64,000 bases of DNA, taken from assembly GCA_026398595.1 (NCBI GenBank), contig JAPLSO010000058.1, positions 36,227-100,226 on the forward strand, written 5' to 3'. Shown here piece by piece: positions 1-64,000 of the stretch. The translations under genes and the position numbers were made by a program. The notes beneath the pieces were generated by a model. That model worked only from the letters and a program-made list of their open reading frames with translations. It made no database searches and was not told the origin of the DNA. The first letter of the stretch is position 1. Each line of letters opens with the position of its first letter. The stretch comes from Spirochaetota bacterium (lineage in GTDB: Bacteria > Spirochaetota > Spirochaetia > Treponematales > Rectinemataceae).

Positions 1-1566
1 GTAGGGCATGTTACTCCAGCCGTTCCAGGAGACCTTGAAATTCTTGACCTTGGGCTGCACGACGAAGAGGTGGTCGAGGGAGAAGAGAGGGATCCACGCG
101 GCGTCGTTCTGCACAATAGTCTTCTCGAGATCCTGGTATGACTTCATGCGCTTCGTCTGGTCGACCATGACACGCGCTTCCTCGATCTTGTCGAAGGCGG
201 CCGCGTTCTTGTAGTTGTAGGACCGGGCGCCCGTATTCTTCTCGGAGAAGAAGGTGTAGATGAAGTTGTCAGGATCGTTGAAGTCCGCCGACCAATCGGA
301 CTCGTACATGGGGAGTTTGCCTTCCTTACGCGTGGCGAAATAGGTGGCGGAGTCGAGCTGCGTGATCTTCACGCGGATGCCGACCTGACCGAGCATGGAC
401 TGCACTGCCTCGTTGATCTTGAGGGTCGAGGGGCTGTCCGTGACCTGGGCAATCTCCATGTCGAAGCCATTGGGGTATCCCGCCTTTGCGAGGAGCTCCT
501 TGGCCTGTTTTTGATCGTAGGGAATGGTTGCCAGCTCGGGATTATGGCCGAGGAGGCCGTTCGGGAAGATGCCGTTTTCGAGGCTGCCCTTGCCGTTGAA
601 GAGCTTGTCGAGGAGGGTCCTGCGGTCGATCGCGAGCTGGAGAGCCTTACGGACGCGGACATCACCGAAAGGTTGGATGTTCTCGTTTATGGCGTAGTAA
701 TAGACGCCTACGCGGGGGCCTGACACGATCTGGCCCTTCCACTTGTCGCTTTCGAGGAAATAGGAGACCTGGGAGCGGGCGTTGTCGAGGTCGAAGACAT
801 CGAGTTTCCCCGTCTCGAAAAGCATGCGCTGGGTGTTGGCGTCGGGCACAACCTGCATCACTATCCCGTCGAGGGAGGGCTTGCCCCTGAAATAGTCGGG
901 GAAAGCTTCAAGGGTGCAGGAATCGTTCACTACCCATTCGGTCAGCCTGAAAGGGCCCGTTCCGATCGTCTTGGCGGGATCGAGGCCAAACTGGTCCTTG
1001 GCCGCCGCCGTGGCCTTACGGTTGTAGATGGAACCGGCAGGCGTCGCGAGATTGGCGATGAAGGGCGCATAGGGCTTGGTTAGCGCGATCTGGATTGTAT
1101 AGTCGTCGACAACTTTCATGCCGCTTACGCTCGAGGCTTTTCCGGAAAGCCTGTCGCCGGCGCCTGCTATCATGTCGAGGAAATCGGTGTTGAGGGCCTT
1201 GGTAGCGGGATCGAGCATCCTGTCGAAGGTGTAGAGGACATCGTCGGCCTTGAAGGTTTCGCCGTTGTGGAATTTGACGCCCTTACGGAGCGTGAAAGTG
1301 TAGACGAGGCCATTCGCGGAGACATCCCACTTTTCGGCGAGACCAGGTATGATCTTCGACTCGCCGGGTTTGACCGTCACCGCCTCCACGAGCCTGTCGT
1401 AAATGTTCAGCGGAATTCCATACATGTCGGTGGTCTTTTGTACGTCGGCCGTACCAGGGTCGGTGGTCTGCGCGATGATAAGGAATTCCTTCCCCGCGCA
1501 GAAACCAGCCACAATGGTCAATGTCAGAAAGATACTAGCGATGATAACCATCTTTCGCATTTTCAT
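1..1566 (-). CDS. ABC transporter substrate-binding protein, family 5 (peptide/oligopeptide type), C-terminus off window
   Basis: The six-frame track misses this gene because its stop lies beyond the left edge. Reading the minus strand from 1566 gives an open frame of 522 codons to base 1. The N-terminus (MKMRKMVIIASIFL...) is a signal peptide, followed by hallmarks of SBP_bac_5 proteins: LRKGVKFHNGE, a KADDVLYTFDRMLDP block, GTGPFRLTEW, and NGFDMEI after an LLAKAGYP block. Family members are about 500-550 residues, so only the last few are missing. A GGAGG motif precedes the chosen ATG; an alternative ATG at 1560 is equally in frame. It should bind peptides or similar solutes in the periplasm and deliver them to an Opp/Dpp-type permease. 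The permease genes probably lie outside the window to the left. The substrate is not predictable. Confidence 0.9.
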   Translation of the reverse strand, partial: MKMRKMVIIASIFLTLTIVAGFCAGKEFLIIAQTTDPGTADVQKTTDMYGIPLNIYDRLVEAVTVKPGESKIIPGLAEKWDVSANGLVYTFTLRKGVKFHNGETFKADDVLYTFDRMLDPATKALNTDFLDMIAGAGDRLSGKASSVSGMKVVDDYTIQIALTKPYAPFIANLATPAGSIYNRKATAAAKDQFGLDPAKTIGTGPFRLTEWVVNDSCTLEAFPDYFRGKPSLDGIVMQVVPDANTQRMLFETGKLDVFDLDNARSQVSYFLESDKWKGQIVSGPRVGVYYYAINENIQPFGDVRVRKALQLAIDRRTLLDKLFNGKGSLENGIFPNGLLGHNPELATIPYDQKQAKELLAKAGYPNGFDMEIAQVTDSPSTLKINEAVQSMLGQVGIRVKITQLDSATYFATRKEGKLPMYESDWSADFNDPDNFIYTFFSEKNTGARSYNYKNAAAFDKIEEARVMVDQTKRMKSYQDLEKTIVQNDAAWIPLFSLDHLFVVQPKVKNFKVSWNGWSNMPY

Positions 1567-1605
1567 CCGTCCTCCTCTGGTGCATGTCTTGCACGATATT
1601 CGTGT

Positions 1606-1633
1606 AATCTATCATCGGGGCTGGCATTGTCAA
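1606..1633 (-). promoter_or_regulatory. Promoter of the left substrate-binding protein gene
   Basis: On the minus strand a perfect -35 TTGACA (1628-1633) is separated by 16 bp from TAGATT (1606-1611). It lies about 40 bp upstream of the ATG at 1566. The -10 matches the consensus at four of six positions. Confidence 0.5.
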
Positions 1634-1776
1634 TACAACCATCCGCGTTTTATGCATACCTGGTGAATTCTATCCAATAAATATGCAGAAATCCCGGGAG
1701 ATAGTCCCATCGGCAATCGTCCAGGCTTGGAGCCGATACCTGAATGACCCTATAGTGACGCTTGGAGGATCCAACC

Positions 1777-2817
1777 GTGAAAGCCGCCTTTTTCACCCAG
1801 TTCCGCGCCCCGATCGAAATAGCCGAAGTCCCTGACCCTAAGGTTCCCGAGGACGGAGTCGTCCTCAAGGTGGACGCGACAGGCATCTGCCGCAGCGACT
1901 GGCACGGCTGGCAGGGTCACGATACGGACATCCAGCTGCCTCACGTGCCCGGGCACGAACTGGCGGGAACGATAGTCGAACTGGGCAATAAAATCCGGAA
2001 TTTCAAGATAGGCGAACGGGTCACCATGCCCTTCGTGGCAGGCTGCGGCTACTGCGGCCCCTGCCTTTCAGGCAACCAGCAGGTCTGCGACCACCAGTTC
2101 CAGCCAGGATTCACCCACTGGGGCTCCTTTGCCGAATACGTTGCCATCCACTATGCCGATATGAATCTCGTCCGGCTTCCAGAAGATATGGATTCCGTCT
2201 CCGCGGCAAGCCTGGGTTGCCGTTTCGCTACGGCCTTCAGGGCGTTGGAGGCACAGGCCAAGCTGCGGGCGGGGGAATGGGTCGCGATCCATGGCTGCGG
2301 GGGCGTGGGCCTTTCGGCGGTTATGATTGCCAAGGCGATGGGAGCGCGGATCGTCGCGGTGGACATCCAGAAGGACAAACTCGAAATGGCGAAGCGTTTC
2401 GGGGCCGACGCGGCGATCGACTCACGTTCTGTCCCCGGTGTCGCCGCCGCGATACGTGAGATCACCGGAGGCGGAGCTCAAGTATCCATGGACGCCCTGG
2501 GCTCGAGGCAGACCTGCTTCGACTCCGTCGCCTGCCTAGCCAAGCGGGGGCGTCACGTGCAGGTGGGGCTCATGCTGGGCGACCAGAGCCATCCGGAGAT
2601 CCCGATGGACCTCGTCGTGGCGCGCGAACTGGAGATCTACGGGAGCCACGGCATCCAGGCTCATCGCTACGGCGTTCTCCTCGGCCTGGTCGCCTCCGGC
2701 AGGCTCCATCCCGAACTCCTCGTCACCGACCGCTACGACCTGGCCCTGGGGGTGGACTTTCTGCAGCGGATGAATGAATTCGCGGGTACGGGGATCAGAG
2801 TGATAGACAGGATTTGA
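1777..2817 (+). CDS. Zinc-dependent alcohol dehydrogenase family protein
   Basis: Medium-chain dehydrogenase of about 346 residues that should oxidise an alcohol or polyol with NAD(P)+. Visible features are the catalytic-zinc region GICRSDWHGW, VPGHELAG, the structural-zinc cysteine cluster CGYCGPCLSGNQQVC, and the Rossmann motif GCGGVGLSAV. The ORF track starts at a TTG (1762), but GGAGG at 1764-1768 sits eight bases before GTG at 1777, which gives the usual MDR N-terminus VKAAFFTQF; I therefore use GTG 1777. The gene stands alone, divergent from the substrate-binding protein and convergent with the response regulator. The substrate cannot be told from sequence. Confidence 0.88.
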   Translation: MKAAFFTQFRAPIEIAEVPDPKVPEDGVVLKVDATGICRSDWHGWQGHDTDIQLPHVPGHELAGTIVELGNKIRNFKIGERVTMPFVAGCGYCGPCLSGNQQVCDHQFQPGFTHWGSFAEYVAIHYADMNLVRLPEDMDSVSAASLGCRFATAFRALEAQAKLRAGEWVAIHGCGGVGLSAVMIAKAMGARIVAVDIQKDKLEMAKRFGADAAIDSRSVPGVAAAIREITGGGAQVSMDALGSRQTCFDSVACLAKRGRHVQVGLMLGDQSHPEIPMDLVVARELEIYGSHGIQAHRYGVLLGLVASGRLHPELLVTDRYDLALGVDFLQRMNEFAGTGIRVIDRI

Positions 2818-2866
2818 CCATCTGGCGGAGGCGCTGGCCTTCCGGGCAGACCATGGCGCCCCGCCT

Positions 2867-3862
2867 TCAGGCTCCCTTGTACATCTCCAGAAAGACCTGT
2901 ACCAGCTCCGGGTCGAAGTACCTGCCCGACTCGCCCTGTATGTAGGCTAAACCGTCTTCTTCAGGCAGAGCTTTTCTATAGGGCCGGTCCGAGCGTAGGG
3001 CGTTCCACACGTCAACAATGATGAAGAGTCTGGCGTACAGCGGTATTTCGAGGCCCTTGAGGCCCCGCGGATAGCCGGTCCCGTCCCATTTCTCGTGATG
3101 GCAATACGGCACCTTAAGGGCTTCGTTGAGAAAAGCGATATGCGAGAGCCATTTATAGGCATACTCGGGATGCCTGCGCATGATCACCCATTCCTCGTCG
3201 GTGAGCTTGCCTGGCTTTAGGAGGATGGCGTCGGGTACACCCAACTTCCCCACGTCGTAGAGGAGAGCGCCCATGCGTAGGTCCTCGAGTTCTTTTTCGC
3301 CCGTGACGCCGGCTGCCTTTGCGAACGCGATGCTCTTTTCCATGACGCGCCGCATGTGCCCCTCGGTCTCCTTGTCGCGCAGGTCGAGGGCGTCGGCCCA
3401 GCCTTCGAGGGTGTCATGGTACGAGATGAGCAGCTCCTTGTGGAGCCGCTCGAGCGTCTTGCGCTGTTCGACGAGGTGGCGATAGCGGTTGAGACGAATG
3501 ATGGTCTGGACGCGGGCGATAAGTGCGAGTCCGTCGAAGGACTTCGTCAGGAAATCGTCGGCCCCCTCGAGCAGGCCCTTCAGGCAGGAGTCCCGGTCGT
3601 CGAGCGCCGTGATCATGATGACCGGAATCTCGGTGAGACCCGGGTTCTCCCTGATGCGGCGGCAGACTTCATAGCCATCCATGCCGGGCATCATCAGGTC
3701 GAGGAGGACAAGGTCGGGGCGGTTCGCTTCAGCCAGTTCGAGGCCTTTCTCGCCGTCCTCGGCGAAGATGAGGCGAACGTCTATCGAGGCCAGAAGGCTC
3801 TCCAGGGTCAGGCGGATTATTGGCTCGTCGTCAACGATGAGAACCGTGGGTTGTGGTTCCAT
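2867..3862 (-). CDS. Response regulator with REC and HD-GYP domains (degenerate HD motif)
   Basis: The N-terminal receiver domain (about residues 5-120) has IVDDEP, the phospho-acceptor aspartate in LLDLMMPGMDG and ITALDD. The C-terminal half is an HD-GYP domain, the class that hydrolyses cyclic di-GMP, with HHEKWDGTGYPRG intact. The defining HD dyad, normally LLHDIGK, reads LLYDVGK here, so a metal-ligand histidine is replaced by Tyr, one C-to-T change from CAC. Activity may be lost or altered. GGAGG lies eight bases before the ATG at 3862, so I prefer that start over the ATG at 3880, which overlaps the kinase stop as ATGA. The gene is the last of the sensor-kinase operon, whose upstream gene is broken. 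Confidence 0.88.
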   Translation of the reverse strand: MEPQPTVLIVDDEPIIRLTLESLLASIDVRLIFAEDGEKGLELAEANRPDLVLLDLMMPGMDGYEVCRRIRENPGLTEIPVIMITALDDRDSCLKGLLEGADDFLTKSFDGLALIARVQTIIRLNRYRHLVEQRKTLERLHKELLISYHDTLEGWADALDLRDKETEGHMRRVMEKSIAFAKAAGVTGEKELEDLRMGALLYDVGKLGVPDAILLKPGKLTDEEWVIMRRHPEYAYKWLSHIAFLNEALKVPYCHHEKWDGTGYPRGLKGLEIPLYARLFIIVDVWNALRSDRPYRKALPEEDGLAYIQGESGRYFDPELVQVFLEMYKGA

Positions 3863-3876
3863 GGCGTACTCCTCCG

Positions 3877-6159
3877 TCATGTTCGTCTTCCGCTCAGGAA
3901 ATCCTGCATGAGTTCGTCCAGTTGCGTGAGAACGAAAGGTTTCGAGATATATTCATTCGCGCCTGCCTCCAGGCATTTCTCTTTGTCGCCACTCATGACG
4001 AGGACAGTCATGGCGATGATAGGCACCGTAGCGAAGGCTTGGGAGCCCAGGGTACGCAGGCGGTGCATGGTTTCTATGCCATCCATCCCCGGCATCTGGA
4101 TGTCGACGATGACGATATCGGGATGGATACTGGGGGCGATGGATAGTAACTCGATGCCGCTCCTCACCGGGACCACGTCGTATCCCCTGGTCTTCAGGAA
4201 ACTCGAAACTGTCTCCAGGATGAGTCCGTCGTCGTCGGCCATGAGGACAATGGGCGAGACCTTGTGTTCTTCCTCGAAAACCAGAATGGGCGAGGACCGC
4301 GAGGCAAAGACTGCCGCCTTCTCGAGTTCGGCCTGAAGTTCCTCGAAGGAGAATGGCTTGAGGAGATAACCGAGGGCCCCGCGCTTAATCGCCTCGCCCC
4401 TGAGCTCTTCCACCGATACGATGATGACAGGAATATCCTTCGTGCGCTTGTCGGCTTTTAGCTTCGACAGCATATCCATGCCCGACCCGTCGGGGAGGTT
4501 GAGATCGAGGAGTATAGCGCTGGGCCTTAGGGAAGCGGCCTTCTCCACGGCCCCTTCCAAGATGGGAAGATGGATCGTCGTTATCCCGAACTCCTCGAGG
4601 TACCTGGTCAGGCGTTCGGCGTCGATCGGATTGTCCTCGATGACCAGCGCGTTTTTTATAACGTTGATGTTCCCCTTGTTTTTATCGTCGCCAAGTTCTG
4701 TGTTCGCGGTCGACCAGGGCAGGACGATAGTAAAACGGCTGCCCTGCACGAAGACGCTTTCGACCCTGATGCTGCCTCCATGGAGCTCCGCTATGCGCTG
4801 TACAAGGGAGAGGCCCAGGCCTGTACCCGAATACTGCCGCGACAGGCTGCTATCCAGTTGGACGAAGGGCTTGAAGAGTCTGCCCTGGTCCTCCTGCTTG
4901 ATACCGGTTCCCTTGTCCCACATGCAGAAATACACCGTCCCCTCTTCTGCTCTGGCCTTCACCTCGAGGCCCAGGCTGCCTCCCTCGGGCGTAAACTTAA
5001 TGGCGTTGCCCAGGAGGTTGACGATCATCTGCTTGAGTCTTCGGGGGTCAGCTCTGACAATGATAGAGGCCGGGTCGATGCTGAACCCAATATTTTGGCT
5101 TCTCAGATGAGCCATACCCTTGACCAGTTGGAGGCTGGCCTGACAGATTTCGCCGGCCTCGCAGAGCTCGAACTGCATGTCAAGCTTACCATCCTCGATC
5201 TTCGAAAGGTCGAGGATGTCGTTGATGAGATCGAGGAGATGGTGCCCGCTCGACTCGATATTCTTGAGGGCCTTCGCCTGTTTTTCGTTCAGGACGCCAA
5301 ACGTCTCGAGCTGCATAGCTTCCGCCAGGCCCAGTATCCCCGTCAGCGGCATACGCAGCTCGTGGCTCATGCTCGCCAGGAACTCGTCCTTCAGCCGCGA
5401 AGCCTTTTCCAGCGCCGCGTTGGCCGCGCTCAACTCGTCCTTGCTTTCGCGCAGACGTTCCTCGGCCCGCTTCCGCGCCGTGATGTCGCGAACGACGCTC
5501 TGGACGAGAATGATCTTCCCCTCTGCGTCGCGCACGGCCGACAGGTTGACCTCGGTCTTCGTCTCCCTTCCACTCTTTGCCAGGAAGACATGCTCGTAAG
5601 GCGGGATGACTTCGCCGCTGATGATGGCCTTGATCCGTTTCTCCCGATCGTCTTGCTGGGATTCCGGAGTCAAGGCTTCGAGTTGGACGATATTCATGGT
5701 CTTGTATTCCTCTTCGGTGTATTCGATCATGGCCATAGCCTTATGGTTGCCCCGCAGCCCCTTTCCCTTGGGCGATATGAGGAAGATGCCATCGTTGGAA
5801 TTCTCGAAGAGGCCTCGGTCAAGGGCCTCGCGCTCGCGAAGTTCGCCGGTCCGTTCCTCCACGCGTCGTTCGAGTTCGCGATTGAGCTCCTCGATAGCGG
5901 CCTGGATCTTCTTGAGTTCCGTGATGTCGGAGCAAACGCCCGTGCGTTGGACGACCTCGCCCTTGGCGTTGAGTATGGGGAAACTACGGTCCCAGATCTG
6001 GCGGATCGTGCCGTCGGCGCTGAGTATTCTGTATTCGATGTCCGAGGATTCGTTGTATAATATCCGTTTCTGGGCAGCTACCAGGATCGGCCTATCCTCA
6101 GGCAGAACGCTGGCTAGTAATTCTCCTAGATCCTTGTAAAGACTGTCCCTGTTCTCCAC
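3877..6159 (-). CDS. Fragment: PAS-PAS-histidine kinase-REC-REC (C-terminal part of broken hybrid kinase)
   Basis: This 760-codon piece begins with the second half of a PAS domain (YRILSADGTIRQIW) and a coiled coil, then a complete PAS domain (GLFENSNDGIFLI). It continues with HisKA carrying SMSHELRMPL (normally SHELRTPL), HATPase with the N box and a GTGLGLSLV block, and two receiver domains (LLDLNLPDGSG and IVDIQMPGMDG). It starts at a GTG directly after an in-frame TGA, with no convincing ribosome-binding site, and would be soluble and lack the input domains. If re-initiated, it could still be an active cytosolic kinase for the downstream HD-GYP regulator, which it overlaps by four bases. 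I regard it as part of the pseudogene 3877-10165. Confidence 0.8.
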   Translation of the reverse strand: MENRDSLYKDLGELLASVLPEDRPILVAAQKRILYNESSDIEYRILSADGTIRQIWDRSFPILNAKGEVVQRTGVCSDITELKKIQAAIEELNRELERRVEERTGELREREALDRGLFENSNDGIFLISPKGKGLRGNHKAMAMIEYTEEEYKTMNIVQLEALTPESQQDDREKRIKAIISGEVIPPYEHVFLAKSGRETKTEVNLSAVRDAEGKIILVQSVVRDITARKRAEERLRESKDELSAANAALEKASRLKDEFLASMSHELRMPLTGILGLAEAMQLETFGVLNEKQAKALKNIESSGHHLLDLINDILDLSKIEDGKLDMQFELCEAGEICQASLQLVKGMAHLRSQNIGFSIDPASIIVRADPRRLKQMIVNLLGNAIKFTPEGGSLGLEVKARAEEGTVYFCMWDKGTGIKQEDQGRLFKPFVQLDSSLSRQYSGTGLGLSLVQRIAELHGGSIRVESVFVQGSRFTIVLPWSTANTELGDDKNKGNINVIKNALVIEDNPIDAERLTRYLEEFGITTIHLPILEGAVEKAASLRPSAILLDLNLPDGSGMDMLSKLKADKRTKDIPVIIVSVEELRGEAIKRGALGYLLKPFSFEELQAELEKAAVFASRSSPILVFEEEHKVSPIVLMADDDGLILETVSSFLKTRGYDVVPVRSGIELLSIAPSIHPDIVIVDIQMPGMDGIETMHRLRTLGSQAFATVPIIAMTVLVMSGDKEKCLEAGANEYISKPFVLTQLDELMQDFLSGRRT

Positions 6160-7587
6160 TCACAGCCCGAGGGTGCGGGCTAGGTTGTCGAGCAGCTCTT
6201 GTTCCTCCGGGATGGTTGAGATATTGTCTCGCGCGTAGAAGACCATTACCCGACCGCGGGCCTTACCGTCGATTTCGATTGACGAGAAGAGGCATTTCCC
6301 CTTCGTCTCTTCAGCGAAACTGGGGCCATAGGTTCTGCCGTCCAGTTCGATCCGCGGCACGGCAAGTTCAGGGAACCGCATGGCTTTCCCGAGCTTTTCG
6401 GCCACGCTTTCGAAGAGGCTGGCCTCAGGCGCGACGTAGCCTTCTAGGATACGGCCCACTTGGGAAAGGCAGGTCAGTTCCTTCACCCGCTCACCGATTT
6501 CCAGTTCCATTTTACGGCGTTCCGTGATGTCTTGTACGGTTCCCATGGATCGGAGGGGTTTCCCCTCCCCGTCGTAAATAGTCTCGCAGCGCTCTTGGAC
6601 ATGTTTGAGTGTTCCATCCTCCGTCGTGATGCGGTGCATGATGTCCAAGGGGCCGTGATTCTCGATGGACGCTCTGTAGGCCCTATCCACCGCAGCCCTG
6701 TCCTCGGGGTGGATACGCTCAAGGAATGTTTCGTAGACGGAGCTGGGGCCCGCAGGGTCCAAGCCGAATATGCGGAAGGTTTCGTCTGAACATTTCATGA
6801 TATTGGTCTGATGGTCATGTTCCCAACTGCCAATCTTCGATAGCTGCTGAGCATACTTGAGGCTTTTCTCGCTCTCGCTTACGAGCCGTTCGGCTTTCCT
6901 CACCTCGGTAATATCCTGCACCGTACCGGCCAGGAACTTCCGCATTCCACCATTCTCTTTTATGGCGTTGATGGTTGACAGGTATAGATGCTCGCCCGAC
7001 AAGGCTGCGGATGAGCGGTATTCGACTGTCTCGCCGATTTCCGTAGCGGCGACCCTTTTATAGGCAGCGAGGAGTGCCTGTCGATCGTCGGGCTGGACAA
7101 AGCGGATGAATTCCGAAAACGCGGGTACTCCTTGGGCTGGATCTCGTCCGAAGAGGGCGAACATCTCCTTGGACCAGGACAGGCCCTCCCCGCTTTGGGG
7201 ATCGAGTTCCCAACTGCCAAGCCGGGCCATATACTGGGCGAGTTCCAGGTTTTCCCTGCTCTTTCGCACCAGCTCGTTCGCGTTCTTCCGCTCTGTCACG
7301 TCATGGAAATTAACGACGATCCCCCCGATATCCGGTTCTTCCAAACAGTTACGGAAGCTGCATTCTACCCAGAGGAACGACCCATCCCGGTGCATCATAC
7401 GGAATTCGGCGTCGACCGTTTCGCCAAACTTGGCCCAAACCTTCCTGATGATAGCCGCTTCCATCGATCTATCGTCAGGATGAACCAGATGATTGATGGA
7501 ATGTCCAAGATTCTCCTTTTCCTCAAGATCCAGGATTCGGCAGGCTTGAGGGCTCATGAACGTGAGCTTCCTTTCAGCGTCCAGCAC
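6160..7587 (-). CDS. Fragment: three PAS domains and a GAF-like domain of the broken kinase
   Basis: This 475-codon piece contains three PAS/PAC units (ending VVNFHDVTERK, AGTVQDITEVRK and MGTVQDITERRK) and a GAF-like region ending PEEQELLDNLARTLGL before TGA. The start at 7587 falls inside a PAS domain: the same frame upstream reads IENSPDGIIVLDAE, so it is not a natural N-terminus. It has neither kinase nor receiver domains. The frame joins the fragment ending at 7625 by a one-base shift and the fragment starting at 6159 by a simple stop codon. Confidence 0.7.
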   Translation of the reverse strand: MLDAERKLTFMSPQACRILDLEEKENLGHSINHLVHPDDRSMEAAIIRKVWAKFGETVDAEFRMMHRDGSFLWVECSFRNCLEEPDIGGIVVNFHDVTERKNANELVRKSRENLELAQYMARLGSWELDPQSGEGLSWSKEMFALFGRDPAQGVPAFSEFIRFVQPDDRQALLAAYKRVAATEIGETVEYRSSAALSGEHLYLSTINAIKENGGMRKFLAGTVQDITEVRKAERLVSESEKSLKYAQQLSKIGSWEHDHQTNIMKCSDETFRIFGLDPAGPSSVYETFLERIHPEDRAAVDRAYRASIENHGPLDIMHRITTEDGTLKHVQERCETIYDGEGKPLRSMGTVQDITERRKMELEIGERVKELTCLSQVGRILEGYVAPEASLFESVAEKLGKAMRFPELAVPRIELDGRTYGPSFAEETKGKCLFSSIEIDGKARGRVMVFYARDNISTIPEEQELLDNLARTLGL

Positions 7588-7624
7588 GATGATTCCGTCC
7601 GGGGAGTTTTCAATCTCTACAGGT

Positions 7625-8842
7625 TTAATTGAGGAGGGAGTTGCGTCTTTGGATCTTCCTGATGACCTCTTTAGCCTTTTTCCGCTCCGTGATGTCGCGC
7701 GATATCCCGATTATCTGCAGCTTTCCCGATTTGGACATGACGAAGGTGGTGGATATTTCGGTGGGGAAATACGAGCCGTCCTTCTTGATCTGCAGGAGTT
7801 CGTCGATCCAGGTGCAGCACTCTGGGTTCTTCGTGAACGCTTCGATGCGCCGGGGGAGTTCCTTCTCCACTAATTCGAACTCCTCGGGAACAAGGGCTTC
7901 GGCGAGGGTCTGCTCCATCACTTCCTGTGGACGGAAGCCACGATACCGTTCGACCGAGGGACTGACGTAGGTAAAGCGTTTCGTCTCGAGATCGAGTACC
8001 CAGATGATGTCGCTCGTGTTATTGGCTATGAGGCGATACTCCGCCTCGCTCTTTTGCAGGGATTCCTCCATCGCCAATCGCTCGGTGAGATCTCTTCCCG
8101 TAGACACGAAGTTGGTGATGTTCCCATTCAGGTCGCGCAAAGGCGATACCGTCTCGGCCTCCGTGAAAAGCTCCCCGGTTTTCTTCCTGATGATGAAATC
8201 GTTCTGGTATAATTGGCCGCTGGTGATCGCTTTTTGCAGCCCTTCGGAAAAGCCGGCATCGTATCCGCCCGAACTGAGGATGGTCGCGGACTGGCCGAGC
8301 AGTTCCGCCTTGGTATAGCCGGATAACTTTTCGAAGGTTGGATTGACGTACTCTATCTTACTGTCGACGCTGGTAATGACGACCGTGTCGCCCATCTGTT
8401 CAATGGCGCGTGAAAACTGATGCAGTACCCTGGTTTCCCTGAGTCGTTCGGTGATGTCGATAAGGGTTGCGTTCATAATACCGTCGAAAAACTTGCCGGA
8501 GCAGAGAAGCGTGTGGCCGGCAGTCGGCTCCGCGACGAGGTCGATTTCGCAGCTGTCTATCTGGCCGACAGTCTTGACCTCGTTCACCACCAAGCTCGCC
8601 TGAGTCCTGTCCACTACCATCCGATCGATCCCCTCGGCAATGAAACGTTCGATGGAATCGAATCCGAACATATGGGCTGTGGCTCTGTTGGCATAGAAGA
8701 TTTTACCCGACAGAGCCAGCCGCAATACACCAGTCAGGGCGTTATCCGAAAGAGCCCTGAACTCGGCCTCCGAGTGGCTGATGCGGGCTTCGGCCTTCTG
8801 TCTTCTGCCGAAGAAAGTTAAAAAGGTGCCGGTTGAGATCAA
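7625..8842 (-). CDS. Fragment: post-CHASE transmembrane segment and three PAS domains of the broken kinase
   Basis: The called start is a TTG in the middle of a hydrophobic segment (LFLGLISTGTFLTFF), which is the membrane helix that normally follows a CHASE domain. Three PAS domains follow (EAEFRALSDNALTGV..., VVITSVDSKIEYVNP..., IIWVLDLETKRFTYV...), ending with ISRDITERKKA. The frame then hits TAA after a coiled-coil linker, where one extra base relative to the next PAS domain causes the break. It is in frame with the upstream fragment across TAG 8861-8863. Confidence 0.7.
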   Translation of the reverse strand: MISTGTFLTFFGRRQKAEARISHSEAEFRALSDNALTGVLRLALSGKIFYANRATAHMFGFDSIERFIAEGIDRMVVDRTQASLVVNEVKTVGQIDSCEIDLVAEPTAGHTLLCSGKFFDGIMNATLIDITERLRETRVLHQFSRAIEQMGDTVVITSVDSKIEYVNPTFEKLSGYTKAELLGQSATILSSGGYDAGFSEGLQKAITSGQLYQNDFIIRKKTGELFTEAETVSPLRDLNGNITNFVSTGRDLTERLAMEESLQKSEAEYRLIANNTSDIIWVLDLETKRFTYVSPSVERYRGFRPQEVMEQTLAEALVPEEFELVEKELPRRIEAFTKNPECCTWIDELLQIKKDGSYFPTEISTTFVMSKSGKLQIIGISRDITERKKAKEVIRKIQRRNSLLN

Positions 8843-8860
8843 GCCGAGGAAAAGGCTTGC

Positions 8861-9295
8861 CTAGGCAAGCCAACTGTTTTCCAGGCTCCGATAGTCAGGC
8901 CCCGGGCGGGAAATGACGAGCCAGGTCCGGTCGACCGCGACGATCGTCTCCGCCCTGAAGAGACCGCCCTGGAGGTCCATCGGCTCCAGGTCCTCGGGCC
9001 GGGGAGAGTCCTGCCTTCCCGAAAGCGACGGGAAGAAGGCGATGAACCGCTGAGCTGTCCTGCCCTTTCGGTCGAAGAAATTGATTTTGATGTCGTGCCG
9101 AGAAATGGTGTATTCGGCGTTCTGGACCCAGTTCCCGGCTTCGTACCATCCGACGACACATCCTGAGAACGCAGCCTGGCGTTCTTCTGTCGTCGCAGGC
9201 ATCAAAGCTCCCTGGTAGACCGGGCTGAAGACCAGGATAGAAGCGCCCCTTGTTCCAGCTCCCGCGAACTGGATCGGCGGCGTGGCGGCTATCAT
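8861..9295 (-). CDS. Fragment: C-terminal half of a CHASE domain
   Basis: This 144-codon piece carries the second half of a CHASE extracellular sensor domain (GASILVFSPVYQG followed by a GCVVGWYEAGNW block). It lies in the same frame as the MASE1 fragment upstream; only a TGA and three sense codons separate them. In intact CHASE domains this stretch follows an ARDTG-like motif, matching the interrupted A-stop-D-K-G here. It has no signal peptide or start context of its own. Confidence 0.65.
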   Translation of the reverse strand: MIAATPPIQFAGAGTRGASILVFSPVYQGALMPATTEERQAAFSGCVVGWYEAGNWVQNAEYTISRHDIKINFFDRKGRTAQRFIAFFPSLSGRQDSPRPEDLEPMDLQGGLFRAETIVAVDRTWLVISRPGPDYRSLENSWLA

Positions 9296-9304
9296 CCCCT
9301 TGTC

Positions 9305-10165
9305 TCATGCCTCGGCAATCGCCAGCAGGCACTCGACGTTGGATCCGAGGTCGAGGCCGGGCGATCCTTCCACCAGCGCCGCGGGATATATAGGGTCAAT
9401 GGGGAAATATTCATCCCTGTCGCGCCGGACACTGACGGCTTCCTCGTCCTTGTCCTGCTTGTAGACATGGAAAGTCGGCCCTGGCCGCGCGGCCAAGGAA
9501 TTTTCATATTGCCTGAGTGCGCCCCTTTCGACGCGCGGGACCCAGAGGAAAGCCCGCACGTTGTTGTCCAGCGCCAAGAGACTCAGGATGACGATCGTGG
9601 GCGTGACCACCAGTATCCCGCAGACAGACCCCAGCCACCAGCGCCAGGCAATCGTTCCATAGGATCCCCAAGCCTCGAATCCTGTGGCGCAGAGGCCGGT
9701 GACGCCGAAGACGTTCGAGATGCCCGCCGTCAACAGGACGACCACCATAGCCGCGATCGCGCCCCGAACGGTCAAGGGGGTCTTTGTCTTGAACGCTTTG
9801 CGGGAAAGCCAGTCCCCGGCGAGAGATTGAAAGGCAAAGCCCGCGCCGACGAGGACGGACGCGAGGATGGACCAGGGCCCCGACAGGGTACCCAGCCGAA
9901 ACAGAAAGGAGCCGAGGAAGACACAAATCGCCATCGGACGTCCAAGCATCATGACCGCCACGAGCGCCAGTCCGGCGGATGGCCAGAAGTTGAGCGGGTA
10001 GAACTTATCTTTGCCCGCTGGCGCCTGTTGTACACGCGCCACAGCGTAGTAGACAGCCGCGACGAGAAGTATCAGAACGAGCCGGCGGATCGTCGAGAAG
10101 ATTCTTTTTCTGTCTATAATTAGTATCCTCGTCAGCCTCATCCCGGCTGACGTCTCTGTTTCCAT
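9305..10165 (-). CDS. Fragment: MASE1 membrane sensor and start of CHASE domain (N-terminus of broken kinase)
   Basis: This 286-residue piece has about eight hydrophobic segments of the MASE1 type (FWPSAGLALVAVMMLG, GSYGTIAWRWWLGSVCGIL...), followed by the first half of a CHASE domain (FPIDPIYPA ... GLDLGSNVE). It ends at TGA 9305. It has the only natural-looking start of the five pieces (ATG 10165, or ATG 10141) and faces the divergent intergenic region shared with tldD. MASE1 is an integral-membrane sensory module of unknown ligand, and alone this protein could not signal. The region 10166-10407 should hold its promoter, but I see no convincing -35/-10 pair. Confidence 0.72.
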   Translation of the reverse strand: METETSAGMRLTRILIIDRKRIFSTIRRLVLILLVAAVYYAVARVQQAPAGKDKFYPLNFWPSAGLALVAVMMLGRPMAICVFLGSFLFRLGTLSGPWSILASVLVGAGFAFQSLAGDWLSRKAFKTKTPLTVRGAIAAMVVVLLTAGISNVFGVTGLCATGFEAWGSYGTIAWRWWLGSVCGILVVTPTIVILSLLALDNNVRAFLWVPRVERGALRQYENSLAARPGPTFHVYKQDKDEEAVSVRRDRDEYFPIDPIYPAALVEGSPGLDLGSNVECLLAIAEA

Positions 10166-10407
10166 GAGAACCCGGCACTGGTATTCGAAAATTCTCTCTA
10201 TATAGAAGTATCACGGTAATAAATCCCTCAGCAAGCGGTAAGATTTATCCCTTCTCGCCGTGGCCTTCCTGGCCGATACTATAGGCCGTATCGACGTCCG
10301 TCCTCTTGTCCTCGTCTGTCCCCGATGGTAGGATGTTATTTTGATTTTCGCTCGTATTGTTTATGTCATCTATAGTTAGCTGATCCTTGACTATTCTGGA
10401 GGTATTC

Positions 10408-11823
10408 ATGCCCAAACGAGCCCACTCAGCCTTTCTCTCAGGCCAGAGGCCTCGTCTTTCGAGGATGGTGCGAGCCCTCGCCTCTCACTTTGACTACATC
10501 TCCGTCCTCGGCACGGACGACCGGGGCATCTCCTACGCCGCCACCCCGGGAGAAACGCGGACCTCCGAGCCCATTTGGGTCCAGCGGGGCTTCGTCTTCA
10601 GGGCTCAGCGTAAGGGCCTCGTCGTCGAGTACGCGACCGCGGTTCTCGAGGAGGGTCCCGACGAAACCATTGCGGCCGGGATTCGCTTTAAACTCGAAGC
10701 CCTCTTCGGAGCAGCGGGCGCCATCGTTTTTCCGCCTATACCCGATGAGCCACTGATCGCGGGATACCGGGGATCGATAACCGAGGATCCTTTCACGGCC
10801 GACCCGGAAGCGATCCTCGGCCGCTTAAGCGCCCTGCGCCAGAAGCTGACCGACGGTAAGGTCGTGGTGATGGCTAACGCTCGCTTCGAATGCGTCGATC
10901 TCTCCCGGATCTTTATTTCGCCGCGCCGTGAACTCTTCCAGAGCTTCGCCTGGTCCCAGGCCTACATCTTCGGCGTCGCGCGACGGGGCCAGACGACCAA
11001 GATGTCCTACCGCTCGGCCTCGGGGCGGAAGGGTCTCGAACTCCTTTCCGAACTCGAGCCGAAGCTGCCCGAATTGGCAGCCGAACTCGCTGCCATTCTG
11101 GACGCGGTCAAGCTCGATCCGGGCGAATACGAAGTCATCCTCGACCCGGATATGTCGGGGACCCTAGCCCACGAAGCCTTCGGTCATGGCGTCGAGACGG
11201 ACATGTTCTTCAAACAACGAGCGAAAGCGGAGGAATACCTAGGCAAGCGCGTCGGTTCCGAACTCGTCACGATGTACGACGGAGCAGCGGGTGCCGACCA
11301 AACCGGATCCTTCCTCTTCGACGATGAGGGTACAACGGGCACGAAGACCAAGATCATCGATAAAGGCATCCTTCTCGGCGGCATCTCGGACGCTCTCTCC
11401 GCTCTCGCCCTGGGCATACCCCTCACGGGCAACGGCCGGCGCGAGGCTTTCTCCCACAAAGCGTACGCCAGGATGACAAACACGTATTTCGCATCAGGAA
11501 GTTCCAAGGTCGACGACATGATCGCCTCGGTGAAAAAAGGCTGGGCCCTCTCCCGCCTCAACGCGGGTATGGAAGACCCCCGGAACTGGGGCATCCAGCT
11601 CCTCTGCATGGTCGGAAGGGAGATCGTGGACGGTAAGTTCACCGGCAGAGTGGCAAGTCCCGTCGTCTGCTCGGGCTACGTCCCCGATGTCCTTTCGGCC
11701 ATCTCCATGGTCTCGGACGATTTCGAGCTGGCCGGTTCGGGTGCCTGCGGCAAAGGCCACAAGGAATATGCCAAGGTCTCCTCGGGCGGACCCTGGATCA
11801 AGACGAAAATGAGGTTGGGATGA
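10408..11823 (+). CDS. tldD: TldD metalloprotease subunit
   Basis: TldD/PmbA family protein of 471 residues. The zinc-binding HExxxH motif that marks the catalytic TldD subunit is clear in AHEAFGHGVETD at about residue 252. TldD pairs with TldE (PmbA) to form a barrel-shaped protease that degrades unfolded peptides and matures some ribosomal peptides. GGAGG lies five bases before ATG 10408, so the TTG/ATG extension to 10387 is not used. The stop overlaps the next gene's start as ATGA, so translation of the two subunits is coupled. It is divergent from the broken kinase. Confidence 0.93.
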   Translation: MPKRAHSAFLSGQRPRLSRMVRALASHFDYISVLGTDDRGISYAATPGETRTSEPIWVQRGFVFRAQRKGLVVEYATAVLEEGPDETIAAGIRFKLEALFGAAGAIVFPPIPDEPLIAGYRGSITEDPFTADPEAILGRLSALRQKLTDGKVVVMANARFECVDLSRIFISPRRELFQSFAWSQAYIFGVARRGQTTKMSYRSASGRKGLELLSELEPKLPELAAELAAILDAVKLDPGEYEVILDPDMSGTLAHEAFGHGVETDMFFKQRAKAEEYLGKRVGSELVTMYDGAAGADQTGSFLFDDEGTTGTKTKIIDKGILLGGISDALSALALGIPLTGNGRREAFSHKAYARMTNTYFASGSSKVDDMIASVKKGWALSRLNAGMEDPRNWGIQLLCMVGREIVDGKFTGRVASPVVCSGYVPDVLSAISMVSDDFELAGSGACGKGHKEYAKVSSGGPWIKTKMRLG

Positions 11824-13178
11824 TGAAGGACAGAATCATTGCCGCTATAGCGCGGAACAACAAATCGGACAGCCCACAAGCCGCTGATTGGCGAATCGTC
11901 TCTACGTCCGTCATGCGCCGCGAGCGTTATTTCATCCGGGACGGTACGGAGCAGGTACGGGCTGTCGACGACCTCCAGTATTCCTTGACGCTCTACGTGG
12001 ACTCGGAAACCGGCGGCAGGAAGACGCGGGGCGAGGCGACGGTGAACATTCAGCCCAGTCTTTCGGACGCGGAATTGAACGCCAAGGTGAGACAGGCCGT
12101 TCTCGCCGCCTCAAAGTCCAAAAATCCCTGGTTCGAGCTCCCCGGGTTTAGCCCGGCGAAAATCGCGATAGCCCTTTCCGGATTTGAAAAACTTGGGGAA
12201 AGAGGAGCCATGGACGAGGCCGCCAAAGCCCTCTTCGCGTCGGAGTCCAAAGCAGGAGGTTCGCCGGCGGCAGCCAAGGCGCCGGGCCCCCGCATCAACG
12301 CCCTCGAGCTCTTCATCTCCAGGGAGGAACGTGAGTTCCTCAATTCCAGAGGCCAGCATTTCAAGGTCCCGCGCTGGAGAGGTTACTCTGAATTCGTCGT
12401 CGACTGTCCCTCCGCGGCAGGCCCCGTCGAACTCTTCGACGATATCGAGTTCTCCGAGCCCGATCCCTTGCGCCTCGCCGCGGCCACGAACGCCCGGCTC
12501 GATGAAGTGAAGGACAGGGCGAAGGCCGTTCCGCTGCCCGCCCTGTCGGGAATACCCGTCATCCTGCGCGGCAAGGAAGCCGAAGAGGTCTTCGGCTGGT
12601 TCTTCGGCAACGCGATGACGACCATGGTGTTCACGAAGGCGTCGACCTTCTCTGTGGGCGCGAACGTCCAGGCAAGCGTGAACGGTACCATGGCCGAGCC
12701 CCTCGATATCTGGGCCGAACCCTTCATCGCGGGCCTCGTCGCCTCGGGCGCCTTCGACGCCGACGGCTTCCCCCTCGAGCGGACGCCCGTCATCGAAGGA
12801 GGAATCTGCAGGAACCTCGTCGGCTCGGTGCGCCACGCCGACTGGCTCGGCCTGCCCCGCAAGGGGGCTTTTAGCCTTTTCTCGGTATCGCCCGGGAAAA
12901 TGAGCCTCTCCCAGTTTCGGTCCAAACCCTATCTCGAGCCCGTCATGTTCTCGGATTTCCGCCTGGACAATGTCACCGGGGACTTCGGGGCCGAGATGCG
13001 CCTCGCCTACTGGTTCGACGGCAGGAAGCGGATTCCCGTGACGGGAGGTTCGATCTCGGGATCCGTATCGGAGTTCAAGTCCACGATGCGCAGGAGTTCC
13101 AAGCTCGCCCTGGGCTCGCGGTCCCTCTGTCCGACGGCCGTCCTCCTCGAAGGACTAAGCGTGACCGCGGGCGCCTGA
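11820..13178 (+). CDS. pmbA: TldE/PmbA, partner subunit of the TldD protease
   Basis: Second member of the TldD/PmbA pair, 452 residues, lacking the HExxxH zinc motif, as expected for TldE. The C-terminal half has the conserved block FGNAMTTMVF and the family ending in a GSISG region. Its start overlaps the tldD stop by four bases, so the two are one operon. It ends 26 bases before a strong hairpin terminator and is convergent with metK. No peptide substrate gene is nearby, so a housekeeping quality-control role is more likely than a dedicated maturation role. Confidence 0.9.
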   Translation: MMKDRIIAAIARNNKSDSPQAADWRIVSTSVMRRERYFIRDGTEQVRAVDDLQYSLTLYVDSETGGRKTRGEATVNIQPSLSDAELNAKVRQAVLAASKSKNPWFELPGFSPAKIAIALSGFEKLGERGAMDEAAKALFASESKAGGSPAAAKAPGPRINALELFISREEREFLNSRGQHFKVPRWRGYSEFVVDCPSAAGPVELFDDIEFSEPDPLRLAAATNARLDEVKDRAKAVPLPALSGIPVILRGKEAEEVFGWFFGNAMTTMVFTKASTFSVGANVQASVNGTMAEPLDIWAEPFIAGLVASGAFDADGFPLERTPVIEGGICRNLVGSVRHADWLGLPRKGAFSLFSVSPGKMSLSQFRSKPYLEPVMFSDFRLDNVTGDFGAEMRLAYWFDGRKRIPVTGGSISGSVSEFKSTMRRSSKLALGSRSLCPTAVLLEGLSVTAGA

Positions 13179-13204
13179 ATCCGAGTACGGCGCTCGAACG
13201 AAGA

Positions 13205-13230
13205 GGGGCGGCCCAAAGGCCGCCTTTCTT
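13205..13230 (+). terminator. Rho-independent terminator after pmbA
   Basis: The stem GGCGGCC (13207-13213), loop CAAA and GGCCGCC (13218-13224) form a perfect 7-bp hairpin followed by TTTCTT. It separates the tldD-pmbA operon from the convergent metK gene. Confidence 0.75.
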
Positions 13231-13289
13231 GCTTTGCGACGAAAAGAGCCGTATTCAGCGATTCGTGATCCGCTTATAGCGTTCCGGTT

Positions 13290-14477
13290 TCACCGGATCG
13301 CCTTCCGGAGAGCCTCCACTTTATCCGTCGCCTCCCAGGAGAAACCCTCGCGGCCGAAATGGCCATAGGCGGCCGTAGCCTTGTAGATCGGGTTTTTGAG
13401 GCGTAAAGTTTCGATGATTCCGTGGGGAGTGAGGTCGAAAACCTTGGTCACCGCCTTAGCGATGGCATCCTCCTCGACCTTGGCCGTGCCGAAGGTGTCG
13501 ACAAAGACAGAGACAGGCTCGGGCACGCCGATGGCGTAGGCGAGCTGGAGTTCGCAGCGTTCGGCGAGGCCCGCCGCGACAATGTTCTTGGCGATATAGC
13601 GCGCCATGTAGGCCGCCGAGCGATCCACCTTCGAGGGATCCTTTCCGGAAAAAGCGCCACCTCCGTGCCTGCCCATACCGCCATAGCTGTCCACGATTAT
13701 CTTGCGGCCGGTCAGGCCGGAGTCGCACGCCGGGCCGCCGATCACGAAGCGCCCTGTCGGGTTGATGAAGTAGACGGTATTCGCGTCGAGCAGTTCGGTC
13801 GGCTCGAGCATGGGCTTTATAATCCTCTCGATGAGGGTCTCCCTGATCTCGTCGTATCCGAGGAGAGCGCCCCCAGCTTTCTTCTCGTCATGCTGATGGG
13901 AGAGAACGACGGCGCTGATCCTGACCGGCTTGTGCTCGTTGTATTCCACGGTCACCTGGCTCTTGGCGTCGGGCCTCAGCCAGGTGATCTCCTTGGCCTT
14001 GCGCGCCCGTGCCGCTTCCTTGAGGATCTTGTGCGCGAGGATGATAGGAGCGGGCATGAGTTCGGGGGTTTCGTCGCAGGCGAAACCGAACATCATCCCC
14101 TGGTCGCCCGCGCCCTGCCGGCCTTCGTATTCCTTGAGCCCGTGGCCATCGACCCCCTGGGCAATGTCCGGTGACTGGGCATGGATGGCGTTGAGGACGG
14201 CCATGGAATTACAATCCAGGCCGTAGGCCGGGTCGTCGTACCCTATGTCTTTCACGACGCTCCTGACGAGCTTCTGGATGTCGACATAGGTGTGGGTCGT
14301 GATCTCGCCCCCCACGAGGACGAGGCCCATGGTCGCGAAACACTCGCAGGCCACTCGGCTGTGCCTGTCTTTGTCGAGACAGGCGTCCAGGACAGCGTCG
14401 GATACCTGATCGCAGAGCTTGTCGGGGTGGCCTTCGGAGACGGATTCTGAGGTGAATGGTCGCAGACTGATGGACAT
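13290..14477 (-). CDS. metK: S-adenosylmethionine synthetase
   Basis: 395 residues, the usual length. It makes S-adenosylmethionine from methionine and ATP in the cytoplasm. The N-terminal signature [15 protein letters not shown], the [13 protein letters not shown] hexapeptide region, and [18 protein letters not shown] (P-loop-like signature 2) are all present. The ORF track extends upstream to 14516, but the SD-like AGAGGGG sits just before ATG 14477, which gives the standard MetK start. That ribosome-binding site lies inside a SAM-II riboswitch, so the product likely represses its own synthesis. It is convergent with pmbA and downstream of the rnf operon terminator. Confidence 0.97.
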
Positions 14478-14480
14478 AAA

Positions 14481-14540
14481 ACCCCTCTTTAGCGTGAATT
14501 TCTTACCCGCCCGCAATTCGGCTAACTCGGCGGGATCGTC
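14481..14540 (-). ncRNA. SAM-II riboswitch in the metK leader
   Basis: Read on the minus strand, the leader has a P1 helix CCCGCC/GGCGGG (14534-14529 with 14511-14506). It encloses the loop GAGTTAGCCGAATTGC, very close to the loop of the characterised SAM-II metX aptamer (GAUUUAACCGUAUUGC, recalled from memory). Next come AAGAAAT and the invariant ACGCTAAAG box. Loop TTAGC can pair with GCTAA as the pseudoknot helix, next to the AGAGGGG Shine-Dalgarno. SAM-II RNAs bind S-adenosylmethionine and hide the ribosome-binding site, and control of metK fits this. A covariance search with the Rfam SAM-II model would settle it. Confidence 0.86.
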
Positions 14541-14579
14541 CGGAAGCGGAAGTCTTCCTCTCGATCGGCTTTAGCGTTA

Positions 14580-14608
14580 ATTTTATCGATCCACCTGCAA
14601 ATAGTCAA
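14580..14608 (-). promoter_or_regulatory. Candidate metK promoter
   Basis: Minus strand: TTGACT (14603-14608), 17 bp, TAAAAT (14580-14585). A start near 14573 would give a leader of about 95 nt that contains the whole SAM-II aptamer. The same bases resemble part of a second SAM-II copy (see findings), so the assignment is not certain. Confidence 0.5.
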
Positions 14609-14812
14609 TCAATGCGATATAGTTGCCGATATTAGAAAAAGAAGATATGGGTTAATGGGATGGCCGCCGCTTGCCTCCTGGCGGCGGCCGGTCCCGCTTA
14701 CAGAAAAAATCCACCTTAAACGCGTCTTAGGTTTTTCAGCATAAGCCCCCAGTGCCGCTCGTGTCTTAGGCCGTTCCGCATAAGCCTTCCTCATCTCCAC
14801 ACGTATTTGCAA
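14609..14812 (-). CDS. Doubtful small ORF with an internal repeat
   Basis: I do not recognise this 67-codon frame, which fills the gap between the rnf terminator and the metK promoter. Its only feature is a near-repeat, AYAERPKTR then AYAEKPKTR, caused by the 39-bp-spaced DNA repeat at 14724-14786. It has no clear ribosome-binding site, and its frame crosses a strong DNA hairpin (14662-14689). A repeated intergenic element that happens to be open is at least as likely as a gene. Confidence 0.15.
   Translation of the reverse strand: MQIRVEMRKAYAERPKTRAALGAYAEKPKTRLRWIFSVSGTGRRQEASGGHPINPYLLFLISATISH
14662..14689. repeat. Perfect 9-bp inverted repeat
   Basis: GGCCGCCGC (14662-14670), a 10-base loop and GCGGCGGCC (14681-14689). 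Neither strand has a following T-tract of terminator quality, so its role is unknown. It could be a protein-binding site or part of a dispersed intergenic element. Confidence 0.6.
14724..14786. repeat. Imperfect direct repeat, 24-bp units 39 bp apart
   Basis: GTCTTAGG-TTTTTC-AGCATAAGCC (14724-14747) and GTCTTAGG-CCGTTC-CGCATAAGCC (14763-14786) share conserved ends and a variable middle. The conserved ends suggest a regulatory or mobile repeat unit. Confidence 0.55.
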
Positions 14813-14840
14813 ATAAAAAACGGCCGGATATCTCCGGCCG
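14813..14840 (-). terminator. Rho-independent terminator of the rnf operon
   Basis: Minus strand: CGGCCGG (14840-14834), loop AGATAT, CCGGCCG (14827-14821), then TTTTTTATTT. The perfect 7-bp GC stem and U-tract lie about 50 bp after the rnfB stop. Confidence 0.88.
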
Positions 14841-14892
14841 CCGCAAATCCTTTGTTACAGCAATAAAACTTCCTGCTTCTGGAACCCGCCGA

Positions 14893-15735
14893 TTATGCCA
14901 TTATCGGCACTTTCTTCTTCTCTCCCATCACATCGGTTTCGATCAGCTTGTACGCGTGCGTCGGGCACTTCTGGACACAGATCCCGCAGGATGTGCATTT
15001 GGTATAGTCGGTGACGGGGATCCCGTTGACCATGGTTATGCAGTTCTCGGGGCAGGACTTAACGCAGATCTCGCACTTGATGCAGCCCGTCTTGCAGGAC
15101 TTGGCCACGCTGGCTTTCACGACGCTCCGGTTGGAGCAGAGAACGATCGAACCCTGATTGCCTCGGGGGACGAGGGTGAAGAGTTTCTGCGGGCACTCCT
15201 CGGCGCAAAGGCCGCAGCCCGTACAATTGTCGTAGTCGACATGAGGCAGGCCGTCATCGCTCATGGAGAGGGCATCGAACTTGCAGACGGCGGCGCAGTC
15301 GCCCATGCCTTGGCAGCCCCAGGCGCAGATCTTGATGCCGCCGGAGGAGAGCTTGGCGGCTCGGCAGGTTCGAATGCCCACATAGTCGCCCTTGGAAACC
15401 GCCAGGTCCTTGCCCCCCTGGCAGAGGAGGACGGACACGAGGTCCTCGGCCACCGCCGAGACGCCCATGATCTTGGACACGGCCTCGGCCGTGGATGCGC
15501 CGCCGGCCGAACACTTCGTGGTGGGGGCGCGGCCTGTCGCTACCGCGGTCGCGTAGCCGTCGCAGCCCGGAAACCCGCAGCCGCCGCAGTTGGCGCCGGG
15601 CAGGACGGAGCGGACTTCGTCTATTTTGGGGTCACGCTCAATCTTGAATTTCTTCTCGAATAAACCCAAAGCCACGCCGATGACGAAGGCAAGGAGGCCT
15701 GAGAATCCGATCGTTATCAGTATCGTGATGATCAT
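14893..15735 (-). CDS. rnfB: Rnf complex subunit RnfB (multi-cluster ferredoxin subunit)
   Basis: 280 residues. An N-terminal membrane anchor (residues 5-25) is followed by the Fe-S domain GANCGGCGFPGCDGYA. Several ferredoxin-type cysteine motifs follow: CQGMGDCAAVC, CTGCGLCAEECP, CIKCEICVKSCP and CTSCGICVQKCP. RnfB takes electrons from reduced ferredoxin and passes them into the complex, which pumps Na+ or H+ while reducing NAD+. It is the last gene of rnfCDGEAB, ten bases after rnfA, and is followed by a terminator. Confidence 0.95.
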   Translation of the reverse strand: MIITILITIGFSGLLAFVIGVALGLFEKKFKIERDPKIDEVRSVLPGANCGGCGFPGCDGYATAVATGRAPTTKCSAGGASTAEAVSKIMGVSAVAEDLVSVLLCQGGKDLAVSKGDYVGIRTCRAAKLSSGGIKICAWGCQGMGDCAAVCKFDALSMSDDGLPHVDYDNCTGCGLCAEECPQKLFTLVPRGNQGSIVLCSNRSVVKASVAKSCKTGCIKCEICVKSCPENCITMVNGIPVTDYTKCTSCGICVQKCPTHAYKLIETDVMGEKKKVPIMA

Positions 15736-15745
15736 ACAGCCTCCT

Positions 15746-16321
15746 TTATTTGATCAGACCGGCGAAACCCATGAAGGCCATGCCGATCAGGCTCGAGGAT
15801 ATGAAAAGGATGGGCGTACCCTGGAGGAACTTCGGCACCGGACTGGTCTTCATCCTCTCGCGCACACCCGCGAGCAGTATCATCGCCAGGAGGTAGCCCA
15901 GCGAAACACCGACGGCGTACACAATGGATTGAATGAAGGTGTAGTTGAGCGAGATGTTCTCGAAAACCACGGCCGAGATCGCGCAGTTCGTCGTGATCAG
16001 GGGAAGGTAGATGCCCATGGCCGCGTAGAGGCCCGGCACGTTCTTCTTCAGGTAGAATTCAACGAGTTGCACAAGGCTCGCTACCACGAGGATGAATATG
16101 ACGATCTCGAGGAATTCGATATGAAGGGGCGCGAGCACATAGTGGTAGAGCGGCCAGGTCGCGGCGGTGGCGAGCACGGTCACGAAAGTGACGGCAGTGC
16201 CCATGCCGATCGACTGGCCGACGTCGTTCGTCATTCCGATGTAGGAGCAGAGCGCGATGAACCGCATCAGGATGATGTTGTTGATGAGCAGGCTGACGAT
16301 AAAGATTTTCATCAAATCCAT
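15746..16321 (-). CDS. rnfA: Rnf complex membrane subunit RnfA
   Basis: 191 residues with about six hydrophobic helices and the family pattern LLINNIILMRFIALCSYIG at the N-terminus. RnfA and RnfE are related inner-membrane subunits with opposite topology that form the ion-translocating core and hold a [2Fe-2S] cluster between conserved cysteines. The start overlaps the rnfE stop by one base, so it belongs to the same transcript. Confidence 0.95.
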   Translation of the reverse strand: MDLMKIFIVSLLINNIILMRFIALCSYIGMTNDVGQSIGMGTAVTFVTVLATAATWPLYHYVLAPLHIEFLEIVIFILVVASLVQLVEFYLKKNVPGLYAAMGIYLPLITTNCAISAVVFENISLNYTFIQSIVYAVGVSLGYLLAMILLAGVRERMKTSPVPKFLQGTPILFISSSLIGMAFMGFAGLIK

Positions 16322-16944
16322 TATGCGCTCTCCTTTGCGTCGGCTTTCCTGTTCATTCTGCCTTTCATCCAGATATTGAAGGCCATGAATAAGCCGAATA
16401 TGAGGAATCCGCCCGGGGGAAGGATGAAGAACAGGATCGGCTGGTAGGAAGCGGGCATCACCTGGATTCCCGCGAAGGTCCCGTTGCCGAGGACCTCGCG
16501 TATAGCGGCCATGCCCACCAGTACCCAGGTGTAGCCGAGGCCCATGCCGAAAGAGTCGAATATGGCGGGCAGAACTTTCTGATGGTACGAGAAAGCCTCG
16601 ACGCGGCCCATGATGATGCAGTTGACGACGATGAGGGGGATGAAGACGCCCATGCTCTTGGAGAGTTCGGGAAGATAGGCTTTCATCGACAGGTCTACGA
16701 TCGTCGTGAAGGCACCGATGATGATGAGAAAGATCGGCATGCGTACCGAGTTGGGGATCACATTCCTGAACGCCGAGATGATGATTTCCGAGAAGAGCAG
16801 TACGAAAGTCATCGCCACGCCCATGCCGATTCCATTCTGGACATTGGATGTCACGGCCATGGAGGAGCAGAGGCCAATCATCAAAACAAGAAGCGGGTTG
16901 TCGAATACCAACCCCGCCTTGAAGACTTTCCAGATGTTTTTCAT
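16321..16944 (-). CDS. rnfE: Rnf complex membrane subunit RnfE
   Basis: 207 residues, about six membrane helices. The N-terminus, NPLLVLMIGLCSSMAVT, and the later VVNCIIMGRVEAF are typical of RnfE/NqrD. It pairs with RnfA in the membrane core of the ferredoxin:NAD+ oxidoreductase. It starts one base after the rnfG stop, so the two are tightly coupled. Operon order C-D-G-E-A-B is the common bacterial Rnf order. Confidence 0.95.
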   Translation of the reverse strand: MKNIWKVFKAGLVFDNPLLVLMIGLCSSMAVTSNVQNGIGMGVAMTFVLLFSEIIISAFRNVIPNSVRMPIFLIIIGAFTTIVDLSMKAYLPELSKSMGVFIPLIVVNCIIMGRVEAFSYHQKVLPAIFDSFGMGLGYTWVLVGMAAIREVLGNGTFAGIQVMPASYQPILFFILPPGGFLIFGLFMAFNIWMKGRMNRKADAKESA

Positions 16945-16945
16945 G

Positions 16946-17602
16946 TCACTTTCCTCCCGTTGTGCCGTTGTCGGCCGGGGTCGTTGTGCCCTGGCTCGCA
17001 GGAGGAGAGCCGGCCGTCGTCGAGTTTTCCAGCCAAGCCGCCGCCGCGTCGCCCGCGGCCTTGACGATGCGCGTCAAGGATTTCGAGGTAATGGTCGCCG
17101 CGGTGATGGCGGCGACATCTTTCTTGACTTCGAACGTGTCCGTTAGGAATTTGCCGGTGAACTGACCGGGGAAGGTGATCTTCTCGGTCTTCTTGACGTA
17201 ATAGGACGCGTTCTTGGCGTTCATGCCCAATCCGGCCGTATCGTTGAGTTCTAAAACCCTCACGCCCTCGATGCTTCTGGTGAGGCCAACGCCGACCAGA
17301 AGTCTGGCCGTGCCGCCGTAGCTGGCGCCGGTCGCCTTGATCGCCACGCCGAGGTTGGCCTGGCTGGATTTAACAAGGAAGGCCTTTTCGAACTTCACGC
17401 CTTCGGCGGGCGGCTTAAACGTGGAAGTAATGTCCTCGAACGACGCCGCTTCGGGGAAAATCTCCTTCAGTGAATCGTTCAAGGCTTTCTGGTCCTGCGT
17501 CGCTATCGCCTCTTCCGTCAAAGAATAGACAAAGGCAAGGCTGGCGCAGTTGACCACGGCGAAGAGCGCGAGGATCACGCCCAATCTGACGTTTCCTTTC
17601 AT
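16946..17602 (-). CDS. rnfG: Rnf complex subunit RnfG (covalent FMN protein)
   Basis: 218 residues: one N-terminal membrane helix (LGVILALFAVVNCASLAFVY), then a periplasmic FMN-binding domain. The flavinylation motif, usually SGATxTS, reads TAATITSKS here, with the acceptor threonine kept. A low-complexity Gly/Thr/Ser tail follows. RnfG carries electrons on the outer face. Its start overlaps the rnfD stop by four bases. Confidence 0.93.
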   Translation of the reverse strand: MKGNVRLGVILALFAVVNCASLAFVYSLTEEAIATQDQKALNDSLKEIFPEAASFEDITSTFKPPAEGVKFEKAFLVKSSQANLGVAIKATGASYGGTARLLVGVGLTRSIEGVRVLELNDTAGLGMNAKNASYYVKKTEKITFPGQFTGKFLTDTFEVKKDVAAITAATITSKSLTRIVKAAGDAAAAWLENSTTAGSPPASQGTTTPADNGTTGGK

Positions 17603-18609
17603 TTCGCCGCCTCCTTGGGAACCTTGGCCGGCTTGGCCGGAGGAACGAAGCCGTATTTTCTCACCCTGAGCTTGTTGAGATAGGGCGTCATGATGTTCAT
17701 GATGAGGATGGCATAGGTCACCCCCTCGGGGAATCCGCCAAACTTACGGATGATGACGGCGATCAAGCCTATGCCCGCCCCGTAGATGGCCATGCCTGCG
17801 GGGGTCATGGGTCGTGTCGAATAATCAGTCGCCATGAAGAAGGCGCCGAATACCAGGCCTCCCGAGAGGATGGTAAAAAGGGGGTTCATTCCGAACAGCC
17901 AGGAGAAGAGGAAGGCCGAAGTCAGGACAGCGGCCGGGACGATCCACTGCACAATGCCGATAGCGATGAGGAAGAGTCCGCCCACGAGGATGAGGAGTAT
18001 GGAACTCTCGCCCAGGGAACCCGAGCGATAACCCATGAAAAGCTGGCGGAAGAAAGCGTCCGTGTCGGAGGCGCCGAAGTAGCTGGCCACGTCCTTAAGG
18101 CTCCCTCCCTGCTTGATTAAAGCCAAGGGGGTCGCCGTGCTAGCCGCGTCGGTTGCCAAAGCCAAGCCGTTGGGCATCGACCAGGTCGTCATGGCGGCTG
18201 GGAAGCTCATAAGGAGGAAGGCTCGGCCGATCAAGGCCGGGTTGAAGGGGTTGGCGCCAAGACCCCCGAAGAACTCCTTGGCAACGACGATCGCGAAGAC
18301 GGCACCGAGGGCGGCCATCCACACGGGTGTCTTGGGCGGAAGGATGAGGGCAAGGAGAAGCCCCGTCACTACGGCGGAGAAATCCCCCACCGTCGTTGAG
18401 GCCTTGATGATCTTGCGGAAGAGATATTCGGCGGCGACGGCCGAGGCGACCGTGACCAGGATAAGAGCGAGGGCTGAGATGCCATACAGGTAGACGCCGT
18501 AGCCCACGGCAGGAATCAGCGCTATCACCACGGACAGCATCAGCGTTGGCGTGGTCACCGGCGTGAAGGAGTGGGGGCTCGAAGCGAGCAGCGGGGTTTT
18601 AGCGGGCAT
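17599..18609 (-). CDS. rnfD: Rnf complex membrane subunit RnfD
   Basis: 336 residues, many hydrophobic helices; RnfD/NqrB family. The motif STATPLALIKQ contains the threonine that normally carries covalent FMN. FNPALIGRAFLLMSFP and GGLVFGAFFMATDYSTRP are family blocks. It forms the ion channel with RnfA and RnfE. It overlaps the rnfC stop by eleven bases and has a Lys/Pro/Ala-rich C-terminus. Confidence 0.95.
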   Translation of the reverse strand: MPAKTPLLASSPHSFTPVTTPTLMLSVVIALIPAVGYGVYLYGISALALILVTVASAVAAEYLFRKIIKASTTVGDFSAVVTGLLLALILPPKTPVWMAALGAVFAIVVAKEFFGGLGANPFNPALIGRAFLLMSFPAAMTTWSMPNGLALATDAASTATPLALIKQGGSLKDVASYFGASDTDAFFRQLFMGYRSGSLGESSILLILVGGLFLIAIGIVQWIVPAAVLTSAFLFSWLFGMNPLFTILSGGLVFGAFFMATDYSTRPMTPAGMAIYGAGIGLIAVIIRKFGGFPEGVTYAILIMNIMTPYLNKLRVRKYGFVPPAKPAKVPKEAAK

Positions 18610-19981
18610 TCTGGGCCTCCTTTTGCTTCATGGAGCGCAATACCTGCTTCCCGACCCTGAAACGCTGGACGAGGTTCCGTCGGGCTGGACAGACAAAGGA
18701 GCAGGTGCCGCACTCGATGCAGTCGAGAAGGCCAATCGCCTCAGCTTCCTTGTAATCGCCGTTCTCGATGGCGACCGAGAGGAGGGCGGGGGAAAGCCTG
18801 CAGGAGCAGGCGCGTATGCAGCGACCGCAGCGTATGCAGGTCTCTTCCGCGTAATGCCGTGCTTCTTCCTCGCCGAGGAGGAGGATCCCCGAGCTGTTCT
18901 TCTGTATTGGGATCTGGTAGGAGGGCACGGCGACTCCCATCATGGGTCCGCCGAAGATGATGCCCTTCAGGGCTTCATCATCCACCTTAGCCAAGCCAGC
19001 CTCGACGATATCGGCCACGCAAGCTCCTATTGGGACGATTACGTTCGTCGGCTTCGTGCAGGCGCTGCCGGTGACGGTCAGGCCCCGCTCTATAAGCGGC
19101 TTGCCCTCCCTGAAGGCTTCCACCATGGCGCAAAGCGTGCCGATATTCTGGACCACGCAGCCTACGTCCATGGGAAGACCGCCCGAGGGGACTTCCCTGC
19201 CCGTGATCGCCGTGATCAGCATCTTCTCGCCGCCCTGCGGATACTTGGTCTTGAGGACCTGGACGCGGATCTTCATCCCCGCCCTGGTGCGGGGACTGGC
19301 CGCTATCGCCTTCTCGAGGAGGGGGATGGCGTCGACCTTGTTATCCTCCACGGCAATTATGCCCTCGGACGCGCTCACGATCTTCATCGTGATGGCGACA
19401 CCCTCGACAACGTCATCGGCTCGCTCGATCATCGTGCGGCCATCGATGGTGAGGAAAGGTTCGCACTCCGCCCCATTGGCTATGACGCAGGTGATAGGCT
19501 TGGAAGGGGCCAGTTTGACATGGGTCGGGAAGCCCGCGCCTCCCATACCCACGATGCCCGCCGCCCTAACCCGTGCCAGTGCCTCTTCCTTCGTGCAGGT
19601 GAAGGCGTCCAGCGGAGGCATGAAGTCGATCAGATCCTCAGGGGCCGGGGCCAATTCGCCTTCGGCAAGAGGAGGAAAGGCTTCAATGACGATGCAGAGG
19701 CCCTCAAGGTTATTCGACTGCATCCGGGGCTCGATCTTCTTGACGATGCCTGCCATGGAGGCATGGACCGGTACCGTCATCCTGCCCTCGGCGTCGGCAA
19801 TCTTCTGACCGCGCTTCACCTTGTCACCCACTCTAGCCAGAGCCTGCAAAGGGGCCCCGAAGTGCTGGTTGACCGGTATGACGACCTGCTTTACTTCGAG
19901 CAGGCGTTCGACCGAAAGACCGCTCGTGCGGTCTTTTCTCTCGGGCGGATGCGCTCCGCCCCTGAAGGTCTTAATTGCCAT
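18599..19981 (-). CDS. rnfC: Rnf complex subunit RnfC (NADH-binding)
   Basis: 460 residues. It begins TFRGGAHPPERK, the usual RnfC N-terminus, has the nucleotide/FMN-binding loop GMGGAGFPTHVKL, and carries two 4Fe-4S motifs (CIRCGRCIRAC and CIECGTCSFVCP). RnfC is the cytoplasmic subunit where NAD+ is reduced. AAAGGAG lies before ATG 19981, so the 40-residue extension to 20101 in the ORF track is rejected; that stretch also holds the -10 element. First gene of the operon. Confidence 0.95.
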   Translation of the reverse strand: MAIKTFRGGAHPPERKDRTSGLSVERLLEVKQVVIPVNQHFGAPLQALARVGDKVKRGQKIADAEGRMTVPVHASMAGIVKKIEPRMQSNNLEGLCIVIEAFPPLAEGELAPAPEDLIDFMPPLDAFTCTKEEALARVRAAGIVGMGGAGFPTHVKLAPSKPITCVIANGAECEPFLTIDGRTMIERADDVVEGVAITMKIVSASEGIIAVEDNKVDAIPLLEKAIAASPRTRAGMKIRVQVLKTKYPQGGEKMLITAITGREVPSGGLPMDVGCVVQNIGTLCAMVEAFREGKPLIERGLTVTGSACTKPTNVIVPIGACVADIVEAGLAKVDDEALKGIIFGGPMMGVAVPSYQIPIQKNSSGILLLGEEEARHYAEETCIRCGRCIRACSCRLSPALLSVAIENGDYKEAEAIGLLDCIECGTCSFVCPARRNLVQRFRVGKQVLRSMKQKEAQNAR

Positions 19982-20079
19982 GGCGGAAAATTCTCCTTTC
20001 CAGGTAGGATCCGCTTTCGTACGCGCCCTGTCCGAGTCGATTATCGGGGGGTGCGAAGAATAGGTGGAAAAACGTTCCA

Positions 20080-20109
20080 ATTGTAACCACAGCTTTTCCA
20101 AGAGGTCAA
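20080..20109 (-). promoter_or_regulatory. rnf operon promoter
   Basis: Minus strand: TTGACC (20104-20109), 18 bp, TACAAT (20080-20085). It lies about 100 bp before rnfC, and the operon has no other candidate as good. Confidence 0.65.
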
Positions 20110-20130
20110 GCTAACGCGGCAGGATTGCTA

Positions 20131-20153
20131 TCGATAAATCTTTATCTTATCGA
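20131..20153. promoter_or_regulatory. Nested palindrome upstream of the rnf promoter (candidate operator)
   Basis: TCGATAA (20131-20137) and TTATCGA (20147-20153) form an inverted repeat. Nested inside is GATAAA-TC-TTTATC (20133-20146). It sits 22 bp upstream of the -35, where an activator would bind. The regulator is unknown. Confidence 0.45.
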
Positions 20154-20203
20154 GTCGTAGAGCTATAGAATATCGCCTTTGCCTTTCCCCGGTTGACGGC
20201 ATG

Positions 20204-20243
20204 AAAAAGCCGGCGCCGAATCAAGCGGCCGCAGGCTTTTTAT
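20204..20243. terminator. Bidirectional hairpin terminator after jag
   Basis: The + strand reads AAAAAGCCGGCGC...GCGGCCGCAGGCTTTTT. The arms pair imperfectly and each strand ends in a T-tract. It closes the rpmH-to-jag transcript on the minus strand and isolates the rnf operon. Confidence 0.55.
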
Positions 20244-20265
20244 ACCGGGGAGCCTGCCAGAGGAC

Positions 20266-20994
20266 TCATTTCCTCCCGCGGAACATCACCCTTACCTGCT
20301 TGTACAGACCTTCGCCCTCGCTCTTCGTCTCGATGTCGACGATATCGTTGAGGGTCGTGTGAACGATCCTGCGCTCGAAGGGGTTCATGGGCTCGAGAAG
20401 GATGGATCTCCCTGTCCTCCGCACCTGTTCGGCCATTTCGTAGGCGATGCGCACCAAGGACTCCTCGCGTCGGATCCTGTAATTCTCCGAATCCAGGATC
20501 ACCTTGATGTCGTCGCGGCCGATGACTCCAGCGTAGACGTTGGCCAAGAGCTGGAGGGCGTCGATGTTCTTGCCCTTCTTCCCGATGATGATCGATGTGT
20601 TGTCCGTTTCGATCTTCAGGCCCACCTTCTTTTCTTCCTTGAACAGGACGCTTACCTTGGCGGGATAGCCCATCTTCCCGACGACCTCTTCTGTCCAGGC
20701 GACCATCTTGGCCTCGAACTCCTCGATGGGGAGCCTGTCGGCCTCAGGGATGGATTCGGCGCGCGAGGGAGTCCTAACCCTCTCGGGGGGGGCGGCTTTA
20801 GCCTCGGTTGCCGGGACTTCGGGCGAAACCTCAGCTCCCGCATGCACCCGGATCTTGACCTTGCCCTTCTTGAACAGACCACCGGACTGGTTCTCCAGGA
20901 TCTCGACGTCGAACTGGTCGGTCTCGAGCCCCAGCTGGGAAGCGGCAAGCTCGATGGCTTCGCGCTCTGTCTTCCCTTCGAATTCATATATCAT
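20266..20994 (-). CDS. jag: Jag/KhpB RNA-binding protein
   Basis: 242 residues. A Jag-N domain (MIYEFEGKTEREAIE..., about 1-50), an Ala/Pro/Glu-rich linker, a KH domain (IIIGKKGKNIDALQLL, about 130-170) and a C-terminal R3H domain (YEMAEQVRRTGRSI..., about 180-240) are all visible. Jag/KhpB proteins bind RNA and, in Gram-positives, affect cell-wall growth and division. Here it is the last gene after yidC, as in many bacteria, and is probably co-transcribed from the rpmH promoter, with a 73-bp gap after yidC. Confidence 0.93.
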   Translation of the reverse strand: MIYEFEGKTEREAIELAASQLGLETDQFDVEILENQSGGLFKKGKVKIRVHAGAEVSPEVPATEAKAAPPERVRTPSRAESIPEADRLPIEEFEAKMVAWTEEVVGKMGYPAKVSVLFKEEKKVGLKIETDNTSIIIGKKGKNIDALQLLANVYAGVIGRDDIKVILDSENYRIRREESLVRIAYEMAEQVRRTGRSILLEPMNPFERRIVHTTLNDIVDIETKSEGEGLYKQVRVMFRGRK

Positions 20995-21067
20995 CGCATA
21001 CTCCTACAGGAGAGATATTCATGGTCAGCGGCCTCGGCAAGGGCCGCGTTCAGCGGCTTTCGCCGCC

Positions 21068-23161
21068 TCAGCGGCCCTTGCCTTTGCCTCCCTGGCTTCC
21101 CGACGTTCCGGGTCCCGACGTTCCGGGTCCCGACGTTCCGGGTCCCGATTTCCCCGACCCCGGCTTCTTCGCGTTTTGTCCCTCGGTTGCCTTCTGGGCT
21201 TCCCCGGCTTTATTCTCAAGCCAATCCTTCACCTTGTCGCCCAGACTCCGCCCAGAGGCCGAGGGAGCGCTCTTCACCACCGTCTTTCCGGCATTCTTGG
21301 CCCCCGCCGAGCCGCCTGGCCCGGAACCGCCCGCTAAAGCGGTCGCCGCTTCCAGCTTCCGCTTCTTGAGAATGTCGTTGATCACCACCTGCTGTGCGAT
21401 GGTCAGGAGGTTGGACACGATCCAGTAGATCAAGAGGCCGGAGGGAACGTCATAGAGGACGAAGAAGAACATGATGGGCATTCCGTACATCATGAGCTTC
21501 ATCTGGTTCGCGCTCTGGCCGCTCTGGGGGGCCGAAGTGAACTTGCCATACAAAAGCTGACTTGCCAGATAAATGATGGGCAAGGCTCTCAGATCGTTCC
21601 AGCCGACCAGCGGAAGGCGGAAAGCGCCAAAATTCCAGATGGTCTCGGGCAGGGAAAGGTCCCCAATCCATCCTGGGATGAAGCTTGCTCCCCGCAGGTC
21701 GAAGTGGTTGTTGAAAAGGCTGTACATGGCGAAGAAGAGAGGCATCTGGATCAGCATAGGCAGACAGCCCGACATCGGGTTGTAGTTCTCGCGCTTGTAG
21801 AATTCGGCCGTCTCCTGGTTCAGCTTCTGGGGGTTGCTCTTGTACTTGGCCTGCAGCTCCTGGATCTTGGGCTGGAGCTCCTGCATCCTGGCGGTTGACA
21901 TCGAGCCCTTCTTGGTCAGGGGAAAGAAGACCGCCTTGATCAGGATCGTCACAAGGATGATGGCGACGCCGTAATTGGGTATCAGTCTGTAGAAGAAGTT
22001 GAGGAGGACCTTCAGGATAGTCTCGAGCCAGCCGAGGATGTTGGAACGCTCGGTCACATCCTCGAGCTTCATGGACGAAAGGCCGAAGCTGTTCTTGTCC
22101 GCATACTCGTATTTCGCCAGTTCCGCCCCCGTCCTCGGGCCGAAGAAGAAATAGTACTTGTCCATATGGCTGAACGCTGCGACGGCGGGGCGGCTCAAGA
22201 ACATCGTGTTCGTCTGGCGTATCGCCGGGTCATCGGCCTGGAGGTAGCTGAAATTCGCGAAGGGAGTCTCCGGTATCGCTATGAAAGCAAAGTACTTGCC
22301 TGCGAGGGCACCCCAGCTCGGCAGATCCTTGATCGCCTGGATGGCCCCCGTTTTGGGCGTTTCCGCCTTTTTCTTGCCGTCGACTTCCAGGATGTACTTC
22401 CTGTAGTCAGCGTTTTTAGGCAGCTGGTTGAACCTGGGACCAATCTGCGGGCCAAGGGAGAGAGTGTAGGCTAGACCATTGGCGTTGAGGGGAATCTGGT
22501 TTCCGTCCACGCCTTCGAGGCTGACAGCCATGGCAAATAGGTATTCCCCATCGCGGAAGGTGTAGATCTTCTTATAGGTGAAGGGGACGAGCTTGCCATC
22601 GGCCGTCTTGGCGTAAAAGATCGTCGAGAACCGAATCGTCTTGCGTTCGGCATCGAGCCATGTCGCATTCATGAGGTCTGTCACGGGAGCCGAGTCAGGT
22701 CCGCCGAAGGCCAGGGAGAGTCCCCTCGAAGCGGTAGACCCCGGGAGGATCAGGTCGACCGAGCCATCCTTGTCCTTGTGTTTCTTGAGTTTGAGCGAGA
22801 CGATGTCGCCGCCCGAGTTGCTCAGTTCGGCCTTGAAAAGATCCGTTTCGATACCATACTTCGCCTCGAGCGCGGGCGCCGCGACCACTGGAACGGTCGT
22901 CTTGACTTCCTCTTTCGACGAGCTCGTCACAAACGGAGCCATAATCTGAGCTGGTTGGGTTACCACCGTACCTGCGGGGACGACGGCCTGGGCACCTGGA
23001 GCCTGGGTCTGCTTGGTCACTGCCTGCGTCTGAGGGGCGGGGGGAAATAGCATGTTCTGGACCATAAAGCCCGCGCCCACAAGGACTGTGGAGATCACCA
23101 CCGCGAGGATGGTCCTTCTGCTCTCTTCTTTCGTTTGGGAATTGTCGTTAAAAATACTCAT
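21068..23161 (-). CDS. yidC: Membrane protein insertase YidC
   Basis: 697 residues, long for the family (about 550-600). An N-terminal membrane helix ([19 protein letters not shown]) is followed by a large periplasmic domain (about 90-370), as in Gram-negative YidC. The conserved insertase core ([23 protein letters not shown] onward) has five helices. YidC inserts proteins into the inner membrane alone or with SecYEG. The extra length is a hydrophilic tail of about 90 residues ending in tandem GPGTS repeats and a Lys/Gly-rich tip, likely a ribosome-binding extension. The start overlaps yidD by four bases. Confidence 0.96.
21101..21145. repeat. Three tandem 15-bp repeats in the yidC tail
   Basis: Three exact copies of a 15-bp unit, CGACGTTCCGGGTCC on the + strand, encode GPGTS in the YidC tail. 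The copies are identical at DNA level, so copy number may vary between strains. Confidence 0.9.
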
Positions 23162-23388
23162 GGTACTGGGTCAAAGCCTCCGGGGTTTCTGGGATGACAA
23201 CGGATAATCCTTCTGATGGACAGCCAACCGCCCTTCAGCGGCCCATATTTGAAAATCGCCTGGTAGGAATACGTCGAACAGGTCGGATAGAACCTGCACG
23301 CAGGCGGAAAGAGTGGAGAAATCGCTATTTGATATATTTTAATGAGGAAAAGAAAGGGTAAGGACAGGATTCGCTTTACCAAATTCAT
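23158..23388 (-). CDS. yidD: Membrane protein insertion efficiency factor YidD
   Basis: 76 residues starting [20 protein letters not shown], with the family core [23 protein letters not shown] and [17 protein letters not shown]. YidD is a small membrane-associated protein that helps YidC-dependent insertion. The ORF track starts 43 codons too early (23517), inside rnpA. ATG 23388 overlaps the rnpA stop as ATGA, and its own stop overlaps yidC in the same way, so rnpA-yidD-yidC are translationally coupled. Confidence 0.95.
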
Positions 23389-23756
23389 CTGATCAAGCCC
23401 GCCTTGCGGAGCAGAAACAGCATGGCGCGGGAGCAGTCCGCGTAGTTGTTCATCTCGGGATACAAGATAACCGCGACGTCGCGTCCCGGAAGGATTTCGT
23501 CCTTGTTCAGTCTCCATACTTCCCGGGCGACACGCTTGGCCCTGTTTCGCTGAATGGCTCCGTCGAAGGTTCGTACAGCGACAAAAACGACCCTGCTCGG
23601 CCCTCCCGATATACTGGGCGCTGCCCGAATCGCCATCCCTTTGCAGGAAAACCGAGCCCCTGTGCGGAAGATCCGGTCTATCTCCGGCTTGGTCCGAACC
23701 TTTTCGGACTTCGGGAAATCCCGTTTCGACCTTACCATTTCCCCATCCGGGGACAT
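23385..23756 (-). CDS. rnpA: Ribonuclease P protein component
   Basis: 123 residues. The RNR motif ([14 protein letters not shown]) that binds RNase P RNA and the N-terminal [13 protein letters not shown] are clear. With the RNase P RNA it removes the 5' leader of pre-tRNAs. The ORF track opens at 23981, but that includes the rpmH region. ATG 23756, two bases after the rpmH stop and preceded by AGAAG, fits; ATG 23738 is an alternative. Confidence 0.95.
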
Positions 23757-23758
23757 CG

Positions 23759-23914
23759 TCAATACTTCTTGTTCTCGTCGGCGACAGTAAGCTTGGCCCG
23801 TCCTTTGGCTCTTCTCCGCTTCAGGACGAGGCGACCGCCTTTCGTGCTCATTCGGGCACGGAAACCAAATTTCCTGTTCCTTTTCGTCCTGCTGGGTTGG
23901 TAGGTACGCTTCAT
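23759..23914 (-). CDS. rpmH: 50S ribosomal protein L34
   Basis: This gene is too short for the ORF track. Reading the minus strand from ATG 23914 gives 51 codons starting [20 protein letters not shown] and containing [19 protein letters not shown], the unmistakable L34 sequence with a short acidic extension (VADENKKY). It is the first gene of the rpmH-rnpA-yidD-yidC-jag transcript, with its promoter at 24007-24036. Confidence 0.97.
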
Positions 23915-24006
23915 GGCAGTTGCTCCTTGTCCTATGGCGACGACGCCGCGGGCGCCGACCGATTTCCAGTTTTTCGCTCATCCGTTACAGGCCAGAGCGG
24001 TTCGTG

Positions 24007-24036
24007 AGTATAGAATGAAGCGGGAACTTTCGTCAA
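24007..24036 (-). promoter_or_regulatory. Promoter of the rpmH-rnpA-yidD-yidC-jag operon
   Basis: Minus strand: TTGACG (24031-24036), 18 bp, TATACT (24007-24012), about 90 bp before the rpmH ATG. It is one of the best promoter matches in the window. Confidence 0.7.
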
Positions 24037-24090
24037 TCAGCCCGTCCTGCCATGGAGTCATCGGTGGAGGGACATCCCGCAGGGCGCTTT

Positions 24091-24585
24091 TCAGCCCTTG
24101 CTCTTCCTCTTCAGACGCTCGAAAGCTGCCCTGATCTCAGGTGGCAGAGATGCCGCCGGCGGAGAGTTCTGGGTCTGTATTGGCTGGGTTTCGGGCCTTT
24201 CTTCGGGTTTGCCCGTCGTGCTCGGCAAGGCGAAATCCTTGTCCGCCGCGGCTCTCTTCTCCGTTCCGCCGCCCGCCGGCCCCAGCTTGGAAGCTAGCCT
24301 GAAGGCAATGCCTTTTATCTCGAATTCAGGGAACTTCCGCCCAATCTCATCCAGCATTTTCTCCTGCTGAAGCTGGAGAAGCTGGCCCCAGCCCTGGTGC
24401 TCGGTCTCGACGATGAGAATCCCGTGCCGTACATCGACGGGCCGGGAATGCTCGGCCAGCCGCTGTCCGGCTATACCCCTCCATGCTGAGCGGAAATTGC
24501 TGTAACTCTCTCCCTTGGCCGCGGTCTCTCGGTCGAAAAAGGTCAAGAGGAGATCAGAGACGCTCTTTATCCGTGAATCCGCCAT
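24091..24585 (-). CDS. dciA: DUF721/DciA-type helicase-loader protein
   Basis: 164 residues. The DUF721 core is SYSNFRSAWRGIAGQRLAEHSRPVDVRHGILIVETEHQGWGQLLQL (about 28-73). The C-terminal half is Ala/Pro/Glu-rich and disordered. DUF721 proteins of the DciA class help load or act with the replicative helicase in bacteria that lack DnaC/DnaI. The position directly after recF matches the spirochaete dnaA-dnaN-recF-DUF721 order. It overlaps the recF end by 32 bases. Name by family and context; function inferred. Confidence 0.82.
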   Translation of the reverse strand: MADSRIKSVSDLLLTFFDRETAAKGESYSNFRSAWRGIAGQRLAEHSRPVDVRHGILIVETEHQGWGQLLQLQQEKMLDEIGRKFPEFEIKGIAFRLASKLGPAGGGTEKRAAADKDFALPSTTGKPEERPETQPIQTQNSPPAASLPPEIRAAFERLKRKSKG

Positions 24586-25678
24586 CGCTCACCCTGTAGA
24601 CGATCGTATCGCCGCCTGAATATTCGGTCCACGGCTCTCCGGGCAGAAAGGTGAAGAAAGCCTGAGCCCCCGAGCCCTTCCCCGGTAAAAGTCCGAGAAA
24701 CCGCCTCCGCTTGTTGGGATCCAATTCCAGGAGAACGTCGTCCAGAAGAAAGATTGGCCACGTGGGTCCAGCGGCGGCCGATCGCGCGTAATCGGCGTAG
24801 ACCCTCGCCTCAACGACCCGCAGGATCAGGGAGACCAGCCTCAGCTGACCCGTGGAAGCCTTATCCGTAAAGAGCTCCCCTACACTCGAAAAGTTCCAGC
24901 GGTCGCGATGCGGTCCGGACCGCGATATCCCCATAAGGATTTCGCTTTCCTGTTTGGCCGCGAGGATACCCAAGACCTCGTCCATACCCGCCGCGGCCGG
25001 CCAGCTGGAAAAGTAATCCAGCTCTACCTTCTCGCCTAATTCCGATACTTCCTCGTAAAATTCGGAAAACGGAACTTCGAAGAGTGAGTGGATTTTCCGC
25101 CTTGCCCCCATCAGCTCGAGCCCGTAGCGGACGAACTGGGGATCCAGAACCTCCAGAAGCTCGTAAGCACGCTCCTTGAGGGCCGCATTCCTCTGCTTCA
25201 ATACCCGCTTGTAGGCACGCAAGCTCTCTATATAGGAAAGAGATATCATCCCTGCACACTGATCGAAAAAAAACCTTTTCCTCTCGGGGTCCCCGGCGGC
25301 GAAGGCGAAATCCTCGTGACAGAAGACGACTGCAGGACTGTGAAAGACAAGGTCCTTTCGGTCGCGCAATACTTTATCGTTGAGTCGAATCTCCTTGACC
25401 GTGTCCTTTACGGCCACGGAGACCTTTTCATCGGGGCTCCCGCCCCCGCCTTCCCGCCAGAAGGCCCTCAATCCAAAGCCGGAAGCGCCGCTCTGCGGTA
25501 TATAGGCATCAACCTGGCCCCGGAACGAGGAACCATAGCAGAGGTAGTAGAGAGCCTCGAGGAAATTGGTTTTTCCCTGACCGTTCTCGCCGACGAGGAA
25601 GATCCGCTCCGCGTCGACGTCTACATCGGCGTCCTTCAGGTTCCTGAAGGTGTGGAAACCGACGCTCCTGAAAGGCAT
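24554..25678 (-). CDS. recF: DNA replication and repair protein RecF
   Basis: 374 residues of an SMC-like ATPase. Walker A GENGQGKTNFLEALYYL is near residue 31, and Walker B (FLLDDVLLELD) and the following region are near the C-terminus. RecF binds ssDNA-dsDNA junctions and loads RecA with RecO and RecR at gaps. The ATG shares one base with the dnaN stop (TGATG), so translation is coupled. Confidence 0.96.
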   Translation of the reverse strand: MPFRSVGFHTFRNLKDADVDVDAERIFLVGENGQGKTNFLEALYYLCYGSSFRGQVDAYIPQSGASGFGLRAFWREGGGGSPDEKVSVAVKDTVKEIRLNDKVLRDRKDLVFHSPAVVFCHEDFAFAAGDPERKRFFFDQCAGMISLSYIESLRAYKRVLKQRNAALKERAYELLEVLDPQFVRYGLELMGARRKIHSLFEVPFSEFYEEVSELGEKVELDYFSSWPAAAGMDEVLGILAAKQESEILMGISRSGPHRDRWNFSSVGELFTDKASTGQLRLVSLILRVVEARVYADYARSAAAGPTWPIFLLDDVLLELDPNKRRRFLGLLPGKGSGAQAFFTFLPGEPWTEYSGGDTIVYRVSDGGFTDKERL

Positions 25679-26784
25679 CAGTCTATCTGCATCGGCATCA
25701 CAATATGGAAATAGTCGCCCTCGGGCTCGGGCTTCAGGGTGATAGCCCGGGCAGGGTCGCTGAACTCCACCTTCAGGGTCTCGCTGTCCAGGACGCGCAG
25801 CGGCTCCTCGACGTAGCGATAATTCAGAGCTATGGTCGTGTCCCCGCCCGAGTACACGCAGGAGATCTCTTCTTTGGCGGCGCCTATTTCCGTCTCCTCG
25901 GAAGAGAGGACGAGGCCCGAATCGGAAAGGGAAAAATAGGTGCGGTTAGACTTCTGTTCGACGAAGATCGAGACGCGCTTCAAGGCTTCGAGGAGTTCAG
26001 TCTTCTTGACCGTGAAAGAGTATTTCTGGCTCTGGGGGATGACTTTCTGGTAATTCGGGAAGGTTCCCTCTATCAGGACGCTGGAAATCTGGTACGCATT
26101 GAAGCGGAAAAAGATGCTCTTGTCGTTGATGGCTATGGCTATCATCCCCTCGTCGGAAAGGCGCTTTAGCATGATGCCCAAAACCTTGGTCGGAACGATG
26201 ATAGGCCGGAAATCGGGCATTGAACCCCCCAAATCGTTTTTCACGAAGGCGAGTCTTCGACCATCCGTGGCTACCATCACCATCGAGCCCTCCACGGTTC
26301 TCTCCATGAAGACCCCGTTCATGAAATACCGCGTCTCGTCCGTTGATACCGAAAACACGGTCTGCATGATCATTCGCTTGAATTCCTTAGCTGGAATCTC
26401 GAAATACAGGCCTTCCTCGACCTTAGGCAATTCAGGGAAAGATGCCGCCGAAAGGGTTTTGAGCTGAAATCGCACCTTCCTCGCCGCAGATCTCAACACT
26501 GCCTTGCCATCGTCCTGTTCCACCGTGATGTCCCCATCGGGCAAAGAGGAGAGGATGCCCGTGAGTTTATCGCAAAACACGGTAAGCGATCCCGGAATTA
26601 CGTCCTCAACCGGTATAGAAGTCTCAAAGCTCACTTTTACATCGGTTGCGCGTATGAGAAGCCGTTCGGCAGATGCTTCGAGATATACGTTCGACATTAT
26701 TGAAAGAGCGTTCTTGGACGCGATGATCTCTTGGGCGAAAGCGATTTCCCTGAAGAGGCTCGTTTTGTCGCAGGTAAACTTCAT
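25678..26784 (-). CDS. dnaN: DNA polymerase III beta subunit (sliding clamp)
   Basis: 368 residues, the standard length, with three repeated clamp domains. The N-terminus MKFTCDKTSLFREIAFAQE and the C-terminus YFHIVMPMQID are typical. The dimeric ring tethers Pol III and other partners to DNA. A GGGGG ribosome-binding tract precedes ATG 26784. It is separated from dnaA by the 305-bp origin region and is directly coupled to recF. Confidence 0.97.
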   Translation of the reverse strand: MKFTCDKTSLFREIAFAQEIIASKNALSIMSNVYLEASAERLLIRATDVKVSFETSIPVEDVIPGSLTVFCDKLTGILSSLPDGDITVEQDDGKAVLRSAARKVRFQLKTLSAASFPELPKVEEGLYFEIPAKEFKRMIMQTVFSVSTDETRYFMNGVFMERTVEGSMVMVATDGRRLAFVKNDLGGSMPDFRPIIVPTKVLGIMLKRLSDEGMIAIAINDKSIFFRFNAYQISSVLIEGTFPNYQKVIPQSQKYSFTVKKTELLEALKRVSIFVEQKSNRTYFSLSDSGLVLSSEETEIGAAKEEISCVYSGGDTTIALNYRYVEEPLRVLDSETLKVEFSDPARAITLKPEPEGDYFHIVMPMQID

Positions 26785-27089
26785 AGCATCCCCCTGAATA
26801 AATAAGAAATCAGTTCTATTCTAACAGATTTTACTTATCGACGGAACAGCGTTTATCCTCATTTTTATTTTGTTCTTTGTCTTATGATTTCTTTCTTATA
26901 TATATAATCGAGAGTAATAATAGTAATAAGCTGGATAAAACTGTGTAAAACAACAGTATCTATCTCTTTAATATGAAAATACATGTTGTGTATAACTTGT
27001 TGAAATACCCCATGGCTTTTCCACTGATTCCACAGGACCTTGAGTTTTCCACAAGCGCTCGATGGTTATCAACAGGTTTACCCGCCACA
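26785..27089. other. oriC: Probable chromosomal origin of replication (oriC) between dnaN and dnaA
   Basis: From left to right: an AT-rich tract (about 26811-26914, ending TTATATATATAATCG), a DnaA-trio-like run TAATAATAGTAATAA (26915-26929), then DnaA-box matches. These are GCTGGATAA (26930-26938, 7/9), TGTGTAAAA (26942-26950, 8/9), TGTGTATAA (26987-26995, perfect TTATNCACA on the minus strand), TTTTCCACA (27045-27053, 8/9) and TTATCAACA (27066-27074, 8/9). The order unwinding element, trio, boxes matches the basal unwinding module described in Bacillus. GC-skew and marker-frequency data would confirm it. Confidence 0.82.
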
Positions 27090-28493
27090 CTACTCGGTTC
27101 CATTTTGCCGCGCGTCCCGTAAAAGGCGCTGTATCGAAGCGTCGAAAGAGGGGTCTATTTTGGATACCTGCTCGATCTTCTGACAGGAATGCATGACGGT
27201 CGTATGATCTCTTCCGCCGAACTCAACCCCGATCTCCGTAGTTGAATACTCGGTCACTTCCCTGATCACGAACATGGCGACCTGCCGCGCCAGGGCTATG
27301 TTCCTGCTCCGCTTCTTGCCCTTGAGATCGGACAGGGAAAGCTTGTAGAAGTCGGCGACCATCCGGATGATGGAGTCCACTGTAATGGCCGAATGCCGCT
27401 TGTTGTTGAACATCTCCTTAAGGAGGTTCCGTGCTATATCGACGGTAAGGTCTTTGTGGACGAGATCGGCGTAGGCTGTGAGTTTGGTCAAACAGCCCTC
27501 GAGGTCCCTCACGTTGGATGAGACGTTGTTGGCGATCAGATCGATGACTTCATCGGCCACACTGAGATTCTTTCCCGATGACATGAGCTTCTGCTTGAGA
27601 ATGGCCACCCGTGTCTCGTAAATAGGCGGCTGGACGTCCACGATGAGGCCCTTGTCGAAGCGGCTCTTCAATCTGTCCGAGAAATCCTTGAGTTCCTTGA
27701 CGTGGCGGTCCAGCGTGAAGACCATCTGCCGTTCTGAATCGTAAAGTGCGTTGAACGTGTGAAACAGCTCTTCTTGGACTCCGGGTTTGTTCTGGAAAAA
27801 GTGGATGTCGTCGATGAGGAGTATGTCCGCGGTTCGATACTTGTTCTTGAATTCATGCGTAGATCGGTCATGGATCATCTGGATGAACTCATTGGTGAAT
27901 TCCTCGGCCGAGATGCAGATGACTTTTTTATCAGGCTGATTCTCGAAGACGTAGTTTCCGATGGCATGCATAAGGTGGGTCTTGCCCAGTCCCACGCCTC
28001 CATAGATGAGAAGAGGATTATAGACTCTCGCAAGGCTCTTGGCCACGGCGTCCGAGGCGTTGAAGGTGAAGCGGTTGTTGTCCCCGACGATGAAATTGTC
28101 GAAGCGGTAAACGGGCCGGAGATTCGGGTGGACCCTTGTCTCGCGAATTTGGGGCCGTCGCTGTGCCGCGGCGTCAGGAGGGTCCACTACTATCTGCAAA
28201 TCGGGAATCTTGAGTCCTGCCCTGGTCCCGAAACCCTCGATTGACTGGGGCGAGACAATGATGAGTTCAAGGTCCATGGCCGCCACATCGCGGACAATGT
28301 TCCTCATATACGCGAGATACTTTCGGGTGAACTGATCCCTCAGGAAAGAGTTGGGCGCGTTCACCGTCATCGCCCCATCGGCGAGCGCCCCATACGCGAG
28401 GCGGAACCACATGAGAAATTCCTGTTCGGGTATGTCTTTGCGGGCGCGGTCCAGCGCCTCGGCCCATATCGCGGAGCCGTCGAAATCTGCCAT
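27090..28493 (-). CDS. dnaA: Chromosomal replication initiator protein DnaA
   Basis: 467 residues. Domain I is about 1-90, then a short linker. The AAA+ domain has Walker A GGVGLGKTHLMHA (about 165) and Walker B LLIDDIHFFQ. The C-terminal helix-turn-helix carries GGRDHTTVMHS, the DnaA-box-binding signature. It opens oriC and recruits the helicase. A GAGGAC motif precedes ATG 28493. It is divergent from gyrB, with box-like sequences on both flanks that suggest autoregulation. Confidence 0.98.
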   Translation of the reverse strand: MADFDGSAIWAEALDRARKDIPEQEFLMWFRLAYGALADGAMTVNAPNSFLRDQFTRKYLAYMRNIVRDVAAMDLELIIVSPQSIEGFGTRAGLKIPDLQIVVDPPDAAAQRRPQIRETRVHPNLRPVYRFDNFIVGDNNRFTFNASDAVAKSLARVYNPLLIYGGVGLGKTHLMHAIGNYVFENQPDKKVICISAEEFTNEFIQMIHDRSTHEFKNKYRTADILLIDDIHFFQNKPGVQEELFHTFNALYDSERQMVFTLDRHVKELKDFSDRLKSRFDKGLIVDVQPPIYETRVAILKQKLMSSGKNLSVADEVIDLIANNVSSNVRDLEGCLTKLTAYADLVHKDLTVDIARNLLKEMFNNKRHSAITVDSIIRMVADFYKLSLSDLKGKKRSRNIALARQVAMFVIREVTEYSTTEIGVEFGGRDHTTVMHSCQKIEQVSKIDPSFDASIQRLLRDARQNGTE

Positions 28494-30846
<2,353 letters not shown>

Positions 30847-30858
30847 GAAAAGAGAAAA

Positions 30859-33378
30859 ATGGCAGAAACAGGCAAAATAATTTCCGTTCCCATAGAAGAC
30901 GAAATGAAGACCGACTATCTCACGTACGCGATGTCGGTCATTGTCGCCAGAGCGCTGCCCGATGTCCGCGATGGGCTTAAGCCGGTACATAGGCGAATTC
31001 TGTTCGCGATGGAAGAGTTGGGACTGCGCAATAACGCCGCGACGAAAAAGTGCGCCCGCATCACAGGTGACGCGATGGGCAAGTACCATCCACACGGTGA
31101 TCTATCTCTTTACGATGCCTTGGTCCGATTGGCCCAGGATTTCTCGCTCCGCTATCCCCTTGTCTATGGCCAGGGCAACTTCGGTTCCATCGACGGCGAC
31201 CCGGCAGCGGCAAGCCGCTATACGGAAGCAAAGCTCTCTCGTTTGGGCGAGGAAATGCTCGCCGACCTCGACAAGGACACGGTCGACTTCGGCCCCAATT
31301 ACGATGAAACACTTAAAGAACCGCTGGTGCTGCCATCGGCCTTTCCCAACCTCATTGTAAACGGTTCCTCAGGCATCGCCGTCGGCATGGCGACGAACAT
31401 GGCTCCCCACAATCTCCTCGAAGTGGGCGAGGCGATCGCCGCATATATCGAAAACCCCGACATCGATCTCGAAGGCCTGATGAGGCATATAAAAGGGCCC
31501 GACTTCCCTACAGGCGGCATCATCTACGGCCGTCAGGGCATCATGGATGCCTATAGTACGGGACGTGGGAAAATTGTCGTTCGCGGGAAATTCATCCTAG
31601 AGACGATGAAGAGCGGCAAGGAACAGATTGTCTTCACCGAAATCCCCTATGCCATCAACAAGACAACGTTGATCACGCGTATCGCGGACCTTGTGCGGGA
31701 CAAAGTGCTTGAAGGCGTTTCGGACTTGCGCGACGAAAGCGACAGGGACGGGATCCGCATCGTCATCGAACTCAAGAAAGGCGCTATTGCCAAGCTTGTC
31801 CTAAACAGACTGTTTACCCACACGCAGCTGCAATCAACTTTTGGCATCATAAACCTCGCCCTCGTCAATGGTAGGCCTAAGTGTTTATCCCTAAGTGAAT
31901 TAATACAATATTTCGTTCAGCACCGCGTTGAGGTATTAGTTCGCAGATCGCGTTTTGAGCTGAGAAAAGCGGAAGAGCGGGCCCATTTGCTGCGTGGTAT
32001 TGTCATAGCCCTGCGGAATATCGACGAAGTCGTAGCCATCATCAAAGCGAGCAAGAACGTCGAACTGGCCAGGACGAACCTGCAGAAACGCTTCGAGCTC
32101 ACGGAGATCCAGGCGCAGGCCATCGTCGACATGAAGCTCGGGCGGCTGACAAGCCTCGAAACCGAGAAAATCCTCGTAGAATTGGCCGAAATTGAAGCGC
32201 GCATCGCTTACCTGAAGGGACTTCTCGCCAGCGATGCTATGGTTCTCGATGTCGTTAAAAATGAAACCATCGATATAGCAAAGAAATACGGCGACAAACG
32301 GCGCACTGAGATTGTCATGGACAATGTCGAGGCGATCAACATCGAGGATCTCATCAAGCCGGAGGAGATGGCTATCGTTATCTCCAATAAAGGCTTCATC
32401 AAACGTGTATCGGTACATCTCTACCGCTCTCAGGGCCGCGGCGGCAAGGGCTCGAACTCGACGACGCTGCTCGAGGAAGATTTCATCCAGCAGCTCTTTG
32501 TCGCGAATACGCACAGCTACCTTCTTTTTATAACGACGGCGGGAAAAGCGTATTGGCTCAAGGTACATGAGATCCCCGAATCGAGCCGTCAAGCGCGCGG
32601 GGCCCATGTCAAGAGCCTCCTGGCGATCTCCCCGAACGAGGAGATAACCACGATCATCGACTTCAAGGAATTCTCCGACGACCAGTACCTGCTGATGGGC
32701 ACGCTTCGCGGCGTCGTGAAGAAGGTGGCCCTCACCGATTTCGTCAACGCCAAGACGCGAGGAATCATCGCTATCCACCTGGACGAGGGTGACCATCTCG
32801 TATCCGCCTGCCTGACGGGAGGTTCGGACGAAGTTGTCCTCATAACCCGCCAGGGACAGGCCCTGCGCATCCATGAAGAACGGGTGCGAGTGACTGGCCG
32901 CTCGTCCCGGGGCGTACGAGGGATTCTCCTCATGGATGAGGACGAACTGGCCTCCATGCTCAGGGTGACGCCGGGACAAACCATGCTTCTGGCTACGACG
33001 AACGGCTATGGCAAGCGTGTGGAATACGACAATTTCAACTCCCACGGGCGCGGAACGCGTGGTCAGATGATCTACGTACCGGACGATGTTTCGGGTGAGG
33101 TGGTCGAGGCAGTCTCCATCGAAGCCAAGGACGAGGTCATGATCATCACCTCGACGGGCAAGACGATCAAGATCGACGCCGAAACGGTGCGGGTCCTGGG
33201 CAAGAACGCCCGAGGCGTACGCATCGTCAATATCGGAAGTCCGGATTTGGTTATTGGACTGGACAAGATTGTCAGCGACGGAAACGAGGCAGGCGCTGAA
33301 ATCGGGGGAGCGCTCGGCGAAACGCCAGAAGAAGAAGTATCCCCGAAGGAGACTCCAGTCCAGGAGAACCCAAGCTAA
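30859..33378 (+). CDS. gyrA: DNA gyrase subunit A
   Basis: 839 residues. The catalytic tyrosine is in [14 protein letters not shown] (about residue 120), and the GyrA-box QGRGGKG in the C-terminal beta-pinwheel shows that it is GyrA, not ParC. A short acidic tail ([13 protein letters not shown]) ends the protein. In the quinolone region the motif is [10 protein letters not shown], so the residue matching E. coli Ser83 is Leu82; this predicts intrinsic low quinolone sensitivity. It is co-transcribed with gyrB. Confidence 0.98.
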
Positions 33379-33418
33379 GCTTCCGATATGTTTTACTAGT
33401 GAGCTTGCAAAAAACAAA

Positions 33419-33442
33419 GAGGACACCCGAAAAGGGTGCCCT
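33419..33442. terminator. Terminator between gyrA and the convergent prenyl synthase
   Basis: GGACACCC (33421-33428), loop GAAAA, GGGTGCCC (33434-33441). On the minus strand the arms pair fully with one G-U and are followed by TCTTTGTTTTTT. On the plus strand there is one mismatch and a weaker T-tract. It probably serves both genes. Confidence 0.65.
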
Positions 33443-33445
33443 TTC

Positions 33446-33461
33446 TGTTTCACGTGAAACA
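33446..33461. promoter_or_regulatory. parS: parS centromere site
   Basis: TGTTTCACGTGAAACA is a perfect 16-bp palindrome and matches the conserved ParB-binding parS consensus exactly. It lies about 6.5 kb from the proposed oriC, between the gyrA terminator and the prenyl synthase stop, as expected for origin-proximal parS. The parAB genes are not in the window. Confidence 0.93.
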
Positions 33462-33481
33462 TCTCCGGATCGACGGAGCGC

Positions 33482-34621
33482 TCAACTTTTTCGCGATATA
33501 GAGTAATCGATGAAGTCCCGCAGAAGACTAAAGGCTTCGGCGCTGAAACCGTCCACCTGGACCGAGAAAAAATCGAGGGCAATCCGGGTCTTTTCCACAT
33601 AGGAACCGATCATTCTGCGGATTTCCTCCTCAACCCCATACGTCAGGACGAGACCGCGCAGGTATTCCAGATCACGGATATCCAGGTCTTTTCTGCCAAA
33701 AATGCCAAAAAACCTGCGCTTGTCGGCCTCGGAAAGCCTGGGGAGCAGAAGGATCACGTAGGGCGTCTTCTTGCCTTCGCGTATGTCGGAGCCAATGGGT
33801 TTCCCCAATTCCCTTTCGTCGCCAAAGAGACCGAGGTAATCGTCCTGGAGCTGGAAGACAATGCCGAGCGGGGCACCTAGGGCCTCGAGGGCAGGGATAG
33901 CGTCGGGCCGGCCGCCGAGAGAAGCACCCGCACAGAGCGGAAGGGTGATCGTATAGCGCGCTGTCTTATATGCATAGACTTCCAGGATCTCTTCCATGCC
34001 GGGGAAGGCCTCGAGGGTACCGAATCCTACATCGGCTATCTGTGCCAAGCATACATCGACCAACTCGCGGGAAAACCGCGGCGACAAGGAAGCGGCAAGC
34101 CGGGGATCGGCTTCGGCAAGAAGCTTCCAGGCTTCGAAGAAGAAGATATCGCCCGCGCAGATGCCTTTTGACTCGCCAAAACGCCGGTAGTCTGGCGCAT
34201 GTTCGGGCGCGATGGCTGGAGTTGGCTGAAATGCGCAGGCCCGGTCAGCTGCCAGCTCGTGTTCGGCCGATTCGAAGCGTTTGTGCAGCGTTGGTTTGCC
34301 GCGGCGGAGATCGTCCTGGTCCATGATGTCGTCGTGTACGAGAAGGCCTGCCTGGAACAACTCGAGAGCGGCTCCCAGCTTGACGAGTTCGGGGCTCATC
34401 TTGGCCGGACCCGTAGTGTTCCACGTGAAAAGATCGGCTCCCATCCGCCCCAGAATGCCCCGCAGCATCTTACCGGAACAGGCGTACTGAGCCAGGGCAT
34501 CCATTATTTTAGCTGAATTTCCCCCCATGGGTGCTGCCGTTCTTTTCTCTTGAGCGAACAGTTCAATTATTGCGGCGGTGAGATTCAATCTTGTATCGGA
34601 GAAATACTCATGCAGATTCAT
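33482..34621 (-). CDS. Polyprenyl (isoprenyl) diphosphate synthase
   Basis: 379 residues, longer than the usual 300-330. The first aspartate-rich motif is LLVHDDIMDQDDLRRGKPTLH (DDxxD) and the second is FQLQDDYLGLFGD. It condenses isopentenyl diphosphate with an allylic diphosphate to build C15-C40 prenyl chains; chain length cannot be read reliably. ATG 34621 is preceded by AGGGGCCCT. It is convergent with gyrA and has a parS-like site inside the coding sequence. Confidence 0.88.
   Translation of the reverse strand: MNLHEYFSDTRLNLTAAIIELFAQEKRTAAPMGGNSAKIMDALAQYACSGKMLRGILGRMGADLFTWNTTGPAKMSPELVKLGAALELFQAGLLVHDDIMDQDDLRRGKPTLHKRFESAEHELAADRACAFQPTPAIAPEHAPDYRRFGESKGICAGDIFFFEAWKLLAEADPRLAASLSPRFSRELVDVCLAQIADVGFGTLEAFPGMEEILEVYAYKTARYTITLPLCAGASLGGRPDAIPALEALGAPLGIVFQLQDDYLGLFGDERELGKPIGSDIREGKKTPYVILLLPRLSEADKRRFFGIFGRKDLDIRDLEYLRGLVLTYGVEEEIRRMIGSYVEKTRIALDFFSVQVDGFSAEAFSLLRDFIDYSISRKS
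34417..34432. promoter_or_regulatory. Second parS-like site, inside the prenyl synthase gene
   Basis: TGTTCCACGTGAAAAG matches TGTTNCACGTGAAACA at 14 of 16 positions, differing only in the last two bases. It is 971 bp from the perfect parS. ParB sites often cluster and can lie in genes. Confidence 0.55.
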
Positions 34622-34666
34622 AGGGCCCCTTTGGTTACTTTCGGACTATAGCATGAGGCTTGAGTT

Positions 34667-34698
34667 AAAAAAACCGTCCGGTTTTAAAGCCGGACGGC
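34667..34698 (-). terminator. Rho-independent terminator of the sigma factor gene
   Basis: Minus strand: CCGTCCGG (34697-34690), loop CTTTAAAA, CCGGACGG (34681-34674), then TTTTTTTAACT. A perfect 8-bp stem with a long T-tract. Confidence 0.9.
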
Positions 34699-34738
34699 CT
34701 AGTTCTAAATGGAACGGTTTTGCGGAATTGTTCGCCGC

Positions 34739-35608
34739 TCAGGCGACGTAGGCTTCAAGCCTCTCCTTCACTTCAGGAACGGAAATCTTCTTGAGAGCGG
34801 CTTTCTCGATCTGACGAATCCTTTCCTTCGTAAGATGCATACGATCGCCAATTTCCTTGAGGCTCATGGGCCGTCTTCCGTTGATACCGAAGCGATATTC
34901 AACGACCTGTCTTTCTTTGATGGTCAGGGTAGAGAGAACGGCGTTGAGGTCGTCCTTGAGATTGAGTTCTGTGGCATAGTTCTCGGGGCTCTGATACAGG
35001 TCGTTTTCGAGGAAATCCCCTACGACGCTCGCGTTTCTCTCGTCGTAGACAGGGCTATCCAGGGAAACGAGATCCCTCGAAACCGCAACGATATCGGCGA
35101 CATGCTCTGGGTCCATGTCGAGGTAGGCGGCCACGTCGCGGATCTCGGCATCTTCCGAAAGGCCTTCGAAGTTCTTTCTTGCTTTTTCAATCTGTACGAG
35201 TTCGTTGGCTCTGTTGAGCGGGAGGCGAATGGCCCGGCTCTTTTCGCAAACGGCTTTGAGAATAGCCTGTCGGATCCACCAAACAGCATAGGAGATGAAA
35301 TGGTAGCCCTTGTCTACATCATAGCGCTCGATGGCGTTCATGAGGCCAATATTGCCTTCGGATATGAGATCAGAGAGAGGAAGGCCCTGGTTCTGGTATT
35401 TCTTGGCAACATTGACGACGAAGCGGAGGTTGGATTTGATCAGTTTGTCTTTTGAGGCCTTGTCGTTTGCCGCGGCTTTTCGCGCGCAATCGTTTTCCTC
35501 GTCTCTGGTGAGGAGTGGGATTTTGTTGATTTCCTTGAGATACATGGAAAGAATATTCTCGTCGGATGAAATTGTGGATGTCGAGCTGGTAAGATTTCGC
35601 TTGCTCAT
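34739..35608 (-). CDS. RNA polymerase sigma-70 family factor (group 1/2-like)
   Basis: 289 residues. Region 1.2 is NILSMYLKEINKIPLLTRDEE. Region 2 has DLISEGNIGLMNAIERYD and the -10-recognition helix YHFISYAVWWIRQAI, region 3 has IRDVAAYLD, and region 4 has the LTKERIRQIEKAALKK helix-turn-helix. It lacks the long N-terminal domain of a primary RpoD, so it is probably a group-2 alternative sigma (RpoS/RpoD-related). It is monocistronic, with a strong promoter and a strong terminator. The stress or phase it serves is unknown. Confidence 0.9.
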   Translation of the reverse strand: MSKRNLTSSTSTISSDENILSMYLKEINKIPLLTRDEENDCARKAAANDKASKDKLIKSNLRFVVNVAKKYQNQGLPLSDLISEGNIGLMNAIERYDVDKGYHFISYAVWWIRQAILKAVCEKSRAIRLPLNRANELVQIEKARKNFEGLSEDAEIRDVAAYLDMDPEHVADIVAVSRDLVSLDSPVYDERNASVVGDFLENDLYQSPENYATELNLKDDLNAVLSTLTIKERQVVEYRFGINGRRPMSLKEIGDRMHLTKERIRQIEKAALKKISVPEVKERLEAYVA

Positions 35609-35702
35609 TTTCTTAGCTCCTGTTGGTAGTAATTATGCAGTTTCCATGCCAACCCAGGAAAGCAAGGCTTTATTTGATATTTAGCACCATAATTACTTAT
35701 AT

Positions 35703-35731
35703 AATATAGTATTAACTGATTTGCTAACCAA
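35703..35731 (-). promoter_or_regulatory. Promoter of the sigma factor gene
   Basis: Minus strand: TTGGTT (35726-35731), 17 bp, TATATT (35703-35708). It gives a leader of roughly 90 nt. An AT-rich tract surrounds it. Confidence 0.6.
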
Positions 35732-35732
35732 A

Positions 35733-35766
35733 TCCAGCACCAGCCCCATTTTAGGAGCTGGCTTTT
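35733..35766 (+). terminator. Orphan hairpin with T-tract, plus strand
   Basis: CCAGCCCC-ATTTTA-GGAGCTGG pairs with one mismatch and is followed by CTTTTT on the plus strand. No plus-strand gene ends here. It may end a short antisense or small RNA; a weak TTGATA...TATATA pair lies 30-60 bp upstream. Confidence 0.35.
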
Positions 35767-35845
35767 TAATATCTGGAGACCTGTGTGGAAACGACATGAA
35801 AGATAAATTCGATGCAACAACTGTGTTGAAATGATACGATTTTAA

Positions 35846-36565
35846 TTAAAGCTCTCCCAAACCTCTTACTCTGCCGCAGCAGCGGCTGTAGGAGAGGCCC
35901 GAACCGCAAGAGCAGCGTTGGTCGAAACGCCGTTGCGCCGGGCCGAAGCCCGGCTTCCTGTCGAAGCCCGGCTTCCTGTCGAAGCCCGGCTTCCTGTCGA
36001 GGCTTGCGCGGTATTTGACAGGCCTGCAGGACTCAATATCAAAGTAGGGAAAGCTTGGTTTTACCCGCTTAAAGAGCTGGAGCTTATCGCAGCAGGCGAA
36101 TGCATTGAAGAAAAGGCTGGAACGGAGGGATTTCCATGCGTCCAGGACGATTCGCATCACGGTCTCGCGCTCTCCGGGGGAACCGAACCTGCGATTGGAC
36201 TTCCGGATGAGGTAGGCGGCGAGCTGGATACTCATGAAGGCGTAGAAGTCGTCGAGTTCCGGGCTGGGCTGCCTGGGCATTCCGTATTCATTGACATTGT
36301 GCAGATAGAACCGGCGTGCCAAGCTCCGGGGTCGCAGCTTCTGGGCCGAGGAAAGGCTCTTAAGGGCCAGATCCTTCCTGTCGAGTCTGAGGAGGGCTAC
36401 CGAAAGCCAGTAGAGTGCGTGAGAGAGTTCATCGCCGCAGGCTGGAGGTATGGCGTCGACCGCGCGGCGCAGGGAATGGAGGGCAAGATCGGGTCGGTGG
36501 TGAGCGAGATGCCATATCCCTTTTTTCAAGAGGAAGTGGCTGTTCTGGTTTTCGTTGTTCTGCAT
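35846..36565 (-). CDS. SEC-C motif protein with TPR-like N-terminus
   Basis: 239 residues from ATG 36565; the ORF track extends to a TTG at 36613. About residues 10-85 form helical repeats resembling TPRs (GIWHLAHHRPDLALHSLRRAV, HALYWLSVALLRLDRKDLALKSL). The C-terminus is a zinc-binding SEC-C motif, CSCGSGLSYSRCCG. A tandem DRKPGF repeat lies just before it. SEC-C motifs mediate binding to SecB or ribosomes in SecA and occur in many uncharacterised proteins. It follows glgX closely and is probably the last gene of that run. Function unknown. Confidence 0.72.
   Translation of the reverse strand: MQNNENQNSHFLLKKGIWHLAHHRPDLALHSLRRAVDAIPPACGDELSHALYWLSVALLRLDRKDLALKSLSSAQKLRPRSLARRFYLHNVNEYGMPRQPSPELDDFYAFMSIQLAAYLIRKSNRRFGSPGERETVMRIVLDAWKSLRSSLFFNAFACCDKLQLFKRVKPSFPYFDIESCRPVKYRASLDRKPGFDRKPGFDRKPGFGPAQRRFDQRCSCGSGLSYSRCCGRVRGLGEL
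35949..36003. repeat. Three tandem 18-bp repeats in the SEC-C protein gene
   Basis: Near-identical 18-bp units (CCCGGCTTCCTGTCGAAG on the + strand) encode DRKPGF three times. The repeat is in frame, so length changes would keep the SEC-C motif. Confidence 0.88.
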
Positions 36566-36614
36566 AGCGTATGGTTTTACAAGAAGATACTCAGGCCTAA
36601 GGGCCGTGGGCAAG

Positions 36615-38822
36615 TCAGGGATCCGTGAGATGCGCGAGGAGGAGGACGCAGGACCGGGGGGCCAGGACGAGACTGTCCTGACGAGCGAGGTCTCGCCAAG
36701 GAGCTGCGGGGCTTATATCTAGGGGCGGAAGGGCCGCTGTATCGATGACTTCGAACCAGGGAATGCCTCGGGGATGGGCTGGTATCACGAAGTTCAGGGG
36801 ATGTGGTGAAGCATTGAACATGAGGTAGGAGTCGTTGTCCGAGACATCCCCCGAGTATTCGGCTTTTGAGCCATCGATGAGGGCGGCGAGTGTGAGGTTC
36901 AGGGATGTCCAGTCAGGAGCCTGGCCTTTCTCGTCGAACCAGGTGATGTCAGGGAGATCGTTGGAATCCTTATCCTGGCCAGTGAAGAACTCGGGGCGCC
37001 TGAATGAAGGGTGGGCCATTCGGAAGTGGATGAGTTCGCGGCAGAAACGAAGGATTTCGGCGTTGGTTCCGGCCTTGGACCAGTCGTACCAGTTCGTCGC
37101 GTTATCCTGGCAGTAGGCATTGTTGTTGCCACCCTGGCTCCGCCGGATCTCGTCCCCGCCGAGGAGCATGGGAGTGCCTATGGAGAGGAGGAGGGTGGCG
37201 AGGAAGTTCTTGATTTGGCGGATGCGCTTGGCCTTGACAAAGGGGTCTTCGGAAGGACCCTCGACTCCGAAGTTCGAAGACCAGTTGACATCCGAGCCGT
37301 CGCGATTGCCTTCGCCGTTCTCCTTGTTGTGCTTGCGAGAGTAGGAGACAAGATCATCGAGGGTGAAACCGTCGTGGGCCGTGACGAAGTTGATGGAGTG
37401 AAAAGGCTTGCGGCCGTCCCTGAGGTAGAGATCGGAGGAGCCGGTTATCCGCGTGGCCAGATGGACAGCCGAGCCGGCTTCGCCCTTCCAGAAGCGTCGG
37501 ACTTCGTCACGATATTTGTCGTTCCACTCGGCCCAGCGGCCGCCCGGGAAGGAACCCACCTGGTAGGCACCGCCCGCGTCCCAAGCCTCGGCGATGATCT
37601 TGGTATCGCGGAGGAGGGGATCCTCGGCTATGGATTCGATGACGGGAGGGTTCTCGAGAAGCCGGCCCGAGGAATCTCTGCCTAGGATGGAGCCGAGGTC
37701 GAAGCGGAAGCCGTCGACGTGCATGTGAGCCACCCAGTAGCGGAGACAATCCCTGATGAGAGATAGCATGACGGGGTGGTTGCAGTTGAGGGTATTGCCG
37801 CAGCCCGAGTAGTTCTTGTACCTGCGCTTGTCGGTGTCGAGGATGTAGTAGATCGAATTGTCGATGCCCCTGAAACTCAGGGTGGGACCCAGCTCGTTGC
37901 CTTCGGACGTATGGTTGAAGACGACATCGAGAATGACTTCGATACCAGCGGCGTGGAGTTCCCTGACCATGGACTTGAATTCGCGAACCTGGCGGCTCGG
38001 GTCTTCTTCGGGGTGGGGCTCGCCGTCGACATAGGCGTACGTAGCCTTAGGTGCGAAGAAAGCGAGAGGGGAATAGCCCCAATAGTTGGAGAGGAGTTCC
38101 CCTGTCCTGGGGTTGCGCCGGAAACGTTCGATTGAATCGAATTCATGGATGGGGAGGAGTTCTAGGCTGGTGATCCCCAAGTCCTTGAAGTAGTCGGTCA
38201 TCTCGGCGACACCCCGGTAGGTTCCGGGGTGATCGACCCGGGGGAGGTTCATTGTACCGAGTGCGTTAGGGAAGCCCAGAAGGCTTCGGGTCAGGCCGCG
38301 GACATGGGTTTCGTAGATGACGCAGTCCTTGAGAGGGTAGTTGAGGGTACTGTCGCCATGCCAGTCGAAGTCGTCGTTCACGACCACGCACTTGGGAAAG
38401 CCGGTATCGTCCCTTGCCGTCGAAAAAGAGAGATCTGCCTCAGGGGAAGCTGGATCGTAGGCCAGGGCCGAGAAGAGGTTCCAAGAGCCGTCGGTGAGGG
38501 CCTTGGCGTACGGATCGAGGAGGGCCCGGTGGACGTTGAAGCGGTGGCCTTCCGAAGGCTCGAAAGGGCCGTCGATCCTCCAGAGGTAGAGGGAGCCGGG
38601 GCCAATGCCGTCCACATGGCAGTGCCAGACATCGCCGGTTCGGTTGACGGCGGGATCGAGCGCCAACTCGAAGGCCGGTTTCGCGTCATGCGCGTGCTTG
38701 TAGAGGCAAAGAAAAACCCGAGTCGCGTTGCGGGAAAAGATCGAGAAGTTGACGCCGCCCGAGACAGGCGCAGCCCCCTGCAAAAGGGCGTCACCGCGAG
38801 TGAGAAGAATTTTCACGGGCAT
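36615..38822 (-). CDS. glgX: Glycogen debranching enzyme (isoamylase/GlgX type)
   Basis: 735 residues from ATG 38822; the ORF track uses TTG 38885, which overlaps fabF. An N-terminal CBM48 domain (GGVNFSIFSRNATRV) precedes the GH13 barrel. The catalytic residues lie in GFRFDLGSIL (nucleophile Asp), IIAEAWDAGG (acid/base Glu) and FVTAHDGFTLDDLV. It hydrolyses alpha-1,6 branches of glycogen or limit dextrins. It sits directly after fabF, an unusual neighbour that suggests loose co-transcription with fatty acid synthesis genes. Confidence 0.92.
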   Translation of the reverse strand: MPVKILLTRGDALLQGAAPVSGGVNFSIFSRNATRVFLCLYKHAHDAKPAFELALDPAVNRTGDVWHCHVDGIGPGSLYLWRIDGPFEPSEGHRFNVHRALLDPYAKALTDGSWNLFSALAYDPASPEADLSFSTARDDTGFPKCVVVNDDFDWHGDSTLNYPLKDCVIYETHVRGLTRSLLGFPNALGTMNLPRVDHPGTYRGVAEMTDYFKDLGITSLELLPIHEFDSIERFRRNPRTGELLSNYWGYSPLAFFAPKATYAYVDGEPHPEEDPSRQVREFKSMVRELHAAGIEVILDVVFNHTSEGNELGPTLSFRGIDNSIYYILDTDKRRYKNYSGCGNTLNCNHPVMLSLIRDCLRYWVAHMHVDGFRFDLGSILGRDSSGRLLENPPVIESIAEDPLLRDTKIIAEAWDAGGAYQVGSFPGGRWAEWNDKYRDEVRRFWKGEAGSAVHLATRITGSSDLYLRDGRKPFHSINFVTAHDGFTLDDLVSYSRKHNKENGEGNRDGSDVNWSSNFGVEGPSEDPFVKAKRIRQIKNFLATLLLSIGTPMLLGGDEIRRSQGGNNNAYCQDNATNWYDWSKAGTNAEILRFCRELIHFRMAHPSFRRPEFFTGQDKDSNDLPDITWFDEKGQAPDWTSLNLTLAALIDGSKAEYSGDVSDNDSYLMFNASPHPLNFVIPAHPRGIPWFEVIDTAALPPLDISPAAPWRDLARQDSLVLAPRSCVLLLAHLTDP

Positions 38823-38865
38823 ATCGGCCTGACGGCCGTATGCCGAAGAAGCATTATCTGGAGGC

Positions 38866-40104
38866 TCAGACTTTTTTGAATACAACGACGGCGTTCTGTC
38901 CTCCGAATCCCATAGAGTTCTTTACGAAGGCGCGCACAGGCATCGCGACACCCTTGTTGGGCACATAGTCGAGGTCGCACTCAGGATCTGGATTGTCCAG
39001 GTTGATGGTGGCGTGAACGAAGTCCTCGTTCATGCCGAGGATGCCCGCGATTGACTCGACGACTCCCGAAGCGCCGATGCAGTGTCCAGTCATGGATTTG
39101 AGGCTAGAGACCTTGATCGTCCCGGCTCTTTCGCCGAAGGCGGCCTTTATAGCCTTGGTCTCGATGGGGTCGTTGAGGGGGGTAGAGGTCCCGTGGGCGC
39201 TGACCCAGTCTATATCCGCGGACGTGAGGCCGGCATCCGCGATGGCAAGCTTCATCGCTCTTGCTACGCCCAGCCCTTCCGGATCAGGAGCCGTGACATG
39301 ATGGGCGTCGCAGGTCTGGCCGAACCCGGCGACTTCGGCGAAGATCCTGGCGTCTCTGGCCTTGGCATGTTCGTATTCCTCGAGAACAAGGGTGCCGGCG
39401 CCTTCTGCCATGACGAAACCGTTCCTGTCCCTGTCGAAGGGGCGGGAAGCTTTTTCGGGTTCGTCGTTGCGCGTCGAAAGGGCCTGGATGTTGATAAAGC
39501 TGGCCATGCACATGCGAACGATGCTGGCTTCCGAGCCGCCGGCGAAGATCATGTCGGCGTAGCCTTCGCGTATGAGACGCATGCCCTGGCCGATGGCGTC
39601 GGTGGCCGCGGCGCAGGCCGTAACGATACACTGGCAAGGGCCGTTGATGCCCAGGGTCATGGCTATCTGCGCGGGGCCGAAGTTGGCGAGGGCCTTGGCG
39701 ACGGTAAAGGGAGGAACCCTTCCGGGGCCGCGCTCGACCAAACGGGAGACGGCTTCCTCGGTGCTTTGGGATCCGCCTTGGCCAGTGCCGATGCAGACGC
39801 CCGTGCGCTCGCGGTCGAGGTCTTCTTTCGTGAGGCCGGCGCTCTGTAGGGCCTCCAGGGCTGTATATACCGAGAACTGGGCGAAGCGGTCCATCTTCTT
39901 CGCCTCTTTTGGGTCGAGACGGAGGGTGGGATCGAAGTTCTTCACCTCGCCGGCTATTTTCACGGCGAGATCGGAGGCGTCGATCAAGGTGATGAGGCCG
40001 ACGCCTGAGCGGCCGGCTCTGACCGAAGACCAGAAACTGGGAATATCGTTGCCGAGAGGGCTCACGACACCCATACCGGTGACGACGACTCTTCTTCGCG
40101 ACAT
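38866..40104 (-). CDS. fabF: 3-oxoacyl-[ACP] synthase II
   Basis: 412 residues. The Cys-His-His triad of condensing enzymes is visible: the Cys in CQCIVTACAAATDAIG, the His in WVSAHGTSTPLND and the His in KSMTGHCIGASG. The C-terminus keeps NSMGFGGQNAVVVF. It extends acyl-ACP by two carbons using malonyl-ACP. The ORF track starts 28 codons early; ATG 40104 lies one base after the fabG stop. Third gene of fabD-fabG-fabF. Confidence 0.96.
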   Translation of the reverse strand: MSRRRVVVTGMGVVSPLGNDIPSFWSSVRAGRSGVGLITLIDASDLAVKIAGEVKNFDPTLRLDPKEAKKMDRFAQFSVYTALEALQSAGLTKEDLDRERTGVCIGTGQGGSQSTEEAVSRLVERGPGRVPPFTVAKALANFGPAQIAMTLGINGPCQCIVTACAAATDAIGQGMRLIREGYADMIFAGGSEASIVRMCMASFINIQALSTRNDEPEKASRPFDRDRNGFVMAEGAGTLVLEEYEHAKARDARIFAEVAGFGQTCDAHHVTAPDPEGLGVARAMKLAIADAGLTSADIDWVSAHGTSTPLNDPIETKAIKAAFGERAGTIKVSSLKSMTGHCIGASGVVESIAGILGMNEDFVHATINLDNPDPECDLDYVPNKGVAMPVRAFVKNSMGFGGQNAVVVFKKV

Positions 40105-40105
40105 A

Positions 40106-40864
40106 TCACATCCCCATTCCGCCGTCCACGCAAAGGACGACGCCGGTGACATAGGAGGCGAGGGGGGAGCAGAGGAAGAGAGCCGCATTGGCGGCCTCGT
40201 CCGGACTCCCTGCCCTGCCGAGCGGTATGGATTCCATGAGCTTGTTCCTGAAATCCTCGGGTATTCTATCAGTCATCGCGGTTTCTATAAAGCCCGGAGC
40301 GATAGCGTTGACCCTTATATTTCTGGACGCGACTTCTCGGGCGAGGCTCTTGGTGAAGCCGATGAGGCCGGCCTTGGAGGCCGAATAGTTGGTCTGGCCG
40401 CCGTTGCCCGAGATGCCGACGACGCTGGAGACATTAAGGATACATCCTGATCTCTGCTTGAGCATAGGGCGCACGATCGCTCGCGAGAGGAGGAAGGCGC
40501 TCTTGAGATTGGTAGCCATGACGGCGTCCCAGTCCTCGGTCTTCATGCGCATCAGGAGCCCGTCGCGGGTTATGCCCGCGTTATTGACGAGGATGTCGAT
40601 CCTGCTTTCGGCCGTGAGGATTTGAGACAGCGCGGCTTCGACCGAAGCCTCGTCGGAGACATCGCAGGAAATCCAGAAGGGATTGGGAACAAGGCCTGCG
40701 GTGAGTATCGCAGCGGGAGTTCCGGAAGCCGATGCCCCAGGGGAGCTCCTTGAGAGCGCATAGACCGTGGCTCCCTCGGAGCGGAAGAGCGAAGCGATGG
40801 AGGCGCCGATACCTCTTGAGGCGCCCGTGACGACGCAGATCTGGTCTTTAAGCAGGAATTCCAT
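40106..40864 (-). CDS. fabG: 3-oxoacyl-[ACP] reductase
   Basis: 252-residue short-chain dehydrogenase: cofactor motif TGASRGIGASIA, NNAG (ILVNNAGITRDGLLMR), catalytic Ser and YSASK, and a C-terminal VDGGMGM. It reduces 3-oxoacyl-ACP with NADPH. A Pro/Ala/Ser-rich insertion of about 15 residues lies after the second strand (SRSSPGASASGTPAA). It follows fabD after 17 bases. Confidence 0.94.
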   Translation of the reverse strand: MEFLLKDQICVVTGASRGIGASIASLFRSEGATVYALSRSSPGASASGTPAAILTAGLVPNPFWISCDVSDEASVEAALSQILTAESRIDILVNNAGITRDGLLMRMKTEDWDAVMATNLKSAFLLSRAIVRPMLKQRSGCILNVSSVVGISGNGGQTNYSASKAGLIGFTKSLAREVASRNIRVNAIAPGFIETAMTDRIPEDFRNKLMESIPLGRAGSPDEAANAALFLCSPLASYVTGVVLCVDGGMGM

Positions 40865-40881
40865 GGCTCAGTCCTTCCAAC

Positions 40882-41802
40882 TCAGAGCGATATCGAGGCA
40901 ATGTCGTCGAGTGTGCTGCCCGCGAAACAGGGGATGGTCGAGCCTGAAGCCTTCCAGAGCCCCGCGAGGACGGAGCCCGGCCCGACTTCGATGCAACGGT
41001 CGAAACCCGCGGCGGCGATCGACGTCTCCTCGGCGATCCAGCGTACGGAACTGACGATCTGGGCCAAGGCGAGTTCTTTAGCCTGGGCGCCTGAGAGGAT
41101 ACGTTTACCCGTCACGTTGGAGAAAACCTCAGCCTTGGGATTGGAAAAAGCGACTTTTATGACGCTCTCGGCGAAGGCAAGGCGAGCTGGTTCCATGAGG
41201 GGCGAGTGGAAGGCACCGGATACCTTGAGTCGGATGACGCGTCTGGCACCCGCGGCCTTGAGCTTATCTTCAGCGGCGGCGACATCGGCCTCCGTCCCGG
41301 AAATGACGCATTGGGTGGGGCTGTTGTAATTGGCCACCCAAACCTGCTTGAGCCCCGATTCGGCTATCGTCATCTCGACCTTTTCGGAGGAGAGGAAGAG
41401 CACAGCGCTCATCGTGGCGGGGCCTGAGACCGAACCTGCTTTGTCCATGAGGCGGCCGCGCTCGGATACGAGGCGGAACAGGTCGAAATCGGAGATGACG
41501 CCGGCTCCAGCAAGGGCGGGCCATTCCCCGACGGAGAAGCCGGCGAAACCGGAAGGGGAAAGCCCATGTTCCACGGCGACGAGCGCGGCCGCCGCTCCGG
41601 CAAGCGCCACGGATAATTGTGTGTTCCTCGTCCGCTTGAGGACCTCTTCGTCGGACTCGAAGAGAAGCGTCTTCATTTCCATGCCGGCGGCGTCCGATGC
41701 CGCCTGGAAGAGGCGGCGTACCGCCGTGCTCGTGTCGTAGAAATCCTTGGCCATGCCGGGATACTGGGCGCCCTGGCCCGGGAATAGGAAACAGGTTTTC
41801 AA
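40882..41802 (-). CDS. fabD: Malonyl-CoA:ACP transacylase
   Basis: 306 residues. It starts with CFLFPGQGAQYPGMAKD and has the substrate arginine in ERGRLMDKAG and the catalytic His in GAFHSPLME. The nucleophile elbow, usually GHSLGE, reads GFSVGE: Ser is kept and the neighbouring His is Phe. It transfers malonyl from CoA to ACP. The start codon is TTG (41802) with a strong GGAGG. It is first in the fabD-G-F run; acpP, fabZ and enoyl reductase genes are not here. Confidence 0.94.
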   Translation of the reverse strand: MKTCFLFPGQGAQYPGMAKDFYDTSTAVRRLFQAASDAAGMEMKTLLFESDEEVLKRTRNTQLSVALAGAAAALVAVEHGLSPSGFAGFSVGEWPALAGAGVISDFDLFRLVSERGRLMDKAGSVSGPATMSAVLFLSSEKVEMTIAESGLKQVWVANYNSPTQCVISGTEADVAAAEDKLKAAGARRVIRLKVSGAFHSPLMEPARLAFAESVIKVAFSNPKAEVFSNVTGKRILSGAQAKELALAQIVSSVRWIAEETSIAAAGFDRCIEVGPGSVLAGLWKASGSTIPCFAGSTLDDIASISL

Positions 41803-41950
41803 GGGTTCCTCCTTAATCTGAAGGCGAGGCAGCCATCCTCAGGCGGCTTCCAAAGGCAGGCTCCTTCTCAGTCGGTTCCAGGTCAATAGTTTACGCAAAA
41901 CCGGCGAATGTAAAGAGACTGTCGTATGAGTCGATCCTTCAGCGGCTCGA

Positions 41951-41979
41951 TTGGCATCGGTGAAAGGGGCGGCTATACT
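41951..41979 (+). promoter_or_regulatory. Promoter of the ATL gene (leaderless)
   Basis: TTGGCA (41951-41956), 17 bp, TATACT (41974-41979). The ATG at 41986 lies only six bases after the -10, so the transcript should start at or next to the A of ATG. Confidence 0.65.
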
Positions 41980-41985
41980 TGATCC

Positions 41986-42300
41986 ATGCCTGCCGAATCC
42001 ACGATGATGATTCTCGAAGTTCTGCGTTGCCTGCCGTTTGGGAAGGTGGCTTCCTACGGCGGGATAGCGGAAATGGCGGGCCTCCCCGAGGGAGCGGCCG
42101 GAGCCCGGCAGGTGGTGCGTATCCTATCATCGATGTCGAGGAAATACGACCTTCCCTGGTGGCGTGTCGTGAAGAAGGACGGGCGGATAGCCCTGGGCGA
42201 AGGGGAAGGCAGGGACCTGCAGCTCAGCCTCCTTAAGGCAGAAGGCGTCGAATTCGCCGAGCCGGTGAGGGTGGATATGAAGCGGTCAGGCTTAAGATAA
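41986..42300 (+). CDS. Alkyltransferase-like (ATL) DNA repair protein
   Basis: 104 residues, the size of the C-terminal domain of O6-alkylguanine-DNA alkyltransferase. The helix-turn-helix and arginine-finger region is YGGIAEMAGLPEGAAGARQVVRIL. The active-site PCHRV is PWWRVV here: Trp replaces the catalytic Cys, the hallmark of ATL proteins, and the next His is also Trp. ATLs flip out O6-alkylguanine and recruit nucleotide-excision repair without removing the alkyl group. It is probably translated from a leaderless mRNA. Confidence 0.88.
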   Translation: MPAESTMMILEVLRCLPFGKVASYGGIAEMAGLPEGAAGARQVVRILSSMSRKYDLPWWRVVKKDGRIALGEGEGRDLQLSLLKAEGVEFAEPVRVDMKRSGLR

Positions 42301-42320
42301 AGAGGAGGCATCCTGAACAA

Positions 42321-43220
42321 CTAGACGAGGAGGAACTCCGAGCCCAGAACTTTCAAACCTCGCGAGGCGAGCTGGTCATTGAATTCGGGCCTGAGGAAGA
42401 GACTGCGGACGAGACAATGCTCGATGCCAACCTTGCCGCACCACGTACCCAACGCGTCGAGAAGACGCAGTTCGAGACCGATCGAGTGAAATTCCTTGGA
42501 GACGTACAGGAAGCGGATCAGGGCCAAGGGTCTTCCCTCCGCCCTTTCCATGGAGCCCACCGCGACCGCGATGGGCTTTCCCGCGGCCCCGCTTATATAG
42601 CGCACCGTCGCTGTATCCTTGTGCTTTTCGAGAAATTCCAAAGTTTCCCTTTTTTCGAGGAGAGCGGCCGAAAAAGGCAGCCAGGTCATGGATTCGGCGA
42701 AGGCTTCCTCGACTAGGGAGAAAAGGTCGAAGCCCAGTTCCAAAAAGAGCGATGATTCAACCTGGAATTCTTCGTCGACGAGATCGTCGTATTCCTCGGG
42801 CTCGGGACCGAGGCGGGTGAGGCCCACCGACTCCCTCATGTCGTCCATCCAAGACTCGATGTACCGTTTGAGGAAGTTGTTCTTGTATTCACGGTAGAGC
42901 GCATCCTCTTCAGGGTACTCGGAGAGGACCTGCTTGAAGGCCTTGAAAACGCCCTTGCCGCGGGAAAGGGCCTTGATGAGGGCACGCTTCAGCTCGATGT
43001 TCCTGAGCCTGGCGCAATAGCCCTCCATGAGCCGGAATCCGTCGGCGGCCGTCCAGACTGGAGGAGGGGCGAGGTAGTCGTCGCAGGCACCTTCGGAATT
43101 GGCCGCCAGCTCCCCTGTCCTCAGGTCGACGAGGCGTGATTTTGTCTGGTCCTCCATGGCGAATACGATGCGCTCCATGGTCGTGTCGTTGAGTTCGAAG
43201 GTGGGTTCGAATTTTGCCAT
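42321..43220 (-). CDS. UPF0158 domain fused to a GNAT-like domain
   Basis: 299 residues from ATG 43220; GTG 43235 is possible, and neither start has a clear SD. The N-terminal half (about 1-135) resembles UPF0158: IVFAMEDQTKSRLVDLRTGE, then a YLAPPPVW region, FRLMEGYC and LIKALSRGKGVFKAFKQVL. The C-terminal half (about 160-299) resembles a GNAT acetyltransferase fold (IAVAVGSMERAEGRPLALIRFLYV..., GLELRLLDALGTWCGKVGIEHCLV) with a weak acetyl-CoA loop. It is divergent from the PHP gene and convergent with ATL. Function unknown. Confidence 0.68.
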   Translation of the reverse strand: MAKFEPTFELNDTTMERIVFAMEDQTKSRLVDLRTGELAANSEGACDDYLAPPPVWTAADGFRLMEGYCARLRNIELKRALIKALSRGKGVFKAFKQVLSEYPEEDALYREYKNNFLKRYIESWMDDMRESVGLTRLGPEPEEYDDLVDEEFQVESSLFLELGFDLFSLVEEAFAESMTWLPFSAALLEKRETLEFLEKHKDTATVRYISGAAGKPIAVAVGSMERAEGRPLALIRFLYVSKEFHSIGLELRLLDALGTWCGKVGIEHCLVRSLFLRPEFNDQLASRGLKVLGSEFLLV

Positions 43221-43266
43221 CGGTCCATTGTACACCAGGATAGGGCCGGGCGGCCAAGCATTTTTC

Positions 43267-43296
43267 TGGACAGGGGGAGTATGGGTCCATTATACT
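43267..43296 (+). promoter_or_regulatory. Promoter of the PHP gene (near-leaderless)
   Basis: TGGACA (43267-43272), 18 bp, TATACT (43291-43296). ATG 43307 is ten bases after the -10, which leaves a leader of only a few bases. Confidence 0.55.
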
Positions 43297-43306
43297 CATC
43301 CGAACC

Positions 43307-44242
43307 ATGGACGCGAATCTGCATCTTCACTCGCGATTTTCGGACGGCTCGAGCTGGCCCGAGGAAATAGCCCTCGACGCGGCGCGCCATGGCCTGGCAA
43401 TTACAGCGCTCACCGACCACGATACCTTGGGTGGAGCGGATCGGTTCGTAGCCGAGTGCGGCCGGCTGGGAATAGCGGCCGTCCACGCCTGCGAGATCGA
43501 TGTTGCCGAGCCCGAGATAGAATACAAGAGCGAGATCCTGGCCTACTTTCCCGAGGCGGCATCGGGGGGCTGTCCCGCCACCAAGACCCTTCTGGCCGGC
43601 GTGCTCGAAGGCAGGCGCAAACGCCTCGAGTATTATCTCTACTGGTCCCGCACCATTTTTCGCCGCGAGGATCTGTGCTTCGATGACATCCTTAAGGACC
43701 GTATGGCTGGGGCCGCACCCGCGAACGAAGCTACTATGGCCACCTTCTCCTGGAGCAAGGTCGACCTTTTCCTGTACTTGAAGGAGAGAGGGTTCATATC
43801 GCCTAAAAGCGGGTATAAGGATTTCAAGAAGGATTGGTTCGTTCCGGGAAGGTTTCCCAAGTACAGGCTTTCCAAACCCTCGGCGGGCGCCTGTGTCGAG
43901 GCTATCCACGCCGACTCAGGCTTCGCCGTGATCCCGCATTTCGGCCACCTATGGAACGACGATGTTGCGGCTATGGAGCGCGATGCGGGGAACCTCGAAG
44001 CGAAGCTGCGGTACTTCCGGGCCAAGGGCGTCGACGGAGTCGAACTGTATTGGTACTCTGAAAAGAAAAGGACCGAGGAGATCAACGCCTTCGTGACTTC
44101 TGTCGCCGCTCCCCTGGGCTTTTTCTTCACCTATGGATCGGATTGCCACGGGCCGGGGACAGACAAGTACACGATGGACAAATTCTCCGGTGACTTCGGG
44201 GGATTTCCCGCGAGGCGACCAGAGCGAGCTGTCCGGCCGTGA
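43307..44242 (+). CDS. PHP domain phosphoesterase
   Basis: 311 residues. The metal-binding motifs of PHP phosphoesterases are clear: NLHLHSRFSDGSSWPEE (HxH), LTDHDTLGG, HACEIDV (acidic ligand), FAVIPHFGHLWND and SDCHGPG. Such proteins cleave phosphomonoesters or oligonucleotide-like substrates, such as 3',5'-nucleoside bisphosphate in the YciV/RnmAM group. The middle (about 110-190) is longer than in the smallest members. The substrate is not assigned. It stands before thyX with 56 bases between. Confidence 0.85.
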   Translation: MDANLHLHSRFSDGSSWPEEIALDAARHGLAITALTDHDTLGGADRFVAECGRLGIAAVHACEIDVAEPEIEYKSEILAYFPEAASGGCPATKTLLAGVLEGRRKRLEYYLYWSRTIFRREDLCFDDILKDRMAGAAPANEATMATFSWSKVDLFLYLKERGFISPKSGYKDFKKDWFVPGRFPKYRLSKPSAGACVEAIHADSGFAVIPHFGHLWNDDVAAMERDAGNLEAKLRYFRAKGVDGVELYWYSEKKRTEEINAFVTSVAAPLGFFFTYGSDCHGPGTDKYTMDKFSGDFGGFPARRPERAVRP

Positions 44243-44298
44243 GCGAAGCGCGATTTAGTGAAAAACATACATGATACTGAACACAAAGGAGAGAGATA

Positions 44299-45162
44299 AT
44301 GGCACATTGCCTCGTTCCGGCGGCCGAGGAGCTGCTCGATAAAGAGTTCAAGGTCCTGGACAAAGGCTTCGTCCGACTTGTCGACTATCTGGGCGGGGAC
44401 GCGCGTATCGTCCAGGCCGCCAGAGTCTCCTATGGCGAGGGTACGAAGAGCTATCGCGAGGACGCTGGTCTCATAGACTACCTTCTCCGCCATGAGCACA
44501 CCTCGCCCTTCGAACAGGTCATCCTCACCTTCCACGTCAAGCTGCCGATCTTCGTCGCCCGGCAGTGGATACGGCACAGGACGGCCAGGGTCAACGAGGT
44601 TTCGGGACGCTACTCGATCATGAAGGACGAGTTCTATGTGCCCGCGGCGGCCGATTTGGCCGAGCAGAGTCAGGACAACAGGCAAGGCCGGTCGGACGAG
44701 CCTCTCGCCGTGGATAAGGCCGCCATGGTCATCGCCGACTTTCATGCCGCCCAGACGGCAGCCTACGAGGACTACGCCGATCTTATGGAACAGGGCCTCG
44801 CCCGGGAGCTGGCGAGAATCAACCTGCCTCTCTCCCTCTACACAGAGTGGTATTGGCAGATCGACCTGCACAACCTCTTCAGATTCCTGATGCTAAGGCT
44901 CGATCCCCACGCACAGAAGGAAATCCGACTCTACGCGGCCGTCATGCTCGACATAGCGCGAGCCGTGGCTCCTGCGGCGACGGAAAGCTTCGAGCGCAAC
45001 ACTCTGGGGGCCGTTCACTTCTCGGGTCCTGAGATGGAAGAGCTGCGGCGCAGGCTTTCGGCCGCAACCGGGGAAGGCGCGGCGCCATCGCCGGGGCGAG
45101 GCTTGAAGGGTAAGGACCTCGAGCGTTTCAAGGAAAAGCTTAAGTCGGGCAAGCAGCTATGA
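44299..45162 (+). CDS. thyX: Flavin-dependent thymidylate synthase
   Basis: 287 residues. The ThyX signature RHRx7S is RHRTARVNEVSGRYS, preceded by LLRHEHTSPFEQVILTFHVK. LHNLFRFLMLRLDPHAQKEIR near the C-terminus holds the conserved catalytic arginine region. It methylates dUMP with methylene-THF and FAD. The C-terminal 40 residues are an extra Gly/Lys-rich tail. GGAGAG precedes ATG 44299. An organism with ThyX usually lacks ThyA. Confidence 0.94.
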   Translation: MAHCLVPAAEELLDKEFKVLDKGFVRLVDYLGGDARIVQAARVSYGEGTKSYREDAGLIDYLLRHEHTSPFEQVILTFHVKLPIFVARQWIRHRTARVNEVSGRYSIMKDEFYVPAAADLAEQSQDNRQGRSDEPLAVDKAAMVIADFHAAQTAAYEDYADLMEQGLARELARINLPLSLYTEWYWQIDLHNLFRFLMLRLDPHAQKEIRLYAAVMLDIARAVAPAATESFERNTLGAVHFSGPEMEELRRRLSAATGEGAAPSPGRGLKGKDLERFKEKLKSGKQL

Positions 45163-45341
45163 GTCTCGTGCCGGACAAGATAATCCTGCCCAAGGTCCGA
45201 TGCGTCTTGGGCGGGGAAGTCAGATGAAAGGCCGAAGATCTTGTCCGCGAGGTCGAGCTGGCTCTGGCCCAGGTAGGCGGGGCGAGAGCGCGGGAATAGG
45301 CTGATCCGTGATATCATACTGATGATTTCCGGGAGAAAAAC

Positions 45342-46745
45342 ATGGAAAATGCCGCGGTATTCGTTTCGCTGATCTTCCTCATCGTCCTCCTTGTCCTGGC
45401 TGCCCTCATTCTTGCGGCCATTGGCAAGCTCAGGCGTGAACAGACGGCGGGCGAACTCAAGATACTCATCGCCGACAACGAGAAGAACCATGCCGAGTCC
45501 TTGCGGATCGAGGCCAAGGGCATCCGCCAGGAAGTCCAGGAGGCCTTGAGCCTGACGCGTAAGGAGCTGACCGAGGGTATGGAGCGCCTGCGCGGTTCTT
45601 CCACCGAGGTCCAGGGGCAGTTCCAGAAGGCTGTGCAGGAGCGGCTGGACCGCTACAGCGAGACCTTGAGTTCGCGGCTTGAAAGCCTTCAGAAGAGCGC
45701 CGGGGAGTCTTCGGAGAAGCAGATTCAGGCCATGGCCGAGGTGAGGACCAAGATAACCGACTCGGTGACGCTTGGGCTCAAGGAGATCCAGGACAAGAAC
45801 GAGCAGAAACTGGAGCAGATGCGGCAAACGGTAGATGAGAAACTGCAGGAAACCCTCAACACGCGGCTGACCCAGAGCTTCGAGGTGGTGACGAAACAGC
45901 TCGTCGAGGTGCAGAAGGGCCTGACCGAGATGCAGAGTCTCGCTCAGGACGTGGGCGGCCTCAAGAAGGCCCTGACCAACGTCAAGGTACGGGGTATGCT
46001 GGGCGAGGCACAGCTGGGCGCCCTCCTCGAACAGTTTCTCTCGAGGGAACAATACGCGGAGAATGTCGCCGTCAAGCCACGGTCCAGCGAGCGCGTGGAG
46101 TTCGCGATCAAGCTGCCCGGCGGCGACGATGGGCAACCCGTCTGGCTTTCCATCGATTCCAAGTTCCCGATCGAGGATTACCAGCGCCTCCAGGAAGCCT
46201 ATGAACTGGGCGACAAGCCGGCCTGGGAGCTGGCCGGAAAAGCCTTCGAAAATCGGATATATCAGCACGCCGTCGACATTTCGTCGAAATACATAGCCGC
46301 GCCCCACACTACCGATTTCGCCCTTATGTTCCTCCCCTTCGAGAGCCTCTACGCCGAAGCGATCCGGAGGCCCGGACTCTTCCAGGACCTCAGCGCCAAG
46401 TACCATGTCGTCGTCGTGGGTCCGACCACGCTCACGGCTTTCCTGAACAGTCTCCAGGTGGGCTTCAAGACTCTGGCCATCAGCAAGCAGTCCAGCGAGG
46501 TCTGGAAAGTCCTGGGCGCGGTCAAGACCGAATTCCAGAAGTTCGGCGAAGCCGTGTCCAAGGTGCAGAAGAACCTCGATATAGCGTCCTCGAACCTATC
46601 GACTGTTTCGGACCGCGCCAAGCAGATGGAACGGAAGCTCAGCAAGGTCTCGGCCCTGCCGGCCGAAGAATCCCTACGCATCCTGCCTCCCGAGAAAGGA
46701 GACTCTGCTGAAGCCGCGGCCGAAGAATCCGATTCGGATGCATGA
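45342..46745 (+). CDS. rmuC: RmuC family DNA recombination protein
   Basis: 467 residues: an N-terminal membrane helix (AAVFVSLIFLIVLLVLAALILAAI), then a long coiled coil (about 30-200). The RmuC nuclease-like domain follows: VRGMLGEAQLGALLEQFL, WLSIDSKFPIEDYQRL and HTTDFALMFLPFESLYAE. RmuC limits DNA inversions and some recombination. Translation begins at ATG 45342 after GGGAGAAAAAC. The 179-bp gap after thyX contains an inverted repeat without a T-tract and no recognisable gene. Confidence 0.92.
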   Translation: MENAAVFVSLIFLIVLLVLAALILAAIGKLRREQTAGELKILIADNEKNHAESLRIEAKGIRQEVQEALSLTRKELTEGMERLRGSSTEVQGQFQKAVQERLDRYSETLSSRLESLQKSAGESSEKQIQAMAEVRTKITDSVTLGLKEIQDKNEQKLEQMRQTVDEKLQETLNTRLTQSFEVVTKQLVEVQKGLTEMQSLAQDVGGLKKALTNVKVRGMLGEAQLGALLEQFLSREQYAENVAVKPRSSERVEFAIKLPGGDDGQPVWLSIDSKFPIEDYQRLQEAYELGDKPAWELAGKAFENRIYQHAVDISSKYIAAPHTTDFALMFLPFESLYAEAIRRPGLFQDLSAKYHVVVVGPTTLTAFLNSLQVGFKTLAISKQSSEVWKVLGAVKTEFQKFGEAVSKVQKNLDIASSNLSTVSDRAKQMERKLSKVSALPAEESLRILPPEKGDSAEAAAEESDSDA

Positions 46746-46795
46746 TAGGCCGTGTGGTTAATGGTTGCCTCGTCCGCGGGATGCGGGCGTGCCGC

Positions 46796-46825
46796 TTGAT
46801 CTTCACCAACCTCAAGCCATAGAAT
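46796..46825 (+). promoter_or_regulatory. Promoter of the RND-LolA-barrel operon
   Basis: TTGATC (46796-46801), 18 bp, TAGAAT (46820-46825), about 80 bp before the RND gene. Confidence 0.5.
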
Positions 46826-46908
46826 GACTAATTGTTATCAATCGTGCTGATGCCTGCCCACCTACGCCGAACGCGAAGCAGAAAAATCATGGAAAGGAAA
46901 TAGAACGA

Positions 46909-49611
46909 ATGCGAAAATTCTTCAAGCGGCCGTGGCTCATCGTCACGGTCATCGGGGTGATCACGGTCTTCTTCGCCCTTCAGCTCCCCAAGGCAGAGAT
47001 CGACAACAACAATTTCCGGTTTGTACCGGAGAAGGATCCCGAGCGCCTCACCGCCAAGAAGATCGACGATATCTTCGGCGGCCAGATCATGATCCTCGTC
47101 GGTCTGGAACGTAAATCGGGGACTATCCTGGACGCGGACTTTATCGGGAAGCTCCGGAGCCTGAGCGCGAAGATCAGCGATATCAAGAACGTCGATTCGG
47201 TCTCATCCATCGTCTCGACGACCTATATCGACGGGGTGGGGGATTCCATCGTGGCTTCGCCCCTTCTGCCCGAGGATTTCAAGGGCACGAAGGCCGAATT
47301 GTCGTCTCTGAAGGAAAGGCTCCTGAGCTGGGATGTCTATCGAAGGGCCCTGATCTCCGACGATTTCAGTTCGACTCAGGTGGTAGTATCCCTGCGGGTG
47401 GGCACGGACAAGGCGGGGACGCCTCTCGTTATTGCGTGCTACAACTCGATCAAGCGTCTGGCGTACGAGACGGGCTTCGAGTCCACGAATGTCTACATGG
47501 CGGGATTGCCCGTCTTGAGCGCCGAGGTAAGCACCGCTACCTCGCGCGACCTTTTCTTCCTCGTCCCTCTCGTCGTCATCGTCCTCTTGGCCGTCCTCTT
47601 CCTGTCTCTTAAACGGCTCTCTGCCGTGTTTCTGCCCCTGCTCACCGTCCTCATTTCGGCGGTCTGGGCAGTCGGCGCGATGCCGCTTTTCGGGGTCAAG
47701 CTGACGATCCTTTCGACGGTTCTGCCTGTCATACTCATCGCCGTGGGTTCGGCCTACGGCATCCATGTGGTCAGCCACTACTACGACGAGATCGCCAAGC
47801 GCGGCAGCCTGAGCGGCGAGGAGCACAAGGACCTGGTGTTCGCCGTGATGAAGCGGATCGGCTGGCCCGTCTTCCTGGCCGCGGCCACCACTTTCGTCGG
47901 TTTCGTCTCCTTCTGCTTCACATCGGTCGTACCTATCTTCGATTTTGGCATTTTCTCCAGTTTTGGCGTCCTTGTGGCCTTTATCGTGGCCGTGACCTTC
48001 ATCCCTGCTATCTTCCTGATCCGCGGTCCCGAGAAAGCTCAGCCTAAATCCTGGGGAAAGCACATCGTGGTGGTGGGGGAGAATACCGTGGATGCGGCCA
48101 TCGCCGATGCCTTCGGGGTGATCACCCGGAAACGGCGGACCACGATCACGGCAACAGTCCTGATCGTCATCGTCTCCCTTTTCGGCCTTTCGCAGGTGGT
48201 CATCGACAACGTGCTGGTCGAGTACTTCAAACCGGACACGGAAATGGTACGGGCAGACAAGTTTATCAGGGAGAAATTTGGGGGTACGAAGGATGTGAGC
48301 ATCGTCGTGACGGGCGAAAAGCCTGGCGACGTCCTCAGGCCCGATGTGCTGAGCGCCATGGACGGCCTATCTACCTATCTGACCGATCAGGTTCCCGAGA
48401 TAGGCAAGACCATAGGCTTCACCGATACGATCAAGCGCGTGAACCAGGTGCTGAACGTCGATGCCGATCCTGCCGGTCTGCCGAAGAAGGCGGCCGCACA
48501 GACGGCGCCGGTATCGTCGGCCGGGGAATCAGAGCCGGCATTCGGGTTCGGATTCGACGTCCCGGCCGAGACGTCGACAGCAAAAGTCCCCGCCGCGAAG
48601 GCCAAGGTCGAAGTCGCTTCCCTAGACAAGGCCTCGGCGACAGCTCAAGCCGCAGGGGCAAACTCCAAGGCCTTGGCCGGCCTCCTCGACAAGGCTCTCG
48701 CCGAGAGCGGGACCCGGTCCAAGGCGGTCGAGGACTTGGTCCGCGGCTTCGAGAAGGTCGTCAACTACAAGGGTGCCTCCTACTACGAGATACCTACCGA
48801 TCCCGCCCGCTATGGCCTCGATGACGCCGAAGGCCTGAAAAACCTTGTCTCCAACTATCTCGTTCTCCTCTCGGGCAACCTCGGCTCCTACGCCGACGAT
48901 CCCCTGGAGCCCAAGAACATCAGGATGAGCGTCCAGATGAAGACCGTGGGCCAGATCGATACGGACAAGGCGATAGGCGCCATGAAGACCTACATCACCG
49001 ATCACTTCCCCAAGGATGTGAAGGTGGTGATCGGCGGAACGGCCCTGGTCGAAGGCTCCCTCAACCGCCTCGTCGTCCTCTCCCAGCTCATCTCCGTACT
49101 CTTCTCCTTATTCCTGGTCTTCCTCATCCTTACGATGTACTACCGTTCATTCGTCGCCGGTCTCATTGGCATCGCGCCCCTCTCGGTGTCCATCCTGATC
49201 AACTTCGCCGTCATGGGCTTCACGGGTATCAAGCTCAACATCGGGACGGCGATGGTGGCGAGCATCACCGTCGGCATCGGTGTCGACTACACGATCCACT
49301 ACATGGCGGCCTACCACCACGAGTACCTGGCCACGGACGGCAAAGGCGACTACCTGCGGCGCAGTTTCATGAGCTCGGGCAAGGTGATTCTCCTCAACGC
49401 CATGTCGGTGGGATTAGGGTTCGGCGCCCTCGCTTTCTCCCAGTTCAATATTCTCGCGGACTTGGGCAAGCTGATTCTCCTTACGATGGCGACGAGTTCC
49501 TTCGTCAGCCTGACCCTCCTGCCCGTTCTGCTCGAGGTCATCAAACCCGCCTTTATCCGCAGGCCCTTGCCTTCGGAGAAGTTTGATTCAACCACGGAGG
49601 TTGCTTCATGA
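46909..49611 (+). CDS. RND/MMPL family transporter (HAE3-like)
   Basis: 900 residues with two RND repeats: a helix at the N-terminus (about 8-25), a periplasmic domain, helices around 210-390, a second periplasmic domain and helices around 710-880. The MMPL/SSD-like segments GSAYGIHVVSHYYDEIA and GVDYTIHYMAAYHHEY are typical of the hydrophobe/amphiphile exporter HAE3 group. An Ala/Lys/Ser-rich, low-complexity insert of about 100 residues (515-615) sits in the second periplasmic loop. With the LolA-like and beta-barrel genes it probably moves lipids or lipoproteins across the envelope. The next gene overlaps by four bases. Confidence 0.88.
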   Translation: MRKFFKRPWLIVTVIGVITVFFALQLPKAEIDNNNFRFVPEKDPERLTAKKIDDIFGGQIMILVGLERKSGTILDADFIGKLRSLSAKISDIKNVDSVSSIVSTTYIDGVGDSIVASPLLPEDFKGTKAELSSLKERLLSWDVYRRALISDDFSSTQVVVSLRVGTDKAGTPLVIACYNSIKRLAYETGFESTNVYMAGLPVLSAEVSTATSRDLFFLVPLVVIVLLAVLFLSLKRLSAVFLPLLTVLISAVWAVGAMPLFGVKLTILSTVLPVILIAVGSAYGIHVVSHYYDEIAKRGSLSGEEHKDLVFAVMKRIGWPVFLAAATTFVGFVSFCFTSVVPIFDFGIFSSFGVLVAFIVAVTFIPAIFLIRGPEKAQPKSWGKHIVVVGENTVDAAIADAFGVITRKRRTTITATVLIVIVSLFGLSQVVIDNVLVEYFKPDTEMVRADKFIREKFGGTKDVSIVVTGEKPGDVLRPDVLSAMDGLSTYLTDQVPEIGKTIGFTDTIKRVNQVLNVDADPAGLPKKAAAQTAPVSSAGESEPAFGFGFDVPAETSTAKVPAAKAKVEVASLDKASATAQAAGANSKALAGLLDKALAESGTRSKAVEDLVRGFEKVVNYKGASYYEIPTDPARYGLDDAEGLKNLVSNYLVLLSGNLGSYADDPLEPKNIRMSVQMKTVGQIDTDKAIGAMKTYITDHFPKDVKVVIGGTALVEGSLNRLVVLSQLISVLFSLFLVFLILTMYYRSFVAGLIGIAPLSVSILINFAVMGFTGIKLNIGTAMVASITVGIGVDYTIHYMAAYHHEYLATDGKGDYLRRSFMSSGKVILLNAMSVGLGFGALAFSQFNILADLGKLILLTMATSSFVSLTLLPVLLEVIKPAFIRRPLPSEKFDSTTEVAS

Positions 49612-50387
49612 ATCGCAGACTGCATATCGCGGCCGTAATCGCGCTGGCCGCTTTCGCGCTTTCGGGCCTTTCGGCGCAGAGCGCCGAAGAGATCATCAAA
49701 GCCTCGAGGGAGCGGATCAGCTCGACGACCGTGTCGACCCGATCCCGCCTGGTCATAACGGCCAAAGACGGCGGCACGAGTGAGCGGCTCATCGACCAGT
49801 ACACGAGCAAGTCCGGCGGGACGGAGCAGTCCGTCGTCGTCTTCCAGAAGCCGACGAGCGTCGCCGGCACCCGCTTCCTCACCGTCGCGAGCCAAGGCAA
49901 GACTTCGGACAGCTGGATCTTCCTCCCTGCCCTGGGCAAGGTGCGCCGGGTGGCGGCGGGCGAGGGTTCGGGCAGCTTCATGGGCACGGACATGTCCTAT
50001 GACGACGTCGGTCTGACGAACAGGGATACCGGGGCCGACACGCATTTGATCCTTCGCGAGGAAGGGCTGAACGGGAAACCCTGCTGGGTGATCGAGTCGA
50101 TCCCCAAGAATACCGACTTCCAGTATTCGAAGCTGGTACTCTGGGTCGAAAAATCCAGTCACGCTACCTTGAAGGTCGAGCTCTACGACAAGCGGGGCGA
50201 GCTGATCAAGATACTCGAGATCCTCAAGATGGAGGACAAGCAGGGCCGCTTGACGGCGACCGAGACTAAGATGAGCACCCTGAAAGCCAAGACTTCGACG
50301 ACGATCTTCGTCGATATCATCAAATATGACGATCCCATTCCGGCTTCCGTGTTCACGACGAAGTTTCTCGAGACGGGTAGGCCCTGA
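49608..50387 (+). CDS. Outer membrane lipoprotein-sorting protein (LolA-like)
   Basis: 259 residues with a signal peptide (MNRRLHIAAVIALAAFALSGLSAQ). The body matches the LolA-like fold found beside RND exporters: ASRERISSTTVSTRSRLVITAKDG, VVVFQKPTSVAGTRFLTV, WIFLPALGKVRRVAAGEG, and DKQGRLTATETKMS. It likely carries hydrophobic cargo through the periplasm for the adjacent RND pump. Its ATG overlaps the pump's stop. Confidence 0.85.
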   Translation: MNRRLHIAAVIALAAFALSGLSAQSAEEIIKASRERISSTTVSTRSRLVITAKDGGTSERLIDQYTSKSGGTEQSVVVFQKPTSVAGTRFLTVASQGKTSDSWIFLPALGKVRRVAAGEGSGSFMGTDMSYDDVGLTNRDTGADTHLILREEGLNGKPCWVIESIPKNTDFQYSKLVLWVEKSSHATLKVELYDKRGELIKILEILKMEDKQGRLTATETKMSTLKAKTSTTIFVDIIKYDDPIPASVFTTKFLETGRP

Positions 50388-51688
50388 TGCCAGCACTAAG
50401 GCGTCTAGCCCTTTGCTTCCTGGCCGGGCTTTGCGCCACAACCGCGGGCTTCGCCCAGGAGGGCGGCTTCGGTTTCGGAGCCGAATCGGACCAGGCTCCC
50501 GCCCCCGCCCTGACCCTGAGGGGGACGGTGGGCGTCGGCTCGACGATCTATCTCGACAAACTGACAGTGCCCGGATTGATCGATCTCGGCAGCCTCGCTT
50601 CGGCCTCGCTCGACCTTTTGACCTCGGGAACGGTGGCCTCAGCCCAGCTTCGGCTCAAGCTTTCCAGGACACGTTTCGAGACCGATCCAGGTTCGGTCAT
50701 CGACGAGGCCAAGGTGGCCCTCTTCCTCGGCCCAGTGGACCTGGACGCCGGGCTCTTGAAACTCAACTGGGGCAGGGCCGAATCGGGCGGCCCCCTCGAC
50801 GTCCCCAACCCCCTCGACCTGCGGGATCTCTCGATCACGAATTCCCTCGAGAGAAAGCTGGCCGTGCCCATGATCCATTTCAGACTGTCGATTGGCCAGA
50901 ACTCGAGCGTCGAGGCCGTCTTCGAGCCCGGATTCAGGGGCGACGCGATCGCCCTGTCCGGGAAATGGATGCCGGCGGCGATCAAGACCCTGCTTGCAGG
51001 CGGCGCTGGCACAATAAGCACAGCAGCAGCCGATGTTGCGGCCGCCTGGACCCTCGACCATTCGCAGGGCGGCGTTCGGTTCACGACGATCCTCGGCGGG
51101 ATCGATCTCGGCGCCCAGTACCACTACGGTTATCTGCGCGAGCCGGTCATATACCATCTGATAACGGGTACGCCGACGGTGACGTACGTCCGGCGCCACC
51201 AAATCGGCCTCGACTTTGCCGCTGTCCTGGCTGGCTTCTCCCTGCGTGGCGAGGCGGCGGCCAACCTGACCGCCGATTTGGCCGGTAACGATTCGGCTGT
51301 CCCCAATCCTTCGCTGGCCTTCTCCTTCGGCTTCGACAGGAACCTCTTCGCCGACCTTGCCCTCGGCTTCCAGTACGAAGGCTCATTGAGGCTGGCGGAT
51401 GGCGGCGTCAGCCTACAAAACGACGTGGAATACGGCACATATCCCCTAGCCTCGACCTTGACGGGGAGCCTCTCCGAGACCCTCCTGAAAGGGGCTCTGA
51501 CCCTGAACTTCGCGGCTGACTGGGGCGTCGAGAACGGGGATTATCTTTTCAGGCCCAGCGCCGTGCTCAACTTCGGGGAGGGTGAGATGGGGCTGTACGG
51601 GGGATTCTACGGCGGTTCATCGTCGGGGAAGCTGGGACAGTATGCCGACGCGAGCTATCTGAAAGCGGGAATAACCTACAAATTCTGA
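50387..51688 (+). CDS. Predicted outer-membrane beta-barrel protein of the RND cassette
   Basis: 433 residues: signal peptide MPALRRLALCFLAGLCATTAGFAQ, then alternating strands rich in Gly/aromatic residues, ending in a typical barrel terminus (ASYLKAGITYKF). It starts one base into the previous gene's stop codon. I could not assign a family, but it occupies the place of the DUF1302-type barrels often found after HAE3 pumps and LolA-like proteins. It is probably the outer-membrane partner. Confidence 0.72.
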   Translation: MPALRRLALCFLAGLCATTAGFAQEGGFGFGAESDQAPAPALTLRGTVGVGSTIYLDKLTVPGLIDLGSLASASLDLLTSGTVASAQLRLKLSRTRFETDPGSVIDEAKVALFLGPVDLDAGLLKLNWGRAESGGPLDVPNPLDLRDLSITNSLERKLAVPMIHFRLSIGQNSSVEAVFEPGFRGDAIALSGKWMPAAIKTLLAGGAGTISTAAADVAAAWTLDHSQGGVRFTTILGGIDLGAQYHYGYLREPVIYHLITGTPTVTYVRRHQIGLDFAAVLAGFSLRGEAAANLTADLAGNDSAVPNPSLAFSFGFDRNLFADLALGFQYEGSLRLADGGVSLQNDVEYGTYPLASTLTGSLSETLLKGALTLNFAADWGVENGDYLFRPSAVLNFGEGEMGLYGGFYGGSSSGKLGQYADASYLKAGITYKF

Positions 51689-51790
51689 CCCGCGGCGCGG
51701 CTCAGGCCGCGAGCGGCCTGACGAGCTATGCATGCATGGACGGCGTCCCGCCCGCGAACCGGCGGCAGGGTCGAGGGCGTGGCGTCTGCT

Positions 51791-52858
51791 TCAGAGCCTT
51801 ACATTCTTGTCCTCGCCCATCCCATAGAGACCGGAGACATTTACGAGCTCGCCCGAAGGCGAGCGGAGTCTGCCCTCGAAGCGGCCGAAGGGCCCTGCAT
51901 AGTCTATCTCGGCTATGCCGAGGTTCAGGGCTATGTCGTGGGAAACCTCGGGCGTGAAGACGAGATCGACCGTCCCCTCCGTGTCCTGGATGTTCCAGGG
52001 CGATTCGCGGCCGAAAGGCCGTGTGATTTTGACCGGGGCGAGGGGATAAATATCACGGCCTATCCAAAGCCTGTTCTCGTTGTATCTAGCCTGATCCCCC
52101 ACCTGGTTGTCCGTGAGATTGAAACCTATCCGTCTTCCGCCTCGGTCGAAGCCGAAACCCGTCACCCAATCGTAGTGAAGCCGGTAAGGATAATAGCCCT
52201 TGTGGTCATCGAGGATGGCGCTTGCCGTAGAGGGTATAAAGCTATGGGCGAGGTCCCCAGCCGACAGCGTTCCTGAAGCGGGCATGAGGACCTTCGTGGA
52301 GTACATGGCCCGGTTGGACGCGAAAGGGAGGCAGACCGAGAAAGGCGAGGCCCCACCATGGGAGAAATCGAAATTAAGATCGAGGGCGATCGCCTCGCCC
52401 GGGTTCCCGGCCGATGACGATCCGGCTTTCAGACTGAGGCGTCTGCCTTCGGAATCGAGGCTGATCTCAAGGTGGATGCCTCCTGAGTCCACCTTTGTAG
52501 CGCCTGACCCGAGACTCGAGGGTAGGCCGAATCTGCTCCCTAGGAACATCTTCCTGAACCCGCGTTTCTGGCCTTTCTTCCTTTCCCAGATGTCGAGCGA
52601 GACCATGCTGATGAACTTGGCGTCGTAGAGAACACAGCAGAGAAAGCAGTCCTCGTCGCCGGCCTGGATCGCGCGCCATTCCTTCAGCCGAAGGCGCTGT
52701 ATGAAGCGGGGGATAGGGTAATGGTAGGGCCTTTCGGCATCGAGGAGGTTGGCCGAGCCGGGGATGCCATTCCAGGAACCGAAAGAGATTTTACCCTTGG
52801 TGACCAGGAAAGAAGGAGCCGTGGACCTGGCGCCGGATTCTGTGATTGCTGATTCCAT
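51791..52858 (-). CDS. DUF2804 domain-containing protein
   Basis: 355 residues from ATG 52858, or a GTG at 52891; the ORF track extends into the previous gene. It looks like DUF2804: an early RPYHYPIPRFIQRLRLKEWRA block, a DWVTGFGFDRGGRRIGFNLTDN core and a C-terminal FGRFEGRLRSPSGE. The protein is rich in beta-strands, and its role is unknown. It follows the dehydrogenase gene in the same direction, so they may be co-transcribed, and is convergent with the barrel gene. Confidence 0.7.
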   Translation of the reverse strand: MESAITESGARSTAPSFLVTKGKISFGSWNGIPGSANLLDAERPYHYPIPRFIQRLRLKEWRAIQAGDEDCFLCCVLYDAKFISMVSLDIWERKKGQKRGFRKMFLGSRFGLPSSLGSGATKVDSGGIHLEISLDSEGRRLSLKAGSSSAGNPGEAIALDLNFDFSHGGASPFSVCLPFASNRAMYSTKVLMPASGTLSAGDLAHSFIPSTASAILDDHKGYYPYRLHYDWVTGFGFDRGGRRIGFNLTDNQVGDQARYNENRLWIGRDIYPLAPVKITRPFGRESPWNIQDTEGTVDLVFTPEVSHDIALNLGIAEIDYAGPFGRFEGRLRSPSGELVNVSGLYGMGEDKNVRL

Positions 52859-52913
52859 AGCGGCGGCCGCGCCGCCGTCTTTGTGTTTCACTCGACCGCT
52901 ATGCGTGAGGAAC

Positions 52914-53798
52914 TCACTCGTGGCCTCCCGCATACAGCTTGTAGAGCACCTGGGTGCCGAGATCGCCCAGACCCTTGGATTCCAAGGTCGCAAAAAGCCG
53001 CTCGGCGAGGGCGAGGAGGGGTAGGTCAGCCCCGAGGCGCCTGGCCGAATCGAGGGCTATTCCCAGGTCCTTGCGGAAATGCTTGACGTAGAAGCCGGGA
53101 GAGAAGTCCTCCGAGAGGATCTTCTGGCCGTTGTTGGTCAGCTGCCAGGAGCCCGCCGAGCCAGAGCTTATGGAAACCAGTACCTTGGATGGATCGAGCC
53201 CGGCTTTTTCCGCGTAGATGATGGACTCCACGGCGCCAAGGAGGCTGCCAGCAATGGCGATCTGGTTGGCCATCTTCGTGTGCTGGCCGGCGCCTGGTCC
53301 GCCCTGGAGGATGATTGTCTTGCCCATGGCCTCGAACAGCGGCCTGATTTGTTCGAAGACTTCAGAGTCGCCGCCTGCCATGATGGTGAGTGTGGCGTTC
53401 TTGGCGCCGAGGTCGCCGCCGGATACGGGAGCGTCCAGGGCTCGAATGCCCCGCGCCGCGGCGGTTTTATAGATCCTGGCGGCCAGATCGGGGCTCGATG
53501 TGGACATGTCGATGAGGATCGTCCCAGGCCTGGCGTTCTCGATGAGGCCTCCGGGGCCGAAATAAAGCCCTTCGACCTCGGCGGGATAGCCGACCATCGT
53601 GATGACAACCGCGCAGCTTGAGGCGACGTGTGCCGCCGACTCCCGCCAGACCGCGCCCGTCTCGAGGAGCATTGCTGCCTTGACCGGGCTTCGTGTATTG
53701 ACGAGAAGCTTGTATCCCGCGGCGAGGAGATGGGAAGCCATGGAGCCTCCCATGACACCCAGCCCGATGAAACCGATGGTATCGATGTGTTTGTCCAC
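52914..53798 (-). CDS. 3-hydroxyisobutyrate dehydrogenase family NAD(P)-dependent oxidoreductase
   Basis: 294 residues. The Rossmann motif TIGFIGLGVMGGSMASHL, the family signature ALDAPVSGGDLGAKNATLTIMAGG, and the catalytic lysine in GAGQHTKMANQIA are all intact. Members oxidise 3-hydroxyisobutyrate, tartronate semialdehyde or related beta-hydroxyacids; the substrate is not assigned. The start codon is GTG 53798 with a GGAGGA motif. Confidence 0.88.
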   Translation of the reverse strand: MDKHIDTIGFIGLGVMGGSMASHLLAAGYKLLVNTRSPVKAAMLLETGAVWRESAAHVASSCAVVITMVGYPAEVEGLYFGPGGLIENARPGTILIDMSTSSPDLAARIYKTAAARGIRALDAPVSGGDLGAKNATLTIMAGGDSEVFEQIRPLFEAMGKTIILQGGPGAGQHTKMANQIAIAGSLLGAVESIIYAEKAGLDPSKVLVSISSGSAGSWQLTNNGQKILSEDFSPGFYVKHFRKDLGIALDSARRLGADLPLLALAERLFATLESKGLGDLGTQVLYKLYAGGHE

Positions 53799-53819
53799 TC
53801 TTGTCCTCCGTATCTATTC

Positions 53820-53848
53820 ACTGTAGTCCTAGAGAGCGGTTAACGCAA
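53820..53848 (-). promoter_or_regulatory. Candidate promoter of the hydroxyacid dehydrogenase gene
   Basis: Minus strand: TTGCGT (53843-53848), 17 bp, TACAGT (53820-53825), about 20 bp before GTG 53798. Confidence 0.4.
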
Positions 53849-53894
53849 GGAAAAGCTTTTTGGGTTCCGTCGGGCATGTCTTGCCCGGCGCTCG

Positions 53895-53923
53895 TTGAAC
53901 GGCGGGCCGGCCTCCCCTATACT
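53895..53923 (+). promoter_or_regulatory. anmK promoter
   Basis: TTGAAC (53895-53900), 17 bp, TATACT (53918-53923). The ORF track's TTG start at 53895 coincides with this -35, so the gene must start downstream. Confidence 0.65.
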
Positions 53924-53957
53924 GAAGCCCAGGCCGGGAAGGCCGAAGGCGGAAGCT

Positions 53958-55187
53958 ATGGACGGATACATCGGGGCAGGCCGGGAAGCATATAGGCGGG
54001 AAAGGGAGCACTTCCTCGTTGGGATCATGTCGGGCACGTCGCTGGACGGGATCGACGCTGTCCTCACGAGGATCGAGACGGCAGCGGATGGAGGGATCGC
54101 CGCCGTCGAACTCGTCGGCCAGTCCTCTCTGTCCTATACGTCCCAGCTCAAAAAGATCCTCCTTGCCCTCTGCTCACCTTCCGAGGCTCGGATCGATGAC
54201 CTCGTCTACGCCCATTTTGGACTTTCGGAGTGGTATGTCGAAGCCGTACATGCCCTCCTTGCCGCGACCAAGTGTCCGGCCGAAAAAATCGCAGCTCTCT
54301 GTCTCCACGGCCAGACGGTCTGGCACGCTCCCCAGACCCGGCTCTTCCCAGCCCCGGACGGCGGAACCGTCGCCGTCAAAGGCACCCTCCAGATAGGCGC
54401 GGCCCCCGTTCTCACTGAGCGCCTCGGTATCCCCGTCATTTTCGATTTCCGTTCGAGGGACATGGCTGCGGGAGGCGAGGGAGCACCCCTGGCGCCCTGC
54501 GTGGACGCCCTCCTCTTTGGAAGCCCCGTCAAGGGCAGGATCGTGCAGAACATCGGGGGCATCGGCAACGCTACCGTCGTGCCCGCAGGATCAATGCGCG
54601 AGGGCGTCTTCGCCTTCGACACGGGACCCGGCAACATGATCATCGACGAACTCGCGCGGAGGGACTCCAGCGGGGCCCTGCAGTATGACGAGGACGGTCG
54701 CCGCGGCCGCGCAGGCAGGGTGGACGAGGCTTTCGTGTCGAGCCTGGCCGCCGACCCTTGGTTTTCGGTTCCGCCTCCCAAGAGCACTGGCCGCGAGGTC
54801 TACGGCTCTGCCTTCGTAGACAGGTTCGTCGCCGAAGGCAGGCGCCGAGGCCTTGCGCCCGACGACCTCATCGCGACAGCCACCGCCTTCGCGGCAGAGA
54901 CGATAGCGGCCTCTTACCGCGATTTCATCTATTCCCGGACGCGGATCGACGAGGTGGTAGCTGGCGGTGGCGGGGCCCTGAACTCCTTCCTGATGGATCA
55001 GCTGCAAGAACGTCTGGCTGCGGGAGTCAGCCTCCTCACGACAGCCGACCTCGGCGTGCCCGAACTCGCCCGCGAGGCTATTGCCTTTGCCGTCCTCGGC
55101 CACGAGGCACTGATGGGCAGGCCTGGCAACCTCCCCGAGGTGACGGGCGCCTCGCGGGAAGTGATACTGGGCAACATGACGCTCTAG
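53958..55187 (+). CDS. anmK: Anhydro-N-acetylmuramic acid kinase
   Basis: 409 residues. The signature GIMSGTSLDGIDA, QNIGGIGNATVV and DTGPGNMIIDELA define AnmK of the hexokinase/actin ATPase fold. It phosphorylates and hydrates 1,6-anhydro-MurNAc from cell-wall turnover to MurNAc-6-phosphate. ATG 53958 follows GGAAG; the 21-codon extension in the ORF track is excluded by the promoter overlap. Confidence 0.95.
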   Translation: MDGYIGAGREAYRREREHFLVGIMSGTSLDGIDAVLTRIETAADGGIAAVELVGQSSLSYTSQLKKILLALCSPSEARIDDLVYAHFGLSEWYVEAVHALLAATKCPAEKIAALCLHGQTVWHAPQTRLFPAPDGGTVAVKGTLQIGAAPVLTERLGIPVIFDFRSRDMAAGGEGAPLAPCVDALLFGSPVKGRIVQNIGGIGNATVVPAGSMREGVFAFDTGPGNMIIDELARRDSSGALQYDEDGRRGRAGRVDEAFVSSLAADPWFSVPPPKSTGREVYGSAFVDRFVAEGRRRGLAPDDLIATATAFAAETIAASYRDFIYSRTRIDEVVAGGGGALNSFLMDQLQERLAAGVSLLTTADLGVPELAREAIAFAVLGHEALMGRPGNLPEVTGASREVILGNMTL

Positions 55188-55190
55188 AAC

Positions 55191-55220
55191 TGGATACGAC
55201 GTCTTCAAGGACGGTATACT
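55191..55220 (+). promoter_or_regulatory. Candidate promoter of the cyclophilin gene
   Basis: TGGATA (55191-55196), 18 bp, TATACT (55215-55220), about 75 bp before ATG 55295. Confidence 0.45.
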
Positions 55221-55294
55221 GATCAGCATAAGCCCGGAAAACCGCCGGCGCCGCCAAGGCGTCCCGGGACGAAACCCAACCGCAAGGAGCCCCG

Positions 55295-55795
55295 ATGCCC
55301 AACCCCAAAGTCCAATTTATTACAAGCCTCGGCGAACTGACCATCGAAGTCTTCGAGGACAAGACCCCCGTAACGACGGCTAACTTCCTTGACTATGTAA
55401 AATCCGGATTCTACGATGGGACGATCTTCCACCGGGTCATCCCCGGCTTCGTCGCCCAGGGCGGAGGTTTCGTGCCGGGCATGGACCAGAAGAAGACCAA
55501 ATCCTCTATCGTCAACGAGGCCTCCAAGGGGCCCGGCAACTCACGTGGAACCCTCTCAATGGCCCGCACCCCCCATCCAGACTCGGCGACCAGCCAATTC
55601 TTCATCAGCTTCGTGGACAACCGGAGCCTCGATTACCGCGGCCCAGGACCGGGAGCCGGCTACTGCGTCTTCGGAAAGGTGACCGAAGGCATGGAAGTCG
55701 TGGATGCCATGGCTGCCGTCCCTACCGGCCGCCTTCCACCCCACACCGATGTTCCCAAGGACGACATCGTCCTCATTTCCGCGAAAATTCTTTGA
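55295..55795 (+). CDS. Peptidyl-prolyl cis-trans isomerase, cyclophilin type
   Basis: 166 residues. The catalytic core IFHRVIPGFVAQGGGF contains the active-site Arg and Phe, followed by LSMARTPHPDSATSQFFISFVDN and the YCVFGKVTEGMEVVD block. There is no signal peptide, so it is cytoplasmic (PpiB-like). It catalyses proline isomerisation in folding. AAGGAG lies six bases before ATG 55295. Confidence 0.95.
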   Translation: MPNPKVQFITSLGELTIEVFEDKTPVTTANFLDYVKSGFYDGTIFHRVIPGFVAQGGGFVPGMDQKKTKSSIVNEASKGPGNSRGTLSMARTPHPDSATSQFFISFVDNRSLDYRGPGPGAGYCVFGKVTEGMEVVDAMAAVPTGRLPPHTDVPKDDIVLISAKIL

Positions 55796-55841
55796 ATTCG
55801 GGCCGGAAGGACCTCATGCGCCGATTCCAGTCACTTTACGC

Positions 55842-55869
55842 TTGCCCTCGGCGGCCTTTGCTATATACT
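55842..55869 (+). promoter_or_regulatory. Promoter of the oligopeptide ABC operon
   Basis: TTGCCC (55842-55847), 16 bp, TATACT (55864-55869), 90 bp before the SBP ATG. The leader contains a self-complementary GGCGGCGCCGCC followed by TTTT (about 55885), which could fold into a small hairpin. Confidence 0.5.
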
Positions 55870-55958
55870 GCAAATACCAGGGCGGCGCCGCCTTTTCAGG
55901 TCGCGCTACCCCCAGCAAGCGCCGTCCTTTCGGATGGCCCTACAGCAAGGAGGCATCC

Positions 55959-57470
55959 ATGAAGAAATTCACTATCCTCATTCTGGTGGTAATGCTGTTC
56001 ACGCTGACAGCACCCCAGGTCTTCGCTGCCGGCGAGGACAAGACCTTCACTATCGGCGTCGACCAGGAAGTGGTTGGCCTCGATCCGAACATTGTCACCT
56101 CGTTTTCCTCGCATCGGCGCATCGACCTTCTCTACAACAAGCTCGTCCGCCACAACGACAACCTGGAGATCGTGCCCGACCTTGCCGAGGACATAGACAT
56201 CCCCGACAACGTCACCTATATCTTCAACCTCCGCAAGGGCGTCAAGTTCCACGACGGGACCGAACTCACGGCCGACGATGTCGTCTTTACCCTCAACAGG
56301 ATCCTCGACACCAAGACGGCATCGCCCGGCAGGTCTTACCTGACCACGATCAAGTCCATCGAGAAGGTTTCGGCCTACAGCGTCAAGGTCGTCCTAACGG
56401 CGCCCCTGGCCTCCTTCCTGGAAGGGCTGACCTCCAACAACTGCGCCATCGTCTCCAAGGCTGCCGTCGAAAAGTACGGCAACCTCCAGAAGAACGAGGT
56501 CGGAACCGGCCCCTTCATGCTCAAGGAATGGGTGGCCGACAACTCCATGACCCTCGTCAAGAACCCCTCTTACTATGAAAAGGGAGCACCCTGGTTCGAC
56601 AAGGTCATCTTCAGGATCATCCCCGAGCAGGCTTCCCTCCTCGCCGGCGTCAAGTCCGGAACCCTGGACTTCGCCACCATCAACGACGGCTCGACGATCA
56701 CCCTGGCCAAGCGCGACACGAACCTCGTCGTCATGCAGAAGGCCGGCGTCAACGTCCGCACCTTCGGCTTCAACGTGACCCACAAGCCCTTCGACGACGA
56801 ACGCGTCCGCCAGGCGATCTCCCTCGGAATCGACAGGACCGAAGTTGTGACCGTGGCCAGCATGGGCATGGGCCAGGCCACCGGTCCCGTCCCCGTATCC
56901 GCCACACAGTGGGCTCTGCCCCTTTCCAAGATCCCCTTCTCCACACCCGATGTCGCCAAGGCCAAGGCTCTTCTCGCCCAGGCCGGCTACCCCAACGGCT
57001 TCACCTTCAAGATCGTGACCGCCAACTCCTACGAGGGCGGACTCGCCGAGGCCCAGGTCATCCAGGACCAGCTCAAGAAGATCGGCGTCAACGCCGAGCT
57101 CGAGGTCGTCGAATGGGGCGTCTATGTCGACCGCTGGGTCAAGCGCACCTTCGACGCCATGGTCGAGCTCCGCGGCGGTTCGGCCGAGCCCGACCGCTTC
57201 CTCTATCGCATGATCCACTCCACCGGCGGCGTCAACAACTTCATGTTCAAGGACGCCGACGTCGACGCCCTTCTCGACAAGGGAAGATCCCTGACCAAGG
57301 TTTCCGACCGCAAGCCCGTCTACGACCAGCTCCAGATCGTCCTCGCCACCAAGGCGCCGATCATCTTCTTGTATTGCCCCTATGAGACCCAGGTCCTTTC
57401 CAAGGACGTGAAGGGCTTCAAGGTTGTCGGCGACGGCAGTCTCTACTACGTCACCTACGCCCAGAAATAA
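55959..57470 (+). CDS. ABC transporter substrate-binding protein, oligopeptide/dipeptide type
   Basis: 503 residues: signal peptide MKKFTILILVVMLFTLTAPQVFA, then SBP_bac_5 features (FNLRKGVKFHDGTELTADD, GTGPFMLKEW, a Lys-Ala-Leu-Leu-Ala-Gln AGYPNGFTF block). The ORF track starts 85 codons early, inside the cyclophilin gene; AAGGAGG precedes ATG 55959. It is paralogous in type to the protein at the left edge. First gene of a five-gene uptake operon. Confidence 0.94.
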   Translation: MKKFTILILVVMLFTLTAPQVFAAGEDKTFTIGVDQEVVGLDPNIVTSFSSHRRIDLLYNKLVRHNDNLEIVPDLAEDIDIPDNVTYIFNLRKGVKFHDGTELTADDVVFTLNRILDTKTASPGRSYLTTIKSIEKVSAYSVKVVLTAPLASFLEGLTSNNCAIVSKAAVEKYGNLQKNEVGTGPFMLKEWVADNSMTLVKNPSYYEKGAPWFDKVIFRIIPEQASLLAGVKSGTLDFATINDGSTITLAKRDTNLVVMQKAGVNVRTFGFNVTHKPFDDERVRQAISLGIDRTEVVTVASMGMGQATGPVPVSATQWALPLSKIPFSTPDVAKAKALLAQAGYPNGFTFKIVTANSYEGGLAEAQVIQDQLKKIGVNAELEVVEWGVYVDRWVKRTFDAMVELRGGSAEPDRFLYRMIHSTGGVNNFMFKDADVDALLDKGRSLTKVSDRKPVYDQLQIVLATKAPIIFLYCPYETQVLSKDVKGFKVVGDGSLYYVTYAQK

Positions 57471-57500
57471 TCAGGGCTGCATCGCTTAAAAAAACGCTGA

Positions 57501-57540
57501 CGGAGAATCGCCGGGAGACCGGCGGTTCTCCGCTTCTTTA
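57501..57540 (+). terminator. Intercistronic hairpin between the SBP and permease genes
   Basis: CGGAGAATCGCCGG-GAGA-CCGGCGGTTCTCCG is a 14-bp stem with one G-U and a GNRA tetraloop, followed by CTTCTTT. It probably stabilises or partly terminates the SBP mRNA, so the binding protein is made in excess over the permease. Confidence 0.7.
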
Positions 57541-57563
57541 GAAATCGGATTTCGGGGATTTCC

Positions 57564-58526
57564 ATGGGACGATATATAATCAAGCGCCTTCTCTCCCTTA
57601 TACCCGTCCTTCTGGGCGTCTCTATCATCGTATTTTTTCTCGTCCGCCTCATCCCGGGATCGGCCCTCGAGATGTTCCTGGGCACCCAGGTGGAGACCAC
57701 GCCCGAACAGATGGTCGAGCTGAAACGCATCTTCGGCGAGGACAAGTCCATACCCGTCCTCTACGTCGAGTGGCTGGGCAGGGTCGTCCAGGGCGACTTC
57801 GGCTACTCACTGAGGACCTCGCGGTCCATACTCCCCGACATTCTCCAGCGTCTTCCGCTGAGTCTCGAGATAACCTTCTTCGCCCTCGTCCTCGCCCTTG
57901 CCATAGGCATACCCCTCGGCATAATCTCGGCCCTCAAGCAGAACCCTGTCACCGACGTTCTTATCCGGGTGACAGGCCTTTTCGGCCTCTCCTTACCCCA
58001 GTTCTGGCTCGCCTCTCTCATGGTGATAGCCTTCTCGGGCTTCAAGGGCTGGATACCCATGGGCAACTACATTCCCTTCTTCCAGAACCCCCTGGTCAAC
58101 CTCAAAATGCTGTTTCTCCCCTCCCTGTCCATCGGCATAGGCCTTGCCGCCGTCATCATGCGCTACACCCGCAACTCCATGCTCGAGGTTATGCAGATGG
58201 ACTATGTGAGGACGGCCAAGGCCAAGGGACTCAAGAAGCGCGTCGTCGTCGTACGCCACGCCCTGCGCAACGCCATCCTCCCCGTCATCACCGTGGCGGG
58301 CTTCAACACCGGCTACCTCCTCGGCGGCGCCATCGTCATCGAGGAAGTCTTCGCCCTCCCCGGCATGGGCAGGCTTGCCCTCTACGCCATCTACCAGCGG
58401 GACTACCCTCTCATCCAGGGCATCGTCCTCCTCATCGCCGCCATGTTTGTCCTCGTCAATCTCGTCACGGACCTGATTTACGCCGCTATCGACCCCAGGA
58501 TACGGCTCGACGAGGGGGGAAAGTAG
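57564..58526 (+). CDS. Oligopeptide ABC transporter permease, OppB/DppB type
   Basis: 320 residues with about six helices; the N-terminus RYIIKRLLSLIPVLLGVSIIVFFLVRLIPG is diagnostic for DppB/OppB. The EAA loop that contacts the ATPases reads YVRTAKAKGLKKRVVVVRHALRNA. It forms the inner-membrane channel with the next gene. It starts 93 bases after the SBP gene, beyond the hairpin. Confidence 0.95.
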   Translation: MGRYIIKRLLSLIPVLLGVSIIVFFLVRLIPGSALEMFLGTQVETTPEQMVELKRIFGEDKSIPVLYVEWLGRVVQGDFGYSLRTSRSILPDILQRLPLSLEITFFALVLALAIGIPLGIISALKQNPVTDVLIRVTGLFGLSLPQFWLASLMVIAFSGFKGWIPMGNYIPFFQNPLVNLKMLFLPSLSIGIGLAAVIMRYTRNSMLEVMQMDYVRTAKAKGLKKRVVVVRHALRNAILPVITVAGFNTGYLLGGAIVIEEVFALPGMGRLALYAIYQRDYPLIQGIVLLIAAMFVLVNLVTDLIYAAIDPRIRLDEGGK

Positions 58527-58527
58527 C

Positions 58528-59364
58528 ATGGCTGGGACCAGACTCAAGAAAAACATCATCGCCCTGACCGGGCTTGGAATAATCGCCTTCTACCTGCTGA
58601 TCATCGTCGTGGCGAACTTTTGGCTGCCCTACGACCCCGTGAAGATGAACGCTGCCCACCTCCTCGAGCCCCCTTCCCTCGCCTCGGGCCACCTTTTCGG
58701 CACCGACGAGTTCGGGCGCGACATTCTCTCCCGCATCATGCAGGGATGTTCAGTTTCGTTGATAATTTCCATAAGCGCCACTTTGATAGGCGCCGTCATC
58801 GGTACCTTCATGGGCATCTGGGCCGGCTTCCTGGGCGGCCGCTGGGATCACTGGATCATGAGGGTCGCCGACGTCCTCTTTTCATTTCCCTCGCTGTTAT
58901 TAGCCATCTTCGTCATGGGCATCCTGGGCGAAAAGACCTACAACGTCGTCATCGCGATAGGCATCGTCTACATACCCCAGTTCGCGAGAATCTCGAGAGG
59001 GGCCATACTGACCATCAAGGGCAGCGAATTCGTGCGCGCCGTCTTCTCGAACGGAGCGAAGAAGTCCTACGTCCTTTTCAGGCATCTGTTGCCTAACATC
59101 ATGATGCCCCTTATCGTCCAGATATCCCTCTCCCTTTCCGTGGCCATCCTCCTCGAATCGGCCCTCTCCTTCCTGGGCCTGGGCATCCAGCCCCCCTATC
59201 CCTCCTGGGGCAACATGCTCGCGAGCGCCCGCAAGTTTATGTTGCTAGCTCCCTGGACGGCCATCTATCCGGGTGTTGCGATTTCCTTCCTCGTCCTGGG
59301 CTTCAACCTCCTGGGCGACGGCCTGCGCGATATCCTCGACCCGCGCCTGAAGAACGTGAAGTAG
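58528..59364 (+). CDS. Oligopeptide ABC transporter permease, OppC/DppC type
   Basis: 278 residues with an N-terminal helix ([23 protein letters not shown]), then [20 protein letters not shown], a DppC/OppC signature. The EAA motif region reads [23 protein letters not shown]. It pairs with OppB to form the channel. It begins one base after the oppB stop. Confidence 0.95.
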
Positions 59365-59374
59365 GGGGCGGTCG

Positions 59375-60369
59375 ATGAAAACCTTAGGCGAAACCATCCT
59401 GAGCGTCCGCAACCTCTCCACCGTCTTCGACACCGAGTACGGCGTCGTCAAGGCCGTCGACGGGGTCTCCTTCGATCTGAGGCGGGGCGAGACCCTCGGC
59501 ATCGTGGGCGAGTCGGGTTCGGGAAAGTCCGTCACCAACCTCTCCCTCCTGAGGCTTGTGCCCGAGCCCCCCGGACGCATCGCCTCGGGCGAGATCCTCT
59601 TCAAGGGCCGAAACCTCCTCGAGGGCGATGAGGAGGACATGCGACTCGTTCGGGGAAGCAACATCTCCATGATCTTCCAGGACCCCATGACCTCGCTTAA
59701 CCCACTTCTGCGGGTGTCCCTCCAGATAGCGGAGGCGCTCCAGCTCCACCATGGCCTCGACAGGAAGGCGGCGGAGAGGAAGGCCGTGGAGCTCCTTACG
59801 TCGATCGGTATCCCCGACGCCGAAACCCGGGCCTACGAGTACCCCCACCAGTACTCGGGCGGTATGCGCCAGCGCGCCATGATAGCCATGGCCATCTCCT
59901 GCGGCCCCGACATCCTCATCGCCGACGAGCCCACCACGGCCCTCGACGTGACCATCCAGGCCCAGATCCTCGAGCTCATCAAGAGCCTCTCGGCCGAGAA
60001 GACCATGTCGGTGATAATGATCACCCACGACCTGGGCGTCGTGGCTGGCATCTGCGACACCATCTGCGTCATGTACGCGGGGCGCATCGTGGAGAAGGCC
60101 CCCGTGGATGAACTTTTCGCCGACCCCAGGCATCCCTACACGCGAGGCCTTTTGGATTCCGTCCCCCGCGTCGACCTCGCGGGCGGAAGGCGCCGGCTGT
60201 ACTCCATCCCCGGCTCTCCCCCCGACCTGGTCGACCTCCCTCCCGGCTGCCCTTTCAGGCCAAGATGCGACAAGGCCATGGAGATCTGCGGCCAGAAAGC
60301 CCCCCCCGAGGTCGGGTTCGAGGATCGCACCGTCGTCTGCTGGCTCCACGCCCAGGAAGGGAAGATTTC

Positions 60370-60373
<4 letters not shown>
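59375..60373 (+). CDS. Oligopeptide ABC transporter ATPase, OppD/DppD type
   Basis: 332 residues. Walker A is [10 protein letters not shown] (about residue 43), the ABC signature is [14 protein letters not shown], and Walker B is [12 protein letters not shown]. The C-terminal oligopeptide-transporter extension has [16 protein letters not shown], a cysteine cluster that can hold Fe-S. It powers uptake with OppF. Its stop overlaps the next start as ATGA. Confidence 0.96.
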
Positions 60374-61407
<1,034 letters not shown>

Positions 61408-61423
61408 CCCAAGGAGGCCGGGG

Positions 61424-61897
61424 ATGATCAAGGTCCGCGACGCGCTTCCCGCCGACTTAACCGCCTGCGCGGCCATAGCCGCCGATTCCGAGATAGGCCG
61501 CCGTTACGGCTTTGAAGCCTCACCGCTTGAGGCGAAGATGGCTGTCTCCCAAGCCTCCGGCGCCATCATCATCGTGGCCGAACGGGACGAATCCTCAGGC
61601 GGCGGCATATCGGGCTTCGCCTGGGTCGACCCGAAAGGGGCCTTCGGCTCCTCCCCCTATCTCAAGCTCATCGCCGTGGGCGCCACCATGCGATCCTCGG
61701 GCGTCGGCGCGGCCCTTCTCGCCGAATTCGAAAAAAGGACAGTCGGAAAAGGCAGGCTCTGGACCCTATTGGTTTCTGATTTTAACACACGCGCCATCGC
61801 CTTCTACGAGCGACATGGCTACCAGACTGTCGGTCGCATACCGAACTTCGCGGTCAGCGGCGTTACCGAGATCCTCATGATCAAGGCGCGGACATGA
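61424..61897 (+). CDS. GNAT family N-acetyltransferase
   Basis: 157 residues from ATG 61424, preceded by AAGGAGG; the ORF track starts 54 codons too early. The acetyl-CoA region is LIAVGATMRSSGVGAALLAEFE and the end is NTRAIAFYERHGYQTVGRIPN, as in GNATs. The substrate is unknown. It follows oppF by 16 bases and overlaps the serine hydrolase by four, so it belongs to the operon and may act on a peptide or amino-sugar product. Confidence 0.88.
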   Translation: MIKVRDALPADLTACAAIAADSEIGRRYGFEASPLEAKMAVSQASGAIIIVAERDESSGGGISGFAWVDPKGAFGSSPYLKLIAVGATMRSSGVGAALLAEFEKRTVGKGRLWTLLVSDFNTRAIAFYERHGYQTVGRIPNFAVSGVTEILMIKART

Positions 61898-63030
61898 ACG
61901 GCGCGATCCTAGCCGCGAATCTCACTGCCTGTCTGGACGCTATCGCGACCCGAGGTCTCGCAGAGAAAAACGCGGCCGGCCTCGTTCTGCGAGTTGAGCG
62001 CGGCGAACGCCTTATTTTCGAGAATACCTGGGGCCTTGCCGTAGACCTCCCCGACCGCAGCCTCCCCATGATCCCCGACACCCAATTCGACATCGCCTCC
62101 CTCACCAAGCTCTTTACGACGACCGTCGCCCTGCGTCTCGCGACCCTTGGACGCCTCGACCTCGACGCCGTTCTGTCGGGCTGCGAGCCCATGCATTCCC
62201 TTGCCGCCGGCCGTCCCCTTCTCGCGAAAGCCTTTTCGCGCATCACCGTCCGTAGCCTCATGGCCCACTCCTCGGGCCTCCATTACTGGTACCCCTTCTA
62301 CGCGGCCAAGGCGGGGCCCGACTTCGCCCCCATCCTCGAAGAGATCCTGGTACGCTTTCCTCTTTCTCCCGGCACGGTCTATTCCGACCTCAACTACATC
62401 ATCCTCGGCAAACTCGTAGAGTCTGCCGCCGGCCTGCCCCTCGATGCGGCGCTCAAAGACCTGGTGGCCGGCCCTCTCGGGCTTGCCTCCACCTGCTATC
62501 GCCCGGCCTCAGGCCCCTTCGCCGCGACTGAGTTCGGCAACGGAATCGAGCAAGCCATGGTCGCCGAACTCGGCCTTTCCTTCGATGCCTGGCGCGACCC
62601 GTGCGTTCCCCTCGCGGGGGAGCCCGACGACGGCAACTGCCACTATTATTTCGACGACACAGCCGGCCATGCGGGCATTTTCTCCACGGTCCGCGACGCC
62701 TGCGCCCTGGGGAATCTCTACCTCGACCTAGGTATCCGAAGCGGCTTCATCGATCCCGGCCTTGCGGATGAGTCGCGGCTCGACCATGGCGGAGGACGAG
62801 GACTCGGATTCCAATTAGGGGAACTCTATCCGGACGGCGGCTTTGGCCACACGGGCTTCACCGGCACCTACCTCTATCTGAACGCCGACCTGGGCTTGTG
62901 CGCGGCGATCTTCGCGAACCGCCTCCACGTGGAAACCCCGAAGAACATCAACGCGTGGAGGAAGGAGCTAATCAAGGCAATTCTTTCAGACAGCATGCAA
63001 GGCGATAGCCATGACCGCGAAAAGGAATGA
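61894..63030 (+). CDS. Serine hydrolase, beta-lactamase/penicillin-binding-like family
   Basis: 378 residues, no signal peptide. The SxxK nucleophile motif is IASLTKLFTTT (about residue 70), and the second motif is YSDLNYIILGKLVE. The third region may be FGHTGFTGTYLYL. Members are peptidases or esterases such as D-aminopeptidases. It lies at the end of a peptide-uptake operon, so a cytoplasmic role on imported peptides or peptidoglycan fragments is plausible. Its ATG overlaps the GNAT stop. Confidence 0.85.
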   Translation: MNGAILAANLTACLDAIATRGLAEKNAAGLVLRVERGERLIFENTWGLAVDLPDRSLPMIPDTQFDIASLTKLFTTTVALRLATLGRLDLDAVLSGCEPMHSLAAGRPLLAKAFSRITVRSLMAHSSGLHYWYPFYAAKAGPDFAPILEEILVRFPLSPGTVYSDLNYIILGKLVESAAGLPLDAALKDLVAGPLGLASTCYRPASGPFAATEFGNGIEQAMVAELGLSFDAWRDPCVPLAGEPDDGNCHYYFDDTAGHAGIFSTVRDACALGNLYLDLGIRSGFIDPGLADESRLDHGGGRGLGFQLGELYPDGGFGHTGFTGTYLYLNADLGLCAAIFANRLHVETPKNINAWRKELIKAILSDSMQGDSHDREKE

Positions 63031-63066
63031 CAGGACGATTGGCCCAGCAAGCTGCCATCCCAGCCG

Positions 63067-64000
63067 CTACTTGATGACTTCGTAACTTATCGCGCTTGAA
63101 TAGGACGCCGATTTAGGCTCCTCGAAGCGCAGCGCGAGCTTTACCGGCCCGCTTGTCACCTTCGTCTCGCCTGAGAATATCGAGCCGTCCCTGGTCAGCA
63201 TGGTCCAGTCCTTGCCGCAGATGACCGCAACCGCGTAGGCCTGCTTCGATTCCACCTTGAACGCGTAGGTTTTTCCTGTCTGAAGGACAGGTATCTTTGG
63301 CACATCGATGACCCGCAGGTCACCCTTGATCTCATAGACCTTGATCGAGGTTCCATTCACGAGGTAGGAAAGCAGATCGGCCTTGGAGAAACCTAGCTTT
63401 CCGAGTTCGAGTACTTCGAAGACGGACTGATCTTCGGGGGATTTCCTGAGGACCTCCAGGATTTCCTCGTCACCGAAGCCCACCTTCTTCAGCTCGAAGA
63501 GGGAATATCGCTTGTCCTCGAGCCCCGAGCCGAACTCCGAGGCGAGGCGTCTCTGCAGGCTGACCGAGATGCCCTTTTCGTAAAGTTCGTCGAAGATCCC
63601 GCTCATGACGTAGGGCAGCCGATCGAAGTCGGACTTCGTGTATTTTGCCGGCAGAAGGGTGGAGGAACCGTCCTCGGGGAAATGCGTCAGGAGAAAGAGC
63701 TGGGGGTCCATGGCGAACCATGCGTAGGAGAGTTCCTGTCGGAATTTCCTGTCGTCGCCAATGCTGCCCGCGCCCCAGGTCGTGTCCATCAGATACCAGG
63801 AACCGTCGATCCTGAATGTGTTCCAGGCGTGGTTATTCTCCGAGGGCTTGCCCGGGATATAGCTGTAACCCTTCGAGTAGCCGCCTAAGACGACGGCTTT
63901 CAAGCCTAGGGCCTCGGCCAGCTGGAGGGTGAGATCGGAGTAACCCTGGCAGACCGACTTCCCCGACTCGAAGGTCGACTGCGCCGAGACTTCCTCGTGC
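63067..64000 (-). CDS. Transglutaminase-like protein, N-terminus off window
   Basis: Open to the right edge; the ORF-track start at 63903 is internal because the same frame continues to 64000. The catalytic triad of the transglutaminase core is visible: SGKSVCQGYSDL (Cys), SENNHAWNTF (His) and WYLMDTTWGAG (Asp). The C-terminal part (about 100 residues) is a different, beta-rich region ending SAISYEVIK. Such proteins act as proteases or peptidases, often outside the cytoplasm. The N-terminus and any signal peptide are missing. Confidence 0.85.
   Translation of the reverse strand, partial: HEEVSAQSTFESGKSVCQGYSDLTLQLAEALGLKAVVLGGYSKGYSYIPGKPSENNHAWNTFRIDGSWYLMDTTWGAGSIGDDRKFRQELSYAWFAMDPQLFLLTHFPEDGSSTLLPAKYTKSDFDRLPYVMSGIFDELYEKGISVSLQRRLASEFGSGLEDKRYSLFELKKVGFGDEEILEVLRKSPEDQSVFEVLELGKLGFSKADLLSYLVNGTSIKVYEIKGDLRVIDVPKIPVLQTGKTYAFKVESKQAYAVAVICGKDWTMLTRDGSIFSGETKVTSGPVKLALRFEEPKSASYSSAISYEVIK

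Follow-up and report, generated by a model that had tools for sequence, protein, structure and literature searches.

A variant SAM-II element upstream of metK in Spirochaetota, probably controlling translation

We analyzed a 64,000-nt stretch from the genome of an uncultured bacterium of the Spirochaetota (hereafter, the window) and found, in the leader of its metK gene, an aptamer on the minus strand (14484-14534) with the anatomy of a SAM-II riboswitch. The leader is very probably a translational OFF riboswitch of the SAM-II type, which probably turns the gene off when SAM is plentiful, and a G at position 10 of its pocket makes the element a SAM-II variant. SAM-II was known from Alpha-, Beta- and Gammaproteobacteria and from Bacteroidetes (PMC2258182, PMC2704228). 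The present results add Spirochaetota to this range, where SAM-II would be a widely conserved regulator of SAM synthetase. Our literature search, which had subscription papers and Rfam hit lists outside its scope, returned no paper linking the SAM-II riboswitch or RF00521 with spirochaetes, and this is likely the first report of SAM-II in that phylum.

Anatomy of the metK leader

The metK gene (13290..14477, minus strand) encodes an S-adenosylmethionine synthetase of 395 aa with all three S-AdoMet synthetase domains (PF00438, PF02772 and PF02773). Read on the minus strand, its leader runs CCCGCC-GAGUUAGCCGAAUUGC-G-GGCGGG-UAAGAAAUUCAC-GCUAAAGAGGGG-UUUU-AUG, which is the layout of SAM-II: P1, a loop made of L1 and the 5' strand of P2, and then the GCUAAA-N-AGG strand. 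The two P1 strands, CCCGCC (14529..14534) and GGCGGG (14506..14511), form 6 bp around the loop GAGUUAGCCGAAUUGC (14513..14528), which corresponds to positions 8-23 of the crystal structure 2QWY. This loop of 16 nt is as long as that of the crystallised SAM-II RNA, GAUUUAACCGUAUUGC (sequence given in PMC8494917), and shares 13/16 bases with it, bearing out the near identity to the metX aptamer that had been claimed in a sequence-only reading of this DNA. L3, UAAGAAAUUCAC (14494..14505), is followed by the 3' strand of the P2 pseudoknot, GCUAAAGAGG (14484..14493, 2QWY positions 42-51), and the CGCUAAAG box lies at 14494-14487. The P2 pairs are CC/GG, UU/AA, G-C and C-G, so that the P1 hairpin leads into an H-type pseudoknot as in SAM-II.

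The GCUAAA-GAGG strand of the pseudoknot is also the Shine-Dalgarno sequence of metK: GAGGGG (14482..14487, minus strand) overlaps P2 and stands 4 nt before the AUG (14477), a spacing kept in relatives. The sequence-only reading had thus rightly recognized the core (P1, loop and box), the Shine-Dalgarno in the pseudoknot and the metK target, and its coordinates, 14481-14540, were right to within a few bases. The SAM-contacting bases of the crystal structure, U11, U21, G22, U44 and A47 (PMC3764141), are all present in the window, as are the base triples U11-U21-A45 and U12-U20-A46, and both sets are invariant in our alignment A1. CGCTAAAG occurs once more at 14569-14576, and we asked whether this copy could be one half of a tandem aptamer; the idea was rejected, as the copy lacks both P1 and loop and coincides with the predicted start of transcription.

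We then examined covariation in the two helices. Compensatory changes were observed at 6/6 P1 pairs, and 95.9% of the P1 cells were paired compared to 81.6% in shuffles (0/500 shuffles as high); sliding the P1 partner strand abolished the covariation signal. P2 received little covariation support because it hardly varies. Its base pair 18-48 was considered as a covarying pair and set aside, since the mixture of U-A, A-U and many A-G was too great for such a claim. In a single-strand fold, a model in which pseudoknots lie outside, the metK leader was no more stable than shuffles.

Model scores and distribution in spirochaetes

A whole-window Rfam search gave no match at the aptamer site, where a short query was needed. 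With a query of 241 nt, the SAM-II model RF00521 scored the leader at 19.6 bits (E 0.02) against a cut-off of 36, below the gathering score. The Rfam check that the sequence-only reading had proposed was therefore negative for the leader; the cut-off was reached by 0/14 spirochaete loci and by 2/6 non-spirochaete loci. This threshold is not diagnostic, since a Pelagibacter element whose loop is exactly the crystallised one fell under it as well, at 27.8 bits. RF00521 is an alphaproteobacterial model that expects a longer P2a and penalises a 4-nt gap, and the low score is a limit of the Rfam model. This suggests that the cut-off may hide a set of real SAM-IIs.

As an independent approach, we searched 84,980 genomes with a pattern of the bases in the SAM-II core, which matched at least 118 stretches; the 80 of these listed with titles included Pelagibacteraceae, Burkholderiales, Gammaproteobacteria and at least three records named as spirochaetes. 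From the matches, 32 non-spirochaete SAM-IIs were taken for a covariance model (R2), which gave the window element 51 bits. In a search of the 2.85-Mb genome, R2 found this site with an E-value of 1.0e-11 and no other at E<=0.01. The source pattern fits the window too, so that the test was not wholly blind as regards length. R2 also matched in 28/39 relatives.

The element was found upstream of metK or ahcY-metK in 23/24 genomes of the same family with metK (the exception being G010), which places it among methionine and SAM genes as is usual for SAM-II. The spirochaete host suspected in the sequence-only reading is supported. A second model (R1), built from 17 relatives, matched 73/294 genomes of the order at E<=0.001, including further families. 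In a phylum-wide sample it matched 36/393 genomes, 33 of them in the window's order. Several metK leaders of the order are without the element. In the metK leaders of another family, f3 (L183, L185-L189, L191 and L195), L3 contains an additional hairpin, placed between P1 and GCUAAA.

Other gene contexts were also observed. SAM-II elements lie upstream of ahcY, the gene of SAH hydrolase, at seven loci (L162, L167, L168, L170, L174, L176 and L194), and metK follows ahcY in the genomes checked (G001, G003, G004, G007 and G016). In six metK leaders (L163, L164, L166 and L171-L173), the SAM-II Shine-Dalgarno starts an ORF of 21-23 codons; metK has a second Shine-Dalgarno (e.g., AAGGAG), and between the two there is a CCUCC. 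This CCUCC could pair with either Shine-Dalgarno, making a distal switch possible. SAM-II-like elements also precede an uncharacterised protein at L179, L181, L182 and L198, whose ORFs share an SPFxGxxxGLHxP-like segment and matched nothing in Pfam and nothing above cut-off in NCBIfam. Further elements of this kind, from other families in the phylum, lie upstream of an HTH protein, with a weak likeness to AcpB/MafR regulators, or of an unknown protein (L200 and L201), and one genome (G465) holds three matches.

Position 10 of the pocket and alternative explanations

Position 10 is a G in the window (14526) in place of a reportedly invariant U; it belongs to the second shell and makes no direct contact with SAM. 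We observed U in 110/110 non-spirochaete matches, and G (GAGUU for GAUUU) in most metK leaders of the family, the window's subclade included. However, two metK leaders of the same clade, L157 and L169, have U10, and we therefore did not treat U10 as defining SAM-II.

Could G10 mark a SAM-II descendant with a changed pocket, in which affinity or ligand is altered (e.g., SAH or another adenosyl compound) while fold and translational output are kept? Its prevalence in the family speaks for such a change, as does the counterpart in SAM-V, where the equivalent U forms a hydrogen bond to the U paired with the SAM adenine (PMC6061858). On the other hand, both sulfonium-sensing U and every direct SAM-contact base are kept, the target gene makes SAM, and U10 occurs in the same leader of the close relative L169, whose metK is 85% identical to that of the window. 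Since a G could donate an equivalent hydrogen bond, SAM binding would still be expected with G10 in the pocket, and we consider a changed pocket improbable. A convergent look in another SAM riboswitch class (SAM-V, SAM/SAH, SAM-III or SAM-II long-loop) is disfavoured and very unlikely. SAM/SAH and SAM-Chlorobi motifs do lie immediately before metK or metK/ahcY operons, although only in Rhodobacterales and Chlorobi in PMC2864571, and SAM-V shares a near-identical pocket and a short P2a over the Shine-Dalgarno. However, SAM-V has other P1 and P2 lengths and an additional P3, whereas the 6-bp P1, the loop length and the GCUAAA box of the window fit SAM-II. With the 241-nt query, RF00521 and a weak Guanidine-III match were the only Rfam results at E<=10, with none for SAM-V (RF01826), SAM/SAH (RF01727) or the SAM-II long loop (RF01726), whose cut-off was reached by none of the spirochaete loci tested. 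SAM-I gave no match in 39 relatives.

The conserved sequence blocks, and a hairpin (P0, described below) that is dispensable for SAM-II, would also suit a metK leader to which a repressor protein, or a regulator acting at the RNA level, binds in place of SAM. This reading has equally little to recommend it, as it is the SAM-II pocket that is conserved, in organisms ranging from Pelagibacter to spirochaetes, P1 shows covariation and the element occurs upstream of ahcY-metK too. That the resemblance is due to chance, or the contig to proteobacterial contamination, is the least credible explanation and is refuted in practice by the recurrence of the site in related genomes. The assembly is a draft, and an alphaproteobacterial-type SAM-II with a terminator (L001, 81.4 bits) was found in the relative G004 on a contig of 3.2 kb (C304), where it is a probable contaminant. 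By contrast, the window's contig exceeds 100 kb, and a regular expression for the SAM-II core, with one match in the window, had none in 96 Mb of simulated Markov sequence of the window's composition.

P0 hairpin, known systems and proposed mechanism

The P0 hairpin (14535..14565, minus strand), in which AUCG...CGAU encloses GGAAG-AC-UUCC, adjoins P1 on its upstream side in the family leaders and has the cap GGAAGUUUUCC, or a close form of it, in most members. Over ten pairs in 14 family leaders, 89.3% were paired compared to 75.2% in shuffles (0/500 as good), with changes on both sides at six pairs, in a test that favours P0 as its structure was drawn from the same 14 sequences. In the window, P0 is about 3 nt off the family register and weak (z -0.36). 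Non-spirochaete SAM-IIs are mostly without a P0-like hairpin, and many show, by eye, promoter-like -10 boxes there. The sequence-only reading had mentioned neither P0 nor G10 nor the conservation across the family and order. The spirochaetes of the order may possess their own translational SAM-II lineage on metK, with P0 stacked on P1 and G10 in one subclade, both functional in tuning SAM affinity or folding and not products of neutral drift; we advance this as a tentative suggestion, more doubtful than not. With G10 and P0, nature provides tests of how much change the pocket tolerates, and of accessory domains, in a riboswitch that ranks among the smallest.

We also compared the SAM-II variant with known systems. 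It shares with the crystallised metX-type SAM-II (RF00521 class, PDB 2QWY) the 6-bp P1, the loop, GCUAAA-N-AGG, the SAM-contact bases and a P2a of 2 bp, a form described for translational metX SAM-II and SAM-V (PMC6061858), and differs from it in G10, one additional nt in L3, the upstream P0, the metK target, the spirochaete host and the absence of a terminator. Pocket and pseudoknot topology are those of the alphaproteobacterial consensus (Rfam SAM_alpha), whose members have, in contrast to the short P2a and Shine-Dalgarno overlap of the window, a longer GC-rich P2a and mostly transcription terminators (PMC6061858, PMC2258182). In the metA SAM-II of S. meliloti, the Shine-Dalgarno GAGG likewise lies in P2 and control is translational, as proposed for the window, whereas the target is metA and a second downstream start codon and a terminator are present (PMC9373788).

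No terminator was found in the metK leader, and terminator control of metK was ruled out on that ground. The AGG of P2 serves as Shine-Dalgarno, 4-12 nt from the start codon, in nearly all metK and ahcY leaders of the family. A sigma-70-like promoter is predicted on the minus strand, with a -35 box TTGACT (14603..14608), whose TTGAC keeps its position in 13 same-family metK leaders, a 17-nt spacer and a -10 box TAAAAT (14580..14585). If used, it would place the transcription start at about 14573, some 40 nt upstream of P1. The RNA would then fold P0 first and P1 next; with SAM bound, the stabilised P2 pseudoknot would hide the Shine-Dalgarno, two G of which would pair with the CC of the loop, so that ribosomes would be unable to start metK and SAM synthesis would drop. 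The window also holds, at 14893-20101 and upstream of the metK leader, a cluster of minus-strand genes carrying domains of the Rnf electron-transport complex.
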